NCBI GenBank assembly: GCA_015689735.1
Contig: WVSP01000001.1
Span: forward strand, 298,001 to 362,000
DNA: 64,000 nucleotides
From: Rhodobacterales bacterium LSUCC0031
GTDB lineage: Bacteria > Pseudomonadota > Alphaproteobacteria > Rhodobacterales > Rhodobacteraceae
Reading direction: 5' to 3'
Shown here one piece after another: positions 1-64,000 of this stretch; the first letter of the stretch is position 1; every line of letters starts with the position of its first letter. Under the pieces are notes generated by a model, which saw only the letters and a list, made by a program, of their open reading frames with translations, ran no database searches and was not told the DNA's origin. The position numbers and the translations under genes are program-made.

Positions 1-63
1 CCGCTTCAGGTCGGCAGGCGCGGTCACGCGGTCAAGCAGCGGTGTGATGGGGCGGTCGGTCAA
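1..63 (-). CDS. dxs: 1-deoxy-D-xylulose-5-phosphate synthase, N-terminal 21 codons only
   Basis: Reading leftward from a TTG at 63, the frame gives an N-terminus with TDRPITPLLDRVTAPADL, which I recognise as the start of Rhodobacterales DXS. This enzyme condenses pyruvate and glyceraldehyde-3-phosphate in the non-mevalonate isoprenoid pathway. A strong AAGGAGG lies about 7 bases upstream of the TTG, which decides the start. The rest of the gene lies beyond the left edge. It follows ispA by 22 bases, as expected for the xseB-ispA-dxs order in this group. Only 21 residues are visible, so the call rests on the start motif and context. Confidence 0.8.
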   Translation of the reverse strand, partial: MTDRPITPLLDRVTAPADLKR

Positions 64-85
64 TTGCCGCACCTCCTTTGGGGTG

Positions 86-952
86 TCACTTGTCTCGGTC
101 GATGATGTAGCGCGCCAGCGCGGTCAGGTGATGCGCCTTTTCGCCATAGGGGGCAAGGGCGGCTTCGGCCGTGGCGACAAGGTCGGCGGCGCGCGCTTTC
201 GCGCCGTCGAGCCCGAGGAGCGAGACAAAGGTCGCCTTGCCCGCCGCCGCATCCTTTTGCAGCGCCTTGCCGGCTGTGGCGGCATCGCCCGTCACATCCA
301 GAATGTCATCTGCGATCTGAAAGGCGAGGCCAATGGCCCCTGCATAGGCCAAAAGCGGCGCGGGATCGGCCCCGCCCAAGATCGCGCCCGCCTGCGCGGG
401 CCATTCGATCAGGCGCCCGGTTTTATTGCCCTGCAACTCGGTGATCTGGTCGAGCGTCAGGGGCATGGCCGCGGTTTCCGCCGCGATATCTTGCGCTTGG
501 CCCAAGACCATGCCTTGCGCGCCCGAAGCGCGGGCAAGGCTTGCCACGAGGGCCACACGTTGATCGGCATTGCCTGCGCGCGGATCGGACAAGAGTTCAA
601 AGGCAAAGCTTTGCAGTGCATCGCCCACCAAAACGGCGGTCGCTTCGTCCCATTTCACATGCACCGTCGGCTGGCCGCGCCGCAGGTCGTCATCGTCCAT
701 GCAGGGCAGATCGTCATGGACAAGGCTATAGGCATGGAGGCATTCCACCGCCGCCGCCGCAAAAAGCGCCTGTGCGCGCACCACACCGAACATGGCCGCG
801 CTTTCCAGCACCAGAAAACCGCGTAGGCGTTTACCGCCATCGGTGGCATAGCGCATCCCTTGGGCCACGCGGTCATCGCCAAAGCGCACAAGCTCGGCTG
901 TCAGGAAGGCCGCAATATCATGCTGTGCCGCCGCAAGCGCCGCTTTGAACAC
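86..952 (-). CDS. ispA: Polyprenyl synthetase (farnesyl/geranylgeranyl diphosphate synthase)
   Basis: A 288-residue prenyltransferase that condenses isopentenyl diphosphate with allylic diphosphates to make C15/C20 precursors for quinones, hopanoids or carotenoids. The first aspartate-rich motif (HDDLPCMDDDDLRRG, residues 79-93) and the second (DDILD, 215-219) are both intact, and length is normal for IspA. The long insertion in the first motif (DDxxxxD) is typical of bacterial short-chain synthases. It sits 3 bases after xseB and 22 bases before dxs, so the three are probably co-transcribed. Chain-length specificity (C15 or C20) cannot be decided from the sequence alone. Confidence 0.95.
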   Translation of the reverse strand: MFKAALAAAQHDIAAFLTAELVRFGDDRVAQGMRYATDGGKRLRGFLVLESAAMFGVVRAQALFAAAAVECLHAYSLVHDDLPCMDDDDLRRGQPTVHVKWDEATAVLVGDALQSFAFELLSDPRAGNADQRVALVASLARASGAQGMVLGQAQDIAAETAAMPLTLDQITELQGNKTGRLIEWPAQAGAILGGADPAPLLAYAGAIGLAFQIADDILDVTGDAATAGKALQKDAAAGKATFVSLLGLDGAKARAADLVATAEAALAPYGEKAHHLTALARYIIDRDK

Positions 953-955
953 TGC

Positions 956-1201
956 TCAAAGCCCTGTGACGGGTGTGCTGCCCGTAGGTTGGCCATTCGC
1001 GTCCAGCGTGATCTGCGCGACCTTTTCCTCGGCCTCTTTCAGCTTGGTCTCGCAATGCGCCTTGAGTGCAGCGCCGCGTTCGTAAAGCTTGATTGATTCT
1101 TCCAGCGCGACATCGCCCCGGTCGAGCGCACCGACCACCTGTTCCAGTTCCCGGATCGCTTCCTCGAAGCTCATCCCTGCGATTGGCTTGCCCTCGCTCA
1201 T
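956..1201 (-). CDS. xseB: Exodeoxyribonuclease VII small subunit
   Basis: An 81-residue acidic, helical protein with the XseB core (SFEEAIRELEQVV, then a second helix with LEESIKLYERGAAL). With XseA it forms the single-strand-specific exonuclease VII; XseA is not in this window. The start ATG overlaps the stop of the upstream deacetylase-like gene by 4 bases, and ispA follows 3 bases later. This xseB-ispA coupling is common across proteobacteria and points to one transcript rather than a shared function. Confidence 0.93.
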   Translation of the reverse strand: MSEGKPIAGMSFEEAIRELEQVVGALDRGDVALEESIKLYERGAALKAHCETKLKEAEEKVAQITLDANGQPTGSTPVTGL

Positions 1202-2133
1202 GCGCCGCGCTCCTTCAATTCCGTGATATGCACCGCGGCCGAGGCCGCCAATGCGGGCAGATCATAACCGCCTTCGAGAGTCGAGACCACGCGCCCGTCG
1301 CAGACCTCGTCGGCGATGTCGCACAAGGACCGCGTGATCCAGGCGAAATCCTCCTCGTCCCACATCAGGTTGGCGAGCGGGTCATCGGCATGCGCGTCGA
1401 ATCCCGCCGAGATCAGGATCAATTCCGGCGCCCAGTCGCGCAGGCGGGCGAAACCTTGGCCTTCATAGGCGCGGCGCATCGCGGCCCCATCCGATCCGGG
1501 GGGCAGGGGCAGGTTCAGCACATTGCCCGATGCGCCGCGTTCATTGGCCGCCCCCGTGCCGGGGTAAAGCGGCATCTGATGGGACGAGATGAACAGCGCG
1601 CGCGGCTCATCCCAGAGAACATCTTGCGTGCCATTGCCGTGATGCACGTCGAAATCCACCACCGCCACGCGCGACAGCCCGTGATGTTCCAAGGCATAGC
1701 GCGCCGCGATCGCCACTGTCGAGAACAGGCAAAAGCCCATCGCGCGGGTTTTCTCGGCATGGTGGCCCGGCGGCCGTGTGGCGACGAAGGCGTTCTTGGC
1801 GCGCCCTGCGAGGACGGCGTCAACAGCGGCGATGCAGCCCCCGACGCCGCGCAATGCTGCCTCCCACGAGCCGGGGCTGGCATGTGTATCGGCATCGAGC
1901 GCCGTGCGCCCGCTGTCCGGCATGCGCCCGCGTACCCAATCGATATGGGATTGCGGATGACCCAAGAGCAACATCGCCTCATCGGCCATGGGGGCGATCA
2001 TGCGGGTGAGATCGTCGAATTCGGGTGCCGAGAGCGCCTCGTTAATCTCGGTCAGGCGCTCGACCCGCTCGGGGTGGCCGGGCGGGGTCAAGTGATCAAG
2101 CCCCGCGGGGTTTTCGATCAGAAGCGTTGCCAT
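1198..2133 (-). CDS. Histone deacetylase family protein (class II-like amidohydrolase)
   Basis: A 311-residue zinc-dependent amidohydrolase of the arginase/deacetylase fold. Visible active-site elements are RPPGHHAE (residues 120-127, the tandem His pair), DFDVHHGNGT (160-169, giving Asp/His zinc ligands), an AGFDAH motif near 248 and a C-terminal LEGGYD. Bacterial members deacetylate small acetylamines such as acetylpolyamines, or acetyl-lysine; the substrate here is unknown. It heads the run that continues through xseB, ispA and dxs. The family is certain, the substrate is not. Confidence 0.92.
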   Translation of the reverse strand: MATLLIENPAGLDHLTPPGHPERVERLTEINEALSAPEFDDLTRMIAPMADEAMLLLGHPQSHIDWVRGRMPDSGRTALDADTHASPGSWEAALRGVGGCIAAVDAVLAGRAKNAFVATRPPGHHAEKTRAMGFCLFSTVAIAARYALEHHGLSRVAVVDFDVHHGNGTQDVLWDEPRALFISSHQMPLYPGTGAANERGASGNVLNLPLPPGSDGAAMRRAYEGQGFARLRDWAPELILISAGFDAHADDPLANLMWDEEDFAWITRSLCDIADEVCDGRVVSTLEGGYDLPALAASAAVHITELKERGA

Positions 2134-2144
2134 GATATCCTTCT

Positions 2145-2858
2145 TCAGTCAGGGGCAAGCATATAGCCCGCGCCGCGCACGGTTTGCAGGTAGCGCGGTT
2201 CTTTCGACGTGACCTCGATCTTGCGGCGCAGGCGGGTGATCTGCACATCAACTGCGCGTTCTTGCACGTGGTCGGCACCAGATTTGTCGCGGTTCAAAAG
2301 CGTCACCAGTTGCGTGCGGCTGATGGGCCGGTTGGGTTCGCTGGTAAAAATGCGCATCAAGGCGGCTTCCGTCGCGGTCAGGCGCACCTGCGTCGTACCA
2401 TGCCACATCTCGCCACGCTCGAGGTCATAGCGGATCGGACCCATATGTAGGATCTGCGGCAATTCCGAGTCTTCGACTGGCTTGGGCATGCGCCGCAGGA
2501 TCGCGTTGATTCTGAGCAGCAATTCCTTTGGCTCAAAGGGTTTGACGAGGTAGTCATCCGCCCCGGCCTCGAGCCCGCTGATACGGTCGCCGGTCTCACC
2601 GCGGGCGGTCAAAAGCAAGATCGGCGTGTCTTGCGTGGCACGGATCGCGCTGCACAGGTCAAGCCCGTCTTCGCCGGGCATCATGACATCGAGCACGATC
2701 AAGTCAAAGGCCAGCCCCTTGAGTAGTCGCCGCGCCTGCGCCGCGTCACGCGCTACTGTCGCCATGTAGCCATTGCGCATCAAGAATTTCTGCAACAGCC
2801 CGCGGATACGCTCGTCATCATCGACGATCAGCAGATGTGCGCCGATCTCGCCGGTCAT
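2145..2858 (-). CDS. petR: OmpR-family response regulator, PetR-like
   Basis: A 237-residue two-domain regulator. The receiver has an acidic cluster at residues 13-15, phosphoacceptor Asp57 (LIVLDVMMPGEDG) and a KPFEPKELLLR signature. The C-terminal winged helix resembles OmpR (the RTQLVTLLNRD and VDVQITRLRRKIE segments). Its ATG overlaps the end of the MarR-like gene by 4 bases. That MarR-regulator pairing matches petP-petR of Rhodobacter capsulatus, where petR is needed for cytochrome bc1-dependent growth. No histidine kinase gene is adjacent, as in the known locus. The gene name rests on family and synteny. Confidence 0.85.
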   Translation of the reverse strand: MTGEIGAHLLIVDDDERIRGLLQKFLMRNGYMATVARDAAQARRLLKGLAFDLIVLDVMMPGEDGLDLCSAIRATQDTPILLLTARGETGDRISGLEAGADDYLVKPFEPKELLLRINAILRRMPKPVEDSELPQILHMGPIRYDLERGEMWHGTTQVRLTATEAALMRIFTSEPNRPISRTQLVTLLNRDKSGADHVQERAVDVQITRLRRKIEVTSKEPRYLQTVRGAGYMLAPD

Positions 2859-3370
2859 TTCGTGCCGTCCACGCCATCGAGGTAATGGCGCCGCATCTCG
2901 AGGTTCATCATCTGCTCAAGCACGGTGCGAAACCCGGCGACCGCCTCGGGGCCGGCGGCGCGGTAGGCATCGCGCATGCGGTTGCGCTGTGCCTCGGACA
3001 AGGCGCGCTCTAACGCTGCCCCTTTGGGCGTCAAGAACAGGTGCCGCTCGCGCTTGTCGCGCGTCCCTACGCGGCTTTCGACCAGCCCGTCATCGACAAG
3101 TGTGCGCAAAACGCGGTTAAGCGATTGCTTGGTCACGCCGAGGATCGACAAGAGGTTGTTGACCGTCGTCCCTTGGCTGCGGTTGATGAAGTGGATCGCG
3201 CGGTGATGCGCACGACCATAGCCGTAATCTTGCAAGATGCGATCAGGGTCGGCTGTGAACCCGCGATAGGCAAAGAACATCGCCTCGATCCCGCGGCGAA
3301 GCTGCTCATCGGTCAAAAACAGCAGGCCTTCCCCACGCCCCATCAGGTTCGCCACGTTGCGATCCGCCAT
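2855..3370 (-). CDS. petP: MarR-family transcriptional regulator, PetP-like
   Basis: A 171-residue winged-helix protein with the MarR core (LLSILGVTKQSLNRVLRTL recognition region, then the RDKRERHLFLTPKG wing). I start it at the ATG at 3370 because an AAGGGA motif lies 6-7 bases upstream; a GTG at 3385 is an alternative that adds five residues. It overlaps petR by 4 bases and is divergent from ilvE. In R. capsulatus the homologous pair lies next to petABC, which is absent from this window. Its ligand and targets are unknown. Confidence 0.82.
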   Translation of the reverse strand: MADRNVANLMGRGEGLLFLTDEQLRRGIEAMFFAYRGFTADPDRILQDYGYGRAHHRAIHFINRSQGTTVNNLLSILGVTKQSLNRVLRTLVDDGLVESRVGTRDKRERHLFLTPKGAALERALSEAQRNRMRDAYRAAGPEAVAGFRTVLEQMMNLEMRRHYLDGVDGTK

Positions 3371-3427
3371 GCGCTGTCCCTTCACCGATATTCCACCAAT
3401 GATTTTTGGCAGTTTATGTCAGCCTTG

Positions 3428-3456
3428 TTGACTTTCCAAGAATCGATTGTTAGCGA
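3428..3456 (+). promoter_or_regulatory. Possible sigma-70 promoter for ilvE
   Basis: In the divergent petP/ilvE gap there is TTGACT at 3428-3433, a 17-base spacer and TAGCGA at 3451-3456. The -35 is good and the -10 is poor. It would give a leader of about 100 bases before the ilvE start at 3563. Confidence 0.3.
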
Positions 3457-3562
3457 TTGGGGCGTTTTGCGCAATAATATGCCCGGTTCGGACGTAATCT
3501 GCGCAACATTCGAAAACCCGACCGGCTTTGATGGCTGGTATAGCGAACAAGGAAGCGGACCG

Positions 3563-4432
3563 ATGGCCGGAGCCTATGACGACCGTGATGGCAAGATTTG
3601 GATGGATGGCAAGCTGGTGGATTGGCGCGGTGCTAATGTCCATATTTTGACCCATGCGATGCACTACGCCTCGTCCGTGTTCGAGGGTGAGCGCGCCTAT
3701 AACGGCACGATTTTCGAGAGCCGCCGTCACTCTGAACGCCTGCTGAAATCCGGCGAAATGATCGACATGCCGATCCCCTACACCATCGACGAGATCGAGG
3801 CCGCGAAATACGCGGTGATGGAGGCCAACGGCCTGACCGATGCCTATGTACGCGCACTCGCATGGCGCGGTGCGGGCGACGATATGGGTGTCTCGTCCAA
3901 GCGCAACCCAGTGCGCATGGCGGTCGCGGCGTGGAGCTGGGGCAACTACTACGGCGACGCCAAGACCAAGGGTGCCAAGCTCGACATCGCGAAATGGCGC
4001 CGCCCCACGCCCGAAACCGCGCCCTATCAGGCCAAGGCGGCGGGTCTTTACATGATCGCCACCATGTCCAAGCACGCCGCCGAGGCCAAGGGATGCTCGG
4101 ACGCAATGATGTTTGACTATCGCGGTTACGTGGCCGAGGCGACGGGCGCGAATATCTTTTTCGTCAAGGATGGTGAAGTTCATACGCCCTTGGCCGATTG
4201 CTTCCTCAACGGGATCACCCGCCAGACGGTCATCGGCATGCTCAAAGAGCGCAACATCCCCGTGCATGAGCGCCACATCATGCCGGCGGAATTGGAAGGC
4301 TTTGAGCAATGCTGGCTGACCGGCACCGCCGCCGAGGTCACGCCGGTGGGTCAGATCGGCGACTATACGTTCGAAGTTGGCAGCCTGACGCGTCACATGT
4401 CCGAGGCCTACGAGGCACGCGTGCGCGCCTGA
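3563..4432 (+). CDS. ilvE: Branched-chain amino acid aminotransferase
   Basis: A 289-residue fold-type IV PLP aminotransferase catalysing the last step of Leu/Ile/Val synthesis. The probable PLP lysine is Lys158 (in YQAKAAGLYM), and the YVAEATGANIFFVKDG and LNGITRQTVI segments form the cofactor pocket. The open frame extends far upstream, but family members begin MAGAYDDRDG; the ATG at 3563 has GGAAG about 8 bases before it, so I use that start. A strong hairpin terminator follows, so the gene is probably monocistronic. Confidence 0.95.
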   Translation: MAGAYDDRDGKIWMDGKLVDWRGANVHILTHAMHYASSVFEGERAYNGTIFESRRHSERLLKSGEMIDMPIPYTIDEIEAAKYAVMEANGLTDAYVRALAWRGAGDDMGVSSKRNPVRMAVAAWSWGNYYGDAKTKGAKLDIAKWRRPTPETAPYQAKAAGLYMIATMSKHAAEAKGCSDAMMFDYRGYVAEATGANIFFVKDGEVHTPLADCFLNGITRQTVIGMLKERNIPVHERHIMPAELEGFEQCWLTGTAAEVTPVGQIGDYTFEVGSLTRHMSEAYEARVRA

Positions 4433-4455
4433 AGCAAGGCCGATCACGAATCAAG

Positions 4456-4486
4456 AACGGCCCCACCAATTGGCGGGGCCGTTTTC
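4456..4486 (+). terminator. Rho-independent terminator after ilvE
   Basis: A 9-bp stem (AACGGCCCC at 4456-4464 with GGGGCCGTT at 4475-4483), a 10-base loop and a following TTTT. It lies 23 bases after the ilvE stop. Confidence 0.85.
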
Positions 4487-4529
4487 ATTCAAGCTTGATT
4501 TTCCCCTACACCGCGCTCACCATTACGGG

Positions 4530-4874
4530 ATGGTGATGCATTTCCAGCCCCAAGGGCCAGCCGCGCGCACGGAACAGGTGGCCTTTGACCGCCACGAGCT
4601 GGGCCATATCCTCACGCTCTATGGGCGCATGGTCGCGGCGGGCGAATGGCGCGATTACGGTATTTCGCATTTGAGCGAGGTCGCCGTCTTTTCCATTTTT
4701 CGGCGCACGGCCGAACATCCCATTTACCGCATCGAAAAGCGCCCCCGCCTGCGCGAGCGGCAAGGCCAATATGCCGTGATCGGGATGGATGGCCGTATTC
4801 TCAAGCGGGGCCACGACCTCAAGACAGTGCTGCGTGTGCTGGAGCGCAAGCTGATCCGGGCGGTGGACACCTAG
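4530..4874 (+). CDS. DUF2794 domain-containing protein
   Basis: A 114-residue protein of the alphaproteobacterial DUF2794 family, recognised from LYGRMVAAGEWRDYGI, AVFSIFRRTAEHPIYRIEK and the C-terminal LKRGHDLKTVLRVLERKL. No function is established for this family. The frame is open upstream, but family members begin shortly before the conserved FDRHEL segment, so the ATG at 4530 (or 4536) is preferred. Its stop overlaps that of the convergent C40 peptidase gene. Confidence 0.85.
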   Translation: MVMHFQPQGPAARTEQVAFDRHELGHILTLYGRMVAAGEWRDYGISHLSEVAVFSIFRRTAEHPIYRIEKRPRLRERQGQYAVIGMDGRILKRGHDLKTVLRVLERKLIRAVDT

Positions 4875-5710
4875 CTGGGCAAGGCCAACCGTTTGATGCA
4901 AGTGATCTGCCCGAATTCCCGCGCGGCGATGCGGTCCACCGCCTCGGCCAGCGGCTCGTAGGCCACGGCCATGTGATGGGCATTGGCATGCAACAGCATA
5001 TGATCATTGGCCATGATGCCGACATGCCCGCGCCAGAACACCAAATCGCCGCGCCGCAGCTCTGCGCTATCGGACAGCGCTTCGCCCAAGGCTGCCTCTT
5101 GCTGGTCACTGTCACGCGGACAGGCGATGCCGCATGCCAAGAGCGCAGTTTGCACCAGCCCTGAGCAATCGATCCCCCAGCGGCTTGTCCCACCCCATAG
5201 ATAGGGGGTGCCAAGAAAGAGATCGGCAATGCCCACCGGGTCGGAAAAGCGCGTGCGCACCGGGGTCACATGCTGGGTGGGAATATGGTGCCCGGTCTGG
5301 ATACGCACGAAACCGTCGCGTTCGCCTGCGACCTTGACTTGGCTGCCGAAAAACAATGCCACATCAGGGGGCGATTTGAAATCCGGCTTGGGGTAAAGGT
5401 GCGTTGCGGGCGATGTCACCCAATGGGTTGCATCCTCGGCCCCGGTGAGGGCGCCTGAGAGGATATAGCCAACGTAACCATCGCGCTCGGCCATGCCAAA
5501 GGCAAAGCCATCGGAGGTTTCCAGCGACAAGAAGCGTTCACCGAAAACAAGCTGGCTGACCCGATTGCCGCGGGGTGCGTCGGTAATATTGACCATGGGT
5601 TGCTGGACCATCATCCAGCGCCCATTGACGAAGCGTTCAGCCTCGACCTGCCCTTCGAGCGAGATATGGGCCACCCGTCCATTGCTGGCTGTGGTGCGTG
5701 GATCACTCAT
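4871..5710 (-). CDS. NlpC/P60 (C40) family cell-wall peptidase
   Basis: A 279-residue protein with SH3-like N-terminal domains (about residues 15-150) followed by an NlpC/P60 domain. The catalytic cysteine is Cys182 in WGIDCSGLVQ, with His229 (RGHVGIM) and a further His near 241. Such enzymes cleave D-Glu-meso-DAP bonds in peptidoglycan peptides. No signal peptide is visible, which favours a role on recycled muropeptides in the cytoplasm. The start overlaps the upstream M17 aminopeptidase gene by 4 bases; the two would degrade murein peptides in sequence (inference). Confidence 0.9.
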   Translation of the reverse strand: MSDPRTTASNGRVAHISLEGQVEAERFVNGRWMMVQQPMVNITDAPRGNRVSQLVFGERFLSLETSDGFAFGMAERDGYVGYILSGALTGAEDATHWVTSPATHLYPKPDFKSPPDVALFFGSQVKVAGERDGFVRIQTGHHIPTQHVTPVRTRFSDPVGIADLFLGTPYLWGGTSRWGIDCSGLVQTALLACGIACPRDSDQQEAALGEALSDSAELRRGDLVFWRGHVGIMANDHMLLHANAHHMAVAYEPLAEAVDRIAAREFGQITCIKRLALPS

Positions 5711-7092
5711 GGTCTGTCCTCGTGTTCACCCAAAAGCGCAAAGATCGCGCGCGCGCCTTGGCCCAAGCCCCCTTTTGGTCGGCCCGGCGCGTGCGATTGG
5801 CTCCAGGCATAGATGTCGAAATGGGCATAGCGCGGGACATCAGGCACGAAGCGCCGCAAGAACAGCGCCGCCGTGATCGCACCGGCCATGCCGCCCGAAG
5901 GCGCATTGTCGAGATCGGCAATCCCCGGCTCGATCAACGCCTCATAGGCCGGATGAAAGGGAAGCCGCCAGACCGGATCTGCCACATCTGCCCCGTGCCG
6001 CGCCAGATCGTTGGCCAAGCCATCATCATCGGTGAAAAACGGCGCGATATCCGGGCCGACCGCTACCCGCGCGGCCCCTGTCAGCGTCGCCATCGAAATG
6101 GTCAGATCGGCGGGGTCTTCATTGGCAAGTGCCAAGGCGTCGGCCAACACCAATCGCCCCTCGGCATCGGTGTTGTTGACCTCGACCGTTTTGCCATTGC
6201 GCGCGGTCAGGATATCGCCGGGTCGAAAGGCGGCACCTGACACCGCGTTTTCCACCGCCGGGATTAGCACGCGCAAGCTGATGTCCAGCCCTTCGGCCAT
6301 GATCATCCGCGCCAGCCCCAGCACGGTGGCGGCACCGCCCATGTCCTTTTTCATCAGCCCCATGGATGCGCTGGCTTTGAGGTTGAGGCCGCCAGTGTCG
6401 AAACACACGCCCTTGCCGATCAAGCTTAGTCGGCGCCTACCCTTGCCCCAGCGTATTTCGATCAGGCGCGGCGCGCGGGCAGCGGCGCGGCCAACCGTGT
6501 GGATTAGCGGAAAATTCGCAGCCAGCAGGTCATCGCCGGTGATCACAGAAATCGTGGCACCGAATGCCCTGGCCAGATCGCGCGCCGCGACTTCGAGCGC
6601 ATCTGGCCCCATATCCTCGGCGGGGGTGTTGATCAGGTCGCGCGTCAGTGCCTCGGCGGCGGCGATACGCTCAAACCGTGCGGCGTCAATACCATCGGGT
6701 GCGATCAGCCCCGCCTTGGGGCGATCTTGGTCGCGATAGCGATCGAAACGATAGAGCGAGAATAGATAGCCAAGTGCGAGTTCCGCGCCCTCTCGCCCTT
6801 GCGGCGGATTGGTGAGCCGGTATGTCGCCCCCGGCAAGGTGGTGATGGCATGACCAAGCGCAAAGCGGCGGCGGACCCGATCGGCAGGTTGGCCGCTCCC
6901 GAGCAGGACCATCTCGGGTCGTCCATCCGCGCCGGGCAGGGTGCAAAGCTGGCCCAAGGCACCGCGAAAGCCGTGATGCTGCGCCCAGTTCCACTGTGCC
7001 TGAGAAAGATCATGCAACGCAGCCTCGGCAGCGATCAGCCGAATGGGAATTGCGCTGGGATCAGGCGCGGCAAAGCACAGCTCTTTTTGCAT
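5707..7092 (-). CDS. Leucyl aminopeptidase family protein (M17)
   Basis: A 461-residue cytosolic dimetal aminopeptidase. The C-terminal catalytic half carries GKGVCFDTGGLNLK, MKKDMGGAA and NNTDAEGRLVLADAL, which supply the metal ligands and catalytic Lys/Arg. The N-terminal third is the divergent regulatory domain seen in the alphaproteobacterial subgroup. I chose the ATG at 7092 (MQKELCFAAPD) because family members begin there; the frame is open to 7158 but no good ribosome site marks either start. It is translationally coupled to the C40 peptidase gene. Confidence 0.88.
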   Translation of the reverse strand: MQKELCFAAPDPSAIPIRLIAAEAALHDLSQAQWNWAQHHGFRGALGQLCTLPGADGRPEMVLLGSGQPADRVRRRFALGHAITTLPGATYRLTNPPQGREGAELALGYLFSLYRFDRYRDQDRPKAGLIAPDGIDAARFERIAAAEALTRDLINTPAEDMGPDALEVAARDLARAFGATISVITGDDLLAANFPLIHTVGRAAARAPRLIEIRWGKGRRRLSLIGKGVCFDTGGLNLKASASMGLMKKDMGGAATVLGLARMIMAEGLDISLRVLIPAVENAVSGAAFRPGDILTARNGKTVEVNNTDAEGRLVLADALALANEDPADLTISMATLTGAARVAVGPDIAPFFTDDDGLANDLARHGADVADPVWRLPFHPAYEALIEPGIADLDNAPSGGMAGAITAALFLRRFVPDVPRYAHFDIYAWSQSHAPGRPKGGLGQGARAIFALLGEHEDRP

Positions 7093-7164
7093 GACACTCG
7101 GGCGGTTGAGGGTGATTTTCGTGTGTCGCCACAGTAGCGTCATGCCCCGTCGCCGCAAGGCCCG

Positions 7165-7548
7165 TCACCCGGAAAGATCATCTAAATCCCAGATCGCGTT
7201 GATCGAGCGATCCCCCACCCGGGCAAGCCGCGCCAATGTCGCCGCCAAGGCCGTGGGATCACCTTGATCGAGGCAATCAAGCACATGGCGCCCGGCCTGC
7301 GCCAAGGTTGACATGCCGATCAGCCGCGCATCCTCGACAAGGGCTGCCACGCGGTCAGCGACGGCAGTCCAATCGCCGTTGGGCGTGGGTGTGCCAAGTT
7401 GGGTCAGGCCCTTTGCGATCCGGTCAAGCGCATGGGCCACCTCTGTCTCGGCACGATGTTCGCCTAAGCGGTCGCATAAAATTTCAAGTTGGCCGGGGTT
7501 GAAGCGCGTCGGCTCCCCCAGCGGTAGGATTGTCACTCCCGCCCTCAT
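7165..7548 (-). CDS. Conserved hypothetical protein, small helical
   Basis: 127 residues from an ATG at 7548 preceded by GGAGCGGAGAG. It is predicted all-helical and ends with RLARVGDRSINAIWDLDDL. I recognise this only as a small protein recurring in Rhodobacterales, somewhat like a four-helix Hpt fold but without the phosphorylatable His motif. It lies 72 bases before the M17 aminopeptidase start on the same strand and is divergent from the carbonic anhydrase gene. No function is claimed. Confidence 0.6.
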   Translation of the reverse strand: MRAGVTILPLGEPTRFNPGQLEILCDRLGEHRAETEVAHALDRIAKGLTQLGTPTPNGDWTAVADRVAALVEDARLIGMSTLAQAGRHVLDCLDQGDPTALAATLARLARVGDRSINAIWDLDDLSG

Positions 7549-7697
7549 CTCTCCGCTCCACACCTTACCCCACCACGGGCAGGCGGGACGATGCGGCCCG
7601 GTTCTGAACAAAGCCTTAGGGTTGCCCCAGAAAGCGCCTTCAATTTGCAATGCATTCAGCTAATGAAGTGTCGGACAACCACGAGGAACGACCGCAG

Positions 7698-8348
7698 ATG
7701 CATCGTGTAAAATCCCTGCCTGACTACCTTTTGGACCGCTACCAGCATTGGAAGGCGCATGATTTTCCCACCAACCGGGACTTGTTTCGCAAGCTTGCGA
7801 TCGAAGGGCAAAACCCGCGTGCCATGGTCATCGCGTGCTGCGATAGTCGCGTGGCGATCGAGGCGGTCTTTGCCCAACAGGTCGGCGAGGTCTTCGTTCA
7901 CCGCAACATCGCAAATCTGGTGCCGCCCTTTACCCCGGATGGTCAGCATCACGGCACGGCCGCAGCGGTCGAGTTCGCGGTGAAATTCCTCCATGTCCGC
8001 CATATCATCGTGATGGGACATTCCCAATGCGGCGGTGTGCGCGGCTGCCTTGAGATGTGCGCCGGTCAGGCACCCGAGTTTGAGGCGCGCGAAAGCTTTA
8101 TCGGTCGATGGCTCGATCAACTGCGCCCCGGCGTGGCGCGGATTGCCGATATCACCGACCCTATCCATCGCCAGACAGCCTTGGAAAAAGAGGGGATCCA
8201 AGTCAGCCTTGAGAACCTGATGGGCTATCCCTTTGTGGCCGAGGCCGTCGATCAAGGCTTGGTAACGCTCCATGGGCTTTGGACCGATCTGGCCGAGATG
8301 GATCTCGAAACATTCGATGGCGAAGTCCGCCATTTCGTGCGGCGCTGA
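7698..8348 (+). CDS. Beta-class carbonic anhydrase
   Basis: A 216-residue enzyme interconverting CO2 and bicarbonate. The zinc site is complete: Cys47 and the Asp49/Arg51 dyad in CCDSR, then His108 and Cys111 in GHSQCGG. The ATG at 7698 has GAGGA about 10 bases upstream; a longer frame from 7650 lacks support. It stands directly before the SbtA-type bicarbonate permease and a PII-like gene, so its likely role is to equilibrate imported bicarbonate with CO2 for carboxylases (inference from context). Confidence 0.93.
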   Translation: MHRVKSLPDYLLDRYQHWKAHDFPTNRDLFRKLAIEGQNPRAMVIACCDSRVAIEAVFAQQVGEVFVHRNIANLVPPFTPDGQHHGTAAAVEFAVKFLHVRHIIVMGHSQCGGVRGCLEMCAGQAPEFEARESFIGRWLDQLRPGVARIADITDPIHRQTALEKEGIQVSLENLMGYPFVAEAVDQGLVTLHGLWTDLAEMDLETFDGEVRHFVRR

Positions 8349-8411
8349 GCTTTACCCACGGTTGAGTGATCGTTAAGGGGAACAGGCAAAACAATCGACA
8401 GGAGTTCGCGG

Positions 8412-9392
8412 ATGGATGGGATATTGGCGCTTGCGGCGGATAACCTCTTGTCACCGATTATCTTGTTCTTTGCGCTTGGGCTTTTGGCGGCTTTTGCCAA
8501 ATCCGACCTGTCCATTCCCGAAGCCATTGCCAAGGGGATGTCCATCTATCTGCTCTTCGCCATCGGTTTCAAAGGTGGCGCAAGCGTTGCGGATCACGGG
8601 ATCGACGCGACCTTGTTGATGTCGCTTTTGGTGGGTGTGATCTTGTCCTTTGCCATCCCGCTCATCGCATTTGCGTTGCTTCGTGTGATGTCACGCCTTG
8701 ATGTCACGGATGCGGCGGCGGTGGCGGCGCATTACGGCTCGATCTCGATCGTGACCTTCGTGGCGGCCACATCGGTCATCGCTTCCGCGGGATTGACCTC
8801 GGAGGGGTACATGGTCGCGGTTGCCGCCGCGATGGAGGCACCTGCGATCTTGTCGGCGCTGTGGATCATCGCGCGATACGGCAAGGCCAGCGAAGAGATG
8901 GAAGATGGGCTGATGCGGGAAATCCTGCTCAACGGGTCCATCGTGCTGTTGGTGGGGTCTTTCCTCATCGGCTGGATCACGGGTGATGCGGGCATGGACC
9001 GGATCGCGCCTTTCATCGTTGCGCCCTTCCAAGGTGTCTTGTGCCTGTTCTTGCTCGATATGGGTCTGGTGGCGGGGCGCGGCCTGCGCGAAGCGCGGGC
9101 GGTCTTGACGCGCGGGCTGTTCCTGTTCGGTGTGATCATGCCGCCCATCGGTGCCGTGCTGGGGTTGGGTGCCGGGCTTTTGCTGGGGCTTTCGACAGGC
9201 GGCACGGTCTTGTTCATGACGCTCTGTGCCTCGGCCTCTTACATCGCCGTGCCGGCTGCCATGCGTGTGGCCTTGCCCGAGGCGAACCCGTCTGTCTATC
9301 TCACGTTATCGCTTGGCGTGACATTTCCGTTTAACCTGACGCTTGGCATCCCGCTTTACCTTGCGGTCGCCAGCGCCGTCACCGGAGGCTGA
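8412..9392 (+). CDS. sbtA: SbtA-family sodium-dependent bicarbonate permease
   Basis: A 326-residue membrane protein with about ten hydrophobic segments in two inverted repeats. Family signatures include FFALGLLAAFAKSDL at the N-terminus, GFKGGASVADHG, and AHYGSISIVTF near the start of the central segments. SbtA of cyanobacteria imports bicarbonate with Na+. An AGGAG lies 9 bases before the ATG. It follows the carbonic anhydrase gene by 63 bases and precedes the PII-like gene by 5. The family is firm; transport of bicarbonate rather than another anion is inferred from family and neighbours. Confidence 0.88.
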   Translation: MDGILALAADNLLSPIILFFALGLLAAFAKSDLSIPEAIAKGMSIYLLFAIGFKGGASVADHGIDATLLMSLLVGVILSFAIPLIAFALLRVMSRLDVTDAAAVAAHYGSISIVTFVAATSVIASAGLTSEGYMVAVAAAMEAPAILSALWIIARYGKASEEMEDGLMREILLNGSIVLLVGSFLIGWITGDAGMDRIAPFIVAPFQGVLCLFLLDMGLVAGRGLREARAVLTRGLFLFGVIMPPIGAVLGLGAGLLLGLSTGGTVLFMTLCASASYIAVPAAMRVALPEANPSVYLTLSLGVTFPFNLTLGIPLYLAVASAVTGG

Positions 9393-9397
9393 GGCAT

Positions 9398-9709
9398 ATG
9401 CAGACCCATAAGGCCAAGAGGGTCGAGATCACCATTGAGTCGGTGATGGAGACGCGACTGACCACGGCGCTGATAAAGGCGGGGGTCACCGGCTTCACGG
9501 TATTGCCCGTGCTGGGTGGTTCCGGCAAATCCGGCCAATGGAGTCGCGAGGGGCAGGTCAGCCGCGCAGGTGGCATGGTCTGCGTGGTCTGCATCATCCG
9601 CCCCGAGCGGTTGGATCCGCTGCTGGATGCGGCCTTTGCCGTGGTTGCACGTCATATCGGCGTGGTCAGCGTGACCGATTGCGAAGTGCTTCGGGCGGAA
9701 CGGTTCTAA
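9398..9709 (+). CDS. PII-like protein, SbtB-type regulator of the adjacent permease
   Basis: A 103-residue PII-fold protein: a first beta-alpha unit (KRVEITIESVMETRLTTALIKAG), a T-loop region around GGSGKSGQW, and a second unit ending VVSVTDCEVLRAERF. In cyanobacteria SbtB binds adenyl nucleotides and gates SbtA. The position 5 bases after sbtA supports the same pairing. It ends straight after the last strand, without the cysteine-bearing C-terminal R-loop seen in some cyanobacterial SbtB proteins, so any redox control of that kind is absent. Confidence 0.82.
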   Translation: MQTHKAKRVEITIESVMETRLTTALIKAGVTGFTVLPVLGGSGKSGQWSREGQVSRAGGMVCVVCIIRPERLDPLLDAAFAVVARHIGVVSVTDCEVLRAERF

Positions 9710-9713
9710 GGCG

Positions 9714-11321
9714 TCAGGGCTGCCAAAGCAGCATTTGACCTTCGGGCCAGGCAAGGGATACGCCCATCTCGACCAGCGCGGTTTGACCTGGTTGCACCGT
9801 CAGGTTCCATGCATGGACGCCCCGCCGATCATCGCGGTCGCGGGCGTCTGGGGCCGGGGCAAGGGTCAGGTCTAGGGCCAGATCCTCCTGCTCGCTAAAT
9901 GGCGTCGCATAGATCACGCGCACCGTTTCCGCCGTGTCCGAAGTGTTCTCGACCCCGAAAGCGATGGCGCGGTCCTGTGTGGTCGAACTGGTGAAGAGGC
10001 CGCGATCCCCCTCGGCCAAGGAGCGATCGATCCAGATCAGCCGCAGGTGATCAAGCGGGCCAAAGCCCAGTTCCGCCTCGGCCCCAACGGGGATCAAGGG
10101 CAGCCAATCCTCGCCGATCAGCGCGCCGTCGCGGAAATAGCGCGCCTGGCCGGGCAAGATCGGCGCGCCGCTGGTGTGACGCAGCGTAGCGACCAGATAG
10201 GCGATCTGATCAAGCCGCGGCACAGCGCGGATTTCGGTCGTGGTCTGCATTTGTACAGGGTCAAGCGGCAAGATCGCTTGGCCTGTGGCGTCGAGCGTGA
10301 CCGGTCGCGCATAGACATGGGTCACGGAAAGCCCTGTCATTTCCGGCGTGGCGATGGCGTCGGTTGCCGCCTCCATCATCGGGGCGGCACCAAGCCGTGA
10401 CAGGGCAAAGGGTTGTACCTCAACCGGCTCTGCGATGCGCGCAGGATTTGGCCACAGCGCGCTGGGCGTGCGTGGGCGGTCGGGCTGGGTGGTGGCAAAG
10501 CGCATGGCAACGTCGCGCCATTGGCCCGCCCCCTGCACCGCGACAGAGATGAAGGGGGCTATATCCAAAGCGCCGGTCGCGCTGTCGAGACGCAGCTCAT
10601 AGCTGGGCGACCAGCTTGCTGCGTGGGTGAAGTAATCAAGTCTGATCTGGCCCGTCACCGCGGTTTGTGCGCTGAGCGGGAAGGCGATCGCGTCAACCGA
10701 GCGCCCAAATGGTGCGCGCCGATCGAGTGCATCTTGCGCAGCAGCCAGCGCCGCCATGCGATCGGCGACCATCTTGGCCGGTTCCCGCCGTGCGATGCGC
10801 GCCTGATGCAAGCTGCGTTCAAGCTGTGCGGCTTGCGCCCCCAGCGTCGTCATGAACTGCGATAAGCGGTCAGGGTCGGCATCGCCTATGCCCTCGCCCG
10901 CAAGCGCGCCGAGAAAGCGCAGCTGCATCTCGAGGGCCTGAATATCGCCATCGACCAGCGCCAGCGCGTCTTGGGCTGCAATCAGCGCCGCCTCTGCGAC
11001 ATCGCGCGCGGCACGGGCGGCTGCCTGTTCCGCGTCGTCCAAGGCACCTTCGGCAACGGGATAGCTGCTGATCTTGCGCGGCTGGCCGATGGTCATGCCC
11101 GCGGGTGCCGAAAGCAAAATGCGCTCGGCCTGTGCCGCGTCTGGCATGGCGATCACGACCTGATGCGTGCCGGGTGCAAGCGCCACCTGTGCCGTTCGGC
11201 TGACCTCGGCACCCGATAGGTAGATGGTCGCCGCCGTGATATCGGCATTGAGCAAGATATCATCGGCCAAGGCGGGGGCAGCGCCCATCAAGGACAACAC
11301 AAGTGACAAGGCGATACGCAT
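9714..11321 (-). CDS. DUF4140/DUF4139 secreted protein (mucoidy inhibitor A-like)
   Basis: A 535-residue protein with a signal peptide (cut near the ALADD motif, about residue 19), an N-terminal DUF4140 beta domain, a coiled-coil-like Ala-rich stretch (about 95-200), and a C-terminal DUF4139 beta-sandwich region. It should be periplasmic. The family includes MuiA, but its biochemical role is not known. It is convergent with the PII-like gene, leaving only 4 bases between them. No operon partner is visible. Confidence 0.8.
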   Translation of the reverse strand: MRIALSLVLSLMGAAPALADDILLNADITAATIYLSGAEVSRTAQVALAPGTHQVVIAMPDAAQAERILLSAPAGMTIGQPRKISSYPVAEGALDDAEQAAARAARDVAEAALIAAQDALALVDGDIQALEMQLRFLGALAGEGIGDADPDRLSQFMTTLGAQAAQLERSLHQARIARREPAKMVADRMAALAAAQDALDRRAPFGRSVDAIAFPLSAQTAVTGQIRLDYFTHAASWSPSYELRLDSATGALDIAPFISVAVQGAGQWRDVAMRFATTQPDRPRTPSALWPNPARIAEPVEVQPFALSRLGAAPMMEAATDAIATPEMTGLSVTHVYARPVTLDATGQAILPLDPVQMQTTTEIRAVPRLDQIAYLVATLRHTSGAPILPGQARYFRDGALIGEDWLPLIPVGAEAELGFGPLDHLRLIWIDRSLAEGDRGLFTSSTTQDRAIAFGVENTSDTAETVRVIYATPFSEQEDLALDLTLAPAPDARDRDDRRGVHAWNLTVQPGQTALVEMGVSLAWPEGQMLLWQP

Positions 11322-11477
11322 GGCCGGACGCTCCGTAATCGTGACATCAACGGCTATCAGACCTGCGCCCTAGCCGCGTTCAAGACAATTCAAATCTCTG
11401 CCATGGCGCGTCGGTCAGCAAGGTCTTGCTTGTTGCCCTTACGATCCCGATGCAACGACGCCCACACAGCGCTGCCG

Positions 11478-11509
11478 ACAAAAAAGGCCGACCCCAAGGG
11501 GATCGGCCC
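11478..11509 (-). terminator. Rho-independent terminator after asd
   Basis: Reading leftward, a stem formed by 11498-11508 and 11486-11495 (GGCCGACCCC paired with GGGGATCGGCC, one bulge) is followed by six T. It lies about 20 bases after the asd stop. Confidence 0.88.
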
Positions 11510-11530
11510 GATCTTGGCGCTATCGACCGT

Positions 11531-12553
11531 TCAGCCCTTTTTCAGCACCCGGTTGCCCAGCGTCTCGGCGATCTGCACGGCGTTCAGCGCAGCACCCTTG
11601 CGCAGGTTGTCGGATACGCACCACAGGTTCAGGCCGTTATCGAGCGTGCTGTCCTGACGGATGCGGCTGACAAAGGTCGCGTAGTCGCCCACACATTCGA
11701 TGGGGGTGACATAGCCACCATCCTCGCGTTTATCGATGACCATGACGCCGGGCGCTTCGCGCAGGATATCGCGAGCCTCTTCCTCGTCGAGGAAATCCTC
11801 GAACTCGATATTGATCGCCTCGGAATGGCCGACAAAGACCGGCACGCGCACGCAGGTGGCCGTGACCTTGATCTTGGGGTCGAGGATCTTCTTGGTCTCG
11901 ACGACCATCTTCCACTCTTCCTTGGTCGAGCCATCCTCCATGAACTTGTCGATATGGGGGATGACGTTGAAGGCGATCTGCTTGGTGAATTTCACCGGCG
12001 GCTTGCTGTCGGTGGGGTTGTAGATGCTCTTGGTCTGGTCCCACAGCTCGTCAATGCCAGCCTTGCCCGCGCCGGACACCGATTGGTAGGTCGAGACGAC
12101 GACGCGCTTGATGCGCGCGCGGTCATGCAAGGGCTTGAGCGCCACGACCATCTGCGCGGTTGAGCAGTTTGGGTTGGCGATGATGTTCTTCTTTGCGTAG
12201 CCCTCGACCGCTTCCGGGTTCACTTCTGGCACGACCAGCGGCACCTCGGGGTCATAGCGATAGAGCGACGAGTTATCGATCACGATGCAGCCCGCCTTGG
12301 CCGCTTTCGGCGCATAGATCGCCGTTGCCTCCGAGCCGACGGCGAAAAGCGCGATATCCCAGCCGGTGAAATCGAAGGTATCAAGGTCTCTGGTCTTGAG
12401 GGTCTTGTCGCCAAAGCTGCACTCGGAGCCCAGCGATTTGCGGCTGGCCAGCGCCACGATCTCATCGACGGGGAATTCCCGCTCGGCGAGGATGTTCAGC
12501 ATTTCGCGGCCTACATTGCCCGTGGCACCCGCGACGACGACTCGGTATCCCAT
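11531..12553 (-). CDS. asd: Aspartate-semialdehyde dehydrogenase
   Basis: A 340-residue NADP-dependent enzyme that reduces aspartyl phosphate on the way to Lys, Thr, Met and diaminopimelate. It has the Rossmann motif GATGNVG (residues 10-16), catalytic Cys130 in ANPNCSTAQ, and a substrate-binding GHSEAINIEF segment. The frame is open upstream to 12748, but homologues begin MGYRVVVAGATG, and the ATG at 12553 has AAAGGATC upstream. A hairpin followed by Ts lies about 60 bases before the start on the same strand (see separate entry). Confidence 0.96.
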   Translation of the reverse strand: MGYRVVVAGATGNVGREMLNILAEREFPVDEIVALASRKSLGSECSFGDKTLKTRDLDTFDFTGWDIALFAVGSEATAIYAPKAAKAGCIVIDNSSLYRYDPEVPLVVPEVNPEAVEGYAKKNIIANPNCSTAQMVVALKPLHDRARIKRVVVSTYQSVSGAGKAGIDELWDQTKSIYNPTDSKPPVKFTKQIAFNVIPHIDKFMEDGSTKEEWKMVVETKKILDPKIKVTATCVRVPVFVGHSEAINIEFEDFLDEEEARDILREAPGVMVIDKREDGGYVTPIECVGDYATFVSRIRQDSTLDNGLNLWCVSDNLRKGAALNAVQIAETLGNRVLKKG

Positions 12554-12866
12554 GTTTCTTGATCCTTTGGGCTTATGGATGGGTGCGCCATAAAGGAAGC
12601 ACCGCGAAAGGAAAAGGGCCGCAAGGCTTGACTTGTGGCCCGGCACGCCGCATGTGGCAGGCATGTCGCTGCACTGCCGCGTGAGCAGTCGGACGGCGGG
12701 GCAAGCCCCGCGCACCTGACGGCGACAGAAGAAAACCCCAGTTCCCATTCACGCAGGGTTCTGACGATCGCGGCCCAATCGGGCGCGGTCGCACCCTCGT
12801 TCGCTTCGCGCACAGCGCGGGGCATCATCTGTGGCGCGCAGGATGCGGCGCCCGAAAGGATATGAT
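12554..12866. other. 313-base gap between asd and the helicase gene
   Basis: No convincing gene. It holds the asd leader hairpin (12612-12641) and a short GC-rich inverted repeat (GCGGGGC at 12696-12702 with GCCCCGC at 12705-12711). A leftward frame with the segment DWAAIVRTLREWELGFS (around 12730-12790) looks protein-like but lacks a clear start or family, so I do not call it. Confidence 0.5.
12612..12641 (-). terminator. Hairpin with T-run in the asd leader (terminator or attenuator)
   Basis: Reading leftward, a 10-bp stem (12632-12641 with 12616-12625, one G-T pair) with a 6-base loop is followed by TTTT. It sits about 60 bases before asd, so it either ends an unidentified upstream transcript or attenuates asd. 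Confidence 0.5.
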
Positions 12867-14150
12867 TTGTTCGATTTCGACATGCTGGGCCTGAACAAGG
12901 TTCTGCGCAACGCACTCAAGGCCGGTGGCTTTGACCAACCGACCCCGATCCAGAACCAGGCGATCCCGCTGGCGATGGAAGGTCACGATATTCTCGGTCT
13001 TGCCCAGACCGGCACCGGCAAGACGCTGGCCTTTGGCTTGCCGCTCATCGCGCATCTGATGGAAGAGGATACGCGCCCTCAGACAAGGACAGCGCGCGCG
13101 CTGATCCTTGCGCCGACGCGCGAGCTGGTGAACCAGATCGCCGACAGCCTGCGCCATTTCACGACCAACACGCCGATCAAGATAGCGACGGTCGTGGGCG
13201 GCCAGTCGATCAACCGCCAGATCGGCACCTTGGCGCGCGGTGTCGATATCCTCGTGGCCACCCCCGGCCGGTTGATCGATCTGATGGACCGCCGCGCGGT
13301 TGATCTGCGCCAAGCCCGCCACCTTGTGCTGGACGAGGCCGACCAGATGCTCGACCTCGGCTTTATCCATGCGCTGCGCAAGATCGCGCCTGCGCTTGGC
13401 AGCCCGCGCCAGACCATGCTGTTTTCGGCCACCATGCCCAAGCAGATGGAGGAGCTGTCACGCGCCTATCTGACCAATCCGCGCCGGGTGCAGGTCTCGC
13501 CGCCGGGCAAGGCTGCCGACAAGGTTACCCAATCCGTGCGCTACATGGAAAAGGGCGACAAGCCCAAGGTCCTGCGCGAGATCTTGGCCCGCGACCCCGA
13601 GGCGCTAACGCTGGTTTTCGCCCGCACCAAGCACGGCGCGGAAAAGCTGATGACCGGGTTGGTGGCAGATGGCTTCAACGCGGCCTCGATCCACGGCAAC
13701 AAGAGCCAAGGCCAGCGCGACCGCGCGATCAACGGGTTCCGCGATGGCAAGATCAACATTCTGGTCGCCACCGATGTCGCCGCGCGCGGCATCGACATTC
13801 CGGGCGTGGCCTATGTGATCAACTACGAATTGCCCGATACGCCCGACAACTACGTCCACCGTATCGGCCGCACCGCGCGCGCGGGCCGCGAGGGTGAGGC
13901 GATCGCCTTTTGCTGTGCCGAGGAGGTCGATCTGTTGGTCCAGATCGAAAAGCTGATGAAGGTGGAAATCCCAGTGGCCAGCGGGACGCGCCCCAAGGCG
14001 GTCAAGATGGAAAAGCCTCAGCGCGGCGGTGGCCGTGGGCGCGGGCCGGGTCAAGGCCAAAGCCATGGGACGGGTGCGAAATCTGCGCATCGTCCCTTTG
14101 GTAATGCCCCGTCCAAGGGCCGCCGCCCACGCCGTCCGCGCGCGGCGTAA
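12867..14150 (+). CDS. DEAD-box ATP-dependent RNA helicase, RhlE-like
   Basis: About 427 residues with the full DEAD-box set: Q motif (PTPIQNQAIP), Walker A (AQTGTGKT), PTRELV, VLDEADQMLDLG, FSATMPK, and the C-terminal ARGIDIPGV and HRIGRTARAG. A basic Gly/Arg/Pro-rich tail (about the last 45 residues) probably binds RNA. The TTG at 12867 is chosen because AAAGGA ends 6 bases upstream and homologues begin close to this point; ATGs at 12831 and 12882 are alternatives. Likely roles are rRNA maturation or mRNA decay. Confidence 0.93.
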   Translation: MFDFDMLGLNKVLRNALKAGGFDQPTPIQNQAIPLAMEGHDILGLAQTGTGKTLAFGLPLIAHLMEEDTRPQTRTARALILAPTRELVNQIADSLRHFTTNTPIKIATVVGGQSINRQIGTLARGVDILVATPGRLIDLMDRRAVDLRQARHLVLDEADQMLDLGFIHALRKIAPALGSPRQTMLFSATMPKQMEELSRAYLTNPRRVQVSPPGKAADKVTQSVRYMEKGDKPKVLREILARDPEALTLVFARTKHGAEKLMTGLVADGFNAASIHGNKSQGQRDRAINGFRDGKINILVATDVAARGIDIPGVAYVINYELPDTPDNYVHRIGRTARAGREGEAIAFCCAEEVDLLVQIEKLMKVEIPVASGTRPKAVKMEKPQRGGGRGRGPGQGQSHGTGAKSAHRPFGNAPSKGRRPRRPRAA

Positions 14151-14154
14151 CTGC

Positions 14155-15330
14155 CTAGCCGGTGCTGTCCTTCGACCAAAGATAGAGGGCCAGCCCGGCG
14201 ATGATCACCACCCCGATGATGCCAAATAGCGCGCCATACGCCTCGAGCGGGCCGCTTGTTTGGGATAGGGTGGCATAGGTTGGTCCGGTCGCGAATTGCA
14301 TCACGCCCGCGCCCCCCATGCCAAACAGGTTCAAAAGCGTCACCCCCCGCCCGGTCAGATGCGGGGGGCAAAAGCTGCGACCATGGCTGATGACCAGCGG
14401 GTAGGACGCGCCGCAAAGCCCGATCAGTGCAAATAGCGCCACGGCCATGCCGAAGCCCTGTGGAGGACTGATCCAAAAGCACAGGCACAAGAGCGCGACG
14501 ATGCCATTACCGATGAGGATGGGCCGCTTGCGACCGCCAAAAAGGCGATCGGCCGGGCCATAGAGGAAATTTCCCAAGACCATCGCCAAACCCATGATCA
14601 GCGTCGCGGTGCCAATCTGGGGTAGGGCCGCGTCGAAGCGGTCGGCCAGATAGGGGCTGATCCAAAGCCCACGCAAACCGGCCGCCGGGGCGTAGCACAC
14701 GAACATCATGACCATCACAGGCCAAAGCTGCGGCATGCGCAGCAGGTCCATCAAACTGCCCTTGGCTTCATCCACGGGTTTTTGCGGGTCGCGCACCATC
14801 AGTGCGATGGCAAACGCGATGACGACCGTCAGCGCGGCAAAGCCACCCACTGTCGCGCGCCAGCCAAACATCGCGATCAGCCAAGCCAGCGGTGTTGCAG
14901 ACGCGATATTGCCCAGCGATGACAAGCCCACCGTTACCCCAGCCAACGTGCCAAAGATCGCGGCCGAGAACTGACGGGCAAAGATGTAATAGGTCGCCAT
15001 CAAGATCGGCGCGCAGCCAACGCCGATCAGCATCATCGCCCAAATGATCGTATCCGGCGTTTGGGCCAGTGCAAAGATCGTTGCTCCGCCACCCGCCCCG
15101 ATCAGGAACAGGCTTGCCGCCGTGCGCCGTGGTCCGATTCGATCAAGCGCCCAGCCCACCGGCAGTTGCATCGCGGCAAAACACAGAAACCACAGCCCCG
15201 AGGCGCGCGCTAGATCGGCGGTGCTTGCCCCAAGCTCGTCCATCAAGACAGGCGACAACACCGCCAAAAAGGCGCGGTAGAACTGGCTCAGCATGTAGGC
15301 GATCACCAGAAACGCGATCCCGGCTCGCAT
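14155..15330 (-). CDS. Major facilitator superfamily transporter
   Basis: About 391 residues with twelve hydrophobic segments and an MFS loop (GWALDRIGPRRTAA between segments 2 and 3). The ATG at 15330 begins right at the first membrane segment and has AGGGAGAGGG upstream; the open frame extends to 15399. The substrate is unknown. It is convergent with the helicase gene (4 bases apart) and divergent from the iron-binding protein gene. Confidence 0.85.
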   Translation of the reverse strand: MRAGIAFLVIAYMLSQFYRAFLAVLSPVLMDELGASTADLARASGLWFLCFAAMQLPVGWALDRIGPRRTAASLFLIGAGGGATIFALAQTPDTIIWAMMLIGVGCAPILMATYYIFARQFSAAIFGTLAGVTVGLSSLGNIASATPLAWLIAMFGWRATVGGFAALTVVIAFAIALMVRDPQKPVDEAKGSLMDLLRMPQLWPVMVMMFVCYAPAAGLRGLWISPYLADRFDAALPQIGTATLIMGLAMVLGNFLYGPADRLFGGRKRPILIGNGIVALLCLCFWISPPQGFGMAVALFALIGLCGASYPLVISHGRSFCPPHLTGRGVTLLNLFGMGGAGVMQFATGPTYATLSQTSGPLEAYGALFGIIGVVIIAGLALYLWSKDSTG

Positions 15331-15478
15331 GATGCGCCCTCTCCCTTGGTCGATGTCCCTTCGCGGCGCGACCCTGCCTTCTGCGACCTGCCGCGACAAG
15401 TGGGCGCGGTATTCCTATTATTTTTGTCGGAATTATTGACAGCTCATTTGGAAAGGTGTTCAAGAACGACAACCCAAC

Positions 15479-15493
15479 TGAGTAAATCAGTCA
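15479..15493 (+). promoter_or_regulatory. Iron-rhodo (IRO) box-like operator
   Basis: TGA at 15479-15481, nine bases, TCA at 15491-15493; one more base pairs on each side (CTGA-N9-TCAG). This fits the TGA-N9-TCA form described for iron regulation in Rhodobacterales. It is 30 bases before the start of the ferric-iron binding protein gene. The short pattern can arise by chance; position makes it credible. Confidence 0.6.
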
Positions 15494-15523
15494 GGTATAA
15501 ACAGCCGCGAAACGGAGCGCATC

Positions 15524-16543
15524 ATGACCCGCACCCTTGCCGCCCTTTTGGGCACTGTTATCACCCTCTCGACCCTGACCGCCGCGCAGGCACAAGAGCT
15601 GAACCTCTATTCCTCGCGCCATTACGACACGGATGAACGGCTTTATTCCGATTTCACCGCAGCCACCGGCATTACTGTCAACCGCATCGAAGGCAATGCC
15701 GACGAGCTGATCGCCCGCATGCAGGCCGAGGGCGCCAACAGCCCGGCCGATGTCTTCCTGACCGTTGACACCGTGCGCTTGGCGCGTGCCGCTGCGATGG
15801 GCCTCTTGCAGCCGGTCGAGAGTGAGATCCTTGAGGCCCGCGTGCCAGGCTACCTGCAAGATGATGGTAACCACTGGTTCGCCTTCTCGCAGCGCGCGCG
15901 CATCTTGTTCTATGACAAGACCGAAGTGACCAACCCGCCGCAAAGCTATCAAGATCTCGCCAAGCCGGAATATGCTGGTCAGGTCTGCATCCGCTCGGCC
16001 ACCAACGTCTATACCCAGAACATCGTTGCAGCCTTGATCGCCCATCTGGGCGAGGCCGCGGTACAGGATTGGGCCACCGCCGTTGTCGGCAACTTTGCCC
16101 GCGCACCGCAAGGCGGCGACACTGACCAGCTACGCGGCATCGCCTCGGGCGAGTGCAACATCGCGATGTCCAACACCTATTACTATTCGCGCATCATCCG
16201 CGAAGGCGACAGCCAGATCATGCCGGAACAGCTTGCCAATATCGGCTGGGTCTTTCCCAACCAGAACGACATCGGCGCGCACATGAACGTCTCGGGTGGC
16301 GGTGTGGCGGCCAATGCGCCCAACCGCGAGAATGCGATCAAGTTCCTTGAATACCTGACCTCGGAACAGGCGCAGCAGTATTTCTCGGCCGGCAACGATG
16401 AATACCCTGCTGTGCCGGGTGTGGGCCTTGCCCCTTCCGTCGCGGCCTTGGGGATTTTCCGCCCAGATACGATCGACCTGAGTGACATCGCCGTCAATGT
16501 CGAGGCTGCGGTCACCGTGCTGAACGCGGCCGGGTGGGAGTGA
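15524..16543 (+). CDS. Ferric iron ABC transporter substrate-binding protein
   Basis: A 339-residue periplasmic binding protein with a signal peptide (MTRTLAALLGTVITLSTLTA, cut near AQA). Iron ligands of the FbpA/FutA family are visible: the early SSRHYDTDE segment and the tyrosine run in NTYYYSRI. It delivers Fe(III) to an inner-membrane permease. An IRO-like box precedes it and a strong terminator follows, so it is likely a single-gene iron-regulated unit. The only iron permease nearby is encoded convergently; no ATPase gene is in the window. Confidence 0.93.
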   Translation: MTRTLAALLGTVITLSTLTAAQAQELNLYSSRHYDTDERLYSDFTAATGITVNRIEGNADELIARMQAEGANSPADVFLTVDTVRLARAAAMGLLQPVESEILEARVPGYLQDDGNHWFAFSQRARILFYDKTEVTNPPQSYQDLAKPEYAGQVCIRSATNVYTQNIVAALIAHLGEAAVQDWATAVVGNFARAPQGGDTDQLRGIASGECNIAMSNTYYYSRIIREGDSQIMPEQLANIGWVFPNQNDIGAHMNVSGGGVAANAPNRENAIKFLEYLTSEQAQQYFSAGNDEYPAVPGVGLAPSVAALGIFRPDTIDLSDIAVNVEAAVTVLNAAGWE

Positions 16544-16565
16544 TCCTGAAAAGCTGATCTTGGAG

Positions 16566-16592
16566 ACGGGCGCCATGTGGCGCCCGTTTTTC
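16566..16592 (+). terminator. Rho-independent terminator after the iron-binding protein gene
   Basis: A 9-bp stem (ACGGGCGCC at 16566-16574 with GGCGCCCGT at 16579-16587), loop ATGT, then TTTTT. With convergent genes on both sides it may act in both directions. Confidence 0.88.
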
Positions 16593-16600
16593 TTTGCGCC

Positions 16601-18253
16601 TTAGCCGCGGCGCCGCGTTTCGCGTCCAATGCTCCAGCATAAGAGCGCCACGGGGATCAGGCCGACCGCACCGATGACAAGGCTTGGCACGGCCGCCTCG
16701 GCCAACCGCTCATCCGAGGCAAGCCTGTGCGCCTGCACCGCCAGCGTGTCATAGTTGAAGGGCCGCAAGATCAGCGTGGCGGGCAACTCCTTCATCACAT
16801 CGACAAAGACGATCAAGAGCGCGGTCAGGATCGCGGGCTGCAAGATCGGCACATGAATGCGGGCCAGCATCGGTGTCGGGCCGTGGCCCAGCGTGCGCGC
16901 GACCGCATCCATATTGGGGTTCACCGTAGCCAAGCCAGCCTCATAGGTATTCAGCGCCACCGCCATGAAGCGCACCATGTAGGCCGCGATCATCAGCCAG
17001 ATCGAGCCGGTGATCAAAAGCCCGGTGTCGATGCCGAAATTGGTCTCCATCACGCGGTCAAGCGCATTGTCGAAGGCCGCGAAGGGAAAGAGCAGCCCCA
17101 CCGCGATCACGCCCCCCGGCACGGCATATCCGATCCCTGCGATGCGTAGGCCGGTCTGTGCCGCGCGCGAGGGGAAGATACGCGCATTGAACCCCATCGC
17201 GATGGCAGCTCCGACCGTCAAGAGAGCGGCAATACCCGCCAGCGTCAGCGAGTGCTGCAAAAAGCCGAGGTAACGCGGGGAGAACAGAATTTGGCTGGTA
17301 TCGGCGGCAAGGGTGACCAAGATCGCGCTTGGTAACAGAAAGCCGAAGAAAACCGGCAGGCTACAGACGATGATCGCACCAACAGCGGCGCGCCCGCGCA
17401 GGGTGACAGGCTCTATCCGCTCAAACCGTCGGCCTGCATCATGGTGGCGTTGGTTCTGCCTTTGACGCCGTTCCAGCGTGGCCAAGGTCAGCGCCACGAC
17501 CAACAAGCACAGCGCCAATTGCGCCGCTGCCGCCCGGTCGAACAGGCCAAACCAGCTGACATAGATGCCGGTGGCGAAGGTCTGCACGCCGAAATAGGCG
17601 ACCGTGCCGTAATCGGCCAAGGTCTCCATCATCGCAAGCAGCACGCCCCCCGCGATGGCGGGTCGGGCAACCGGCACAGAGACGCGGAAAAACGCCCCCC
17701 ATGGACCCAGACCCAACGTCCGCGCCGCGATGTAGGCGGTCGCGGATTGGCGCAGGAAGGCCGCGCGCGCCAAGAGATAGACATATGGGTAAAGCACGAA
17801 GGTCAGCATCGCCGCCGCGCCCCCAGTGCTGCGGATCTCGGGGAACCAGTAGTCGCGCGGTCCCCAACCGGTCAGATCGCGCAATGTCGATTGCACGAGG
17901 CCCGGATGATCCAGCAAATCGGTATAGGCATAGGCCAGCACATAGGCCGGATAGGTCAGCGGCAGCGCCAGCGCGATTTCCAAAAGACGCCGTCCGGGAA
18001 AGCGGGTAGCCGTTACCAACCACGCGGTCGCCGTGCCGATCACGCCTGTGCCGATCGCCACCACCAGCACCAAAAGGGCGGTGGTTCCCGCGTAGCGCGG
18101 CAAGACCGATCCGGCCAGCGCCCGCAGCGTGTCGCCCCCCCCGCCAAAGGCCGCAACAGCTACGGCCAGCATCGGCAAGATGCACAGTGCAGCCACTAGC
18201 CAAGCAAGCGCTGACAAGTGACGAGAGCGGTGTGGGCGATGGGTGTCAGGCAT
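16601..18253 (-). CDS. Iron ABC transporter permease, two-domain (FbpB-like)
   Basis: A 550-residue inner-membrane protein with about twelve membrane segments in two BPD-type halves. The ABC-contacting loops are visible in each half (AARTLGLGPWGAFFRVSVPVA, and VARTLGHGPTPMLARIHVP), and the segment VDVMKELPATLILRPFNYDT is typical of Fe(III) permeases. It should pair with the binding protein encoded convergently 57 bases away. No ATPase follows it. A leader with two inverted repeats precedes it (18280-18350). The similar ThiP family is less likely on this motif. Confidence 0.88.
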   Translation of the reverse strand: MPDTHRPHRSRHLSALAWLVAALCILPMLAVAVAAFGGGGDTLRALAGSVLPRYAGTTALLVLVVAIGTGVIGTATAWLVTATRFPGRRLLEIALALPLTYPAYVLAYAYTDLLDHPGLVQSTLRDLTGWGPRDYWFPEIRSTGGAAAMLTFVLYPYVYLLARAAFLRQSATAYIAARTLGLGPWGAFFRVSVPVARPAIAGGVLLAMMETLADYGTVAYFGVQTFATGIYVSWFGLFDRAAAAQLALCLLVVALTLATLERRQRQNQRHHDAGRRFERIEPVTLRGRAAVGAIIVCSLPVFFGFLLPSAILVTLAADTSQILFSPRYLGFLQHSLTLAGIAALLTVGAAIAMGFNARIFPSRAAQTGLRIAGIGYAVPGGVIAVGLLFPFAAFDNALDRVMETNFGIDTGLLITGSIWLMIAAYMVRFMAVALNTYEAGLATVNPNMDAVARTLGHGPTPMLARIHVPILQPAILTALLIVFVDVMKELPATLILRPFNYDTLAVQAHRLASDERLAEAAVPSLVIGAVGLIPVALLCWSIGRETRRRG

Positions 18254-18279
18254 GGGCGTGTTGGTCGGCGTATTCCATG

Positions 18280-18350
18280 TGCAATCCGATCTCTTTTGTC
18301 AGGCTTTTGCCGGATTGCAAGGCGACAGGCCCATTCCGGGAGGGCCTGTC
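18280..18350. repeat. Two adjacent perfect inverted repeats in the permease/ars intergenic region
   Basis: First repeat: TGCAATCCG at 18280-18288 and CGGATTGCA at 18311-18319, 22 bases apart. Second: GACAGGCCC at 18324-18332 and GGGCCTGTC at 18342-18350, 9 bases apart. Both lie in the presumed 5' leader of the leftward permease gene and could form two consecutive stem-loops. Neither is followed by a T-run on either strand, so simple terminators are unlikely. Confidence 0.7.
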
Positions 18351-18363
18351 ACAAAAGCTTCAC

Positions 18364-18407
18364 TTGCACGGTGGCAATGATTCTGTATTTCGAAAATTAT
18401 GGAAATA
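18364..18407 (+). promoter_or_regulatory. Putative ars promoter and ArsR operator
   Basis: TTGCAC (18364-18369), 16 bases, TATTTC (18386-18391), then only 7 bases to the ATG at 18399, so the mRNA may be leaderless. No ribosome site is visible. An inverted repeat, TATTTC (18386-18391) and GAAATA (18402-18407) ten bases apart, covers the -10 and the start codon and would suit a repressing ArsR dimer. Confidence 0.45.
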
Positions 18408-19244
18408 ACGCTTGCAGAGAGATTCGCCACCCTCGGCCACCCCGCGCGGCTGGATGTGCTGCGCCTGTTGATCCGGCGCTACCCTGATCTTTTGCCCGCC
18501 GGCGAGATCGCCGAGGTGTTGGCGCTCAAGCCCGCGACCCTCAGCGCTTATCTGGCTGATCTGCTGCGGACCGGGCTGATCACCCGCGTGCGCAGCGGCA
18601 CCTTCTTGCGATATGGCGCCGATCTTGCGGGCATCAACGCAATGACCGGGGCGCTATGGACCGATTGCTGTCTTGGGCGGCCTGATCTTTGTCCGCCAAC
18701 CCTTATCATGGATCAACTTGGAGACAGTCCCATGTCAGCCCCCCGCCGTTACCGCGTGCTGTTCATTTGCACGGGGAATTCAGCCCGCTCGATCTTTGCC
18801 GAATCGATTTTGCGCAAGATTGCGACTGACAGGTTCGATGTTTTCTCGGCTGGTACCAAGCCGCAGTCCGAGTTGAACCCGCTGGCCGTGAAGATGTTGC
18901 AATCCAAGGGCTATGACATTGACAGCCTGCGTTCAAAGAATGTGGCGGAGTTTCAAGGCCCCGATGCGCCGGCCTTTGATTTCGTGTTCACCGTTTGCGA
19001 CCGCGCCGCCAACGAGGCCTGCCCGCCATGGCCGGGTCAGCCGATGTCGGCGCATTGGAGCACGCCCGACCCGGTGAAAGCGACAGGAACCGAAGCCGAG
19101 CGGATGCTGGCCTTTCAACATGCCTATGGGATGCTGCGCAATCGCATCGCGGCCTTTGCAGCGCTTCCCTTGGACGCGCTTGACCGTATTTCGCTTCAGC
19201 ACGCGCTCGACGATATCGCCCGCAATCAGGAGAGCGCGACATGA
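18399..19244 (+). CDS. ArsR-ArsC fusion: arsenic-responsive repressor and arsenate reductase
   Basis: A 281-residue two-domain protein. Residues 1-100 form an ArsR/SmtB winged helix ([19 protein letters not shown] recognition region) with a C-terminal Cys set, Cys90, Cys91 and Cys98 in [10 protein letters not shown], like the arsenite site of the Acidithiobacillus-type ArsR. From about 117 there is a low-molecular-weight-phosphatase-type ArsC with the P-loop CTGNSAR (Cys124, Arg130), a PDPVKATG segment, and further cysteines at 200 and 208. Its end overlaps the GAPDH gene by 4 bases. The reading frame is continuous, with no sign of a frameshift. Confidence 0.92.
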
Positions 19245-20239
19245 CCACTTACGCGTTGAACGGTCTGGGCAGGATCGGCAAGCTGGCGCTGAAACCCCTG
19301 TTGGAACGCGGCGCCAAGATCGCATGGATCAACGATGCCGTAGGCGATGCGGCGATGCATGCGCATCTGCTCGAATTCGACACGGTGCATGGCCGCTGGC
19401 GCGCCGATATCAGCAGCGATGCCGACAGCATCACCATTGATGGGGTGCGCCTGCCTGTCTTGAACGAACGCGACCCGGCAAAGCTGCCTTTGGATGGTGT
19501 CGATGTGGTGATCGACTGCACCGGCGTCTTCAAGACGGCGGCCAAGATCGCGCCCTATTTCGATGCAGGGGTCAAGCGCGTGGTCGTCAGCGCCCCGGTC
19601 AAGGATGGGGGGGCGGCCAATATTGTCTATGGGGTGAACCACGACATCTATGACCCGGCCCAGCACCGCATCGTGACGGCGGCAAGCTGCACCACCAATT
19701 GCCTCGCCCCGGTGGTCAAGGTCATCCATGAGGGGTTGGGCATTAAGCATGGGTCGATCACCACGATCCATGATGTCACCAATACCCAGACGATCGTGGA
19801 CCGCCCGGCCAAGGATCTACGCCGCGCGCGGTCGGCGCTCAATAGCCTGATTCCGACCACGACGGGCAGCGCCACGGCGATCACGCTGATCTACCCGGAG
19901 CTCAAGGGCAAGCTGAACGGCCATGCCGTGCGGGTGCCGCTCTTGAACGCCTCGCTGACCGATTGCGTGTTCGAGGTGGCGCGCGCGACCACGGTCGAGG
20001 AGGTGAACGCCATGTTCGCGGCTGCCGCCCAAGGCCCGCTGGCCGGTATTCTGGGCTATGAGGAACGGCCGCTGGTCAGCGCCGATTACACCAATGATAC
20101 CCGTTCGAGCATCGTTGATGCGCCTTCCACCATGGTCGTGAACGGCACGCAGGTGAAGATCTATGCGTGGTATGACAACGAGATGGGCTATGCCCATCGC
20201 CTCGTCGATGTGGCGCTGATGGTGGGCCAAAACCCATGA
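19241..20239 (+). CDS. Arsenic-operon glyceraldehyde-3-phosphate dehydrogenase
   Basis: A 332-residue NAD-dependent GAPDH. The N-terminal NGLGRIGK is the nucleotide-binding loop, the catalytic nucleophile is Cys150 in ASCTTNC, and WYDNEMGY is near the C-terminus. In ars operons with ArsJ, this enzyme uses arsenate in place of phosphate to make 1-arseno-3-phosphoglycerate. It overlaps arsJ by 4 bases and the fusion gene by 4, so all three are translationally coupled. The context, not the sequence alone, sets it apart from glycolytic GAPDH. Confidence 0.93.
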
Positions 20240-21495
20240 GCGACGCGGCCCGCCCGCAAGGTCTTGCCGCCTATATCGCCGTGACGGCGGCCTATTGGGC
20301 CTTCATGCTGAGCGATGGCGCGCTGCGCATGCTGGTGCTGTTGCATTTCCACACGCTGGGGTTTTCCCCGGTGCAGCTCGCCTATCTGTTCATCCTGTAT
20401 GAAATCGCGGGGATCGTGACCAACCTGAGCGCGGGCTGGATCGCTGCGCGCTTCGGGCTGACGGCCACGCTTTACGCAGGGCTTGGCTTGCAGATCGTGG
20501 CGTTGATTGCGCTGGCACAGTTGGACCCGGCATGGGGGGTCGCCGCCTCGGTCGCCTTTGTCATGGTGGTGCAGGGGTTGTCGGGTGTGGCCAAGGATCT
20601 AGCCAAGATGTCGTCGAAATCGGCGGTCAAGCTCTTGGCGCCGACAACTGGGGGCGGGCTGTTTCGATGGGTGGCGCTGTTGACCGGGTCGAAGAACGCG
20701 GTCAAGGGGTTGGGCTTCCTCCTTGGGGCGGCGATGCTTGCCCTCGTTGGTTTCGTCGGTTCGGTACTGGCGATGGCGGGGGTGCTGGCGCTGATCTTGC
20801 TGGTCATCGCGCTGCGCATGCCAAGCGGCCTGCCCACGGGCCGTAAGGGTGCGAAATTCACCGAGGTGTTTTCCAAATCCCACAATGTGAACTGGCTGTC
20901 GGCGGCGCGGGTGTTCCTATTCGGCGCGCGCGATGTCTGGTTCGTGGTTGGCATCCCGATCTACTTCTACGCGGTCTTGTCGGATGGCACGGTCGCGGGC
21001 AATCGCGCGGCTTTTTTCACCATCGGCGGCTTCATGGCGGTCTGGATCATCCTTTACGGGGCGGTGCAGGCCAGCGCGCCGCGGCTCTTGCGGGCCGAGG
21101 CGCGGGGTGAGGCGATCTTGATCAACGAGGCATGGGCTTGGGCCTCGGGGCTTGCCCTCCTGCCCGCGCTACTGGCCACGCTCGTGTGGTTTTCTGGCGC
21201 CCCTGCGCCGTGGCTCACCGGCACGCTCATCGCGGGGTTGCTGGCTTTCGGCGCAGTGTTTGCGATCAATTCGGCGCTGCATTCCTACCTGATCCTTGCC
21301 TTCACAAAGGCCGAGCGGGTGACGATGGATGTGGGGTTCTATTATATGGCCAATGCCGCGGGGCGCCTCATTGGCACGCTATTGTCGGGGTTGAGCTACC
21401 AATGGGGCGGGCTGCCCGCCTGTTTGGGGGTGGCGGCGGTGATGCTGGCGCTCAGCGGGATCTTGGCGCGACAGCTACGCCGGGTTGTGGCCTGA
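20236..21495 (+). CDS. arsJ: Organoarsenical efflux permease ArsJ (MFS)
   Basis: A 419-residue MFS protein with about twelve membrane segments. Recognisable ArsJ features are the start region [20 protein letters not shown], the [18 protein letters not shown] segment, and [18 protein letters not shown] near the end. It exports 1-arseno-3-phosphoglycerate made by the preceding GAPDH; the compound then hydrolyses outside the cell to arsenate and 3-phosphoglycerate. A motB remnant starts 47 bases after its stop. Confidence 0.93.
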
Positions 21496-21542
21496 GCAGA
21501 CGTTAAGGGGCTGTTCAGGCTTGGCATGCTATGGCGCAGGCC

Positions 21543-21686
21543 ATGGCCGACACAGAGAACACGCCGCGTCCGCTGATTGTAAAGCGCAAGAAGGTGATTG
21601 CCGGTGGCGGCCACCATGGCGGCGCGTGGAAAGTGGCCATGATGTGCCCTTTCACTGTTCGATCGCGGCGCGTTTTTGCGCCATGA
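21543..21686 (+). pseudogene. motB: motB remnant (flagellar motor stator, 5' end only)
   Basis: The frame encodes 47 residues starting at an ATG at 21543. Residues 9-32 include PLIVKRKKVIAGGGHHGGAW then KVA, the hallmark N-terminus of MotB. In intact MotB this runs into a Tyr-Ala-Asp segment and the single membrane helix. Here it jumps to MMCPFTV, loses the helix and stops at 21686. The plug, Asp proton site and OmpA-like domain are all missing. It lies between arsJ and the flgN-like gene and is a broken gene, not a functional stator. Confidence 0.8.
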
Positions 21687-21844
21687 AATTCAGAGCCGCT
21701 AAAGACCCCGGCGAAGCGTCATCTTGACACCTGCACCCCGTCGCTCGGGGATGCGCCACCCAATCGGGTGCAAGGGCAAACTGGCCGATCAGGTCTAAAC
21801 AGCCCCCTAATGCGCCGGGCATTTTGCGGTGGATTTTATCGGTT
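21687..21844. other. Non-coding stretch between motB remnant and flgN-like gene
   Basis: No gene seen. It contains a TGCACCC/GGGTGCA inverted repeat and a CCCCG/CGGGG hairpin, and probably includes the deletion scar that removed the rest of motB. Confidence 0.45.
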
Positions 21845-22177
21845 TTATCGCCGTGCAATCAGCTGACCGGAGGGCGTGCCGCCCATTTTGCGGCCGCGCG
21901 CGTCATAGGTGGTGAGCGCGGCGACCGGGGCGCGGTCGCGCGTCGCGCGCGCTAGCCCATCACGGGCTGCCTGCATCAGTTGCGCGTTGTGCGCGGCACG
22001 CTGTGCCAAACCGGCGAGGGACGCTGGATCGCCCGGATCGTCGGCCAAGCGGCGCATGGCCATCTCGAGCCGTTCGGGAAGCCTGGACAGGGCAATGACA
22101 TCCCCCAGCAACAGTGCCGCGCGTTGTTGGTCGAGCAGCTCAGCCAAGGTTGCGACCGAATCGGCGTGGCGGGTCAT
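21845..22177 (-). CDS. FlgN-like flagellar export chaperone (tentative)
   Basis: A 110-residue protein, helical for about 80 residues, then LTTYDARGRKMG near the C-terminus, a pattern of the short alphaproteobacterial FlgN-like proteins that chaperone hook-filament junction subunits. It overlaps the flgJ/cheL gene by 4 bases and is second in that leftward pair. The assignment is moderate because the family is poorly conserved; location among flagellar genes supports it. Confidence 0.6.
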   Translation of the reverse strand: MTRHADSVATLAELLDQQRAALLLGDVIALSRLPERLEMAMRRLADDPGDPASLAGLAQRAAHNAQLMQAARDGLARATRDRAPVAALTTYDARGRKMGGTPSGQLIARR

Positions 22178-22485
22178 GATCGGTCTCCGGCTGCGTGATC
22201 GCCGCGCGCAAGCAGGGCGGAATAAATCGATTGCGCCAATCCGATGCCGCCACGTTCGACCAAAGCGCGCGCATGTTCGGCTTGCAGCAGCGAGGTGAAT
22301 TGCGCCTCGCCCACACCGCCACCGAATTGATCGCGCGATTGCCCAAAGCCCGCATGCTTGAGCATTTCGGCCAAAAAGCTTGCCTCAAGCTGCATCGCGA
22401 CCTCGCGCAGGGGGGCGTTAGCCTCGGGGCTTTGCACTTGCGGTTTGGCCGTGATGCTGGGTGCCACAGTGATTGAGCCAGTCAT
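22174..22485 (-). CDS. Rod-binding protein (FlgJ N-domain / CheL type)
   Basis: A 103-residue protein with the rod-binding core: EASFLAEMLKHAGFG, then the Gly-rich GGGVGEAQF and a C-terminal RGGIGLAQSIYSAL. This matches the FlgJ N-terminal domain, annotated CheL in alphaproteobacteria, without the muramidase domain. It caps the growing flagellar rod in the periplasm. It is divergent from fliK (112-base gap) and coupled to the flgN-like gene. Confidence 0.8.
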   Translation of the reverse strand: MTGSITVAPSITAKPQVQSPEANAPLREVAMQLEASFLAEMLKHAGFGQSRDQFGGGVGEAQFTSLLQAEHARALVERGGIGLAQSIYSALLARGDHAAGDRS

Positions 22486-22533
22486 GCAATTACCTCGGAT
22501 TGTAACGATGTCGCGGCAATCTGACAGCAGGGC

Positions 22534-22548
22534 GTAAAGAATTCGTAA
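22534..22548 (+). promoter_or_regulatory. Weak CtrA-like direct repeat upstream of fliK
   Basis: GTAA at 22534-22537 and GTAA at 22545-22548, seven bases apart, resemble the TTAA-N7-TTAA CtrA element with one mismatch per half. CtrA controls flagellar genes in several Rhodobacterales. The match is imperfect. Confidence 0.25.
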
Positions 22549-22597
22549 GGGGATTTGCGCTCATAAGCAGGCAAGATCGCCACAAAGGACAGCCAGA

Positions 22598-24532
22598 ATG
22601 GATGACCTGCTCAATGGGTTTGCGGCCCTTACGGACCGTATCAGCCGCCCGCGCCAGAATTTGCCAGAAACCGGGCAGGAGGGTGCGTTTCTCTCGGCCT
22701 TTAGCATCGCGGATTTTCGTGGTGGGCAAGCTTTGCTGACGGACCCCGCTGATCCAGATGTTGTTATTGCCGCGATGCAGCACAGCATGTCGCCGCGCGC
22801 AGGGATGATGGGTTTTCCTGTCCTGCCGATCGTCGACCTGGACAGGGATCGCGGCCCAGAGGTGCCGCCGCTGCAAGAGACAAGGATCGAGGTCGCCCAA
22901 GATGCCTCTACGCCCATCGCATTTCAGGTGGCGTTGACCGAACATCCGACCGACGCGCCGCCAACCCCGGCCGCGACCATGGCCACGTTTGGCCCTGCAA
23001 GCAGCGCGCCGCAGGACGATGCGGCCCCTTTTCCCATCTTGCCAACACCCGTCCCGGTGCGCATCGGTGTCGGCGCTCTTTCCCCAGCCGCCATGACACA
23101 AACAGCTTTGGCGCGCGGTACCGACGCGGTGGCAACGATCACGGCCCCGTTGCAACTGACACCGTCACAGCATCCGGCGCGCGGCTCGAGCCCCCCTGTC
23201 GTATCAAGCGCGCCAGTCCCCCGGCCTGATCTGCCGCTTGCCCAAAAGCCCAGCCAGTACGCCCATGGGCAAGTCGCCGTCGAAGGTTCACAGGCACACA
23301 CAAGACTGGCACGCCCTGCTCTGCCCTTGGATAAGGCCCCCCATTTGGCCATGCCGCACGGGCAAGATCGGGGGCCGCAGCACTTGGGTGAACGCCCCCT
23401 GCATGCGATTGTCCCATTCGGTGACGACACGGCCAAAAGCGGTAAGAATGCCGTACTGGATCCGAAAAAAACCGCACCGGGTGCGATCCCACCCCGTATG
23501 CCCCCAACCTCGGCCAAAGCGATCCCGCCTGCCTTGCCGTTTGTGGCACATCTTGATCCTGCCATGCATGGCGAGGGCAAGCATGTGGCATCACGAGCCT
23601 TGCCTGTGCCTGTCGCGACGGCTGCATCGGGGGCAATTGCACCCGCGCTTCAAGGGGTGATCGACAAGCAGGGCGCCGCGGTTGTCGTGTCAGCCCCCAC
23701 CAAGACAGGGTTGGGCGCTGGGCAACCGCCACTCACCGCTGCCGCGGCAGATCTGCATGCCATATCGGCCATGCCTCCGGCCGGACAGACCAACGCTGCC
23801 TTGCCCGTCGTCACGGCCCATAGTGCGATGATGCCACCCGTACTGCCCATACCGCCCATGCCGGACACATCGGGTGGCGCGGCGGTCATTCTTTCCAATG
23901 ACCCGCGTGCGACCTCGGCCATTCCATTGCTGATGACCCCAGAAAGCGGCGGGCGCGCGCCGATATTGTCACTGGCGCAAACACCCAACGCGGCATCACG
24001 CGCCAGTGCGCCGGGTGAGAGTGCGGTGTCACCTAGCGATCTGGGCCATATCACTTTGGGCCTGACAAGCGGCAGCGCGACGCCGACAGATTTGCGCTTC
24101 GGCGCGCGCGCCCCGGATTTACCCCTCCTTGCACAGGCAGCCACCCAACAGATCGCCCTTGGTGCGGCACAGCTCCAAGCAGAACCGGGTGCGCCGGTCG
24201 ATATCGCGCTTGATCCACCTGAACTTGGGCGTGTCCGTCTTAGCATTGTCGAGGTGAATGGCGCGCTCAGCGTGTCGATCATGGCAGAGCGCCCGGAAAC
24301 CGCCGATCTGATGCGCCGCCACCTCTCGCTTTTGGCCGATGAGTTTGCCCGCCAAGGGCTTGATGCACCATCGGTTGATATTTCCAGCGGTGGGCAAGGG
24401 CGCCAACAGACCCGCGACGATGACATGTCCGGTGCAGGAAAACCGCCAGACCACCCGATCAGCCCTGGCCAGGGTCAGGCGGCTGCTCACATGCCGCAGG
24501 TCGCGCCATCGGGCCTTGATTTGCGGCTCTAA
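22598..24532 (+). CDS. fliK: Flagellar hook-length control protein
   Basis: A 644-residue protein with a long Pro/Ala/Thr-rich, low-complexity N-terminal region (about residues 60-520) acting as a ruler, and a C-terminal hook-length domain (about 540-620) containing IALDPPELGRVRLSIVEVNG and ERPETADLMRRHL. The N-terminal region varies greatly between species. An AAAGGA precedes the ATG. It is followed by flgD after 13 bases. The frame is complete, so it is not visibly decayed, unlike the motB fragment nearby. Confidence 0.88.
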   Translation: MDDLLNGFAALTDRISRPRQNLPETGQEGAFLSAFSIADFRGGQALLTDPADPDVVIAAMQHSMSPRAGMMGFPVLPIVDLDRDRGPEVPPLQETRIEVAQDASTPIAFQVALTEHPTDAPPTPAATMATFGPASSAPQDDAAPFPILPTPVPVRIGVGALSPAAMTQTALARGTDAVATITAPLQLTPSQHPARGSSPPVVSSAPVPRPDLPLAQKPSQYAHGQVAVEGSQAHTRLARPALPLDKAPHLAMPHGQDRGPQHLGERPLHAIVPFGDDTAKSGKNAVLDPKKTAPGAIPPRMPPTSAKAIPPALPFVAHLDPAMHGEGKHVASRALPVPVATAASGAIAPALQGVIDKQGAAVVVSAPTKTGLGAGQPPLTAAAADLHAISAMPPAGQTNAALPVVTAHSAMMPPVLPIPPMPDTSGGAAVILSNDPRATSAIPLLMTPESGGRAPILSLAQTPNAASRASAPGESAVSPSDLGHITLGLTSGSATPTDLRFGARAPDLPLLAQAATQQIALGAAQLQAEPGAPVDIALDPPELGRVRLSIVEVNGALSVSIMAERPETADLMRRHLSLLADEFARQGLDAPSVDISSGGQGRQQTRDDDMSGAGKPPDHPISPGQGQAAAHMPQVAPSGLDLRL

Positions 24533-24545
24533 CCCGGAGGGCGAG

Positions 24546-25217
24546 ATGGAGATTGCGCAAACCGCCCCAAGCGCTGCCGCGCGTAGCCAAGCCGGGACCA
24601 CCGCCAATGCCGCAGGTGTCATTACATCGGATTTCGAGACCTTCTTGAAGCTGTTGACTACGCAGATGCAAAATCAGGACCCGCTCAACCCGATGGAATC
24701 GACCGAGTTCGCGAGCCAGCTTGCGCAATTCTCGGCCGTGGAACAGCAGGTGCGTAGCAATGAGTTGCTGATTGGCTTGCAAGCTGGGTTGCAAACGCTG
24801 GGCATGGGCCAGATCGGATCTTGGATCGGCATGCAGGCCCGCGCGGAGATGCCCGTGAATTTTGGAGGCCAAAGCGTGACGCTGTCGGGCGCGCGCCATG
24901 CCTTGGCTGATCGGATGGAATTGATCGTGCGCGATGAGGCAGGCGAAATCTTGCAAAAGCTCCCCATCCCGCTCAGCGACGATCCCTTTTCTTGGACCGG
25001 CAAAGGGGTGGATGGCGGCGTTCTCGTGCCGGGGATCTATCACCTCTCGGTGCAGAACTGGTCCGGCGAAGAGATGATCGAAGAACGCGCCGCGATGGTC
25101 TATGGCACCGTCCAAGAAGTGGCGATGGTCGGCCAAGAGGTTTGGCTATCGATGGAGGATGGCGTGGCTATTCCCGCCAGCGATGTCTTGGGTCTGGGGC
25201 GTGGCCCTGTCCCTTAG
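24546..25217 (+). CDS. flgD: Flagellar hook assembly (capping) protein
   Basis: A 223-residue scaffold that caps the growing hook. It has the diagnostic N-terminal segment FETFLKLLTTQMQNQDPLNP and ESTEFASQLAQFSAVEQQ, followed by a beta-rich C-terminal part (about 100-205). GGAGG lies 6 bases before the ATG at 24546, which decides the start within a longer frame. It ends in a 4-base overlap with the convergent ubiB gene. The hook and rod genes expected nearby are not in this window. Confidence 0.92.
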   Translation: MEIAQTAPSAAARSQAGTTANAAGVITSDFETFLKLLTTQMQNQDPLNPMESTEFASQLAQFSAVEQQVRSNELLIGLQAGLQTLGMGQIGSWIGMQARAEMPVNFGGQSVTLSGARHALADRMELIVRDEAGEILQKLPIPLSDDPFSWTGKGVDGGVLVPGIYHLSVQNWSGEEMIEERAAMVYGTVQEVAMVGQEVWLSMEDGVAIPASDVLGLGRGPVP

Positions 25218-26746
25218 CCAAGATAAGCGATCAGCGCGCCCGCGCCCGCGCCAAGGATCACCCCCGCCGCCGCGATGCCAATCCGCTCAGGCCACGGGCT
25301 GCGCCGATCGATGCGCGGGGGATTTGCCTGCGCCAACAGCGCCTTTTCCGCCATGGCGGGCAAGCGCGGACCGAAACGGGCCAGCACACGCGCGGTCGCC
25401 ACCAGATCGCGTAGTGCAGCCTTGGGGCCGATATTGTCGCGGATATATTCCTCGACCACGGGGCGCGCGACCGTCCAGATATTGATCTCTGGGTCGAGCG
25501 AGCGGGCCACGCCCTCGACCACCACCATCGTGCGTTGCAGCAAGATCAGCTCGGTGCGCGTTTCCATCCCGAACCGCTCGGTCACTTCGAACAGATAGGC
25601 CAAAAGCCGCGCCATCGAGATACGGCTGGCATCCATGCCGAAGATCGGCTCGCCCACCGAACGGAGCGCTTGGGCAAACTCGTCGATATCGCGATCGGCC
25701 GGCACGTAACCCGCTTCGAAATGCACTTCGGCCACGCGGCGATAATCCTTGCGGATGAAGCCCATCAGGATTTCCGCATAAACCCGGCGGGTATAGGCAT
25801 CGAGCCGCCCCATGATCCCGAAATCCAGCGCCACCAGATCGCCATTGGGCGCGATCTTGAGGTTCCCGTGATGCATATCGGCATGAAAGAACCCGTCGCG
25901 CAGCGCATGGCGCAAGAACATCTGCAAAACGCGTGCGCCGATCGCCTTGCGATCAAAGCCATTGGCATCAATCGCGTCGAGATCTGACAGCGTCGTGCCT
26001 GTCACCCAACCCAGCGTCATCATCCGGCGCGAGGACATGAACCATTCCACCTGCGGCACGACGAAACCGACGTCATCCTTGGTGTTGGCGTGAAACTCGC
26101 CACAGGCCGAGGCTTCGATGCGCAGGTCTAACTCTTGCAGCACCACGCCTTCGAAATGGGCGATCACATCGCGCGGGCGCAAGCGGCGCGAGGCGGGCGA
26201 AAGCGTCTCGACCAGCCACGCGATCAGGTAGAACGCATCGATATCCTTGCGAAAGGCACGTTCGATACCGGGGCGCAAGATCTTGACCGCCACGTCGCGC
26301 CCATCATGGGCAAGCCGCGCGCGATGCACCTGCGCGATGGAGGCCGCGGCGACGGGTTCCGAAAATTCGGAAAAGAGCGCGTCGAGCGGCTTTTCCATCT
26401 CTTGCGCCACGACGCGGGCCGCAACCTCGCGCGGGAAGGGGGGCAGCTTGTCTTGTAGAACCTGCAATTGCAGCGCCATCTCCGCCCCCACCACATCGGG
26501 ACGGGTCGAGAGGATCTGGCCGAACTTGATATAGGCGGGGCCGAGGGCTGTCAGCGCGCGCGGCACGGGCGGCACGCTTGGATCGCCGCGAAGCCCCAGC
26601 CATTTGAAGGGCCACCCCAGGATTCGCGCGGCGATGCGGATCGCGCGGGGCGCCTCAACCGCCTCCAGCACGGCACCCATCGCGCCTGTGCGCTCGAAGG
26701 TCGCGCCGGTGCGGATCAGCCGCCAGATGTTGTGCGGTCCCTTCAC
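25214..26746 (-). CDS. ubiB: UbiB-family ubiquinone biosynthesis kinase-like protein
   Basis: A 510-residue atypical protein-kinase-like protein (ADCK family) needed for ubiquinone synthesis. Seen are the family KxGQ motif ([11 protein letters not shown]), the Ala-rich loop [11 protein letters not shown], the catalytic HADMHHGN segment and ALDFGIMG, and a hydrophobic C-terminal tail that should anchor it in the inner membrane. It starts with GTG one base after the ubiE stop, so the pair forms an operon for the quinone pathway. Confidence 0.93.
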
Positions 26747-26747
26747 C

Positions 26748-27503
26748 TCAGATCTTCCAGCCCGAATGCAGCGCCGCTATCCCCATCGACAGGTTACGGT
26801 AGCTGACCTGTTCGAAGCCTGCATCGCGGATCATCTGGGCGAAAGTATCCTGATCGGGAAAGCGGCGGATCGATTCGACGAGGTATTGATAACTGTCACG
26901 GTCCCCCGCGATCAGCTGGCCCATCCGCGGGATCACGTTGAAGGAATAGAGATCGTAGAGCTTTTGCAGCCCGTCATTGGGCAATTGGCTGAACTCCAGC
27001 ACCATGAGCCGCCCGCCTGGCCTGAGCACGCGGAACGCCTCGGAAAGCGCATCGGGGATGCGGGTCACGTTGCGGATGCCAAAGCTGATCGTGTAGCGGT
27101 CGAAGCTGTTGTCCGCGAAGGGCAGGGCCATCGCATCGCCGACGATCCAATCGAGTTTCTCGGCCATCTGCGCGGCTTCGGCGCGCTTTTGCCCCTCGAT
27201 CAACATCGATTCCGTCATATCGAGCACGGTCGCCCGCGCGCCCGGCGCGCGCTTGAGAAACCGAAAGCTCACATCGCCCGTGCCGCCCGCGACATCCAGC
27301 AGGTGTTGCCCGTCGCGCGGCACCAGCCAATCCATCAGCGCATCTTTCCAGACGCGGTGGATGCCCATGCTCATCACATCGTTCATGATGTCGTACTTCG
27401 AGGCGACATTGGTAAAGACGCCGTGGACCATCCCGGCCTTGTCTTCCTCGGCCACATCCTTGAAGCCGAAATGGGTCGTGCGACCTGTGCTATCCTCGGC
27501 CAT
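26748..27503 (-). CDS. ubiE: Ubiquinone/menaquinone C-methyltransferase
   Basis: A 251-residue SAM-dependent methyltransferase carrying out the C-methylation step of ubiquinone. The SAM loop is [16 protein letters not shown]; family markers include FGFKDV near the N-terminus, ISFGIRNV, and the C-terminal [24 protein letters not shown] precedes the ATG. It leads the ubiE-ubiB pair and is divergent from mutM across 87 bases. Only the ubiquinone reaction is likely in a quinone-10 organism (inference). Confidence 0.96.
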
Positions 27504-27590
27504 CGGGGCTTGTCCTTTTTCTCGTCTGCCTCTTCTTATAGAGGCACGTCAGCGCGTTACAACGCCGCCGGTGATATAGGAAAGCCCGCT

Positions 27591-28457
27591 TTGCCCGAAC
27601 TTCCAGAAGTCGAGACAGTCCGTCGCGGGCTTGCCCCTGTGCTGGAGGGGGCGCGTATCGCGCAAGCTTTGGTCAACCGCCCCGATCTGCGCTGGCCCTT
27701 TCCCGAGGATATGGCCGCGCGACTGACTGGGGCGCGGGTGACGGCACTCAGACGGCGATCGAAGTATATCTTGGCCGATCTCGACACGGGCGAGACCTTG
27801 ATCGTGCATCTTGGCATGTCGGGGCGGATGATCATCTCTGCACCCTCAGGGGCGCGTGATAAGCTGGCGCAGTTCCACCATTTTCACCCCGCACCTGAAA
27901 AGCACGACCACGTGGTGATCGACACCGAAGCGGGGGCGCGCGTGACCTTTAACGATGCGCGTCGCTTTGGCGCGATGGATCTTTGTCCCACGGTAGCGGT
28001 GGAGCAGCATTGGCTGATCGCGGGGATCGGCCCCGAACCTTTGGGAAATGGCTTTCACGCGGATCACTTGATCGCGGCTTTCAAGGGCAAGCGCAGCCCG
28101 GTCAAGACCGCGCTTCTGGATCAGCGAATCGTTGCGGGCTTGGGCAATATCTATGTCTGCGAGGTGCTTTATCGCGCCGGGATTTCACCCTTGCGGCAGG
28201 CGGGCAAGATCGCAGTCCCCCGCGTCGCCGCCCTCGTGCCGATTATCCGTGAGGTGCTGTTGGAAGCGATCGATGCAGGCGGATCGTCCCTGCGCGATTA
28301 CCGTCAGGCCGATGGTGAACTGGGATATTTTCAGCATAATTTCCGTGTCTATGGCCGCGAGGGCGAAGCCTGCCCAACACCTGATTGCCAAGGGGTGATC
28401 CGCCGCACCGTGCAATCCGGACGGTCGAGTTTCCATTGCCCGTCCTGTCAAAGATAG
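27591..28457 (+). CDS. mutM: Formamidopyrimidine-DNA glycosylase
   Basis: A 288-residue bifunctional glycosylase/AP lyase that removes 8-oxoguanine. The start is the TTG at 27591, giving (M)[12 protein letters not shown], in which Pro2 is the nucleophile and Glu3 the general acid; AGGAAAG lies about 7 bases upstream. A longer open frame into the ubiE side has no support. The void-filling HLGMSGRM segment and the C-terminal zinc finger (four Cys from CPTPDC to CPSC) are intact. Confidence 0.96.
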
Positions 28458-28532
28458 CTTGAAACCTCGGGCCATGGTGCTAACCCTCGCGCCGCAAGCC
28501 CTTGAGGCACCCATAGCCAGAGAGCCCGACCC

Positions 28533-29309
28533 ATGGCCTATGAGACCCTGATCGTCGAGATCGAAGACCACATCGCCCTGATCAAGTTGAACCGCCCCGA
28601 TGCGCTGAATGCGCTCAATAGCGTCTTGATGGGGGAACTGGCCGCAGCGCTGAGTGCCGCCGATGCCAATGACAAGGTGCGCTGCATCGTGTTGACCGGC
28701 AGCGAGAAAGCCTTTGCTGCCGGTGCCGACATTCGCGAGATGAGCGAGAAAAGCTTTGTCGATGTGTTCGCAGGCGACATGTTCGGTCGTGAGCCCGACG
28801 AGATGCTGCGCGTGCGCAAGCCGATCATCGCGGCGGTGGCGGGTTATGCGCTGGGCGGCGGCTGTGAGCTCGCGATGATGTGCGATTTCATCATCGCCGC
28901 CGACACCGCGAAATTCGGCCAGCCCGAGATTAATCTCGGCGTCATGGCGGGCATGGGCGGATCGCAGCGTCTGACGCGATTCGTGGGCAAGTCGAAATCA
29001 ATGGATATGCACCTGACCGGCCGTTTCATGACGGCAGAGGAGGCCGAGCGCTCTGGCCTTGTCAGCCGCGTTGTCCCTGCCAAGAAACTGATGGACGAGG
29101 CGATGGCCGCTGCGGCCAAGATTGCCGAGAAATCCATGCTGGCCACCATGGCCGTGAAAGAGGCGGTCAATCGCAGTTACGAGACCAGTTTGCGCGAAGG
29201 GCTGTTGTTCGAGCGCCGCTTGTTCCACGGTCTGTTTGCCACCGATGATCAGAAAGAGGGCATGGCCGCCTTTCTTGAAAAGCGCGAGCCGCAGTTCCGT
29301 GACAAGTAA
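28533..29309 (+). CDS. Enoyl-CoA hydratase
   Basis: A 258-residue crotonase-fold enzyme hydrating 2-trans-enoyl-CoA in fatty-acid oxidation. The oxyanion-hole segments AAGADIREM and [11 protein letters not shown] are present, with the two catalytic glutamates in the ELAMMCDF and [10 protein letters not shown] segments. In Rhodobacterales this gene commonly sits before rpsT and dnaA. It lies 75 bases after mutM. Chain-length preference cannot be told from the sequence. Confidence 0.93.
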
Positions 29310-29338
29310 CCGGATCGATCCTTGCGGTTTTTTCGCCT

Positions 29339-29366
29339 TTGCATTGGTGCGAAATCCCACTATAGG
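29339..29366 (+). promoter_or_regulatory. Putative rpsT promoter
   Basis: TTGCAT at 29339-29344, a 16-base spacer, and TATAGG at 29361-29366. The leader of about 115 bases includes an inverted repeat (GGGTCTC at 29430-29436 and GAGACCC at 29456-29462) that might take part in autogenous control by S20. Confidence 0.45.
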
Positions 29367-29484
29367 GGCCGCAGACATGCGTGTGAGGCCCGCCTAGGCC
29401 AGAGTCGCCCGATCGATTGACCGGGCTCGGGGTCTCCCGCGCTTTTTGCATTTTTGAGACCCGACGAGACGAAAGAGATACAGC

Positions 29485-29751
29485 ATGGCAAATACGCCCC
29501 AGTCCAAAAAGCGCGCCCGCCAAGCCGAGCGCCGCACAGCCGTGAACAAAGCACGCCGTTCGCGCATCCGTACTTTCCTGCGCAAAGTCGAAGAGGCAAT
29601 CGCCGGTGGCGATTATGCTGTTGCTGAAACCGCGCTGCGCGACGCCCAGCCCGAACTGATGCGCGGCGTGACGAAGGGTGTTTTGCACAAGAACACCGTG
29701 TCGCGCAAAATCTCGCGCCTTTCGGCACGCGTAAAGGCCCTCAAAGCCTGA
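29485..29751 (+). CDS. rpsT: 30S ribosomal protein S20
   Basis: An 88-residue, strongly basic helical protein that binds 16S rRNA during small-subunit assembly. The start [17 protein letters not shown] and the C-terminal [18 protein letters not shown] are typical. A strong terminator follows at 29791. It has a long leader with an inverted repeat and lies upstream of dnaA in the usual order for this group. Confidence 0.97.
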
Positions 29752-29790
29752 AGGTCAGGCGCGTCCTCACGCGAAAGTTGTGCTTCAAAA

Positions 29791-29819
29791 AGCGCTCCGC
29801 GATGCGGGGCGCTTTTTTT
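29791..29819 (+). terminator. Rho-independent terminator after rpsT
   Basis: A stem AGCGCTCCGC (29791-29800) with GCGGGGCGCT (29804-29813), one mismatch, loop GAT, and seven Ts. Confidence 0.9.
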
Positions 29820-30336
29820 CTGAGAAAATTTTCGTGGAGTCAGAAGCCGATATCGCCTCAAAGAAGATTCGGTTCGCAAAGACTCGGGTGTCAAGTTCGA
29901 AGAGTCGTTGCAGCGGCCTTGCGCAATCCGCTAGCGTGTCTGAGCGATTCAGCTGCTCTGGGGGGCAGATCGACCGGGGAAATAACTTGCATGCAATGTT
30001 GGCTTGGGCTGCGCCCAACTGACAGGCGTCATCTGTTTTGCGTTCGATGATGCACGCATGTGGGGGTTGTACAGGCGGATGCCTTATCCGCCACAACCAT
30101 TTTTCTGCGTCGGTCATGCACCAAGCGACTGTCACTCGTGTCATATTTGTAAGCTGGGTGTCCGTCGCCTTTTTCGAACCGGACATGTTTATGTTTGATC
30201 GCCTGTCGGGTGGGATGTGGGGGTCTGGGCAAAGCAGCCCCTCACCGCGTGAATATTTTTGCACCTTCTTGCGGGTGCGAAGCCTGAGATGGATGCCGCA
30301 AGGTGTCTAAGAACAAGAAACGAGGATGGGACGAAA
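29820..30336. other. Non-coding region upstream of dnaA
   Basis: 517 bases with no credible gene. It is less GC-rich than its surroundings. Contents include an ATGCAT-centred palindrome (29987-29996, TTGCATGCAA), a GGCGGAT/ATCCGCC inverted repeat around 30075-30095, two GATTC (GANTC) sites, and a near hairpin (TTTGCACC with GGTGCGAA) about 60 bases before dnaA. I found no clear cluster of TTATCCACA-type DnaA boxes, so I do not call an origin. Confidence 0.5.
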
Positions 30337-31728
30337 ATGACGAATGAGACATGGGGCCAGGTCCGTGTTGAGCTGCGCAAAGCCGTTGGCGAAAACAATT
30401 TTAGCGCCTGGATTGACCCTATTGTCTTTGACCGTTTGGAGGAGCGGACGGCGCGCTTCCATGTGCCCACCAATTTCTTTGGCAGCTGGGTCTCGCAGAA
30501 TTTCCGCGAAGTGATCTTACGTCATCTCAATTCGGCAGGGATCGGCGTGGATCGTGTCGAGTTTTCTGTTAGCCCTGCGCTTTCGGCGCGCGCGGACAAC
30601 GCAAATAATGCCCCCGCAGCTACCGAGGTGGCCGCGCGTCCAAGTTTCCGCGCCGCCTCGTCTGGGCTCAAGACTGGGACCGATGACCTTCCTGGCGCGA
30701 CGCTCAACCCAGCTTACACTTTTACGAATTTCATCGTTGGCAAGCCCAATGAGTTGGCCCATGCCGCTGCCCGCCGGGTGGCTGAAGGGCGCGATGTGAC
30801 CTTCAACCCGCTGTTTCTTTATGGCGGTGTCGGTCTGGGAAAAACCCATTTGATGCATGCGATAGCATGGGAATTGCGCACCCGTTTTCCGGAGGCGCGC
30901 ATCCTCTATCTCTCCGCTGAGCAATTCATGTACCGCTTCGTGCGTGCGCTGCGCGAGCAAGATACGATGACCTTCAAGCAGATCTTTCGCTCGGTCGATG
31001 TGCTGATGGTCGATGATGTGCAATTCATCGCGGGCAAGACCTCGACCCAAGAAGAATTCTTTCACACCTTCAACGCCTTGGTCGAAGAGGGCAAGCAGAT
31101 CATCATCTCGGGCGACCGCGCGCCGGTCGATATGGAAGAGCTTGATACACGTATCGCCTCGCGGCTCCAGTGCGGGCTCGTGGTCGATCTGCATCCGACG
31201 GATTACGAGCTGCGCTTGGGCGTGTTGCAGCACAAGGCCGAACAGGCCTTGGCCCGCAACCCGCAGATCAAGCTCGCCGAGGGCGTGCTGGAGTTCATGG
31301 CACTGCGCATTTCGACCAATATCCGCGTGGTCGAAGGTGCGTTGACCCGGCTTTTCGCCTTCGCTGATCTCGTGCGTCGCGAAGTCACGATCGAGATGGT
31401 GCAGGATTGCTTGTCCGATATCCTGCGCTCGACCGATCGCAAGGTGACGCTCGATCAGATCATCAAGACAACCTGCGAATACTACAATATCCGCCAAGCT
31501 GACATCACCGGCTCAAGCCGCGCCCGCGCGGTTGCCCGTCCGCGTCAGATGGCAATGTACCTGTCGAAATCGCTGACCACCCGTAGTTATCCCGAAATTG
31601 CCCGCAAGCTTGGCGGTCGCGACCACACCACCGTTCTTTATGGTGTGCGCAAGATCGAAGAGTTGATGGCGGTTGACAGCCAAATCGCAGAGGATGCCGA
31701 GATTTTGCGCCGCATGCTCGAAGCGTAA
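30337..31728 (+). CDS. dnaA: Chromosomal replication initiator protein DnaA
   Basis: A 463-residue AAA+ initiator. Domain I begins TWGQVRVELRKAVGENNFSAW; a short linker follows (about 85-125); domain III has Walker A (GGVGLGKTH) and Walker B (VLMVDDVQF); domain IV ends with the DnaA-box binding helix (GRDHTTVLYGVRKIE). The ATG at 30337 is chosen over upstream in-frame starts because domain I begins there and a GAGG lies about 11 bases before it. It leads dnaA-dnaN-recF-gyrB. Confidence 0.97.
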   Translation: MTNETWGQVRVELRKAVGENNFSAWIDPIVFDRLEERTARFHVPTNFFGSWVSQNFREVILRHLNSAGIGVDRVEFSVSPALSARADNANNAPAATEVAARPSFRAASSGLKTGTDDLPGATLNPAYTFTNFIVGKPNELAHAAARRVAEGRDVTFNPLFLYGGVGLGKTHLMHAIAWELRTRFPEARILYLSAEQFMYRFVRALREQDTMTFKQIFRSVDVLMVDDVQFIAGKTSTQEEFFHTFNALVEEGKQIIISGDRAPVDMEELDTRIASRLQCGLVVDLHPTDYELRLGVLQHKAEQALARNPQIKLAEGVLEFMALRISTNIRVVEGALTRLFAFADLVRREVTIEMVQDCLSDILRSTDRKVTLDQIIKTTCEYYNIRQADITGSSRARAVARPRQMAMYLSKSLTTRSYPEIARKLGGRDHTTVLYGVRKIEELMAVDSQIAEDAEILRRMLEA

Positions 31729-31863
31729 GCGCACCACATCATGCTATCATGCCCCTATGGGGCTTGACGCCCGCGCCTGCGCGCGACACTCCTTAAAAAA
31801 ACGCTTGTGCAGACGGGGGAGGCGGCGAGGCACGCAGCCCCCGCATTTGTCGGAGCCAGGGCC

Positions 31864-32982
31864 ATGAAATTCTCGATCGAGCGCGCCACCTTGTTGCGGG
31901 CAGTCTCTCAGGCACAGTCTGTTGTCGAACGCCGTAACACCATTCCGATCCTCGCCAATGTCTTGATCGAGGCCGAGGGCGATACCGTCAGCTTCCGCGC
32001 CACCGATCTCGATATCGAGGTGGTGGACCGCGCCAATGCGATGGTCGAGCGCGCGGGCGCGACGACCGTATCGGCCGTGACCCTGCACGAGATCGTGCGC
32101 AAGCTTGCCGATGGGGCCTTGGTCACTTTGGCCGATGATCCGACCAATGGGCGGCTAACGGTGCAGGCTGGGCGTTCGACCTTTCAACTCGCGACGCTCC
32201 CCAAGGAAGATTTCCCGGTGATGTCCACGACCGAATACGGGGCCAATTTCTCCTGCGCCGCGCCAGTGCTGCGCCGGCTTTTCGATAAATCGAAATTCGC
32301 CATCTCGACCGAAGAGACCCGCTATTATCTCAACGGTGTCTACTTCCACATCGCCGAAAGCGAGGGCGACCCGGTCCTGCGTGCGGTAGCGACCGATGGC
32401 CATCGGCTCGCGCGGATCGATGCTGATTTGCCAAATGGCGCACAGGGCATGCCGGGCGTGATCGTGCCGCGCAAGACCGTGGGCGAATTGCGCAAGTTGC
32501 TCGATGATGACGAGGCGAGGATCGCCGTATCGGTCAGCGAGACCAAGATTCGCTTCGCCACGCCTGAGATCACGCTGACCTCCAAGGTGATTGACGGCAC
32601 CTTCCCCGATTACGCACGGGTTATTCCGCTCAACAATACCCGCCGGATGGAGGTCGATGCCGCCGATTTTGCCAAGGCTGTCGATCGCGTGGCAACCGTG
32701 TCGTCCGAGCGTTCCCGCGCGGTGAAAATGGCGCTTGATGAAGACCGGCTGGTCTTGTCGGTGAATGCCCCCGATGCCGGCAACGCCGAAGAGGAATTGG
32801 CCGTGGCCTATGGCGATGAACGGCTCGAGATCGGGTTCAACGCCAAGTATCTGCTCGAGATTGCAAGCCAAGTTGATCGTGAAAATGCGGTCTTCATGTT
32901 CTCTGGCCCCGGTGAGCCCACCTTGATGCGCGAAGGCAACGATACCAGCGCGATCTATGTCGTGATGCCGATGCGGGTGTAA
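31864..32982 (+). CDS. dnaN: DNA polymerase III beta sliding clamp
   Basis: A 372-residue clamp with three repeated clamp domains. It starts MKFSIERATLLRAVSQAQSV and ends AIYVVMPMRV, whose final residues help line the peptide-binding groove. It follows dnaA after 135 bases and precedes recF by 19. The frame upstream of the ATG at 31864 belongs to no known clamp. Confidence 0.97.
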   Translation: MKFSIERATLLRAVSQAQSVVERRNTIPILANVLIEAEGDTVSFRATDLDIEVVDRANAMVERAGATTVSAVTLHEIVRKLADGALVTLADDPTNGRLTVQAGRSTFQLATLPKEDFPVMSTTEYGANFSCAAPVLRRLFDKSKFAISTEETRYYLNGVYFHIAESEGDPVLRAVATDGHRLARIDADLPNGAQGMPGVIVPRKTVGELRKLLDDDEARIAVSVSETKIRFATPEITLTSKVIDGTFPDYARVIPLNNTRRMEVDAADFAKAVDRVATVSSERSRAVKMALDEDRLVLSVNAPDAGNAEEELAVAYGDERLEIGFNAKYLLEIASQVDRENAVFMFSGPGEPTLMREGNDTSAIYVVMPMRV

Positions 32983-33001
32983 GGGTCTGAAAAAAAACAC
33001 T

Positions 33002-34104
33002 TTGAGCCCTTATGTTGCGCGCCTTGCCCTGTCGCATTTCCGCAGTCATCGCCGCGCGCGGCTGGAATTTGACGGGCGCCCCGTGGCCGTTTTTGGCCCC
33101 AACGGTGCTGGCAAAACCAACCTGATCGAGGCGGTGTCGCTCTTGTCGCCGGGCCGTGGCCTGCGCCGGGCCGCCGCCGACGAGATCATCCGCCGCCCCG
33201 AAGGTATCGGCTGGAAGGTGACGGCCGAGATTTCCGGCGGCGGGCATGGTCATGAGATCGCCCTTTCCGCCGAACCCGGCCAACCGCGCCTGACCCGGAT
33301 CGACGACAAGACCGCGCCGCAAACTGCGCTTGGGCGTCTGCTGCGGATCGTTTGGTTGGTGCCTGCGCAAGATCGGTTGTGGATTGAAGGCGCTGATGGC
33401 CGCCGGCGGTTTCTTGACCGGATCGCATTGAGTTTCTTTCCCGACCACGCCGAGGCAGCACTTGCCCATGAGAAGGCCATGCGCGAACGCAACCGCCTCT
33501 TGCGCGAGGGGGTGGCGGATGCGCGCTGGTATGGCGCGCTCGAGATGCAGATGGCCGAAGCTGCGATGACCCTCACGGCCAATCGCCAAGCGGCCATTTC
33601 CCGCATCATCGCCGCGCAGGAGGGGGCGGCGACCGCATTTCCCGCTGCGCGCCTCTGGCTTGAGGGGGATGATCCGGCCAGTGCCGCGGAACATCAATCG
33701 GCGCTGGCCGAGAGCCGGGGGCGTGACATGGCGGCGGGTCGCACGCTGATTGGGCCGCACCGCACCGATCTGTGCGCGGTCTATGCCGAGAAAGATATGC
33801 CTGCGGGTCAATGTTCGACGGGCGAACAAAAGGCGCTTTTGATCTCGCTCGTCCTAGCCAATGCCCGCGCGCTCAAGGCCGACATGGGGGCGGCCCCCCT
33901 AGTGCTCCTCGATGAGGTGGCCGCCCATCTCGATGCAGCGCGACGGGCGGCGCTCTTTGACGAGATTTGCGCCCTTGGCGCACAAGCATGGATGACCGGC
34001 ACCGGACCCGAGCTTTTCGTGGAACTTGGCGCGCGGGCGCAGTATGTGGCGGTTGCCGATAATGGCGGGGCCAGCGAGGCCCTTATCGAACCTGCGGGCC
34101 ATCA

Positions 34105-34108
<4 letters not shown>
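33002..34108 (+). CDS. recF: DNA replication/repair protein RecF
   Basis: A 368-residue ABC-type ATPase that loads RecA at gaps. Walker A is FGPNGAGKTN (about residues 31-40); the signature is STGEQKALLISL and Walker B is LVLLDEVAAHLD. The only usual start in the open frame is TTG at 33002, because the frame is closed by a stop at 32963 and has no ATG or GTG in between. The nearest ribosome-like site (AAGGGT at 32981) is rather far, so translation may depend on dnaN. Confidence 0.93.
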
Positions 34109-37259
<3,151 letters not shown>

Positions 37260-37271
37260 GGCAGGCTTGCC

Positions 37272-38033
37272 TTAGCGCTTGGACTGTTCCAACCAGCCAA
37301 GCGTGGACTCGGTTGGCCCATTGGGGCGGTATTCCGCGCCGATGGGCTGGTCCCATCCCAAGCTTGCGAGTGCGCCGAAGATTGCGCCGTAATCAAGCGT
37401 GCCGCAATCGGGTGCGCCGCGTCCCGGATGACCCGCGATCTGCACATGACCCAGCATCGGCGCGACCGCTTGCAATGTCGCCACAACGTCATGGCCCATC
37501 TGCGCAAGATGATAGCAATCGGCCATCAGTCGGAGATTGGGTGCGCCGATCTCGGCGATCAGCGCGATGGCATCGTGCAGATTGTCGAGGAAATAGCCCG
37601 GCACATCATGGCTGTTGATCGGTTCGATCAAGATCATGCGATCACCCGCGTGTTCGACAGCAAAGCGCAGGTTTTCTGTGAATGTCGCGCGGGCGGCTTG
37701 GCCTTTTGCCTTGCCGCTCATCACGTGAATGGCGCTTGCATCGATGGCGCGGGCATAAGTGATCGCCTCTTGGATCGCGGCGCGCGCATCCGCGCTCCGG
37801 CCAGGCAGGGCGGCAAGGCCGAATTCCCCTATTGCCATCCGGCCGGGTCGGGTATTCAGCGACAGCATCGGCATGCCCGTTTGCGCCAATGCCGCCGCGA
37901 TCTTGTCCGGGGCAATACCATAGGGCCAGTGGCATTCGACCGCGGCGAACCCTGCCCTTGCCGCCGCGTGAATGGCCTGATCAAGGGCCAGTTCGGTCCA
38001 TAAGAAGCCAAGATTGGCCGAGAACCGCATCAT
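37272..38033 (-). CDS. Hydroxypyruvate isomerase family TIM-barrel protein
   Basis: A 253-residue xylose-isomerase-like TIM barrel. Family motifs are ANLGFLWTE at the N-terminus, VECHWPYGI, LIEPINSHDVPGYFLDN and MADCYHLAQMGHD (metal ligands), and AGHPGRGAPDCG. Hyi-type enzymes isomerise hydroxypyruvate or 2-oxo-tetronates. The start could be any of three ATGs at 38039, 38033 or 38030. It lies 25 bases after mlaC on the same strand; no glyoxylate genes are adjacent, so the substrate stays open. Confidence 0.85.
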   Translation of the reverse strand: MMRFSANLGFLWTELALDQAIHAAARAGFAAVECHWPYGIAPDKIAAALAQTGMPMLSLNTRPGRMAIGEFGLAALPGRSADARAAIQEAITYARAIDASAIHVMSGKAKGQAARATFTENLRFAVEHAGDRMILIEPINSHDVPGYFLDNLHDAIALIAEIGAPNLRLMADCYHLAQMGHDVVATLQAVAPMLGHVQIAGHPGRGAPDCGTLDYGAIFGALASLGWDQPIGAEYRPNGPTESTLGWLEQSKR

Positions 38034-38058
38034 GGCCATGCGCCTGACCGCGCCATGC

Positions 38059-38673
38059 CTACCCGAGGTTGCGCAGCGCGGCGGTCGCGGCGTCGATCGA
38101 ACCGCCATTACGGTCAAGAACCGATCCGATCTCGGAGCGTTCCGAAATCACCAGCGAAACACCTTCGATCAGCAGGTCGATGAAAAGCGGCCTGCCCGAG
38201 CGATCCCAGACACGAAAGCGCACTTCGAACGGGCTTTGACCCGGAATGGTGACGGTGGACAGAACTTCGACGAAGCGGCCCGTATCCTGCGCACCCGTGA
38301 CAGTGACCGTGCCACCGACGAATTCGCGGAAGCGGCGGCCATATTTGCGCGCCATATAGCCTTGGAATGCTTCACTAAACGCGGCAATCTGGCTGGCACT
38401 TGCACTGCGCGCAGGTGGCCCAAGCACCGATTGCGCGATTGTCGGCATATCGCCGTAACGCACCATCATACGCTCGAAATCACGGATCATAGCTGTCTCG
38501 GATTGGCCGGAATTGATGATGCGCGTGATCTCGCCTGCGACTTGCTCGACAAGGGTGCTGGCCTGTGCCGGGGTTAACGCCACCGCCGCCTGCGGCAGCA
38601 TTGCAGTGGCGCCTGCGGTGGCAAGCGCCGTCAGGATGACCGCACGTCGCGTTGGGTGATGAAGAGGGGACAT
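38059..38673 (-). CDS. mlaC: MlaC-family phospholipid-binding periplasmic protein
   Basis: A 204-residue protein with a twin-Arg-containing signal sequence (TRRAVILTALATAG, cut near AVA) and the MlaC/Ttg2D fold: ERMMVRYGDMPTIAQSVLGP, then FQGYMARKYGRRFREF and a C-terminal ISERSEIGSVLDRNGGSI. MlaC shuttles phospholipids between the outer-membrane MlaA and the inner-membrane MlaFEDB complex. GAGG lies 8 bases before the ATG at 38673. It follows mlaA by 18 bases; mlaFED is not here. Confidence 0.9.
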   Translation of the reverse strand: MSPLHHPTRRAVILTALATAGATAMLPQAAVALTPAQASTLVEQVAGEITRIINSGQSETAMIRDFERMMVRYGDMPTIAQSVLGPPARSASASQIAAFSEAFQGYMARKYGRRFREFVGGTVTVTGAQDTGRFVEVLSTVTIPGQSPFEVRFRVWDRSGRPLFIDLLIEGVSLVISERSEIGSVLDRNGGSIDAATAALRNLG

Positions 38674-38691
38674 GGCAAACAACCTCGCGGC

Positions 38692-39465
38692 TCAATACGG
38701 GTCGATATAGGGATCGGCATAGATATCGGCGTCGTCCCCGTCCAGCGCTGCGGTGGCAGATGCCCCGCCGCCCAGTGCAAAACGGCGGCTTTGCAAGTAG
38801 AGCGAGCGCAGCTGCGCATAGCTGTCGGCGCTGTCATAGATCAGGTCGTCAAATACGTCATCAACCTCGTAACGATCGCCCAACAAGTCAAGCAACTGGA
38901 CCCCGGTGACATAATGGCGTTCACCCGGCGCCACCACCTGACGCACTGGGTTTGTCGCCATATCGACGATCAGCCCGACCGTATCGCGTGTGGTAGATGG
39001 GCCGAAGCCCGGCAGCATCACGAAATCGCCCTCTGGCACGCCCCAAATATGCAAGGTCTGGCCAAAATCCGTTTTGGCGGCCGGCACCCCGATGGCGGTG
39101 GCGGGGTCGAAGATACCGCCGATACCGATGGTCGAATTGACCAGGAAACGCACGACATTCTGCGTCGCTTGCCCGATCCGGGCCTGCAAAAGATTGTTCA
39201 GTACATATGATGGCTGCGACAGGTTCGAGGCAAAGTTGTCAACACCGATCCGCATCGGTTCTGGCACGATCGTTCCATAGCCCCGCGCCGTCGGTCCCAC
39301 GACTGCCTGATCAAGCGCCACGTTGAAGCGATGCACAGCCCGATTTTGCGCCTCGTCCGCATCGGTGATACGATCGCCTTGCGGCAGCGTTGCAGGCCCG
39401 CACGCGACCAGCGTGACCATCGCAAGCACGCCAAGGCCCGCAACTAGGCGACGATATGGAAACAT
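38692..39465 (-). CDS. mlaA: MlaA (VacJ) outer-membrane lipoprotein
   Basis: A 257-residue lipoprotein. The signal peptide ends in a lipobox (LVAC) around residue 22. The MlaA core follows: NRAVHRFNVALDQAVVGP, VDNFASNLSQP, NSTIGIGGIFDPA and GPSTTRDTVG. It removes misplaced phospholipids from the outer leaflet and hands them to MlaC, encoded next. The start at 39465 places the basic residues right before the hydrophobic stretch; 39483 is an alternative. Confidence 0.92.
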   Translation of the reverse strand: MFPYRRLVAGLGVLAMVTLVACGPATLPQGDRITDADEAQNRAVHRFNVALDQAVVGPTARGYGTIVPEPMRIGVDNFASNLSQPSYVLNNLLQARIGQATQNVVRFLVNSTIGIGGIFDPATAIGVPAAKTDFGQTLHIWGVPEGDFVMLPGFGPSTTRDTVGLIVDMATNPVRQVVAPGERHYVTGVQLLDLLGDRYEVDDVFDDLIYDSADSYAQLRSLYLQSRRFALGGGASATAALDGDDADIYADPYIDPY

Positions 39466-39614
39466 TTTGGGCACGGGCAGCATCCACGGGTCATATCATT
39501 CTTCGCTAGGGCAACCTAGCCGAGCGAAACCGATTTTAAAGGGTTTGGACGGCATCTAGCCATCGCGGCAACTATTTGCTTTAAGGTGGCAGTACAAGGC
39601 AGAGTCAAGAGTCG

Positions 39615-39634
39615 CCCCCGGCATCGGGGGTTTT
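39615..39634 (+). promoter_or_regulatory. Hairpin plus T-run just before the type I secretion ABC gene
   Basis: CCCCCG (39615-39620), loop GCAT, CGGGGG (39625-39630), then TTTT. It ends only 12 bases before the ATG at 39646, so it may be a terminator for upstream transcription or an attenuator that also hides the ribosome site. Confidence 0.5.
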
Positions 39635-39645
39635 GCGTGGATCAT

Positions 39646-41373
39646 ATGGCCGAGATGTCGCGAAATAGCCGGGCTGGTCCCGACGCGTTAACTGAGTTTC
39701 GCCGGCGCAACGCGTGGCTATTGTGGTCTGTCGCCCTGTTCAGCATGGCGGTGAACGCGCTGATGCTGACCAGCCCGCTTTATATGTTGCAGGTGTATGA
39801 CCGGGTGCTTGGTTCGCGCTCGGCCGAAACGCTGATCGCGCTTAGCGTTTTGGTCTTCTTTCTTTTTTCCATCATGGCGGTGCTTGATTTCGCGCGCGGT
39901 CGTGTGTCCGCGCGTTACGGTGCGCGCTTCCAAGATGCGCTTGACACGTCCATTTTCGATGCGGCCCTCAGCCGAGCGCGCCGGACGGGCGAAGCCCAAA
40001 CCGCGCTTCAGGATTTGGCCGCCGTCCAGCGTTTGACGGCCGCGCCGGTCTTCATGGGGGTATTCGATCTGCCATGGACCCCGCTTTTCATAGCGGCGAT
40101 CTTCTTGTTCCATCCCTGGCTGGGCTGGCTTGCATTGGCGGGGATGGGCCTTTTGATCGTGATCGCGCTCTTGAACAGGGCGCGAAGCCATGAGCCGATT
40201 GCCGATGCGGCGATGGCCGCTCAAAGTGCCGACCGGATCGCCGCTGAAATGCAGGGCGAGGCCGAGTTGATCCGTGCGCTCGGCATGCAGGGTAATGCCT
40301 TTGCCCGCTGGCACAGACAGCGCCGCCTTGCCTTGGCCGAAGGGATGCGCGCCAGCGATCTGGTGGGTGGCTTTTCGGCCACCACCCGCAGCCTGAGGCT
40401 GTTCCTGCAATCCGCGATCCTCGGGCTAGGGGCCTATTTGGTCTTGCAAGCCGAGATGACAGCAGGTGCGATGATCGCAGCCTCGATCTTGCTTGGCCGC
40501 GCCTTGGCCCCCATTGACATGGTGATCGGCCAGTGGAGCGCCCTCGCGGAGGCAGGCCAGTCTTGGCGACGCTTAACTGCGCTTTTGCGTGATGAGGGCG
40601 CGGCACCACCCCGCATGCCGCTGCCAAAGCCCGCAGCAAAGATCGAGGTCAGCCAGCTATCCGTCATTCCCCCCGGCGCGCAAGTTCCCACCTTGCGCGG
40701 CGTGAGCTTTGCCATCACCCCAGGCGAGGCGGTCGGCGTCATCGGCGCCTCGGGTGCGGGCAAATCGACATTGGCGCGTGCGATCACCGCTGTTTGGCCC
40801 CCAGCCGTGGGGCAAATCCGCCTCGATGGGGCGACGCTTGATCAATATGATCCCGACGCGCTCGGCCATTACATCGGCTACTTGCCGCAATCGGTGACCC
40901 TATTTGCAGGGACGATCGCCGAGAATATCGCGCGCTTGTCTGCCGCGCCCGATACCCACATGGTTGTCGATGCCGCGCGCATGGCCGGCGCGCACGAGAT
41001 GATCTTGGCCCTACCTGATGGCTATGAGACGCGGGTATCGGGCCTTGGTGCGCGGCTTTCGGGCGGTCAGATCCAGCGTATAGGTCTGGCGCGTGCGCTT
41101 TACGGCGCCCCCGTGCTTGTGGTCTTGGATGAACCAAATGCCGCGCTGGATAATGACGGCTCCTTGGCGCTCAACCGCGCGGTGCAGGCAATCAAGGACG
41201 ATGGCCGTGCCGTACTGATCATGGCCCATCGCCCCTCGGCCATCCGGGAATGTGACAAGCTCTTGGTGCTGTCAGGCGGTGCGCCTGTCATGTTCGGCCC
41301 GACCCAAGAGGTGCTGCAAAAGACGCTCGTCAATTATGCGGATATCAAGGCGGCGGCCGGGGGTGTGACATGA
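39646..41373 (+). CDS. Type I secretion system permease/ATPase (PrtD-like)
   Basis: About 575 residues: an ABC membrane domain with six segments (about residues 30-310) and no C39 peptidase, then an ATPase domain with Walker A GASGAGKST, signature LSGGQIQRIGLARAL and Walker B VLVVLDEP. It belongs to the PrtD/LapB-type exporters of RTX proteins. The start is uncertain: ATG 39646 or 39655, or GTG 39586; no strong ribosome site is seen. It overlaps the adaptor gene by 4 bases. No TolC or RTX substrate gene is in the window. Confidence 0.88.
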   Translation: MAEMSRNSRAGPDALTEFRRRNAWLLWSVALFSMAVNALMLTSPLYMLQVYDRVLGSRSAETLIALSVLVFFLFSIMAVLDFARGRVSARYGARFQDALDTSIFDAALSRARRTGEAQTALQDLAAVQRLTAAPVFMGVFDLPWTPLFIAAIFLFHPWLGWLALAGMGLLIVIALLNRARSHEPIADAAMAAQSADRIAAEMQGEAELIRALGMQGNAFARWHRQRRLALAEGMRASDLVGGFSATTRSLRLFLQSAILGLGAYLVLQAEMTAGAMIAASILLGRALAPIDMVIGQWSALAEAGQSWRRLTALLRDEGAAPPRMPLPKPAAKIEVSQLSVIPPGAQVPTLRGVSFAITPGEAVGVIGASGAGKSTLARAITAVWPPAVGQIRLDGATLDQYDPDALGHYIGYLPQSVTLFAGTIAENIARLSAAPDTHMVVDAARMAGAHEMILALPDGYETRVSGLGARLSGGQIQRIGLARALYGAPVLVVLDEPNAALDNDGSLALNRAVQAIKDDGRAVLIMAHRPSAIRECDKLLVLSGGAPVMFGPTQEVLQKTLVNYADIKAAAGGVT

Positions 41374-42683
41374 CAATACCGCGCGCCCCCGAACACGCAT
41401 GGTCAGTGCGCGGTCCGCTGATGATCGGCGCTTTAGGTATGCTTTTGCTTTTTGGTGGCTTCGGCGGCTGGGCCGTCACTACCGAGCTGGCGGGCGCTGT
41501 CGTCGCCTCTGGCCGGATCGAGGTTGCGCGCAACCGTCAAGCCATTCAACACCCCGAAGGTGGGGTGGTAGCCGAAATCAATGTCGTTGAAGGGACGCGC
41601 GTCGCCGCCGGCGATATCATCTTGCGGCTGGAACCCGGCCAATTGGCCCGCGATACCGCCGTGGCGGCGGCACGTCTGTTCGAGTTGCGCGTGCGCCGCG
41701 CCCGGCTCGAGGCCGAGCGCGATGATGCCACGCAGATCGCCTTTCCCGCCACGCTGGTGCAAGCGGCTGTCGATAATGTCGAGTTTGCCGATCTGATGCG
41801 CGGACAAGAGACGTTGTTTGCCGCCCGGCGCGACACGCTCAACCGCGAGATTGTGCAGCTTCAGGGTCGGATCACCCAGATCGCCGCCCAGATCGACGCG
41901 CTTACGGCGCAAGAGGCAGCACTGGCCGAGCAATTGGCCCTCGTCACCGCAGATCTCGACAGGCAATCGGGTCTTCTTTCGCGCGGGCTGATCCAATCCG
42001 ACCCGGTGGTGCGCCTGCAACGCGATGCCGCGCAATTGCGCGGATCGCTGGGCGAGGTCGAAGCCCGCAAGGCCGAGGCGGGCGAGCGCGTGATCGAAAC
42101 CGAGCTTGCGATATTGCAGCTGGCCACAACGCGGCGCGAAGCTGCCATTGCCGAACTGCGCGAGATCCGCGTCTCCGAGGAGGAACTCCGCCAGCGCGTG
42201 GCCGATTTCGAGCGTCGGATGGACGCGCTGGCCCTGCGCGCGCCGGTCACGGGGCGCATCATGGGGCTTCAGGTGTTCGGCCCGCAATCGGTGCTCGGCG
42301 CGGGTGATCCCATCGCCTTTCTCGTGCCCGAAGATCGCCCCTTGATCATTACCGCCGAGGTGCCGGCCATCCATGTCGATCAGGTCTTCGTCGGGCAAGC
42401 GGCGACGTTGATGTTCCCCGCGCTCGATCTGCGCAATATCCCCGATTTGACAGGGCAGGTGACACAGCTTTCGGCCGATGCTTTCATCGACGACCGAACC
42501 GGCGCCGCCCATTACCGGGCCGAGATCACCTTGGATGAGGGTGAATTGGCCCGTTTGGCCCCGCGCGTTTTGTTGCCCGGCATGCCGGTCGATGCCTTCA
42601 TTCGCACCAGCGCACGCAGCCCGCTGACCTACCTGTTGGAACCCATAAGCATCTTTTTCAAACGCGCCATGCGCGAAAGCTGA
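41370..42683 (+). CDS. HlyD-family type I secretion adaptor (membrane fusion protein)
   Basis: A 437-residue periplasmic adaptor: one N-terminal membrane helix (about residues 18-40), a lipoyl half (AIQHPEGGVVAEINVVEG), a long coiled-coil hairpin (about 90-280, rich in Glu/Ala/Arg), the second lipoyl half (LRAPVTGRIMGLQ) and a beta-barrel domain. It bridges the ABC exporter to an outer-membrane TolC, which must be encoded elsewhere. It is translationally coupled to the ABC gene. Confidence 0.92.
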   Translation: MTIPRAPEHAWSVRGPLMIGALGMLLLFGGFGGWAVTTELAGAVVASGRIEVARNRQAIQHPEGGVVAEINVVEGTRVAAGDIILRLEPGQLARDTAVAAARLFELRVRRARLEAERDDATQIAFPATLVQAAVDNVEFADLMRGQETLFAARRDTLNREIVQLQGRITQIAAQIDALTAQEAALAEQLALVTADLDRQSGLLSRGLIQSDPVVRLQRDAAQLRGSLGEVEARKAEAGERVIETELAILQLATTRREAAIAELREIRVSEEELRQRVADFERRMDALALRAPVTGRIMGLQVFGPQSVLGAGDPIAFLVPEDRPLIITAEVPAIHVDQVFVGQAATLMFPALDLRNIPDLTGQVTQLSADAFIDDRTGAAHYRAEITLDEGELARLAPRVLLPGMPVDAFIRTSARSPLTYLLEPISIFFKRAMRES

Positions 42684-42763
42684 GTGGGCGCGCGCATGCC
42701 CTCTTTTCCTTTGGCACCGCGGCGGATAGCTTCGCCCAGAACATCCGGGTGGGAGAAAGAGAT

Positions 42764-43246
42764 ATGGCTGGAATCATCGAAGCGCGTCTTGCCGAGCTTG
42801 GCATCGAACTGGCCGGCCCGCCGCCTGCGCCTGCTGCGAATTACGTGCCTTATGTCGTGGCAGGCGATCTGGTCTTTGTTTCTGGGCAGATCCCGATGAC
42901 AGCCGCCGGTCTTGATAGCTTGATCAAGGGCCGTGTCGGTGTCGATCTTGACATTGCGGCGGGGGCTGCGGCCGCGCGGCTTTGCGCGATCAACCTTTTG
43001 GCACAGCTCAAGTCCGCCTGTGGCGGCGATCTGGATCGGCTGGTGCGCGTGGTCAAGCTGACCGGTTTCGTCAACGCACCGCCGGAATTCGGTGATCAAC
43101 CCAAGGTGGTGAACGGCGCCTCGGACCTGCTGGTCGCAGTGCTGGGCGACAAAGGGCGTCATAGCCGCTCGGCAGTCAGCGCGGGTGGCCTGCCCTTTGG
43201 CTGCGCGGTCGAGGTCGAGGGGATTTTCCAGATCCAACCTGCCTGA
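42764..43246 (+). CDS. RidA/YjgF family protein (YjgH-like subgroup)
   Basis: A 160-residue member of the RidA superfamily, whose best-known members deaminate reactive enamine/imine intermediates. It has the core VSGQIPM, ARLCAINLLAQLKSA and VKLTGFVNAPPEF, and the longer C-terminal region with KGRHSRSAVSAGGLPFG seen in the subgroup. The catalytic Arg of canonical RidA may be the one in HSRSAV. The start at 42764 has GGGAGA upstream. It sits 10 bases before a GDPD gene. Confidence 0.88.
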   Translation: MAGIIEARLAELGIELAGPPPAPAANYVPYVVAGDLVFVSGQIPMTAAGLDSLIKGRVGVDLDIAAGAAAARLCAINLLAQLKSACGGDLDRLVRVVKLTGFVNAPPEFGDQPKVVNGASDLLVAVLGDKGRHSRSAVSAGGLPFGCAVEVEGIFQIQPA

Positions 43247-43255
43247 GGCGCACCA

Positions 43256-44017
43256 ATGCCCACCCTCCCGCCCAGCTTCTTGGTCCGTCCCATCGCCCAT
43301 CGTGGGCTGCATGATCGGGCCGCGGGTGTGATCGAGAACAGCCCTGCCGCCTTTGCGGCCGCCATCGCGGCGGGTTACGGGATCGAGCTTGATTTGCAAC
43401 TGAGCGCCGATGGCGTGGCCATGGTGTTCCACGACGACACGCTCGACCGTCTGACGGGCGAAACCGGCCTACTGCGTGCGCGCGATGCGGCGGAACTTGG
43501 CGAGATCGCGTTGTCCAGGTCGCAAGGCGGCGACCGCATCCCAACGCTTGCCGCCGTTCTGGAGCAGGTGGCGGGCCAAGTGCCGCTTCTGATCGAACTC
43601 AAGGATCAGTCGGGCGGCTTGGGCGATGCAGCCCATGATCTGGAGCAGGCAGTCGCCCAGACGCTTGCGGGTTATGCCGGCCATGTTGCGGTCATGTCCT
43701 TCAACCCCCTGATGATGGGGGCGATGGCGCGCCTTGCCCCCGATGTGCCGCGCGGGATCACGACCTGCGGTTTCGACCCCTCGGAATGGCCCGCATTGTC
43801 GCTCGATACCTGTGCTATGCTGCGCGAGATTGGCAGCTTCGATGCTGTGGGGGCCAGTTTCATCAGCCATGATTGGCATGATCTGGAAAACCCGGCGGTC
43901 GGTCGGTTGAAAGAGCGTGCCGTGCCGATCCTGTGCTGGACGGTGAAATCACCCGAGGCCGAACGGCAAGCGCGGCGCATCGCCGATCAGATCACCTTCG
44001 AGGGCTACGCCGCCTGA
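43256..44017 (+). CDS. Glycerophosphodiester phosphodiesterase family protein
   Basis: A 253-residue TIM-barrel hydrolase with the GDPD signatures PIAHRGLHD, IELDLQLSADG (acidic pair), FHDDTLDRLTG and LLIELKDQ. It has no signal peptide, so it is cytoplasmic, like UgpQ, cleaving glycerophosphodiesters to glycerol-3-phosphate and an alcohol. It is 10 bases downstream of the RidA gene and likely in one transcript. No glycerophosphodiester importer is adjacent. Confidence 0.9.
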   Translation: MPTLPPSFLVRPIAHRGLHDRAAGVIENSPAAFAAAIAAGYGIELDLQLSADGVAMVFHDDTLDRLTGETGLLRARDAAELGEIALSRSQGGDRIPTLAAVLEQVAGQVPLLIELKDQSGGLGDAAHDLEQAVAQTLAGYAGHVAVMSFNPLMMGAMARLAPDVPRGITTCGFDPSEWPALSLDTCAMLREIGSFDAVGASFISHDWHDLENPAVGRLKERAVPILCWTVKSPEAERQARRIADQITFEGYAA

Positions 44018-44084
44018 TCGGCGATTGACGGGGCAAAGCGATGCCCCATCTCAGGCAGGAAACCATTCCGGCAGGAGGCGGGTC

Positions 44085-45275
44085 TTGGACGGAAGCCACC
44101 CCATCGAGATCGAGGTTCTGGGCGCGATCACCGAGATCGACGCCGCGGCTTGGGATGCCTGCGCCTGCCCTGAGTCCGTCGATGGTGGGCGGCCGCATGA
44201 CCCCTTCACCACCCATCGTTTTCTCGCCGCGCTCGAGGTTTCGCGCTCAGTCGGGACCGGCACGGGCTGGGCGCCGCGCCATCTGGTGGCGCGCGCGGGC
44301 GGAGAGGTGATCGGCGTCGCGCCACTTTACGCCAAGGGCCATAGCCAAGGCGAATACATCTTCGATCATAATTGGGCGCATGCCTATGAGCGCGCGGGCG
44401 GGCGCTATTACCCCAAGCTGCAAATCGCCGTGCCCTTTACACCTGCGACAGGCCGCCGCCTCCTGACACGCTCCGGCTGGGAAGTGGTCGGGCGTGCCGC
44501 CCTTGTGCAAGGTGCCGTGCGGCTTGCCGAGGAACATGGGCTGAGTTCGCTCCACATCACCTTTTGCACGAAAGAAGAGGCCAAGGCAGGCAAGGCGCTG
44601 GGCCTGATGGCACGGGCAAGTCAGCAGTTTCACTGGGAAAATCCGGGCTATGCCGATTTTGACGGCTTCCTTGCGGCGCTGAGTTCCCGCAAGCGCAAGA
44701 CGATCCGCAAGGAACGCGCCGAGGCGCAGGGTTTCGGCGGGCAGATCGTGGCGTTGACGGGTGACGCGATCCTCCCCGCGCATTGGGATGCATTCTGGAC
44801 CTTCTACCAAGACACCGGCGCGCGCAAATGGGGGCAACCCTACCTCACGCGGGCCTTTTTCGACCGCGCGCACGAGACGTTGCGCGACGACATGCTGATG
44901 GTCTTGGCCCTGCGCGAGGGGCGGCCCGTGGCAGGCGCGCTCAACTTCATCGGGCGCGATGTGCTTTACGGGCGCTATTGGGGCTGCACCGAGCATCACC
45001 CCTGCCTGCATTTCGAATTGTGCTATTATCAGGCCATCGATTTCGCCATCGCGCAGGGGTTGTCGCGGGTCGAAGCGGGCGCGCAAGGCGAGCACAAGCT
45101 GGCGCGCGGCTATCTGCCTACGCCCACCCATTCGCTGCATTGGGTGCGCGATCAAGGCTTTGCCGATGCCATCGCCCACTATCTCAGCGTCGAACGCGCG
45201 GCGGTGGACGAGGAAATCGAGGTGCTGACAGGCTACGGCCCGTTCAAGCGCACGCACATAGAGGAGCAGGATTGA
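44085..45275 (+). CDS. GNAT-fold N-acyltransferase of the DUF482 family
   Basis: A 396-residue protein with a tandem acyltransferase fold of the PF04339 type, recognised from [47 protein letters not shown], and [21 protein letters not shown]. Members are broadly called peptidoglycan recognition or acyltransferase proteins; the reaction is not established. The TTG at 44085 is chosen because GGAGG lies 6 bases before it. Its stop shares a base with the next gene's ATG (TGATG). Confidence 0.85.
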
Positions 45276-45574
45276 TGCCGGCAACAAAACTCGAAGGGGC
45301 GGCGCGCGACGCGGCCTTGGCCCGTCTGACCGAACAGGGTTGGGCGCTTGTCGATGGCCGCGAGGCGGTGCGCAAACGCTTCGTCTTTGCTGATTTCACG
45401 GCGGCCTTCGCATGGATGACGCGGGTGGCGCTTGTGGCGGAAAAGATGAACCACCACCCTGAATGGTTCAATGTCTACAAAACCGTCGATGTGACGCTGG
45501 CCACCCATGACGTGGGGGGCTTGAGCGATCTTGATGTGAAACTGGCCGAAAAGATGGATCTTTTCGCGGGCTAG
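45275..45574 (+). CDS. 4a-hydroxytetrahydrobiopterin dehydratase
   Basis: A 99-residue pterin-4a-carbinolamine dehydratase. The motif [13 protein letters not shown] carries the catalytic His pair; [15 protein letters not shown] and [13 protein letters not shown] complete the fold. It regenerates the pterin cofactor of aromatic amino acid hydroxylases and is often retained where no hydroxylase is known. Its start overlaps the stop of the upstream acyltransferase. Three perfect palindromes follow the stop. Confidence 0.95.
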
Positions 45575-45645
45575 GGGGCGGAAAACCCGGGTTTTCCGCC
45601 CCGAAAAACCCGGGTTTTTCGCTGGGCAAAACGATCGTTTTGCCC
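45575..45645. repeat. Three abutting perfect palindromes between convergent genes
   Basis: Palindrome A spans 45575-45602 (28 bp, centre CCC|GGG), B 45602-45621 (20 bp, same AAAACCCGGGTTTT core) and C 45624-45645 (22 bp, centre CGATCG). All three are perfect and have no unpaired loop. A and B share one base; C is two bases further on. Each has A-runs and T-runs in its arms, so transcripts from either side would form a hairpin. They fill the 75-base space between the dehydratase and the peroxiredoxin genes and probably terminate both. Confidence 0.85.
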
Positions 45646-45649
45646 CCCC

Positions 45650-46138
45650 TCAGATCTGGCCGAGCAGCGTTTCGCCCGCCGAAAGCTCGCACACGCCTGG
45701 CCCTTCCTCGACGTTCAGCGCCTTGACCACGCCATCTTCGGCGTAAAGCGCGTAGCGGCGCGAGCGGTCGTAGAACCCGGCGGGTTCCGCTGTCCAGTTC
45801 ATGCCGATCGCCTTGGTGAATTCCGCGCCTGCATCGCCCAAGAAGGTCAGCCCAGCTTCGGCCGCGCCCGTATCCTTGGCCCATGCGGCCATGACGAAGG
45901 GATCATTGACCGAGACGCAGATGATCTCGTCCACGCCCTTGGCGTCGAAATCGCCCTTGGTGCGGATGAAGCTCGGCACATGGGCGGCGGTGCAGGTGCG
46001 GGTATAGGCACCGGGCAGGCCGAAGATAACGACCTTGCGGCCTTTGGTCTTGCTGTCCATCTTCACCGCTTCGGGGCCATTGGCACCGAAGATCAGAAGC
46101 GTGGCATCGGGCAGTGTATCGCCGATGGAAATGGTCAT
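45650..46138 (-). CDS. Peroxiredoxin (Prx5/AhpE-like, TSA family)
   Basis: A 162-residue thiol peroxidase. The peroxidatic cysteine is Cys49 in GAYTRTCTAAHVP, with the partner Thr and a conserved Arg in YDRSRRYAL. A second Cys near residue 152 (GPGVCELS) may be the resolving residue of the atypical 2-Cys type. The start at 46138 has GAGGGGA upstream; the frame is open much further but that part is not conserved. It detoxifies hydroperoxides. Divergent from the reductase gene at 46222. Confidence 0.92.
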   Translation of the reverse strand: MTISIGDTLPDATLLIFGANGPEAVKMDSKTKGRKVVIFGLPGAYTRTCTAAHVPSFIRTKGDFDAKGVDEIICVSVNDPFVMAAWAKDTGAAEAGLTFLGDAGAEFTKAIGMNWTAEPAGFYDRSRRYALYAEDGVVKALNVEEGPGVCELSAGETLLGQI

Positions 46139-46221
46139 GGGTGCGGTCCCCTCGCTTGTTAATCCTGTCTGCCGCCATATAGGGTCTGCGCGACAATCGG
46201 CCAATGTGAAAGGTGCAGGGC

Positions 46222-47427
46222 ATGCAAAAGATCGTGGTGATCGGTGCCGGGCAGGCGGGGGCGGCCTGCGTGGCAAAGCTGCGCGCGCTGGGCTTTGCCG
46301 GTCAGATCACGCTGATCGGCGAGGAACCCGTGCCACCCTACCAGCGCCCGCCGCTTTCCAAGGCGTATCTCTTGGGCGAGATGGCGCTTGAGCGGCTCTT
46401 TCTCAGGCCGGAAAGCTACTATGCCGAGGCGGCGATCGACCTGCGCCTGGGCCAGCCCGTGCAGGGTATCGATACCGATGCGCGGCAGGTGATCTTGGGC
46501 GATGCGGTTTTCCCCTATGATGCACTTGTGCTGACCACGGGATCGGTGCCGCGCCGCCTGCCTGCTGCGATTGGCGGCGATTTAGAAGGTGTGCATGTGG
46601 TGCGCGGTCTTGGCGATGTTGATGCCATGGCGCCGGGCATGCAGCCAGGGCGGCGCGCGCTGATCGTGGGGGGCGGCTATATCGGGCTTGAGGCCGCAGC
46701 CGTCGCGCGAAAGCGGGGCATGGATGTGACCTTGATCGAGATGGCGCCGCGCATCCTGCAACGGGTCGCGGCCCCCGAGACCTCGGATTATTTCCGCGCG
46801 CTGCATCGCGCCCATGCTGTCGATATCCGTGAAGGGGTGGGGCTGACCCGGCTTGTCGGCGCGGACCATGTGACGGGAGCGGTGCTGTCGGATGGGGCCG
46901 AGATTGCGTGCGACATGGTGATTGCAGGGATCGGCATCGCGCCCGCCACCGCCTTGGCCGAGGCCGCCGGGCTGATGATCGAGAACGGCATCGCCACCGA
47001 CGCGCTGGGCCGCACCAGTGATCCCGCGATTTGGGCGGCGGGCGATTGCGCGAGTTTCCCTTATCAGGGCGGGCGCATCCGGCTGGAATCGGTGCAAAAC
47101 GCCATCGATCAGGCCGAGATGGTGGCGAAAAATATCCTCGGCGCGTATGAGCCCTATCGCCCCGAGCCGTGGTTCTGGTCGGACCAATACGATGTCAAAC
47201 TCCAGATCGCGGGGCTGAACACGGGCTATGATCGCGTGGTGATCCGCGATGCGGGCAGCGCGCGGTCGCATTGGTATTACGCGCAAGGCAGGCTGGTGGC
47301 GGTTGATGCGATGAACGATCCGCGCGGCTACATGATCGGCAAGCGCCTGATCGCGGCGGGAGTGTCGCCCGACCCGGTGCTGGTGGCCGACCCGGCCCAA
47401 GACCTCAAACCCCTGTTGCAGGGCTAG
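46222..47427 (+). CDS. FAD-dependent ferredoxin reductase (rhodocoxin/putidaredoxin reductase type)
   Basis: A 401-residue flavoprotein with two dinucleotide folds: FAD site GAGQAGAACV (residues 7-16), NAD site VGGGYIGLEAAAVA, and the AAGDCASFP motif plus a C-terminal reductase domain (WFWSDQYDVKLQ). It passes electrons from NADH to a small iron-sulphur protein, often for a P450 or dioxygenase. No ferredoxin or oxygenase lies next to it, so the partner is unknown. The ATG at 46222 is preferred over a GTG at 46213. rsmD follows after 4 bases. Confidence 0.9.
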   Translation: MQKIVVIGAGQAGAACVAKLRALGFAGQITLIGEEPVPPYQRPPLSKAYLLGEMALERLFLRPESYYAEAAIDLRLGQPVQGIDTDARQVILGDAVFPYDALVLTTGSVPRRLPAAIGGDLEGVHVVRGLGDVDAMAPGMQPGRRALIVGGGYIGLEAAAVARKRGMDVTLIEMAPRILQRVAAPETSDYFRALHRAHAVDIREGVGLTRLVGADHVTGAVLSDGAEIACDMVIAGIGIAPATALAEAAGLMIENGIATDALGRTSDPAIWAAGDCASFPYQGGRIRLESVQNAIDQAEMVAKNILGAYEPYRPEPWFWSDQYDVKLQIAGLNTGYDRVVIRDAGSARSHWYYAQGRLVAVDAMNDPRGYMIGKRLIAAGVSPDPVLVADPAQDLKPLLQG

Positions 47428-47431
47428 CCCG

Positions 47432-48001
47432 ATGCGGATCATCGCGGGCCGCCTGCGCGGCAAGAAACTGGCCGAGATCGGCGTGGGCGACGCGGCGGCG
47501 CATCTGCGCCCGACAACCGACAGGGTGCGCGAGAACCTGTTCAACATCATCACATCGGGCAAGCATGGCGACCCGATCACGGGGGTGCGTGTACTCGACT
47601 TGTTTGCTGGCACGGGGGCCTTGGGGCTTGAGGCGCTCAGCCGGGGCGCAGGCCATGTGACATTCGTCGATGACGGGGTGACCGCGCGCGCGCTTCTGCG
47701 CGAGAATATCGGCCTATGCGCGGCCCAAGGCGCGACCAAGGTTTTTCGCCGCGATGCGACCGACCTGGGGCCGGTGACGGGCGCGCCTTTTGACCTGATT
47801 TTTCTCGACCCACCTTATGGCAAGGCTTTGGGCGAACGGGCGCTTGTCAGTGCGCAGGCGGGCGGCTGGATCGCCCCCGATGCGCTGATCGTCTGGGAGG
47901 AGGCCGCGCCGCCATTGCCGCCGCCGGGTTTCGATCTGATCGACCAGCGCAGCTATGGCGGCACGGTCATCACGCTGTTGCGCGCACCATTGGTCGCTTA
48001 G
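47432..48001 (+). CDS. rsmD: 16S rRNA (guanine966-N2)-methyltransferase RsmD
   Basis: A 189-residue SAM methyltransferase. RIIAGRLRGKKL starts the family, TTDRVRENLFNI follows, the SAM loop is LDLFAGTGALGLEALSRGA, and the catalytic motif is FLDPPYGK. It modifies G966 of 16S rRNA during small-subunit assembly. It lies 4 bases after the reductase gene and its end overlaps the convergent TRAP binding-protein gene by 4 bases. Confidence 0.95.
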   Translation: MRIIAGRLRGKKLAEIGVGDAAAHLRPTTDRVRENLFNIITSGKHGDPITGVRVLDLFAGTGALGLEALSRGAGHVTFVDDGVTARALLRENIGLCAAQGATKVFRRDATDLGPVTGAPFDLIFLDPPYGKALGERALVSAQAGGWIAPDALIVWEEAAPPLPPPGFDLIDQRSYGGTVITLLRAPLVA

Positions 48002-49062
48002 TCGGTATAGGGGCCGGGTGCGCTTCCGGTCTCATGGGTGACCGCAGCGCGTGCAGCGGCAACCAGCCCGACCCCATCAAGCCCGCGCGCATCCATCTCC
48101 ATGATCCAATCGTCGATCACCGCCTCGCCAAGCGCTGCGATCTCGGCGGTGACTTCGGGGCTCAGGGTTGCGATGATGTTGCCTGCATCCTCCATCGCGA
48201 TGCGCCCCTCGGCATCGCCGGTATCATGCGCGCGCCCCGCCCAAGCCGAGGCCATCATCCCGGAATTGGCGTCGATCACCGCGCGCAGATCGGGTGCCAA
48301 GGCCTCATAGACGCCGCGGTTCATCGCCCAAAGGAAATAGAGGTTATAAAGCGATTGATCACCCGCCACATCGGTATGGCTGTCGATCAGCTCGTCAAAC
48401 CCGAGCGAGGGGGCCTGTTCCCAAGTGATCACGCCGCCATCGACCACACCGCGCGACAGTGCCTCGGGGAAGGCGGGAACGGGCATACCAACAGGCGTCG
48501 CCCCAAGCCGTTCCAGCAAAAGTGTGGCAGGCCGCGAGGGACCGCGCAGGCGCAGGCCCGCGAAATCGGCGACCTCTGCGATGGGGTCTTCGCGCAGATG
48601 GATCAGCCCGCGCCCATGCATATGCACGGCGATCAGATGCACATCGGCGAAATCATCCATCAAATGCTGTTGGGTGAAAAGCCACGCAGCGCGGCTGGCC
48701 TCTTCCGCCGATTTGGTGGTCATGAAGGGCAGTTCCATCGCCTCGGCCTCGGGAAAGCGACCGGGCTGGTAGCCGGGGATCACCCAGCCGCCATCGATGA
48801 CACCGTCGCGGATCAGGTCGTATTGGTCGGGTGCCGCGCCGCCTAGCTGCATAAAGGGGTAAATCTCGACCTTGATGCGCCCGTTCGATTGGTCTGCGAT
48901 CGCGTCGGCCCATGGCTGCATGAAATGCGTCGGGTTGGCGCTAGCCGGTGAAACGAAATGCTGAAAGCGTAGCGTTACCTCGGGCTGGGCCTGTTCGGCG
49001 GTTGCCGTTTGCGCAAGGAGCAGGCCAAGCAAAGCGGCGGTCAATCTATTCGCAAAGCGCAT
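47998..49062 (-). CDS. TRAP transporter substrate-binding protein (DctP family)
   Basis: A 354-residue periplasmic protein with a signal peptide (about residues 1-22, cut near TATA). It has the DctP features: FVSPASANPTHFMQPWADAI, a conserved Arg/Pro segment GLRLRGPSRP with the ligand-binding Arg, and VPAFPEALSRGVVDGG. GAGAGGGA precedes the ATG at 49062. The partner membrane subunits (DctQ, DctM) are not adjacent, so it is an orphan here. The substrate is likely an organic acid but is not known. Confidence 0.88.
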   Translation of the reverse strand: MRFANRLTAALLGLLLAQTATAEQAQPEVTLRFQHFVSPASANPTHFMQPWADAIADQSNGRIKVEIYPFMQLGGAAPDQYDLIRDGVIDGGWVIPGYQPGRFPEAEAMELPFMTTKSAEEASRAAWLFTQQHLMDDFADVHLIAVHMHGRGLIHLREDPIAEVADFAGLRLRGPSRPATLLLERLGATPVGMPVPAFPEALSRGVVDGGVITWEQAPSLGFDELIDSHTDVAGDQSLYNLYFLWAMNRGVYEALAPDLRAVIDANSGMMASAWAGRAHDTGDAEGRIAMEDAGNIIATLSPEVTAEIAALGEAVIDDWIMEMDARGLDGVGLVAAARAAVTHETGSAPGPYTD

Positions 49063-49282
49063 GTGGCATCCCTCTCGATCCAAGGTGGCGGCGGTCACCT
49101 CTGGCACATTGCCAGCGCATGTAAAGACTATGTGTCCAACCGCAAGCCTTTGCGCCCTCAATATGCTGTGGAAGGGTGCGACATCACCCCCTGATATGGT
49201 TTGCGGCCCTTGTTAACCGCTTCTCAACATGGGACAGTCCACAAAAATCGAGCAAATTTTTCGCGTTACCGACAGGCTCCCC

Positions 49283-51325
49283 ATGCAGGACGCGCAGGCG
49301 TTGTTATCCTCGGTCTTTGGCTTTTCCGCCTTTCGCCCCGGCCAGGCCGAGATCGTGGAGGCCGTGGCGTCGGGCCGCAATGTGCTCGCGATCATGCCGA
49401 CGGGCGGCGGGAAATCCCTTTGTTTTCAATTGCCCGCCTTGATGCGCGCCGGTGTGACGGTCGTTATCTCGCCCTTGATCGCGCTGATGCGCGATCAGGT
49501 GCGCGGCCTGCACGAGGCGGGGGTGGTCGCGGGGGCGCTGACCAGCGGCAATACGGCGGAAGAAACCGATGCGGTTTGGGCCGCGCTTGATGATGGGTCG
49601 CTCAAACTACTCTATATCGCGCCGGAACGCCTCGCCTCTTCTGGGACCGAACGGATGCTCCGGCGTGCAGGCGTTAGCCTGATCGCAGTCGACGAGGCGC
49701 ATTGTGTCAGCCAATGGGGCCATGATTTCCGCCCCGATTACCTGAGGATCGGGGAATTGCGGCGCGGGCTGGATGTGCCGCTTGCGGCCTTTACCGCCAC
49801 CGCCGATGCCGAAACGCGTGAAGAAATCGTCGCAAGGCTATTTGACGGGCAACAGCCCGAAACCTTTTTGCGCGGCTTTGATCGACCCAATCTGGCGCTG
49901 GCTTTCGAGGTCAAGCAAAACCCGCGCGCGCAAATCCTGTCCTATGCTGCCGCGCGCAAGGGGCAGTCGGGCATCGTCTATTGCGGCACGCGCGCCAAGA
50001 CCGAGACTTTGGCGACGGCACTGCGCGAGGCGGGCCATAGCGCCTGTCACTACCACGGCGGCATGGAGGCTGAGGAGCGGCGCATCGTCGAGGGGCGTTT
50101 CGCGACCGAGGATGGGCTCATCGTGGTCGCCACCATCGCCTTTGGGATGGGCGTGGACAAACCCGATATCCGCTGGGTAGCCCATGCCGATCTACCCAAA
50201 TCGATCGAAGGCTATTACCAGGAAATCGGGCGGGCGGGCCGCGATGGTGCGCCTGCCGACACGATGACGCTGTTTGGCCCTGACGATATCCGCTTTCGCC
50301 GCGCCCAGATCGACGAAGGGCTGGCCCCGCCCGAACGCAAGGCCGCCGATCACGCGCGATTGAACGCGCTTTTGGGTCTGGCCGAGGCGTTGGGATGTCG
50401 GCGTCAGGTGCTCTTGGGCTATTTCGGCGAGGCGGCGGCGCCTTGCGGTAATTGTGACTTGTGCCAAACCCCGCCTGAAACCTTTGATGCCACAACGCCG
50501 GTGCGCAAGGCGCTGTCGGCGATCCTGCGCACCGGCGAAAGCTTTGGTGCTGGCCATTTGATCGATATTCTGACCGGGGATGTCACCGACAAGGTGCGCG
50601 AGCGCGGGCATGACGCCTTGCCGACCTTTGGTGTCGGCACGGAATTCGACAAGCGTGGCTGGCAAGCGGTGTTTCGCCAAATGGCCGCCCATGACCTCGT
50701 GCGGCCCGACCCGGCCCGGCATGGCGCGCTGCGCATGACCGATGCCGCGCGCCCGATCCTGCGCGGTGAGGCGGGGATCACGCTGCGCCAAGACACGATC
50801 AAGGCCGCCCCCCGCCGTCCGCAGGTCAAGATGCTCGTCTCCGAGGAGGATGCGCCGCTTTTGTCGGCGCTCAAGGCCAAGCGCCGCGCCTTGGCCGAGG
50901 CCGCGCGCGTGCCGGCTTATGTCATCTTCACCGACCGCACGCTGATCGAGATGGCCGAAACCCGGCCCATGGACCTTGATCAGATGGCCCGGATCACCGG
51001 CGTCGGCGCCGCGAAGCTGGAAAGATATGGCGCGCAATTTCTGGCTGTGATCACGGGTGAGCGGCCAGATGATCTGCATCCTGCGCGGCGCAAGCTGGCG
51101 GGCCGCGATGCAGGCTCGCTTTATGACCGGCTGTTGGCGGTGCAAGCCGATCTTGCGCGTGGCGATGATGGGACAGGCAAGCACGTGACCTGTTCCTCAT
51201 CGCAACTGGCCAAGCTGGCCGCCACACGCCCTGCTGATCTATCGGGGATTGTTCGCCTTTTGGGCGACAGACGCGCGGAACGGTTCGGTGATGCCTTCCT
51301 CGCGGTGCTCCGCGCGGCAGGTTAG
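49283..51325 (+). CDS. recQ: ATP-dependent DNA helicase RecQ
   Basis: A 680-residue superfamily-2 helicase. Motif I is MPTGGGKSL, the DEAH box is VDEAHCVSQWG, motif VI lies in YYQEIGRAGRDG, then a four-cysteine zinc site (ending CGNCDLC), winged helix, and an HRDC domain (about residues 520-600) plus an extra C-terminal HRDC-like part. It unwinds recombination intermediates with RecF-pathway proteins. Homologues begin close to the ATG at 49283; 49229 is an alternative. Confidence 0.94.
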   Translation: MQDAQALLSSVFGFSAFRPGQAEIVEAVASGRNVLAIMPTGGGKSLCFQLPALMRAGVTVVISPLIALMRDQVRGLHEAGVVAGALTSGNTAEETDAVWAALDDGSLKLLYIAPERLASSGTERMLRRAGVSLIAVDEAHCVSQWGHDFRPDYLRIGELRRGLDVPLAAFTATADAETREEIVARLFDGQQPETFLRGFDRPNLALAFEVKQNPRAQILSYAAARKGQSGIVYCGTRAKTETLATALREAGHSACHYHGGMEAEERRIVEGRFATEDGLIVVATIAFGMGVDKPDIRWVAHADLPKSIEGYYQEIGRAGRDGAPADTMTLFGPDDIRFRRAQIDEGLAPPERKAADHARLNALLGLAEALGCRRQVLLGYFGEAAAPCGNCDLCQTPPETFDATTPVRKALSAILRTGESFGAGHLIDILTGDVTDKVRERGHDALPTFGVGTEFDKRGWQAVFRQMAAHDLVRPDPARHGALRMTDAARPILRGEAGITLRQDTIKAAPRRPQVKMLVSEEDAPLLSALKAKRRALAEAARVPAYVIFTDRTLIEMAETRPMDLDQMARITGVGAAKLERYGAQFLAVITGERPDDLHPARRKLAGRDAGSLYDRLLAVQADLARGDDGTGKHVTCSSSQLAKLAATRPADLSGIVRLLGDRRAERFGDAFLAVLRAAG

Positions 51326-52503
51326 CCCATCAGTTTGCGCCCCTTGCTGACGCTGTCGGGATTGCTTGCAGCGGCCATGCGGGTCAGGCCAAACGCCTGC
51401 GCCGGATCCGTGTCGAGATCTGGCAAACCCTCGCGCGACAAAAGCACCGCCACGGGACGCAAGCCCGGCACATGGCTGCACACGATCATCGCGGCCACCA
51501 TGATCGGCACCGACAAGAACATCCCCGCAATCCCCCAGACCGAGCCCCAAAAGGCCAGTGTTACGATGATGCCGAATGTCGATAGCCGCAGCGCACGGCC
51601 CATCAGCCACGGGTCGATGATGTTGCCGTTGAGGAACTGGATCGCCCCGAGCGAAAGGAAAAAGGCCAGCGTCGGCCCGGGTTCGCCCAACTGCACATAG
51701 GCCACGAAAGTCGCCAAAACAGTGGCTACGATCGAGCCTACATTAGGGATGTAGTTCAGGACAAAGGTCAAAATCCCGATCGCGACCGCCAATTCGAGGT
51801 CAAAAAGCAGGGCAACGGCATAGACCATCACCCCCGTAACCGCGCTGACCAGGGTCTTGACCAGGAGGTAGTAATTCACCCGTCGCATGATCGTGCCGAT
51901 GACGCGCTGGGCATGGGCTGCGCGCTTGGCGTTGCCGCCCATCAGGCTGGTCAGTTTGACATCGAACCACAGCCGTTCGGCGAACAGAAAGCCCACGAAC
52001 AAGATCACCAGCACCGTACCTTGCATCAGCCCACCTGCCTGACCGGCCATGGCGCCCAAGTATCCCTGCACATCGATGCTGCGAATGGCAGATGCGATGG
52101 CCGCCTCGACCTCGGGACCCATCCACGCAAAAAGGTCGGCGGCCGCCGCAGGGGCGCGGTCGGTATAGGTGAGTGTCGTGCTTAAGACCGTGTTGATCTG
52201 CGACAAGATCAGCGAACTGAGCATGAACAAGCCCGTGGAAATCAGCGCGACCGCCACGAGGCTTGCCAGCCAATTGGGAATGCCCAACGGTCCGACCTTG
52301 AGCCGCGCGATATAGCCGATGGCGTCGCTTGTCAGGCTGAAGACGATGATCGCCACGGCAAGCGAAGTCAGCAAAAAGCGCGCTTCGACCAGCAAGAACA
52401 AGATGATCGCGCCTGCGATGATCACAAGCGCCGCGGTTTGCACCCGGTTACGGCTTTGCGCCTGTGTCGGCGGGCGTGTGGGTTTGGTCGGCGTTTCGGT
52501 CAA
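51322..52503 (-). CDS. AI-2E family transporter (PF01594)
   Basis: A 393-residue membrane protein with about eight hydrophobic segments and a large periplasmic loop (about residues 95-160). The family motif GILTFVLNYIPNVGSIVATVL and the later GAIQFLNGNIIDPWLMG are clear. Members have been described as exporters of autoinducer-2 or as Na+/H+ antiporters; the function here is unknown. It starts with TTG at 52503 and has a 4-base overlap with the convergent recQ. Confidence 0.88.
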   Translation of the reverse strand: MTETPTKPTRPPTQAQSRNRVQTAALVIIAGAIILFLLVEARFLLTSLAVAIIVFSLTSDAIGYIARLKVGPLGIPNWLASLVAVALISTGLFMLSSLILSQINTVLSTTLTYTDRAPAAAADLFAWMGPEVEAAIASAIRSIDVQGYLGAMAGQAGGLMQGTVLVILFVGFLFAERLWFDVKLTSLMGGNAKRAAHAQRVIGTIMRRVNYYLLVKTLVSAVTGVMVYAVALLFDLELAVAIGILTFVLNYIPNVGSIVATVLATFVAYVQLGEPGPTLAFFLSLGAIQFLNGNIIDPWLMGRALRLSTFGIIVTLAFWGSVWGIAGMFLSVPIMVAAMIVCSHVPGLRPVAVLLSREGLPDLDTDPAQAFGLTRMAAASNPDSVSKGRKLMG

Positions 52504-52646
52504 GGTCGCATGGTCCGTTCGTCAGCTCATACTGAAGGGGCGCACGCATAATCTCAAGCGATGTTATCGCGCCCCTCGGGTTGTCCGAAAGCGCCCTTGG
52601 CGCTAGGTCCACAAACCAGAGATAATGCTGACCGGAGACAAGGCCC

Positions 52647-53429
52647 ATGTTGATCGTGATTTCCCCTGCCAAGCGCCTTGATTGGGCCAACCGTGCGGTG
52701 GAGATGACGCAACCACGGTTTCATAGCGACGCACAGGCCCTCGCGGCCGTGGCGCGGGGCTTAAGTGCGGTGGAACTGGGCGATCTGATGGGTATCTCGC
52801 CTGCCTTGGCCGAACTCAATGCCGCGCGTTTTCGTGACTTCGACGCAGGCGGTGATGATCTGCGTCCGGCGGTGCTCGCCTTTGCAGGCGACACCTATCA
52901 GGGGCTCGAGGCGGCAAGCCTTGAGCCTGATCATCTAAGGTTTGCGCAAGAGCGGCTTTGTATCTTGTCGGGGCTTTATGGTGTGTTGCGCCCCCTCGAT
53001 GGCATCCGACCCTACCGGTTGGAAATGGGCAGCAGGCTGGCCAATCCGAAAGGGGCCAATCTTTATGCCTATTGGGGCGACAAGATCGCGCGCGCACTGA
53101 ATATGCAGGGTACCGAGATGGGGACCGACACGCTGATCAATTGCGCCTCGGTCGAGTATTTCGCAGCGGTTGATCCGGCGGCGCTGTCGTTGCAGGTGAT
53201 CACGCCGCAATTCTTCGAGGATAAGCCGGGCGGCCCCAAGATTGTGAGCTTTTTTGCAAAGAAGGCGCGCGGCGCGATGGCGCGCTTCATTATCGAGCGG
53301 CGGCTGACCGATCCGGCGGGGATATTGGATTTCGATCTTGGCGGTTATGCCTATGCCCCCGATCTAAGTGCGCCCGGCAAGCCGGCCTTTTTGCGCCGCG
53401 CAGAGGCGGCATCGCAAAGCGCAGCGTGA
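52647..53429 (+). CDS. yaaA: Peroxide stress protein YaaA
   Basis: A 260-residue DUF328 protein. MLIVISPAKRLDW starts the family, and GDTYQGLEA, YGVLRPLDGIRPYRLEMG and FFAKKARGAMARFI follow. In E. coli YaaA lowers free iron during peroxide stress and protects DNA. GGAG lies about 11 bases before the ATG. It converges on the rpoE-chrR operon, placing two oxidative-stress units side by side. Confidence 0.95.
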   Translation: MLIVISPAKRLDWANRAVEMTQPRFHSDAQALAAVARGLSAVELGDLMGISPALAELNAARFRDFDAGGDDLRPAVLAFAGDTYQGLEAASLEPDHLRFAQERLCILSGLYGVLRPLDGIRPYRLEMGSRLANPKGANLYAYWGDKIARALNMQGTEMGTDTLINCASVEYFAAVDPAALSLQVITPQFFEDKPGGPKIVSFFAKKARGAMARFIIERRLTDPAGILDFDLGGYAYAPDLSAPGKPAFLRRAEAASQSAA

Positions 53430-53482
53430 ACGGTGCAGGGATGCGGGCGATCGAACGCGCGTGACAAGGGGCCTTGCACGGC

Positions 53483-53701
53483 CTATCGGCCATCTTCCTT
53501 GCTACGCAAAAGCTGCACCGCACTCCAGATCGCCGATCCACCGAAGAAAGCGGTCCCGATGATCCCGATTTCAAGTGAGGCGATGCCACTGATCCCGTTG
53601 GTGGCATAGGCCCCGATCAAAAGCGCTAACCCGCCAAGGCTAATCGCCAGCCTCAGCTTCAACTCACCCCGAGAGGGGCCGAATTTGTTGGGATTTCCCA
53701 T
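53483..53701 (-). CDS. Small two-helix membrane protein, third gene of the rpoE operon
   Basis: 72 residues: a basic N-terminus (MGNPNKFGPSRGELKLR), membrane segment one (about 18-38), a short loop, segment two (about 43-64), and a charged tail. I do not recognise a named family, though similar small proteins occur in this order. It begins 18 bases after the chrR stop on the same strand, so it is probably transcribed with rpoE and chrR. The ribosome site is weak. Confidence 0.6.
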   Translation of the reverse strand: MGNPNKFGPSRGELKLRLAISLGGLALLIGAYATNGISGIASLEIGIIGTAFFGGSAIWSAVQLLRSKEDGR

Positions 53702-53719
53702 TGGCCCAAGGCCGCCGGG

Positions 53720-54364
53720 TCAAATACGCAAGAAGACTTGCGCGATCCGTGGCAACAACCCGTCAAAGCGCAGCCGCCCATCTGTCGCCACAAGGCAGAT
53801 ACAATCCTCACCATCATCATCAGCGATGGGGGTGTGGTGGGTTTGCTGGCCTGCCACCTCAAGGTCGCCACGTTGGTAATGCCCATCTTCCGAGCTGTAG
53901 CCGCCCTGAAGCACCAACGTCATCTCGGTGCCGCGATGGCTGTGTTCGGGCATGGCTTGGCCTGCGGGAATGTACAACAAACGCGCCGTGGCATTATTGT
54001 CGGAACACAGCACGGCTTGCTTGGTACCGCGCGCGATGTTTTTCCATTTCACAGCACCCGCATCCCCGCCAACGATCTTGCGCAATGGCGCAGGAAAGAC
54101 GCCACCCATCGGCGCGCTACGCTCTGTCGGCCCCATGCGCGAGATCTTGGCAAGTGTTTGTTCCAAACTGTCGGGGGCCAATTCCACCTCGTTCAGGTCG
54201 GACAGGACGGCCCCGCCCAATTCCTCGTAGCCCGCAAGGCGGACACGCGCATCATCATTCAGCGAGACATGGGTTGCGACGACCAGATCGAATGCTTGGG
54301 GCAGCACGCCAGCGGCATAGCCCATCAACAGATCATCTGGCACATGATGGCGAATGGCGGGCAT
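53720..54364 (-). CDS. chrR: ChrR-family anti-sigma factor, with a changed N-terminal zinc site
   Basis: A 214-residue ChrR: N-terminal anti-sigma domain (about 1-85) and C-terminal cupin (about 105-200) with metal candidates His141, His143, Glu147 and His177. In R. sphaeroides the N-terminal domain binds zinc through HX24HX3CX2C. Here His7 and His32 remain but the two cysteines are Asn36 and Ala39 (HVSLNDDARV). The codons are clear on the strand (AAT and GCG). AAGGAGG lies before the ATG. It is 9 bases after rpoE and should hold RpoE inactive until singlet oxygen stress; how it folds without the cysteines is open. Confidence 0.88.
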   Translation of the reverse strand: MPAIRHHVPDDLLMGYAAGVLPQAFDLVVATHVSLNDDARVRLAGYEELGGAVLSDLNEVELAPDSLEQTLAKISRMGPTERSAPMGGVFPAPLRKIVGGDAGAVKWKNIARGTKQAVLCSDNNATARLLYIPAGQAMPEHSHRGTEMTLVLQGGYSSEDGHYQRGDLEVAGQQTHHTPIADDDGEDCICLVATDGRLRFDGLLPRIAQVFLRI

Positions 54365-54373
54365 TCGACCTCC

Positions 54374-54952
54374 TTAATTCATTGCGTGGCGCAACCTTTC
54401 CAGCGCCAACCTAATGCGAGACTTGATCGTGCCAAGGGGCAATCCTGTTTCGGCCGCGATTTCGCTATGGGTAAGATCCCCGAAATAGGCCCGTTCGATC
54501 AACTCGCGCTGCTTTTTGGGAAGCTTGCGTACCGCCTCGGCCAGTTTCGTCGACTCTTGCTGCAAGGCGATGGCATCGGCTTGATCGGGGGCATTCTCCG
54601 GCCCCCAAGGGAGATCTTCGGGTTCCGGGCGGGCATAGCGGCGCAGCAGGTCGATCTTGCGGTTGCGCGCAATCGTGAAGATCCACGTCGCGACCGATGC
54701 CCGCGACGGGTCATAAAGATGCGCTTTATGCCAGAGCGTGGCCATCACGTCTTGCATGCACTCCTCCGCTAGGGCGTGGTCCGCCCCCGACTTGATCAAG
54801 AACGCCTTTACCCTTGGGGCGAAGTGTCGAAACACTTCGGCAAAAGCCTTTTGATCGTGGTGCTGCGCAATAGAAGCCATGTTGGCCACCCAATGCGCCT
54901 CTGTCTTTTCCAATACCGTCACGGTCGGGTCACGCCTTTCTGACTGACGCAT
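54374..54952 (-). CDS. rpoE: ECF sigma factor RpoE (singlet-oxygen/ChrR-controlled type)
   Basis: About 192 residues with sigma-2 (FAEVFRHFAPRVKAFLIKSGAD, ATWIFTIARNRKIDLLRR) and sigma-4 (LPKKQRELIERAYFGDLTH, GLPLGTIKSRIRLALERLR). The linker PEPEDLPWGPEN is typical of the ChrR-linked group. An ATG at 55024 is unlikely because a sigma-E promoter would start transcription there; I use the ATG at 54952, and a GTG at 54922 is possible. It is first in rpoE-chrR-small membrane protein and appears autoregulated. Confidence 0.92.
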   Translation of the reverse strand: MRQSERRDPTVTVLEKTEAHWVANMASIAQHHDQKAFAEVFRHFAPRVKAFLIKSGADHALAEECMQDVMATLWHKAHLYDPSRASVATWIFTIARNRKIDLLRRYARPEPEDLPWGPENAPDQADAIALQQESTKLAEAVRKLPKKQRELIERAYFGDLTHSEIAAETGLPLGTIKSRIRLALERLRHAMN

Positions 54953-55029
54953 AAAAGAGATGGCCGGTACCATCCCCCACAGGGCGTCAGCTGGCTGTTC
55001 AGCGTGGTCGTTCGAGGACAGCATAGCGC

Positions 55030-55058
55030 GTTTACGGGAATATCCCTAGTCTGGATCA
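55030..55058 (-). promoter_or_regulatory. Sigma-E promoter of rpoE-chrR
   Basis: Reading leftward, TGATCC (55053-55058), an 18-base spacer, and TAAAC (55030-55034), preceded by CCCG. This fits the TGATCC-N18-TAA form described for RpoE of R. sphaeroides. The start of transcription should fall near 55023. Confidence 0.75.
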
Positions 55059-55071
55059 AAACTATTTTCTT

Positions 55072-55100
55072 TGATCTGCTTGAGTTTGCTGCCCGTATGC
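55072..55100 (+). promoter_or_regulatory. Sigma-E promoter of the FAD-oxidoreductase operon
   Basis: TGATCT (55072-55077), an 18-base spacer ending CCCG, and TATGC (55096-55100). It mirrors the rpoE promoter on the other strand, with the same -35 core, spacer length and CCCGTA at the -10. It lies about 42 bases before the ATG at 55142. Confidence 0.65.
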
Positions 55101-55141
55101 TGAATGACGCAGTTTGCTAGGCTTTTAAGGGGACATCGCCG

Positions 55142-56434
55142 ATGCCATTCGAACAACCGGCCGCCGCGCCGAAACGGATCGCCGTGATCGGCGGTGGGAT
55201 CTCGGGGATGGGGGCCGCTTATCACCTTGCCGATTCGCATAGTGTCACCTTGTTCGAGGCCGAACCGCGCTTGGGCGGCCATGCGCGCACGGTTGTCGCG
55301 GGAAAGCGGGGCGATCAGCCGGTCGATACTGGCTTTATCGTCTTCAACTATGCGAACTACCCCAACCTAACCAAGCTCTTCGCCGCCCTCGATGTGCCGG
55401 TGACGAAATCTGACATGAGTTTCGCGGCCTCGATCGGCGGTGGCAGGATCGAGTATGGGCTGCGCAGCCTTTCAGCCTTGTTTGCGCAAAAGCGTAATCT
55501 CGCCAATCCCGCTTTCCTGCGGATGGTGCGTGACCTGTTGCGCTTCAATGCGGAGGCCGAGAAGGTCGCAACCGATGCGACAATCACCTTGGGTGAACTG
55601 ATGGACCAGATGCAGATGGGCCGCTGGTTTCGTGATTACTACCTGACGCCGATCTCAGGCGCGATCTGGTCAACCCCGAAAGAAGAAATCATGGATTTCC
55701 CGGCGCAGGCCTTGGTGCGGTTTTTCCGCAACCATCACCTGATGCAGACGACGGGCCAGCATCAATGGTGGACGGTGCAGGGTGGGTCCATCGAATATGT
55801 GACCCGGCTCGAACAGGCGCTTTTGGTCAAGGGGGTCGATATCCGCGTGGCCACCCCGATCAAGACGGTCAAGCGCAGTGGCCTTGGGGCTGAAATCTTG
55901 TGCGAAGGGCATTGGGATGTCTTCGACGAGGTGGTGTTCGCCACCCATTCCGACGATAGCCTTGCCATGCTCGCCGATCCGACACCCACCGAAACCGCGG
56001 CGCTGGGTGCCGTGCGCTACCAGCCAAATACAGCGGTCTTGCATGCCGATCCGCGTGCCATGCCCAAGCGGCGGGTCACATGGTCGTCGTGGAACTACAC
56101 CGAGCGGCAAGGCCATGAGGGTGGGCCAATCGACCTGACCTATTGGATGAATTGCCTGCAACCCATCCCCGAAAGCGACCCTCTTTTCGTGACGCTGAAC
56201 AGCCGCGCGCCGATCGACGAGTCATTGATCTATGACACGGCGGAATTCCGGCATCCGGTCTATGATCTGGCCGCATTGGCCGCCCAAGGCACAGTGCGGG
56301 CAATGAACGGCCAGAACAACACATGGTTCTGCGGAGCTTGGATGAAGAACGGCTTTCACGAAGACGGGTATGCCAGCGCGCTCGACGTTGTCGCGGCGAT
56401 GGCCGCGCGCGATCAGGCGCGATTGGCTGCATGA
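55142..56434 (+). CDS. FAD-dependent oxidoreductase (amine oxidase superfamily)
   Basis: A 430-residue flavoprotein with the FAD-binding loop VIGGGISGMGAAYHL and EAEPRLGGHARTV near the N-terminus, and a C-terminal FCGAWMKNGFHEDGYASAL flavin segment. Homologues next to rpoE-chrR in related bacteria belong to the sigma-E regulon and are tied to modified fatty acids. A sigma-E-like promoter lies upstream. It overlaps the DUF1365 gene by 4 bases. The substrate is not established. Confidence 0.88.
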   Translation: MPFEQPAAAPKRIAVIGGGISGMGAAYHLADSHSVTLFEAEPRLGGHARTVVAGKRGDQPVDTGFIVFNYANYPNLTKLFAALDVPVTKSDMSFAASIGGGRIEYGLRSLSALFAQKRNLANPAFLRMVRDLLRFNAEAEKVATDATITLGELMDQMQMGRWFRDYYLTPISGAIWSTPKEEIMDFPAQALVRFFRNHHLMQTTGQHQWWTVQGGSIEYVTRLEQALLVKGVDIRVATPIKTVKRSGLGAEILCEGHWDVFDEVVFATHSDDSLAMLADPTPTETAALGAVRYQPNTAVLHADPRAMPKRRVTWSSWNYTERQGHEGGPIDLTYWMNCLQPIPESDPLFVTLNSRAPIDESLIYDTAEFRHPVYDLAALAAQGTVRAMNGQNNTWFCGAWMKNGFHEDGYASALDVVAAMAARDQARLAA

Positions 56435-57192
56435 GCCTTGTGGAGCATATCGCCGCTTCGACCTTTCACGGGCGTCGCGGTGCGGTGGAGAACGCTTTTA
56501 CCTACTCCATCGACTATGTGCTTCTGGATGCCGAGGATCCGCAGCCGCGCGCGCCTTGGTTGTTCGGGCGCAACCGCGCCGGGCTGACATCGCTGCATGA
56601 CAGCGACCATGGCGGTCCGCCGAAGCATGGGCGCGGTGCGGCCTGGGCGCGAGCGGTTTTGAACAGTCACGGACTGGCCGATTTGACGGGCGGCACCCTC
56701 GCGCTTTTGGCACAGCCGCGCATGCTGGGACATGTGTTCAACCCTGTCTCATTTTGGCTCGCCCATGATGATGCAGGCGCGCTTCGTGCCGTGATCGCCG
56801 AAGTCTCGAACACCTTTGGCGACAGGCACAGCTATCTGTGCGCCCATACCGATCAGCGGCCCATCACGCGCGAGGATACGCTGCGCGCACAGAAGATTTT
56901 TCACGTCTCGCCGTTTCAGCCGATCGAAGGCGGCTACAGCTTCCGCTTCGACATCCGGGCCGAGCGGATCGGCATCTGGATCGACTACAGCACCGATGGT
57001 GAGGGGCTACTGGCCACGCTAACGGGCAGGCGCCGGGCGCTTTCGACCTGGGCGATCCTGCGCTCGGCCTTGCGTCGGCCTTTGGGTGCGCGCCGGGTGC
57101 TGGCGCTGATCCATTGGCAGGCGCTCAAGCTTTGGTGGAAGGGCGCGCCCTACCGAATGCGCCCCGCCCCGCCAGAGCAAGACGTCTCCTAG
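56431..57192 (+). CDS. DUF1365 domain-containing protein
   Basis: A 253-residue protein of the DUF1365 family. It has the N-terminal ASTFHGRRGAVENAFTYSIDY, the central MLGHVFNPVSFW, and the later KIFHVSPFQPIEGGYSFRF. The family almost always occurs with an FAD oxidoreductase and a cyclopropane-fatty-acid-synthase-like methyltransferase, but its reaction is unknown. Its ATG overlaps the stop of the oxidoreductase, and the MFS gene begins 1 base after its end. Confidence 0.9.
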   Translation: MSLVEHIAASTFHGRRGAVENAFTYSIDYVLLDAEDPQPRAPWLFGRNRAGLTSLHDSDHGGPPKHGRGAAWARAVLNSHGLADLTGGTLALLAQPRMLGHVFNPVSFWLAHDDAGALRAVIAEVSNTFGDRHSYLCAHTDQRPITREDTLRAQKIFHVSPFQPIEGGYSFRFDIRAERIGIWIDYSTDGEGLLATLTGRRRALSTWAILRSALRRPLGARRVLALIHWQALKLWWKGAPYRMRPAPPEQDVS

Positions 57193-57193
57193 G

Positions 57194-58423
57194 ATGGCAT
57201 CCGCACCCTCGCGCATGGGCTACGCGGCCTTTGCCGCGATGTTGGCGGCCGCTGGCCTACCTATCTATATCCACGCGCCCAAGGTCTATGTGGACGAGTT
57301 CGGTGTTAGCCTGACCGCCCTCGCTGGGGTCTTGTTCGCGCTGCGGCTGATCGATATGGTGCAAGACCCGGCCTTGGGCTGGCTTGCCGAGCGTTTGCAA
57401 GCCACGCGCGGATTGGCGGTGGCGCTCGGTGTCGCGGTCTTGGCGGGGTCCATGCTGGGGCTGTTCGCGGTGACGCCGCCCATCGCGCCGATTTGGTGGT
57501 TCGCGCTGATGATGACGGGGCTTTTCTCGGCGTTTTCGTTCCTGACGATCTGCATGTATGCCCAAGGCGTGGTCGCCGCACCGCAGCTTGGGGCGCAAGG
57601 CTTTCTGCGGCTGGCTGCATGGCGCGAGACGGGCGCGCTTTTGGGTGTCTGTGCCGCCTCGGTGGCGCCGACGCTTCTGGATGCGACGGGCGATCCCTAT
57701 GGCAATTTCGCGCTGGGCTTTGCACTGCTCTGCCTCGCCGCGCTGTGGCTGATGCGGCGCGATTGGGGTGCCGGTGCCGTCCCGACCGAGAGCGGCTTTC
57801 GCGCCGTTCTGGCCGACCCGGTCGCGCGGCGGCTGTTGCTTGTCGCGCTGATGAATGCGGCACCCGTGGCGGTCTCGTCCACCTTGTTCCTGTTCTATGT
57901 CGAAAGCGTACTGCAAGCACCGGGGTTTGAGGGGCCGCTGTTGCTTTTGTTCTTCCTTGCGGCGGCGTTCAGCGCGCCGCTTTGGTCACGCTTGGCGCAA
58001 GGCTACGGCGCGCGCGCGATGCTCTTGTCGGCAATGGGCTTGGCGATCGCCGCTTTCTCGGTCGTGCTGACGCTGGGGCCGGGCGACACAGGTGCCTTCG
58101 CGCTGGTCTGCCTTGTCTCGGGTGCCGCGCTTGGGGCCGATTTTGCCCTTCTGCCCGCGCTTTTCGCCCGCCGGATGGAACAGATCGCACCCGAGGCGGC
58201 GGCGGGCTTTGGCCTGTGGGCCTTTGTCTCGAAACTGACGCTCGCCTTTGCCGCCGTGGTGCTTTTGCCAGCGCTCGATGCGACGGGGTTCCAATCGGGG
58301 GGCGAAAACCCGCAAGGCGCGCTTGACCTCTTGACCTATCTTTATGCGCTGGTGCCATGCGTGCTGAAACTGGGTGCGATGGCGGTTCTGGCGACCACGC
58401 AGCTGCCGAAACAGGCGGTCTAA
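57194..58423 (+). CDS. MFS transporter (sugar:cation symporter-like)
   Basis: A 409-residue protein with about twelve hydrophobic segments in an MFS_2 pattern; the loop after segment two (LRLIDMVQDPALGWLAERL) is typical of that group. It may flip or export a lipid or lipid-like compound in this operon, but no substrate is known. It lies between the DUF1365 and SDR genes with 1 and 12 bases of spacing, so all four genes form one transcript. Confidence 0.85.
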   Translation: MASAPSRMGYAAFAAMLAAAGLPIYIHAPKVYVDEFGVSLTALAGVLFALRLIDMVQDPALGWLAERLQATRGLAVALGVAVLAGSMLGLFAVTPPIAPIWWFALMMTGLFSAFSFLTICMYAQGVVAAPQLGAQGFLRLAAWRETGALLGVCAASVAPTLLDATGDPYGNFALGFALLCLAALWLMRRDWGAGAVPTESGFRAVLADPVARRLLLVALMNAAPVAVSSTLFLFYVESVLQAPGFEGPLLLLFFLAAAFSAPLWSRLAQGYGARAMLLSAMGLAIAAFSVVLTLGPGDTGAFALVCLVSGAALGADFALLPALFARRMEQIAPEAAAGFGLWAFVSKLTLAFAAVVLLPALDATGFQSGGENPQGALDLLTYLYALVPCVLKLGAMAVLATTQLPKQAV

Positions 58424-58435
58424 AAGGGTGCGTTG

Positions 58436-59167
58436 ATGCGGGATTTCAAGGACAAACGCTATTGGCTGGTCGGCGCCTCCGAGGGGCTTGGCCGCGCGCT
58501 GGCCGTCAAGCTCAGCCAAGCGGGGGCCGAGGTGATCTTGTCGGCGCGCTCGACCGATCGGCTGGACGCGCTCGCCGCCGACCTTCCCGGCCCGGCGCAG
58601 GTCGTCGCGATGGATATCGCTGATCGTGACAGCGTGGCGAAGGCTTGGGACGCGGTGGGCCAGATCGATGGAATGGTGTTTCTGGCCGGTGTCTATTGGC
58701 CCCAATCGGCAAAAGCGTGGAACGGCCCCGAGGTCGAGGCGATGTTCGATATCAACCTGATCGGTGCCGCGCGCGTTCTGGCCCATGTCGTGCCTGATTT
58801 CGTGGCCCGCGACCAGGGCCATATCGTGCTGACCGGCAGCCTGTCAGGCTTTCGCGGGTTGCCCGGCGCGATCGGCTATGCGGCCTCCAAGGCGGGGCTT
58901 TATTCGCTGGCGGAATCGCTCGATGGCGACCTCAAGGATACGGGCGTCGATGTGCAGCTTGTGAACCCCGGCTTCATCCGCACGCGGCTGACCGACAAGA
59001 ATGATTTCACCATGCCCTTCATCATGGACCCAGACCCCGCCGCGCAGATTTTCTTCGACCATATGCAGCGTGGCGGTTTCGCGCGGCATTTCCCGACGCT
59101 GTTCAGCCTCGTGTTCCGGCTGAGCGTGTTTTTGCCCCACGGGCTGTATCGGCGCCTGTTTTTCTGA
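58436..59167 (+). CDS. Short-chain dehydrogenase/reductase
   Basis: A 243-residue SDR with the cofactor loop GASEGLGRALA (residues 14-24), the active-site Ser and YxxxK (IGYAASKAGLYS), and a C-terminal hydrophobic segment (LFSLVFRLSVFLPHGLY) that may bind membrane. AAGGG lies 7 bases before the ATG at 58436. It is the last gene of the sigma-E operon. An acyl or lipid substrate is inferred from the neighbours. Confidence 0.9.
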   Translation: MRDFKDKRYWLVGASEGLGRALAVKLSQAGAEVILSARSTDRLDALAADLPGPAQVVAMDIADRDSVAKAWDAVGQIDGMVFLAGVYWPQSAKAWNGPEVEAMFDINLIGAARVLAHVVPDFVARDQGHIVLTGSLSGFRGLPGAIGYAASKAGLYSLAESLDGDLKDTGVDVQLVNPGFIRTRLTDKNDFTMPFIMDPDPAAQIFFDHMQRGGFARHFPTLFSLVFRLSVFLPHGLYRRLFF

Positions 59168-59242
59168 TTAGCGCTTTTTGCGCCAGATCAAGGACGCGGT
59201 CGCCGCTGTCAGGCGCAATGGCCCAAGACAGGAGGGACCGCC

Positions 59243-59557
59243 ATGGAACTATCGCCCCAACAGGTGGCGCAGATCGTCTTGATGGGCCACGAGCTGGGCC
59301 GCGCCGAGCATGAGCTTCGCGGCTTCATCGACGCCATGCCCGAGGATGAGCGCGCCGAACTGGTCGCGCTCTACTGGATCGGTCGCGGCAGTTTCGAGGC
59401 CGCGGATTGGGAGGAAGCGGTCGCCACCGCGCTGGCCGAGGCAACGACGCCCACCGCCGATTACCTGATCGGCAGCCCGCATTTTCCCGATCATCTCGAG
59501 GCTGGTGCCGAAATCATGGGCATCGACATCACCGATGCCGAGGAAGATCTGCTTTAG
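59243..59557 (+). CDS. DUF3775 domain-containing protein
   Basis: A 104-residue acidic protein of the DUF3775 family, recognised by MELSPQQVAQIV, LVALYWIGRGSFEAADWEEA and TADYLIGSPHFPDHLEAG. No function is known for the family. A strong AGGAGGGA precedes the ATG. It stands alone between the SDR gene (75 bases away) and ade (57 bases). Confidence 0.88.
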   Translation: MELSPQQVAQIVLMGHELGRAEHELRGFIDAMPEDERAELVALYWIGRGSFEAADWEEAVATALAEATTPTADYLIGSPHFPDHLEAGAEIMGIDITDAEEDLL

Positions 59558-59614
59558 CGCGCCCGTCACCCAAGCGTCACTTGCCAGCTTGGCGGTGATC
59601 GGCAAGATTGGGCC

Positions 59615-61423
59615 ATGCAAACGCCCATCCCCTTTCCAAGCTGGCCCGATGTGGCCACTGATCTTGTCGCCACGGCGGCAGGGCGCGCGCCAGCCGATCT
59701 GGTTTTGCGCGGTGGGCGCGTCGTTCTGGTGCAAACCCGCGAGGTGATGGTGGGCTGGCAAGTGGCCGTGCGCCACGGCCGTTTCGCCTATGTTGGCCCC
59801 GATGCCAGCCATTGCATCGGCCCCGCGACCGAGGTGGTCGATCTAGGCGGGCGCTACCTGATCCCCGGCCTGTGCGACGGGCATATGCATATCGAAAGCG
59901 GCATGCTGACACCTGCCGAGTTCGCCCGTGCCGTGATCCCGCATGGCACGACCTCCATGTTCACCGATCCCCATGAGATCGCCAATGTGCTGGGCCTGCG
60001 CGGTGTGCTGCTGATGCATGACGAGGCCTTGATGCAGCCCGTCAATATCTGGACGCAGATGCCAAGCTGCGCCCCCTCGGCCCCCGGTCTGGAAACCACG
60101 GGCTACGAGATTGGCCCCGATGACGTGGCCGAGGCGATGGGCTGGCCCGGCATCATCGGCTTGGGCGAGATGATGAATTTCCCCGGCGTCGTCGCGGGCA
60201 GCCAGCAGATGCTGGCCGAGATCGCGGCGACCCAAAAGGCGGGCAAGACGGTGGGCGGGCATTATGCCTCGCCCGATCTGGGGCCGGCCTTCCATGCCTA
60301 TGCGGCGGGTGGACCGGCGGATGACCATGAAGGCACGAGTGAGGCCGACGCGGTCGCCCGCATGCGCCAAGGCATGCGGTCGATGATCCGGCTCGGCTCG
60401 GCTTGGTTCGACATCGCGGCCCAGATCACCGCGATCACCGAGCGCGGGCTTGATCCGCGCAACATGATCATCTGCACCGATGATTGTCATTCCGGCACGC
60501 TGGTGCATGAGGGGCATATGAACCGCGCGGTGCGCCATGCGATTGCCTGTGGCTGCGACCCGCTGGTGGCGCTGCAAATGGCCACGATCAACACCGCCAC
60601 CCATTTCGGGCTTGAACGCGAGATCGGCCAGATCGCGCCGGGGCGGCGGGCCGACATGATCGTGACATCGAATCTCTCCAGCCTGCCCGTCGAAGCTGTC
60701 TATGCGCGTGGTCGGCTGGTGGCTGAAAATGGGCGCTGTTTGGTCGATTGCCCGCATCTTGATTGGCCCGCAGACACGCGCAACACGGTGCATCTTGGCC
60801 GGATGCTGGTCGCCGATGATTTCGCGGCCAAGGCACCCGAGGGTGCCAGATCGGTCAAGGTCCGCGTGATCGGCGTGGTCGAGAACCAAGCCCCGACCGA
60901 GGCGCTTGAGGCAGTCTTGCCGATCGTCGATGACGTGATTGCAGCGCAAGGCGATGTGGCCCATATCGCGCTGGTCGAACGCCATCGCGGCACGGGGCAG
61001 GTGGTCAATGGCTTTGTCTCGGGCTTCGGCTATCGCGGTCACATGGCGATGGCTGCAACCGTGGCCCATGACAGCCATCATATGATCGTCGTTGGCACCT
61101 GTCGCGCGATGATGGCGCAAGCGGCCAATCGGTTGGCCGAGCTGGGTGGCGGCGTCACGGTCTGGCGCGATGGCGTGGAACTGGCGCTGGTCGAACTGCC
61201 TATCGCCGGGCTGATGTCTGACAGCCCAGCGGCCGAGGTCGCGGCCAAAGCTCAAGCCATGGTCGCGGCGATGGCGGAGTGCGGCTGCACGCTCAACAAC
61301 GCCTATATGCAACACTCGCTCTTGGCGCTGGTCGTCATCCCCGCCTTGCGCATTTCCGATCTTGGGCTTGTCGATGTCACCCGCTTCGCCCTGACCGATC
61401 TGGTGGTGGAGGAAAATCCGTGA
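59615..61423 (+). CDS. ade: Adenine deaminase
   Basis: A 602-residue amidohydrolase converting adenine to hypoxanthine. The metal-binding segments are CDGHMHIESGM (residues 88-98) and DPHEIANVLG; ICTDDCHSG and the C-terminal NNAYMQHSLLALVVIPALRISDLG domain follow. It fits the Mn-dependent Ade family in length. The next gene, AMP nucleosidase, makes adenine, so the two form a purine salvage step. Confidence 0.95.
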   Translation: MQTPIPFPSWPDVATDLVATAAGRAPADLVLRGGRVVLVQTREVMVGWQVAVRHGRFAYVGPDASHCIGPATEVVDLGGRYLIPGLCDGHMHIESGMLTPAEFARAVIPHGTTSMFTDPHEIANVLGLRGVLLMHDEALMQPVNIWTQMPSCAPSAPGLETTGYEIGPDDVAEAMGWPGIIGLGEMMNFPGVVAGSQQMLAEIAATQKAGKTVGGHYASPDLGPAFHAYAAGGPADDHEGTSEADAVARMRQGMRSMIRLGSAWFDIAAQITAITERGLDPRNMIICTDDCHSGTLVHEGHMNRAVRHAIACGCDPLVALQMATINTATHFGLEREIGQIAPGRRADMIVTSNLSSLPVEAVYARGRLVAENGRCLVDCPHLDWPADTRNTVHLGRMLVADDFAAKAPEGARSVKVRVIGVVENQAPTEALEAVLPIVDDVIAAQGDVAHIALVERHRGTGQVVNGFVSGFGYRGHMAMAATVAHDSHHMIVVGTCRAMMAQAANRLAELGGGVTVWRDGVELALVELPIAGLMSDSPAAEVAAKAQAMVAAMAECGCTLNNAYMQHSLLALVVIPALRISDLGLVDVTRFALTDLVVEENP

Positions 61424-61497
61424 TGATGTGGTGCGTGTCGAATGTATCGTAACGCTGCGCTCTATCGTTGTGCGCCCCTGTAGATGAAGATCATGAG

Positions 61498-62982
61498 ATG
61501 AAAAACAAATCCGCCCGCATCGTCAGCCCCGATCAGGAAAAACAGCGCAAGCTTTTTGACAACGCCGATGCCGCCGTGGCGCATCTTCAGGCGCTTTATG
61601 CGCAGGCCGTTGGGTTCTTGTGTGATCAGTTCAGTGCGACGCTGCGTGATGGCGCACCTGCCGATACCCGATTTCGTGCCTTTTACCCTGAATTGCGTAT
61701 CACGACGACAAGCTATGCCTTGACCGACAGCCGCTTGAGCTTTGGCCATGTCGCCGAGCCGGGCAGCTACGCCACCACCATCACGCGGCCCGATCTTTTC
61801 GGAAACTACCTCCGCCAGCAAATCGGGTTGCTGATCAAGAACCACGGCGTGTCAGTCGAGGTTGGCCCGTCGATGACACCGATGCCTGTGCATTTCGCGG
61901 TGGCCAGCGACAAGGCGATCACCGTCCCACAGGAAGGGGCGGGCGATTTCACCTTGCGCGATGTTTTCGATGTCCCGGACCTCTCGACCACGCATGACGA
62001 TATCGTCAACGGCTTGGGCTTTACCTACGAGGATGGGGCCTTGCCGCTTGCGCCCTTTACCGCGCAGAGGGTGGATTACTCGCTGGCGCGCATCGCCCAT
62101 TATACGGCGACCGACCCGGTGCATTTCCAGAACCATGTTCTGTTCACCAACTACCAATTCTACGTCGATGAGTTCGAAAGTTATGCGCGTGCGATGCTTG
62201 CAGATGCCGCAAACGGCTACACGAGCTTTGTGGCCACCGGCAATGTCGAGATCACCGATCCGACAGCACCCATTGCCCATCCCCCCAAGATGCCGCAAAT
62301 GCCGACTTATCACCTTAAGCGGGCCGATGGGAACGGGATCACCCTGGTCAATATCGGGGTGGGGCCATCCAACGCCAAGACCGCCACAGATCATATCGCG
62401 GTCTTGCGCCCGCATGCTTGGATCATGGTCGGCCATTGCGCGGGCTTGCGCAATTCCCAGCGGCTTGGCGATTTCGTCTTGGCCCATGCCTATCTGCGCG
62501 AGGACAAGGTGCTGGATGACGATCTGCCCGTCTGGGTGCCGGTCCCGGCCTTGGCCGAGATACAGGTGGCACTTGAGAATGCGGTCGCCCATGTGACCGA
62601 GCTTGCCGGCTATGAACTTAAACGCATCATGCGCACCGGCACGGTTGCAAGCCTTGATAACCGCAACTGGGAATTGCGCGATCACACCGGGCCTGTGCAG
62701 CGGTTAAGCCAATCGCGCGCCATCGCGCTCGACATGGAAAGCGCGACCATCGCGGCCAATGGCTTTCGTTTCCGAGTGCCTTACGGCACGCTTCTCTGTG
62801 TCTCTGACAAGCCGCTCCATGGTGAGTTGAAGCTGCCCGGCATGGCGTCTGATTTCTATAAGACCCAAGTCGCGCGGCATTTGCTGATCGGCATTCGTGC
62901 GATGGAAACGCTGCGCGATATGCCACTTGAACGCCTGCACAGCCGGAAATTGCGATCTTTCGAAGAAACAGCCTTTCTTTAG
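61498..62982 (+). CDS. amn: AMP nucleosidase
   Basis: A 494-residue enzyme that splits AMP into adenine and ribose-5-phosphate. The N-terminal regulatory domain spans about 1-180; the catalytic phosphorylase-like domain has VNIGVGPSNAKTATDH, the GHCAGLRNSQ loop and ALDMESATIAANGFRFRVPYG near the C-terminus. It follows ade by 74 bases on the same strand. The start at 61498 is the closest match to homologues; 61468 is an alternative. Confidence 0.94.
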   Translation: MKNKSARIVSPDQEKQRKLFDNADAAVAHLQALYAQAVGFLCDQFSATLRDGAPADTRFRAFYPELRITTTSYALTDSRLSFGHVAEPGSYATTITRPDLFGNYLRQQIGLLIKNHGVSVEVGPSMTPMPVHFAVASDKAITVPQEGAGDFTLRDVFDVPDLSTTHDDIVNGLGFTYEDGALPLAPFTAQRVDYSLARIAHYTATDPVHFQNHVLFTNYQFYVDEFESYARAMLADAANGYTSFVATGNVEITDPTAPIAHPPKMPQMPTYHLKRADGNGITLVNIGVGPSNAKTATDHIAVLRPHAWIMVGHCAGLRNSQRLGDFVLAHAYLREDKVLDDDLPVWVPVPALAEIQVALENAVAHVTELAGYELKRIMRTGTVASLDNRNWELRDHTGPVQRLSQSRAIALDMESATIAANGFRFRVPYGTLLCVSDKPLHGELKLPGMASDFYKTQVARHLLIGIRAMETLRDMPLERLHSRKLRSFEETAFL

Positions 62983-63116
62983 TACACAAAAAACGACATC
63001 GAGGCCATGTTTTTGGGCATTTTCTGTACGCAAAGCGTTGTGTGGGGCCACAATATTCGGTTACCTTTGCGCCAACCGGCCCTAGGGCTCGGGCAGTATT
63101 CAGGAGAATAATACCA

Positions 63117-63407
63117 ATGGCACAGAAACCCATGACCAAAACCCAGCTCGTCGCAGCACTCGCCGAAGAGATGGGCGCAGACAAGAAAACCGCCGCAGCA
63201 GCGATCGATGCGGTTTCCGCAATCGTGACCAAGGAAGTCGCCGCCGGCGGCGCCGTGACCCTTCCTGGTATCGGCAAGATCTACTGCCGCGAGCGCCCTG
63301 TGCGCATGGTGCGCAACCCCGCTACCGGCGAGACGATCAAGAAAGATGCGGACAAGCAGGTGAAGGTCACCGTCGCCAAGTCCCTCAAGGACAGCGTCAA
63401 CGGCTGA
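63117..63407 (+). CDS. HU-family nucleoid-associated protein
   Basis: A 96-residue DNA-bending protein: N-terminal helices MTKTQLVAALAEEMGADKKTAAAAI, the LPGIGKI strand, and the arm with RMVRNPATGETIK, in which the conserved Arg/Pro intercalates DNA. The family is HU, with the longer N-terminus of alphaproteobacterial members. AGGAGAA lies 8 bases before the ATG. A hairpin terminator follows. Confidence 0.94.
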   Translation: MAQKPMTKTQLVAALAEEMGADKKTAAAAIDAVSAIVTKEVAAGGAVTLPGIGKIYCRERPVRMVRNPATGETIKKDADKQVKVTVAKSLKDSVNG

Positions 63408-63430
63408 TTGCCCTCATCGGGCTTTCGTGA

Positions 63431-63471
63431 AAGGGTCGCGCCCGAACCGGGCTGCGGCCCTTCATCTTTTT
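63431..63471 (+). terminator. Rho-independent terminator after the HU gene
   Basis: An imperfect stem from AAGGGTCGCGCCCG (63431-63444) to CGGGCTGCGGCCCTT (63448-63462), with one bulge or mismatch, followed by CATCTTTTT. Confidence 0.75.
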
Positions 63472-63493
63472 CGGGCCGAGGCCAACTGATCAC

Positions 63494-64000
63494 ATGGATT
63501 TTCGTGCGCTTCTGGCAGGGCTTGTCTTTGCCTTGATCTGGTCGTCGGCCTTTACTTCGGCACGCATGATCGTCGAAGCGATGCCACCCGTGACCGCGCT
63601 ATCGATCCGATTTCTTATTTCAGGGTTGATCGGCATGGCGATCGCCTTGGCCATGGGCCAAAGCCTGCGTCTTGGGCCGGGTCAATGGCGCGCAGTGATC
63701 ATTTTCGGGATTTGCCAAAATGCACTTTATCTTGGGCTGAACTTTGTCGCCATGCAATGGATCGAGGCCTCGCTCGCCGCGATCATCGCCTCGACCATGC
63801 CATTGCTGGTGGCGGCGGCCAATTGGGGGATTTTCCGCGAGAAGCTTCCGCTTTTAGGCGTGGCCGGTTTGGCGGCGGGATTTTGCGGTGTCGGTCTAAT
63901 CATGGCGCAGCGCTTGGGTGGCGGGGCCGATCCGATGGGTATCGTGCTGTGCCTGATCGGGGCGGTCGCGCTGACGGTCGCGACTTTGGCGATGCGGGGT
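63494..64000 (+). CDS. EamA/DMT-family transporter, N-terminal part
   Basis: 169 codons from an ATG at 63494 to the window edge with no stop. The frame has hydrophobic helices with the drug/metabolite-transporter start (LVFALIWSSAFTSARM) and the PVTALSIRFLISG and NFVAMQWIEASLAAIIAS motifs of the EamA domain. The full protein would have ten segments. The substrate is unknown. Confidence 0.85.
   Translation, partial: MDFRALLAGLVFALIWSSAFTSARMIVEAMPPVTALSIRFLISGLIGMAIALAMGQSLRLGPGQWRAVIIFGICQNALYLGLNFVAMQWIEASLAAIIASTMPLLVAAANWGIFREKLPLLGVAGLAAGFCGVGLIMAQRLGGGADPMGIVLCLIGAVALTVATLAMRG

Follow-up and report, generated by a model that had tools for sequence, protein, structure and literature searches.

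The window, that is, the whole stretch of 64,000 nucleotides that was analysed, encodes a ChrR whose anti-sigma domain (ASD) lacks both of the cysteines that serve as zinc ligands in R. sphaeroides ChrR. We consider it likely that the protein functions as a ChrR whose anti-sigma domain has given up the use of zinc, and that release falls to the cupin domain and to proteolysis. Since the thiolates are missing while the rest of the checked system is kept, a zinc-free working ASD is the simplest reading. From the comparative data given below, we infer that zinc is absent from the ASD, that RpoE is held and that the singlet-oxygen response is kept.

The window protein and the loss of the zinc cysteines

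The chrR open reading frame is located at 53720..54364 on the minus strand (ATG at 54364, stop at 53720) and codes for 214 amino acids, comprising the ASD and a ChrR cupin-like domain (CLD). The ASD corresponds to residues 1-76 (54137..54364, minus strand), and the CLD to residues 90-214 (53723..54097, minus strand), in which H141, H143, E147 and H177, as well as C188 and C190, are kept. The protein scored 180 bits against the ChrR family model TIGR02451 over residues 6-213 (curated cut-off 124.5), and its C-terminal half scored 55.3 bits against Cupin_7 (cut-off 27); the score against the equivalog NF051881 (cadmium/peroxide/UV responsive ChrR) was 139.4 bits, below its cut-off of 300. A phmmer comparison with PDB chain 2z2s_B (R. 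sphaeroides ChrR) gave an E value of 2.7e-52, with residues 3-75 aligned gap-free. In this alignment, His7 (codon CAT, 54344-54346, minus strand) and His32 (CAT, 54269-54271, minus strand) stand opposite the zinc ligands His6 and His31, whereas Asn36 (AAT, 54257-54259, minus strand) and Ala39 (GCG, 54248-54250, minus strand) replace the zinc ligands Cys35 and Cys38. The residues H141, H143, E147 and H177 stand opposite the cupin ligands. Thus, the alignment bears out what the first-pass annotation had read from the sequence, namely a His7/His32 pair in HX24H spacing, Asn36 and Ala39 at the Cys positions and a complete set of cupin metal residues; its coordinates were likewise right, with the minus strand left unstated. 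Zinc-binding anti-sigma (ZAS) proteins are defined by an H-X3-C-X2-C signature. Where the ZAS motif requires H-X24-H-X3-C-X2-C, the window ChrR reads H7-X24-H32-X3-N36-X2-A39, and cysteine occurs in the protein only at positions 120, 188 and 190 of the cupin domain, so that the ASD has none.

AlphaFold2 modelled the window ChrR as four ASD helices (residues 10-18, 23-35, 37-56 and 66-75) plus a cupin at a pLDDT of 89, a confidence that is no gauge of zinc-free stability and was obtained from input alignments that included zinc-type relatives. Within the ASD, the pLDDT was 86-97 per 10-residue block, except for 63 at residues 51-60. A relative without any of the four zinc ligands (L051) also gave four ASD helices plus a cupin, at a pLDDT of 90. 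For both models, the six best Foldseek matches were the ChrR chains of 2q1z/2z2s. A ChrR fold is hence predicted for the window protein by modelling. On the strength of its sequence, its predicted fold, its cupin and its gene pair, we classed it as a ChrR and not as a ZAS protein.

ChrR was present in all 13 genomes of the genus, and both cysteines were absent in every one of them. The three nearest genomes share the N/A pair at positions 36/39, and Roseicyclus MAGs match the window ChrR at 89 and 94% identity. Because these three genomes agree on the pair and 13/13 lack the cysteines, a sequencing error at the Cys codons was excluded in practice. The own genome (96.28% complete) contained one ChrR match at E <= 0.01, and no second, canonical ChrR controlling RpoE was found in it. 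The other genomes of the genus also showed one match each, except for G008, which has two (G008:C17 and G008:C23; L002 and L014) of equal score and identity that are identical where compared; these probably represent an assembly duplication. A scan of viral sequences found no relative.

To place this loss in the family, 296 genomes were drawn from the GTDB family, one per genus, of which 239 matched. ChrR was read in 215 of the matching genomes and in G033 (outside the draw), giving 216 genera; the 24 matching genomes left unread were among the lower-scoring ones. Both cysteines were found in 203 of these genera, only the first in four and neither in nine. Since 203/216 genera keep both, loss of the two cysteines is not ordinary variation in the family.

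A tree of joined ChrR (ligand columns omitted) and RpoE sequences, built from 64 hand-chosen rows, placed the window in a 21-row clade with support of 100/100. This clade consists of the 13 genus genomes, L015, L036, L042-L046 and L051, that is, eight coded genera plus L036. Both cysteines are absent in 20 of the 21 rows, the exception being L015 with Cys36. At positions 7, 32, 36 and 39, the ligand states were HHSA in seven rows, HHNA in five, NHSA in two and THSA in two, with THNA, SHCA (L015), QHSV, NHSS and PADA (L051) in one row each; in L051, none of the four zinc ligands is left, as both His are replaced. H32 is kept in 20/21 rows, whereas H7 is replaced in nine (by N, T or Q in seven, S in L015 and P in L051). 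As H7 is lost in 9/21 rows and both His are lost in L051, the clade as a whole does not conserve the remaining H7/H32 pair as a metal site. The first-pass annotation had suggested seeing whether the Asn/Ala pair forms a clade. Cysteine loss does mark one (S/A, N/A, S/S, S/V, D/A, and C/A in L015), but the Asn/Ala pair itself does not; Asn36 was found in 6/21 rows, which do not group together but lie in three parts of the tree, namely in the window's sub-branch, in L011 and in L046, and Ser is commoner.

Two members of the clade deserve mention in their own right. The ChrR of L015 (L015:1501-2139) carries Cys36 and lacks H7 and C39; because these two are also absent, Cys36 is possibly a regained cysteine, with a late second loss of Cys36 in L015's sisters as a conceivable alternative. 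This lone Cys36 could act as a redox thiol. The ChrR-RpoE of L036, from a record labelled Maritalea mobilis, was placed inside the Roseicyclus-side clade, which reflects either a mislabelled record or a transfer.

Outside the clade, ligand changes were observed in L050 (HHSS), L018 and L143 (QHCA), L214 (HQDA) and L249 (QHCA), all at loci where chrR shares its strand with an RpoE-like gene. L214 and the second QHCA case, L249, lie in the family's other major ChrR branch. The placement of L050 is moderate (92/88, 64-row tree), and that of L214 and L249 is weak (open or under-90 forks, quick tree). In a 234-row tree, five changes were counted by parsimony at position 39, and four, eight and two at positions 36, 7 and 32, respectively. 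In both of these separate QHCA lines, H7 and the second cysteine are gone and the first cysteine remains. This pattern fits the phenotypes reported for V. cholerae ChrR, in which C33S, at the first Cys, showed elevated expression whatever the light and C36S was wild-type-like (PMC11976125).

The rows L001, L014 and L032-L035 were dropped as repeats. Ten rows without an RpoE row above 150 bits, including L021, L029-L031 and L037-L041, were left out of a 171-row tree, and five repeated ids plus seven far or sigma-less rows (L030, L031, L037-L041) were left out of the 234-row tree. Among these, L037, L038, L039, L041 and L030 (Roseibium, Blastochloris, a Hyphomicrobiales MAG and G054) code for ChrR-like cupins with degenerate zinc motifs. 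No same-strand RpoE-like gene was found within the fetched stretch at these five loci, which are perhaps orphan ChrR-like cupins.

Reaction-centre genes (PF00124) were found in 8/9 genera with neither cysteine, 2/4 with one and 84/202 with both (Fisher p 0.011, uncorrected, with seven of the nine genera being one clade). When phylogeny is considered, the link of phototrophy to cysteine loss is weak. The own genome carries reaction-centre genes, as do 18 of the 20 clade genomes tested (all rows but L036); the two genomes without them were G009 (84% complete) and G011 (92% complete).

Selection, gene context and linked residues

Next, we analyzed the constraint on the ASD. Twelve pairs within the genus gave a dN/dS of 0.04-0.20 for the ASD (at most 0.08 for residues 3-55), values that cover this genus alone and include pairs in which dS is saturated (up to 3.2). 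Among nine clade rows (one per coded genus plus L036), the ASD/CLD divergence ratio was 1.05, as against a mean of 1.51 (range 1.09-2.09) in 207 overlapping canonical neighbourhoods of nine. Measured against the cupin, the ASD is thus under tighter constraint than that of any of the 207 canonical neighbourhoods. The ASD/RpoE ratio was low too, yet inside the canonical range, with 19/207 overlapping neighbourhoods as low, and the CLD/RpoE divergence was 1.37 compared with a canonical mean of 1.18 (26/207 neighbourhoods as high). The ASD core has thus been held more tightly after the loss of the zinc site, as would be expected if side-chain packing replaced the metal.

The gene context was similarly kept. 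The rpoE gene (54374..55024, minus strand), coding for the ECF sigma factor of the RpoE/ChrR (ECF11) pair with Sigma70_r2 and r4, lies 9 bases upstream of chrR, and rpoE is directly upstream on the same strand in the 20 other clade rows as well. A pattern search identified the promoter TGATCC-N18-TAAACG of rpoE-chrR at 55029..55058 (minus strand). Its general form, TGATC[CT]-N17-19-TA, which we take to be the sigma-E-type promoter consensus, was present before rpoE in 21/21 clade loci (as TGATCC-N18-TA) and 143/150 canonical loci, and in 52/3600 mononucleotide shuffles. On the divergent strand, the pattern was found in 18/21 clade loci, and a divergent ufaD-like gene in 21/21, compared with 132/147 canonical loci. 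The cupin ligands HHEH were present in 246/246 rows (five rows repeat a locus). Such conservation is evidence of function, and not of which function.

We also observed residues particular to the clade in both partners. In ChrR, the clade carries Q for E23, V/A for T20, L/M/I at position 57, G for A/S45 and V/I for A192; in RpoE, numbered as in the window protein, it carries A for R53, M for T/A90, Y for F104, Y for Q130 and A for R131. On the cupin side, A192 is V/I in 21/21 rows, V114 is replaced in 17, Y97 is replaced in at least 20, P197 is R/K in 18 and Cys120 occurs in 11. ChrR E23 pairs with RpoE R/K131 in 130/147 canonical pairs, and Q pairs with A in 17/21 clade rows. The link is loose among the canonical pairs, six of which lack only E, six only R/K and five both, and L046, the first branch of the clade, retains E23 with R131. 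This linked change suggests, without proving it, that ChrR and RpoE of the clade still touch.

Proposed mechanism and alternative readings

In the reading that we prefer, a hydrophobic three-helix core and helix 4 would fold and hold the cognate RpoE without a Zn(His2Cys2) site, and RpoE would be released through the metal-binding cupin domain and ChrR proteolysis. These release steps would be the ones that need the cupin ligands and RSP_1090/1091 in R. sphaeroides, likely homologues of which are encoded divergently beside rpoE-chrR here. In R. sphaeroides, the ASD is reported to hold sigma-E, with zinc binding described as necessary (PMC6852236). The singlet-oxygen response is reported to need the CLD ligands E147 and H177, but not Cys187/189 (PMC6852236), and to need the cupin domain and ChrR turnover dependent on RSP_1090/1091 (PMC6852236, PMC3818230). 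Zinc-stripped RsiW reportedly still binds SigW (PMC5358783), and RseA is described as having anti-sigma function without a zinc site (PMC7406223). The reported weakening of the sigma complex upon zinc release from RsrA (PMC4960319), however, counts against the zinc-free reading; by analogy, so would the elevated expression of V. cholerae C33S, the wild-type-like C36S notwithstanding. More tentatively, and as a proposal that falls somewhat short of probable, the clade's singlet-oxygen signalling may run via RpoE-ChrR without ASD zinc thiolates, such that the zinc finger would be neither a necessary clamp nor a necessary singlet-oxygen sensor and the trigger would lie wholly in the cupin and gated proteolysis, partly rewired by the clade-specific cupin and RpoE changes.

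The first-pass annotation had left three options, namely a fold that is stable without zinc, a variant that senses and releases RpoE differently, or a decayed site. Conservation, the predicted fold and the clade-specific RpoE changes give the zinc-free stable fold the best, albeit indirect, support, whereas strong purifying selection and the kept gene context disfavour decay. Decay of the anti-sigma function, with RpoE free or otherwise controlled, would agree with the loss of at least two ligands of a site reported to be needed for inhibition in R. sphaeroides (PMC6852236). It is nevertheless very improbable because the dN/dS of the ASD is low, the ASD shows a tighter constraint, measured against the cupin, than zinc-type lineages do, and chrR persists in eight coded genera and in L036 together with rpoE, the promoter and the ufaD-like gene; furthermore, the own genome has one ChrR match. 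A further alternative is that the sequence is wrong at these codons, or that another, canonical ChrR encoded elsewhere controls the RpoE of this locus. About 4% of the own genome may be missing and could hide such a copy, yet the agreement of 13/13 genomes and the single match in the own genome make this next to impossible.

A change in the sensor is a doubtful but genuine possibility, in which RpoE would still be held and the release trigger would have changed with the loss of the thiolates, for example through clade-particular cupin residues, giving a signal spectrum that differs from that of R. sphaeroides ChrR. The cupin changes at A192, V114, Y97, P197 and Cys120 and the above-average CLD/RpoE divergence are consistent with it, and a model peptide of the R. 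sphaeroides ASD is reported to have zinc thiolates that react fast with singlet oxygen (PMC6432622); against it, the cupin metal ligands are unchanged in every row and the CLD divergence lies inside the canonical range. That the site binds zinc or another metal via other residues (H6, H7, H32, D37, D38) seems improbable. H6 is invariant in 45 aligned proteins, H32 is kept in all but one clade row and most rows have acidic residues after position 36; however, H6 is equally invariant in the zinc-type proteins of the same alignment, H7 is replaced in nine clade rows, L051 has neither H7 nor H32, and the ASD cysteines are all gone in the window protein.

Among known systems, R. sphaeroides ChrR (PDB 2Q1Z, 2Z2S; TIGR02451; sigma-E/RpoE partner, ECF11) shares with the window ChrR the domain order, cupin ligands, rpoE-chrR pair, promoter type, ufaD/ufaO-type neighbours and predicted fold. 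In contrast, the window ChrR lacks both ASD zinc cysteines, and clade relatives also lack one or both His. The ZAS proteins RsrA, RslA and RsiW have the same ASD fold, as predicted here, but carry the H-X3-C-X2-C that is absent in the window ChrR. Similarly to the window ChrR, E. coli RseA and M. tuberculosis RskA (zinc-independent class I) have an ASD without the zinc motif; they are, however, assigned to other ASD groups (AS02, AS19-1; PMC7406223), whereas the present case is a loss inside the ChrR group, in a protein with a cupin. Non-zinc anti-sigma domains are described as common, and AS19-1 and AS27 are reported to hold both zinc and non-zinc members, as the ChrR group does here; the passages of the same source drawn on here contain no such statement for AS11, the ChrR group (PMC7406223). 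A ChrR without zinc cysteines was not described among the titles and abstract starts listed in the open-licence PMC literature.

The precise role of ASD zinc in the singlet-oxygen response was called unknown in a 2019 review (PMC6852236). In the model-peptide work, the fast thiolate reaction is taken by its authors to favour a role in sensing (PMC6432622). This chemistry indicates that the zinc finger could be a singlet-oxygen sensor, while genetics points to the cupin domain. Natural ChrRs free of zinc thiolates, in organisms with reaction-centre genes, can separate these two sensing models. The clade also supplies, within a protein that is otherwise similar, a set of residues that may allow an anti-sigma domain to do without zinc. 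If the ASD does work without zinc and release does come through the cupin domain and proteolysis, the zinc finger would be needed neither to hold RpoE nor to sense.

Genes around the rpoE-chrR pair

The first ATG of the rpoE frame (55024) lies only 4 bases beyond the -10 element (55029-55034, minus strand); because of this closeness, the true RpoE start is probably internal, downstream of this ATG. A divergent sigma-E-type promoter, TGATCT-N18-TATGCT (55072..55101, plus strand), was read from the sequence. It is followed on the plus strand by genes for a ufaD-like flavin amine oxidase (55142..56434; PF01593) at the position of RSP_1091 and a ufaO-like DUF1365 protein (56431..57192; PF07103, 243 bits) at that of RSP_1090, names that are given by position and Pfam alone rather than by comparison with the R. 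sphaeroides sequences. An MFS/GPH-type transporter (57194..58423, plus strand; PF13347) and a short-chain dehydrogenase (58433..59167, plus strand; PF00106) probably belong to the same operon. The R. sphaeroides RSP_1091-1087 operon is reported to have five genes, the first two being ufaD and ufaO (PMC3818230, PMC7380195); the divergent genes at 55142-59167 are similar, with one gene fewer. On the other side, a gene for a YaaA peroxide-stress protein (52647-53429, plus strand) adjoins the rpoE-chrR locus. Two cyclopropane-synthase-type methyltransferases (PF02353) were found at G000:C2:589852-590667 and C3:277679-278473, one of which may act as UfaM alongside the ufaD/ufaO-like genes.
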